Source of the DNA: a bacterium
GTDB lineage: Bacteria; JAJVIF01; JAGGVT01
Assembly (NCBI GenBank): GCA_021157815.1
Contig: JAGGVT010000026.1
Span: 1-5,252, forward strand
Length of the DNA stretch: 5,252 nucleotides
Direction: 5' to 3'
In this document: piece by piece, positions 1-5,252 of the stretch
Layout of the letters: every line of letters begins with the position of its first letter
Numbering within the stretch: the first letter of the stretch is position 1
Notes under the pieces: generated by a model
Seen by the model: only the letters and a program-made list of their open reading frames with translations
Database searches by the model: none
What the model was told of the DNA's origin: nothing
Made by a program: the position numbers and the translations under genes

Positions 1-1
1 A

Positions 2-70
2 AACTATCGTTTATTGAACATACCTAGAAAATTAGAACGTAAACTAATTGAAATTGGCTATACTGCTTAA
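2..70 (+). CDS. 3' end of a gene truncated by the window edge, possibly a transposase C-terminus
   Basis: The frame starting at base 2 is open from the window edge to a TAA at 68-70. It encodes about 22 residues ending in PRKLERKLIEIGYTA, a basic, helix-like tail with no stop before it. Most of the gene lies outside the window, so its function cannot be read directly. Thirteen bases after the stop is GGGACTATCCCC (84-95), which resembles an IS terminal inverted repeat. A coding end placed just inside such a repeat is the usual arrangement for an IS transposase, and that is the only basis for the transposase suggestion. It could equally be the tail of an ordinary chromosomal gene, or a chance open frame of this length. 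Confidence 0.4.
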   Translation, partial: NYRLLNIPRKLERKLIEIGYTA

Positions 71-83
71 CCGAGTGACATTC

Positions 84-102
84 GGGACTATCCCCTTTTT
101 TT
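84..102. mobile_element. Possible IS terminal inverted repeat (outer end of a left-hand element)
   Basis: GGGACTATCCCC at 84-95 is followed by seven T (96-102). Read on the other strand it is GGGGATAGTCCC, the G-rich start and TCCC core typical of several IS family ends. It matches 9 of 12 positions of GGGGGCTGTCCC at 5148-5159 in inverted orientation, and both are flanked on the outer G side by an A run. It follows closely after the stop of the truncated gene at 2-70. No target duplication could be established, because the other end of the element lies outside the window. Confidence 0.4.
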
Positions 103-191
103 ACGGGAGGGCAAATAATCCATACAGTTTATTGAAGCGCCTTTTTTTCCAGAGGTCTCGATTAGAAATAATTGTATATGCAATTGCTCAT

Positions 192-220
192 TTGACCGTA
201 ACCACCAAAAGTGCTTTAAT
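192..220 (+). promoter_or_regulatory. Sigma70-type promoter for gene 1
   Basis: TTGACC at 192-197 matches 5 of 6 bases of the -35 consensus. TTTAAT at 215-220 matches 5 of 6 bases of the -10 consensus. The spacer is exactly 17 bp. Transcription would begin around 226-228, giving a leader of about 65 bases before the ATG at 293. The surrounding sequence is AT-rich, so chance matches are possible, but both hexamers with ideal spacing directly upstream of a gene make this the best candidate. Confidence 0.55.
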
Positions 221-234
221 GAATATATTACTAT

Positions 235-261
235 TTGAATTGGCAGCAATTGCCTGTTCAA
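235..261 (+). promoter_or_regulatory. Imperfect hairpin in the leader of gene 1
   Basis: TTGAA (235-239) pairs with TTCAA (257-261), and GGCA (242-245) pairs with TGCC (251-254). They are separated by a two-by-two internal loop, with GCAAT as the apical loop. It lies between the predicted transcription start and the Shine-Dalgarno site, so it would sit in the 5' untranslated RNA. It may stabilise the transcript or affect ribosome access. It is modest in strength and has no U-run, so it is not a terminator. It does not match a riboswitch class that I recognise. Confidence 0.3.
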
Positions 262-280
262 TTTGATAACAATTTATTAC

Positions 281-286
281 AGGAGA
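281..286 (+). promoter_or_regulatory. Ribosome binding site setting the start of gene 1
   Basis: AGGAGA lies six bases upstream of the ATG at 293. This favours that ATG over the in-frame TTG at 263, which has no purine-rich site before it. The ATG also places the signal peptide at the very N-terminus, as expected for an exported protein. Confidence 0.85.
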
Positions 287-292
287 ACTACA

Positions 293-2506
293 ATGAGACA
301 TGTGACTATTTGTTTATTCACTATGTTTTTGGTGTTAATGGGCTGTTCCGGTGGTTCGAATACTCCTGTATCACCGCAGGGGAATGGAGCGTCTGACACA
401 CTCGACAGCATTCCTATCATTGGAGCGTCGATTTTCGATGACGGCTCATTTGACGCTGTTGGAATGTTTGGCGAGTATGAGCTTACGATCAATCCGGAAG
501 ATTCAACAGCTGAACTGACAGCAAAACGAATCGCGGCAATCGGTGAGGATTACATCGTAAGCGGAGTTAATTTTTTCACCATTGCGCCATGCGCGACTTG
601 CCTGAAAATTAGCGGGATCGCGATTGATATGGATGGCAACGCGGTTTTAACATTCTCAATAAGACATCCATTCCCGGCGGGCAATACAAGCGAACCGCCA
701 TCAGCGGCGAATCGACTCGATCTAGATGTCTTCGACCTTGCGATGGTGATTGTGCCATCCGAAGCGACTGCGACAACCTACAGTATTACTGGCAAAGGCG
801 TTTACACAGGATACTGTATTAATCCTGACGGCTACACAACGGAACTTGCAGATGTGGTTAGCGATACTGCAGCCATGCCGTTTTTCCTTGCAGTTGATGA
901 CAGCGATACCGGAACAAGCACGTTCAACAAATTCGCGATGGGCGAAGAAGACATGACGTTCGATGCCGGATTCGACCTGTCTGCCGGAGTGCTTAGCTTT
1001 GACATGTATCTTACGATGGGATACGGATTCAGCGCAAAGAGACCCGACAGGCTTCAGCCGAAATACTATAATCCTGAATTCAACCGTAAAGCCGCATGGA
1101 AAGTGGTTGTAACTCCACCTGAGGGTGATGACCCGCCTGAAATGGCGAATACATGGAATGACATGAATGGCACAGATCTGTGGCCTGTAACAGTCGAGGT
1201 TTACGACTGGCAGCAGGGGGCAACGGTTTATACAGGAGAACCTCTTGAATTCGGCGATGCTGGTTCAGACAACGTTTTCGCATCCAGTGAAATTGCGAGC
1301 GTTTCTGTTGAAATACCCGGCATGAATTCATCGCTCCAATCAGTAACCATTCCCGACAGTGGAACTGGACATCCACTTGATCCCTGCATCTACACTATTC
1401 CAATTGCAAATCAGAACCTTCTGGCTGAGGGTGAGTATGTTGGACTTGTTAAAGTAACAGATGAGCGCGCTGTTCTTACACCAGCCGATGGTCGTGATTT
1501 CCTTATCGATACGCCTAATGGCATTGAACTTATCAACTACGAAATGCCTGAATATGCGACATATCAGACTTTTACCGCGACAGTTGTTATCGGAAATCAG
1601 GCTCCGATAATCGATTCAGGTGTTGATGGGGACGATACGCCTTTCATTCTTGCAACGGATGAAACCTACACTGTTGTGGCTCATGATCCTGATCTTGATG
1701 TTCTTACCTACTCATGGACTGTTACAGATCTCGCAACAATGGCTGAGGTCATTTCAGATGATCCCGGCTATGGTGATGGGACAATCGATATCGATTTTGC
1801 CACGATTGGTGCTGCTCTTGATGACCAGTACGATATCGACTGCGATGTCAGTGACGGTATTGCCGCTCCGGTACCTGCAACCACGTTGACAGTTACATGT
1901 AACAATGTATTGTTCTTCGATGACATGGAATCAGGCGAGGGTGAATGGCTGACTTCTCACACCGGTCCGAATAATGGCTGGTCTATTGTCGCTGGCGGTA
2001 ACGGTAACTGGTGGCATTCAAACGGTGGTTCAAGTATTTCGACTTCCGGAGGCACCTGCTCGAAACTCTGGACACCGGAAATTACTATTCCAGCAGGAAT
2101 CAGTGAGTGCCATCTTGAAATATATCACAGGGCAACAGGGATATTCAGTTCAAACACGGTCTTTAACGGTCCCGCCCTGGTTACATCCAGTAATGATGGT
2201 GTAACTGCAAACAAGGTTGTTTTTCCAGTGATTTCCGGTCCTCAATATAGCAATTGGACTTATCCATATACTTCTGTTTATCATTTCGGTATGGCGTATG
2301 TATGCAATCCGTTTAACTGCTGGGGAGTTCCGGCATGGACTAGCGTTACTACAACAACTACCAGTGTTGTTGACCTATCTGATCCTTCATACACGAATCT
2401 GATTGGGCAAACACTTAGAATCGGTTTCATTTATGGTCAGGGGCTTTGGTACACCGGCGATTTAACCTGGGGTGTCGATGATGTTAAAATAACTGTTACA
2501 CCGTAG
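293..2506 (+). CDS. Modular lipoprotein: shared N-terminal module, PKD/Ig-like domain, C-terminal jelly-roll-like domain
   Basis: The product is 737 residues and the gene is intact. Residues 1-18 are a lipoprotein signal peptide (Arg2, hydrophobic core, lipobox LMGC with Cys18 as the lipidation site). Ser follows the Cys, so under the E. coli rule it would be sorted to the outer membrane. Residues 19-55 are a flexible tether. Residues 57-432 form a beta-rich module shared with the downstream protein, containing the pair C100-x-x-C103, the block NRLDLDVFDL (140-149) and AWKVVVTPPEGDDPP (268-282). Residues 437-537 resemble a PKD/Ig-like domain, with the typical DPDLDVLTYSW strand (465-475) and a closing VSDG (519-522). 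Residues 538-737 begin FFDDMESGEGEW and end WGVDDVKITV. That pattern resembles MAM/jelly-roll domains found at the ends of secreted bacterial proteases and adhesins; the region is rich in Trp, Gly and Thr and has four Cys. No catalytic motif is visible. A surface binding or structural role is inferred; the true ligand is unknown. Confidence 0.95.
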   Translation: MRHVTICLFTMFLVLMGCSGGSNTPVSPQGNGASDTLDSIPIIGASIFDDGSFDAVGMFGEYELTINPEDSTAELTAKRIAAIGEDYIVSGVNFFTIAPCATCLKISGIAIDMDGNAVLTFSIRHPFPAGNTSEPPSAANRLDLDVFDLAMVIVPSEATATTYSITGKGVYTGYCINPDGYTTELADVVSDTAAMPFFLAVDDSDTGTSTFNKFAMGEEDMTFDAGFDLSAGVLSFDMYLTMGYGFSAKRPDRLQPKYYNPEFNRKAAWKVVVTPPEGDDPPEMANTWNDMNGTDLWPVTVEVYDWQQGATVYTGEPLEFGDAGSDNVFASSEIASVSVEIPGMNSSLQSVTIPDSGTGHPLDPCIYTIPIANQNLLAEGEYVGLVKVTDERAVLTPADGRDFLIDTPNGIELINYEMPEYATYQTFTATVVIGNQAPIIDSGVDGDDTPFILATDETYTVVAHDPDLDVLTYSWTVTDLATMAEVISDDPGYGDGTIDIDFATIGAALDDQYDIDCDVSDGIAAPVPATTLTVTCNNVLFFDDMESGEGEWLTSHTGPNNGWSIVAGGNGNWWHSNGGSSISTSGGTCSKLWTPEITIPAGISECHLEIYHRATGIFSSNTVFNGPALVTSSNDGVTANKVVFPVISGPQYSNWTYPYTSVYHFGMAYVCNPFNCWGVPAWTSVTTTTTSVVDLSDPSYTNLIGQTLRIGFIYGQGLWYTGDLTWGVDDVKITVTP
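461..1588 (+). repeat. Shared module, copy 1 (diverged tandem paralogous segment)
   Basis: This segment encodes residues 57-432 of the first lipoprotein and aligns along its whole length with 2813-3919. By eye, well over half the residues are identical, with few small gaps. Nucleotide identity survives in runs such as CCTGAGGGTGATGACCC (1118-1134) and AAAGTAACAGATGAGCG (1451-1467). Synonymous third positions differ widely, so the duplication is old rather than recent. Two sub-regions can be inferred: one ending near residue 282, and a second Ig-like one with VTVEVYDWQ, VSVEIPGM and GEYVGLVKVTDER. Confidence 0.85.
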
Positions 2507-2544
2507 CTTTTTACACGGTGGTTAATAGTGGAGATTTTATTTTC

Positions 2545-2570
2545 CCCGGTCGATTATGGCCGGGTTTTTT
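2545..2570 (+). terminator. Rho-independent terminator after gene 1
   Basis: CCCGGTC (2545-2551) pairs with GGCCGGG (2558-2564), giving seven base pairs including one T-G wobble, with loop GATTAT. The stem is followed by six T (2565-2570). It lies 38 bases after the TAG of gene 1. The left flank is T-rich rather than A-rich, so it should act on the + strand only. It separates gene 1 from gene 2 and argues against a single strong co-transcript. Confidence 0.88.
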
Positions 2571-2600
2571 GTGAATTGATTTGGTAGCTTGATAATTCTG

Positions 2601-2651
2601 AATGATATAATGGTTCTTGTAATGATTTGGATATTGCCATATAATATCATT
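2601..2651. promoter_or_regulatory. Inverted repeat spanning the gene 2 promoter, possible operator
   Basis: AATGATAT (2601-2608) is the exact reverse complement of ATATCATT (2644-2651). Inside it, ATGG (2610-2613) pairs with CCAT (2637-2640). A second, smaller dyad, GATATT (2630-2635) with AATATC (2643-2648), is centred close to the -10 box. The arms cover both TATAAT hexamers upstream of gene 2, which is where a repressor site would act. The region is AT-rich, which raises the odds of chance dyads. Confidence 0.35.
2617..2645 (+). promoter_or_regulatory. Sigma70-type promoter for gene 2
   Basis: TTGTAA (2617-2622, 4 of 6 matches) is separated by 17 bp from a perfect TATAAT (2640-2645). Transcription would start near 2651-2653, leaving a leader of about 32 bases. 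Another perfect TATAAT lies at 2606-2611, with TTGGTA at 2581-2586 as a weak -35 and a long 19 bp spacer, so a second start is possible. Both lie downstream of the gene 1 terminator, which supports independent expression of gene 2. Confidence 0.55.
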
Positions 2652-2670
2652 ATCCATACAATCCATATTT

Positions 2671-2675
2671 GGAGG
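2671..2675 (+). promoter_or_regulatory. Ribosome binding site setting the start of gene 2
   Basis: GGAGG lies eight bases before the ATG at 2684. The in-frame TTG at 2669 overlaps this site and so is very unlikely to be the start. The ATG gives a signal peptide beginning MRPLLF, parallel to the first gene. Confidence 0.9.
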
Positions 2676-2683
2676 GTTGTTTT

Positions 2684-5041
2684 ATGAGACCTTTATTATT
2701 TATTCTGGCTCTTTTTGTCTTTTCGTTGGTGGGATGTTCATCCAGCTCCAACAATCCCACGACTCCTCAGAGCGATGGAATATCAGTCGCATCAGATATT
2801 GGAAGCGCTCTGGGAATGCTTGGAGCCTATGAACTCAGCATTAATCCTGAGAACAACACGGCTGAATTAACCGCAAAACGAACCAATGCGATTGGTGAAA
2901 GCTATATTGTGAGTGGAATTGGTTTTTTCACGATTTCACCTTGCCCGGATTGTTTTAAAATAAAAGGAATCAGCATGACTCCTGAAGGATTCATTGCTCT
3001 TACTTTTTCAATCCGGCATCCGTTTGACCCGGGCGACACACTCAAGCCGCCAACGGCGATAAATCGCCTTGACCTGGATGTTTTCGACCTCACGCTTGTT
3101 ATTGCTCCAAAAGAAACGATTCCCGAGGCATTTTCACTTGGAAACGCATATGCGGGAATCTGTGTCGATACGGACGGTTACACAACAGAACTTTCCAATC
3201 TGGTTGAGGATACGGCATCTCTGCCGTACTACCTTGTTATCGATGACAGCATCGGTGGTATCAGCACATTTAACAAGTTTAAGATGGGCGAGGAAACTGA
3301 GTTCGATGTAATATTGGATTTATCAGGCAGTACACTTCTATTTGATTTGTATCTCACAATGGGATATGGATTCAGCGCGGTAAAAGCGGACAGGCTTCAT
3401 CCGGCGTATTATAATCCTGAGTTTAACAGAAAATCCGCGTGGAAAGTGGTTGTTACACCTCCTGAGGGTGATGACCCACCCGCACTGGGGAACACATGGC
3501 AGCATGACGACAGCACAACTCCTTTCAGTGTTACAGTTGAAGTTTATGACTGGCAGATTGGCGCGAATGTTGATCCTGCACTTACGAATCCGGACGACAT
3601 TTACGCGGCATCCGGAGTCTCTGCTGTCTCCATGGAGATTCCCGGTATGACCGCTGCATACGCAACTGTGAATACACCTGACAGCGGGACTGGAATGCCG
3701 GATGATCCGCTTGTTTACACAATCTCAATGGCGAATGAAAATCTTCTTGAAGCTGGCGAATACACAGGTCTGATAAAAGTAACAGATGAGCGTTTGCCTC
3801 TTGCGCCGCCTCCGATTGATTCCCGCGATTATCTAATTGACAGCCCTGATGGTGTCGTGCTGGAGAATTATGAGATTCCTGAATACGCGGCATATCAAAT
3901 ATTTACCGCTACTGTTGTTGAGGGAGTGTCGCCGCTTGAGGGATGGCTTTGTTACTCGCATGACCCACAGCATACAGGCGTGGCGGATTGTGTTCTCGAC
4001 CCCGCGGCACTTGAACTGAAATGGGCATTTCCAACCGGTGGCGATATTAAATCCTCACCCGTTATTTCAGCGGGAATAACATATTTCGGAAGCGATGACG
4101 CCAACGTTTACGCGGTTGACCTTGCGACAGGAACAGAGGTTTGGAGTTACACAGCCGATATGGCGGTTTGTGGGACTGCCGCGATTGGTGAGGATGCTAT
4201 CTATATCGGAACTGAGGGCGGTTACCTGTATTCACTGCTGAAATCAGACGGTTCTGAAATCTGGAATTACCAATTCACGTTCACCGGAATGAGCGGCGCG
4301 GATGGTTTGAAGGTGCGAGGAGCGATTCTGGTGGATGGCCGTGTGTATTTCTGTGCAAATAACGGCAGTGTTTATGCTCTTAACGCAACCGATGGTTCGG
4401 AAATATTTGTTGTGCCAACACCACTGCCCTCCAATGGCAATTCACTCCGCACAGTGCCGGCATATTACGAAGCTGAAGACCAATTAATTGTTACTGCTGA
4501 CAGTTACGATGTTATCTGTTTCGATGCCTTTGACGGCACAGAATACTGGCGTAAGTACAATGGTGAGTTCATTGGATGCTCACCAACGCTGGATGGCGAT
4601 TATCTTTACTTTTTTGATGATGAATTCACAAGGAAGTATGAACTTTCCGGTACCGCGTCTCCGACTCTTATTTGGGAGGAGGCGTTGAATCCTCACCCGT
4701 TTGTAACAGCGGGCTCAGGCGCGCTTGATGACGGGCATTATTATACTCTGACTCTCATACCCGGAAAACTGCTCGCAAATGATCGTGATACTGGAACCAT
4801 TGACTGGTTTGCTCCTCCTGAGTTGATTCAGGGATTTTCCAATGCTCCCGCAGTTAGTGGAGGCGTTGTCTATTTCGCATCGACATACGGTGTGTTATAT
4901 GGTTATGACACAGCAACCGGTACGGAAGTTTTCAATTATGATATCGGTGAAATAGTTGACGGGTCATCTGTCGCAATCCATGATGATCGCCTGCTTGTTG
5001 GCTGTTGCGATGGCAGCATGTACTGTTTCGGAGAAGTTTAG
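2684..5041 (+). CDS. Modular lipoprotein: shared N-terminal module fused to a PQQ-like (BamB-type) beta-propeller
   Basis: The product is 785 residues and the gene is intact. Residues 1-18 form a lipoprotein signal peptide with lipobox LVGC and Cys18; Ser at +2 suggests outer-membrane sorting. A Ser/Asn/Pro tether follows. Residues 44-412 are the module shared with the upstream protein, with C87-x-x-C90, NRLDLDVFDL (127-136) and AWKVVVTPPEGDDPP (252-266). From about 418 the protein is a PQQ_2-type propeller. It opens with WLCYSHDPQHTG (420-431), a variant of the W-x-x-[FY]-x-x-D-x-x-x-T-G entry motif of such propellers. Repeats of the form VYxxDxxTGxExW follow near 463-488, 503-529, 551-577, 598-624, 638-666, 683-710 and 726-752. 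A last half-repeat (767-782) has no Trp strand of its own and probably closes on LELKWAF (443-449), giving eight blades. Nothing indicates a PQQ-dependent dehydrogenase; a scaffold or binding role is inferred. Confidence 0.95.
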   Translation: MRPLLFILALFVFSLVGCSSSSNNPTTPQSDGISVASDIGSALGMLGAYELSINPENNTAELTAKRTNAIGESYIVSGIGFFTISPCPDCFKIKGISMTPEGFIALTFSIRHPFDPGDTLKPPTAINRLDLDVFDLTLVIAPKETIPEAFSLGNAYAGICVDTDGYTTELSNLVEDTASLPYYLVIDDSIGGISTFNKFKMGEETEFDVILDLSGSTLLFDLYLTMGYGFSAVKADRLHPAYYNPEFNRKSAWKVVVTPPEGDDPPALGNTWQHDDSTTPFSVTVEVYDWQIGANVDPALTNPDDIYAASGVSAVSMEIPGMTAAYATVNTPDSGTGMPDDPLVYTISMANENLLEAGEYTGLIKVTDERLPLAPPPIDSRDYLIDSPDGVVLENYEIPEYAAYQIFTATVVEGVSPLEGWLCYSHDPQHTGVADCVLDPAALELKWAFPTGGDIKSSPVISAGITYFGSDDANVYAVDLATGTEVWSYTADMAVCGTAAIGEDAIYIGTEGGYLYSLLKSDGSEIWNYQFTFTGMSGADGLKVRGAILVDGRVYFCANNGSVYALNATDGSEIFVVPTPLPSNGNSLRTVPAYYEAEDQLIVTADSYDVICFDAFDGTEYWRKYNGEFIGCSPTLDGDYLYFFDDEFTRKYELSGTASPTLIWEEALNPHPFVTAGSGALDDGHYYTLTLIPGKLLANDRDTGTIDWFAPPELIQGFSNAPAVSGGVVYFASTYGVLYGYDTATGTEVFNYDIGEIVDGSSVAIHDDRLLVGCCDGSMYCFGEV
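2813..3919 (+). repeat. Shared module, copy 2 (diverged tandem paralogous segment)
   Basis: This segment encodes residues 44-412 of the second lipoprotein and is the counterpart of 461-1588. It keeps the blocks GYTTEL, FNKF-x-MGEE, YLTMGYGFSA and YYNPEFNRK, plus the CxxC pair and the third nearby Cys (C160, matching C175 upstream). Identical nucleotide runs include CCTGAGGGTGATGACCC (3461-3477) and AAAGTAACAGATGAGCG (3776-3792). One main length difference lies after the VYDWQ block, where the first copy has several extra residues. Confidence 0.85.
3935..5038 (+). repeat. Tandem beta-propeller blade repeats within gene 2
   Basis: These bases encode residues 418-785, a series of about 45-residue units each holding a VYxx...DxxTGxExWxY core. 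Repeats 1, 2, 3 and 7 are clear. Repeat 4 keeps DGTEYW. Repeats 5 and 6 (638-710) are degenerate, keeping mainly the aromatic and Trp positions. The repetition is visible at protein level and poorly kept in the DNA, so slippage between blades is unlikely to be current. Confidence 0.8.
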
Positions 5042-5147
5042 AGCGTTTACAGTCTGAGATTAATATATTGTTGATTTAAAATCACTGCTGTCCGGTTAAA
5101 TTTGAAGATAAGTAAAAACTGAGAATAATCCACAACGGTAGTAAAAA
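5042..5147. other. AT-rich intergenic stretch after gene 2, no terminator seen
   Basis: I found no GC-rich hairpin followed by a T run here, in contrast to the clear terminator after gene 1. Only a small AT-rich dyad (GATTTAAAATC) is visible, which would not terminate transcription. Gene 2 may end by Rho-dependent termination, or its original downstream sequence may have been displaced if the adjacent IS-like end marks an insertion. Confidence 0.4.
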
Positions 5148-5252
5148 GGGGGCTGTCCCAAAAAGTGAATAAGTACTGTATAAATGAGGGTTTACAGCAT
5201 AGTGTATTGATAACATCAGATTTGAAGCCTGTTGTGGACGTACCCCATGATT
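5148..5252. mobile_element. Probable IS terminus, element continuing past the window
   Basis: GGGGGCTGTCCCAAAAAGTG (5148-5167) has the form of the terminal inverted repeat seen in several bacterial IS families: a G run, CTGTCCC, then an A run. The following 85 bases are open on the + strand in the frame of GTG 5165, ending ...SDLKPVVDVPHD at the edge. The minus strand also has an open frame, so the direction of any transposase cannot be decided. No target duplication can be checked, because the other end is not in the window. The family is not assigned. Confidence 0.5.

Follow-up and report, generated by a model that had tools for sequence, protein, structure and literature searches.

The window, the whole stretch of DNA analysed here, is an entire contig (C199, 5252 bases), one of the 221 contigs of the 3.2-Mb genome G000. 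It carries two adjacent lipoprotein genes on the forward strand, gene 1 and gene 2, whose features are collected in Table 1. Between them lies a terminator-like hairpin with a T run behind it, which disfavours an operon of the two. Together with a pair of overlapping promoter-like sites ahead of gene 2, this hairpin suggests that the genes are on separate transcripts; promoter-like sites numbered 18 across the window versus 10.3 expected. At the contig end (about 5138-5252) we also observed a dispersed repeat of ~110 bases (AAAAAGGGGGCTGTCCCAAAAAG...GGACGTACCCC). This MITE-like or REP-like element has at least 40 copies in the genome with 84-94% identity (40 scored of 118 candidates), and it may be the reason why the contig ends there.

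Table 1 Features of the two lipoprotein genes and of the region between them (window coordinates).
Feature	Position	Strand	Basis or details
Gene 1, lipoprotein, 737 aa	293..2506	+	ATG 293, stop TAG 2504-2506, SD AGGAG at 281
Gene 1 signal peptide and lipobox LMGC-S, Cys18 at 344-346	293..346	+	Sequence; pattern conserved across the family
Gene 1 long module, past the variable linker	416..1588	+	Profile and DNA breakpoint; AlphaFold2 pLDDT 90.6
Gene 1 domain A	about 416-1090	+	Border from model secondary structure and VIA-align ranges
Gene 1 domain B (Ig-like)	about 1091-1585	+	VIA-align match to Ig-like folds; border as for domain A
Gene 1 variable C-terminal unit, without Pfam family; PKD-like then jelly-roll-like by eye alone	1589..2503	+	
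Terminator-like hairpin then T run, intergenic	2545..2564	+	Pattern match only
Two overlapping promoter-like sites, 5' of gene 2	2617..2662	+	Pattern match only
Gene 2, lipoprotein, 785 aa	2684..5041	+	ATG 2684, SD GGAGGG at 2671
Gene 2 signal peptide and lipobox LVGC-S, Cys18 at 2735-2737	2684..2737	+	Sequence
Gene 2 long module	2786..3919	+	Identity to gene 1 module; profile match 2702-3916
Gene 2 variable C-terminal unit, PQQ/BamB-type beta-propeller	3920..5038	+	PQQ_2 E 2e-32

An earlier note on this DNA had claimed that the two adjacent genes share a front part and then continue into unrelated rears. This was borne out: the modules of gene 1 and gene 2 were 57-60% identical over the full module length, whereas their C-termini had no BLAST similarity to each other. 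The note had also let the alignment start just after the lipid tether. Here the shared module stands, but its extent had been drawn too narrowly, as the similarity also takes in the lipobox; a variable linker lies between the lipobox and residue ~45. The clean breakpoint claimed at 1588 in gene 1 was found at the DNA level as well. Specifically, gene 1 matched its two closest paralogues from position 407 or 453 up to 1587 with nothing beyond, and its final matching piece with gene 2 ended at 1588. This DNA breakpoint coincides with the end of the module and with the end of the last strand in the AlphaFold2 model.

For the identity of the module, we searched Pfam, NCBIfam and the PDB sequences and obtained no convincing match (70 modules at E 0.01 for Pfam and NCBIfam), in agreement with the earlier note, which had not recognised it as a named family. 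Narrowly worded literature searches found no description of such a family. The recurrence of the module in the same genome, which had been proposed as a check, was examined by a genome profile search. A single-sequence search of G000 gave 97 matches, and a profile of 70 modules (A1) gave 122, of which ~81 places, as counted by hand, were clear long-type, some of them cut by contig ends; 75 members in the fetched loci reached the module end. The weaker match set proved to be the same module in a shorter version, with ~290 residues compared to ~400 in the long form. Using a profile of this short form (A5), we counted, again by hand, ~54 short-type places in G000, a few of them with in-frame stops. 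The long and short profiles aligned with 99.8% probability (E 1e-29), the signal-peptide region contributing part of the score, and judging by this alignment the two forms are homologous. The family therefore totals ~135 genes in G000, long and short taken together, and the module neither matched a known domain family nor is confined to the window pair. The 95 family ORFs of the fetched loci cover 234,756 bases, or 7.3% of G000, and we estimate that the share comes close to a tenth of the genome once the unfetched short-type genes are added.

Local clusters holding many of the members were seen on the single contigs C98, C56, C86, C35 and C118, with long and short forms mixed on C98 and C56. 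One in-frame stop each was present in the L019-type loci C98:2303 (L009), C154:7432 (L021), C104:13221, C206:8270, C104:10740 and C195:749 of G000, and members of this kind are either pseudogenes or assembly errors.

Outside G000, the family was clear in four of the 385 taxonomically nearest genomes searched, all four of the same class as G000; the limitation to a single class applies to the 385 genomes that were profile-searched, the searched set covering about half of the species in GTDB. The genome G002, which belongs to a different family of the class (4 contigs, 99% complete), gave 147 matches and G001 gave 125, with some genes matching twice, and a single-sequence search of G003 (82% complete) gave 15. 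G108 and G259, both from other classes, gave two marginal matches over ~70 residues (E 3.5e-4 and 6.9e-4) that were taken as chance, and viral contigs gave no relative. In a tree of the long modules, built by FastTree and containing many weak forks, members from G000 and G002 interleave and those of G001 stand on one side of a branch. This branching suggests that the family had probably diversified by the time the lineages separated.

Among the named GTDB genomes, which were searched through a two-peptide prefilter that limits sensitivity, only two loci were recovered, L077 (JAHIRU010000051.1) and L078 (JAHIRU010000001.1), both in one 'Nanoarchaeota' MAG. As they carry family lipoprotein genes, these contigs of a public genome are probably bacterial and misbinned. 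The sample code of this MAG appears in a Fennoscandian groundwater study (PMC8275790).

We then considered the C-terminal units. Grouped by similarity across at least half of both sequences, the C-termini sorted into 36 groups, with one 17-residue remnant counted, so the module does recur elsewhere in the genome with further C-termini, as the earlier note had conjectured. Among the 25 commonest Pfam matches of 74 C-termini (E up to 0.01, some weak) were PKD_4 (n=21), BNR_2 (n=13), PQQ_2 (n=4) and SBBP (n=4); the same search returned beta-helix (n=3), LVIVD (n=2), DUF5122 (n=2), Kelch (n=1) and fn3 (n=1). The Pfam domains found among the C-termini are typical of extracellular proteins, and propellers, PKD arrays and beta-helices occur widely in binding proteins outside the cell and in enzymes that act on polysaccharides. 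The short modules carried TolB-like (PD40), PQQ, SBBP and BNR units and one clostripain-type peptidase. Some C-termini were common to long and short modules, namely a group-3 domain (52% identity), a PQQ propeller (48%), an SBBP propeller (36%) and another unit (39%). Two loci may be singled out. In L058 (6252-7400, reverse strand), a short-module lipoprotein ends in the clostripain-type unit (Peptidase_C11, E 6e-32), an enzyme amid mostly propeller and PKD partners. In L039, two convergent neighbours (754-2787, forward, and 2836-5607, reverse), one with a short and one with a long module, bear PQQ-type C-termini that are 48% identical.

In the window itself, the C-terminus of gene 2 scored 113.2 bits against a Pfam PQQ_2 gathering score of 27.6, and what had been described as an eight-blade propeller stands as a propeller of PQQ/BamB type. 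BamB is likewise a lipoprotein, and the gene 2 C-terminus matches PQQ_2/BamB-type propellers. The identification of gene 2 as BamB was nevertheless rejected, with scores of 77.2 vs 285.2 and 60.2 vs 423 bits at the equivalog cut-offs and a 400-residue module preceding the propeller. The gene 1 C-terminus gave no convincing Pfam or NCBIfam family and, at E 1e-5 over 60 residues, no similarity to other family C-termini of G000; from its sequence, a PKD/Ig part plus a jelly roll is plausible.

Taken together, we propose that these genes form a large 'constant front, variable rear' lipoprotein family in which the module serves as an envelope stalk or platform and the C-terminal units are the working parts, a reading that we consider rather probable. 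Each protein would rely on its own lipoprotein signal peptide for export and receive its lipid on the conserved Cys. The two beta-sandwich-like domains, in long or short form, would then stand on the cell envelope as a stalk or platform, presumably at the outer membrane or the surface. The specific binding or catalysis would fall to the variable C-terminal unit, in many cases a beta-propeller or PKD/Ig array, in some a beta-helix and in one a clostripain-like peptidase. New proteins would have arisen long ago and repeatedly, through the joining of other C-terminal units at the end of the module's last beta-strand, with the module meanwhile held under purifying selection.

Export and lipidation are predicted from the lipoprotein signal peptide and its Cys. 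Cys13 of the alignment was invariant in 70 modules, as was C11 in all 11 short ones, and the members with an intact front had their own signal peptide and lipobox-like Cys. A lipobox pattern search missed 32 members, in which the Cys was at the expected place and the -3 residue or the slicing of the sequence failed the pattern. A search for a sorting tail common to the C-termini was negative, with 35 of 4465 pairs similar. LolA was not detected, a point against this reading. An Omp85 protein was present, which makes an outer membrane likely in this organism.

In the earlier note, the common part was put forward as an anchoring, export or assembly module. The shared module was retained, but the export or assembly role was not supported: each member's own signal peptide and lipobox-like Cys suffice for export and lipidation, and a shared C-terminal tail is missing. 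In this idea the module would be a tag, recognised by a dedicated machine for translocation or assembly at the outer membrane, and the machine would display whichever C-terminal cargo follows. The combination of one module with many unrelated C-termini, the strong constraint at the protein level, the lack of a common C-terminal sorting tail and the presence of the module in each of the class's four genomes searched would all suit such a tag. However, a two-domain module of 400 residues far exceeds known sorting signals, and export and anchoring are already accounted for by the signal peptide and lipobox, so we regard a tag as unlikely. We give similarly little credence to an undescribed class-specific surface-display system, in which one machine would present more than 100 C-terminal domains by reading the constant module.

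The AlphaFold2 model obtained from 145 family sequences (pLDDT 90.6, pTM 0.90) was beta-rich with two domains; a model from 13 sequences was set aside (pLDDT 59). Domain B (model 226-390) resembled Ig-like domains in VIA-align, with Z 8-9 over about 90-100 residues at an rmsd of about 3, which is a middling Z for a common arrangement. With Foldseek, the module model had no match over its full length in the PDB or among viral models. The VIA-align rows fall mainly on domain B and hardly cover domain A, which is thus not callable as a new fold; read from the model strands, domain A may be a beta-sandwich.

Across 70 to 145 modules, the invariant or nearly invariant residues included the PCxxC motif, the His of HPF, an Asp and an Arg. 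In the G002 set, the two Cys were kept in 38 and 40 of 49 modules and were largely lost together, and the His was kept in 49/49. This joint loss, with the His staying, suggests that the PCxxC cysteines form a structural disulphide. Against the stalk reading, the invariance of PCxxC, HPF and Asp may indicate a module that binds or catalyses something in its own right instead of acting as a spacer. In that case the module would be the conserved working part, for example one that binds a common ligand or a cell-wall polymer, and the C-termini would be accessory, which is consistent with the constancy of Cys, His, Asp and Arg and with the purifying selection on the module. We find this doubtful, since the Cys pair is absent from part of the G002 set in the manner that suits a structural disulphide and domain B resembles a generic Ig-like domain. 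The stalk or platform with working C-terminal units remains our preferred reading.

The history of the family bears on how its members arose. Of the module pairs with 70-80% identity, 6/8 had no detectable C-terminal similarity, and the same was true of 43/62 pairs with 60-70% identity. On the module tree, the ten C-terminal types having at least two members required at least 19 changes of type, compared to a minimum possible of 9 and a shuffled-label mean of 27.7; the exact number is uncertain owing to the weak forks. C-terminal type follows the module tree in part, with many swaps besides. Together with the 36 groups and the units common to long and short modules, these comparisons of sequences establish the interchangeability of the C-termini as evolutionary history, and the earlier picture of a common module carrying interchangeable C-terminal domains is confirmed.

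In eight pairs of closest modules, the four-fold sites differed by 43-63%, indicating that the swaps are not recent, and recent gene conversion or exchange was unsupported in these pairs. Codon positions 1 and 2 of the module differed far less than position 3, which points to purifying selection on its protein sequence. The G+C content was equal in module (0.473) and C-terminus (0.471). An active variation system, in which frequent recombination at the module end swaps C-termini, e.g. against phages or for antigenic change, would match the sharp breakpoints, the many swaps, the tandem or clustered copies and the few members with in-frame stops, but it is disfavoured and in our view very improbable, given the divergence at four-fold sites, the intact open frames of most genes and the equal G+C.

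The layout has counterparts elsewhere. In Bacteroidota, surface glycan-binding lipoproteins of the SusE/SusF type and others are likewise known to possess a lipid anchor, an Ig-like beta-sandwich spacer and varied C-terminal binding domains, but our module had no match to the SusE/SusF-type models of Pfam and NCBIfam (70 modules, E 0.01). One family C-terminus gave a sub-threshold SusE match (E 0.0037, 17.9 vs 25.2 bits). Rhs and other polymorphic toxins are also known for a constant front and swapped C-termini. They differ in that the C-termini recognised in this family belong to propeller, PKD, beta-helix and comparable domains and not to toxin domains: no toxin families occurred in the 25 commonest Pfam matches of 74 C-termini or among 40 C-termini scanned singly, the latter giving one sub-threshold T6SS immunity-type match. 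Methanosarcina surface proteins are known to form large paralogous sets of modular build from PKD, beta-propeller and beta-helix domains (cf. PMC2447325), but they are archaeal, and the likeness is one of domain repertoire, with the module compared by library searches only.

This is a new protein family with a layout of anchor, constant front and varied rear that is already known in kind. A module absent from the Pfam, NCBIfam and PDB sequence libraries makes up ~135 genes and 7-10% of one genome, and it is abundant in the other searched genomes of the class. In this family, nature has left a clear record of how domains were exchanged on a constant lipoprotein platform, and the module gives an annotation handle for several hundred proteins whose front half was without a family. 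The family also suggests that this little-sampled lineage invests heavily in exported proteins, which probably bind polymers or surfaces.
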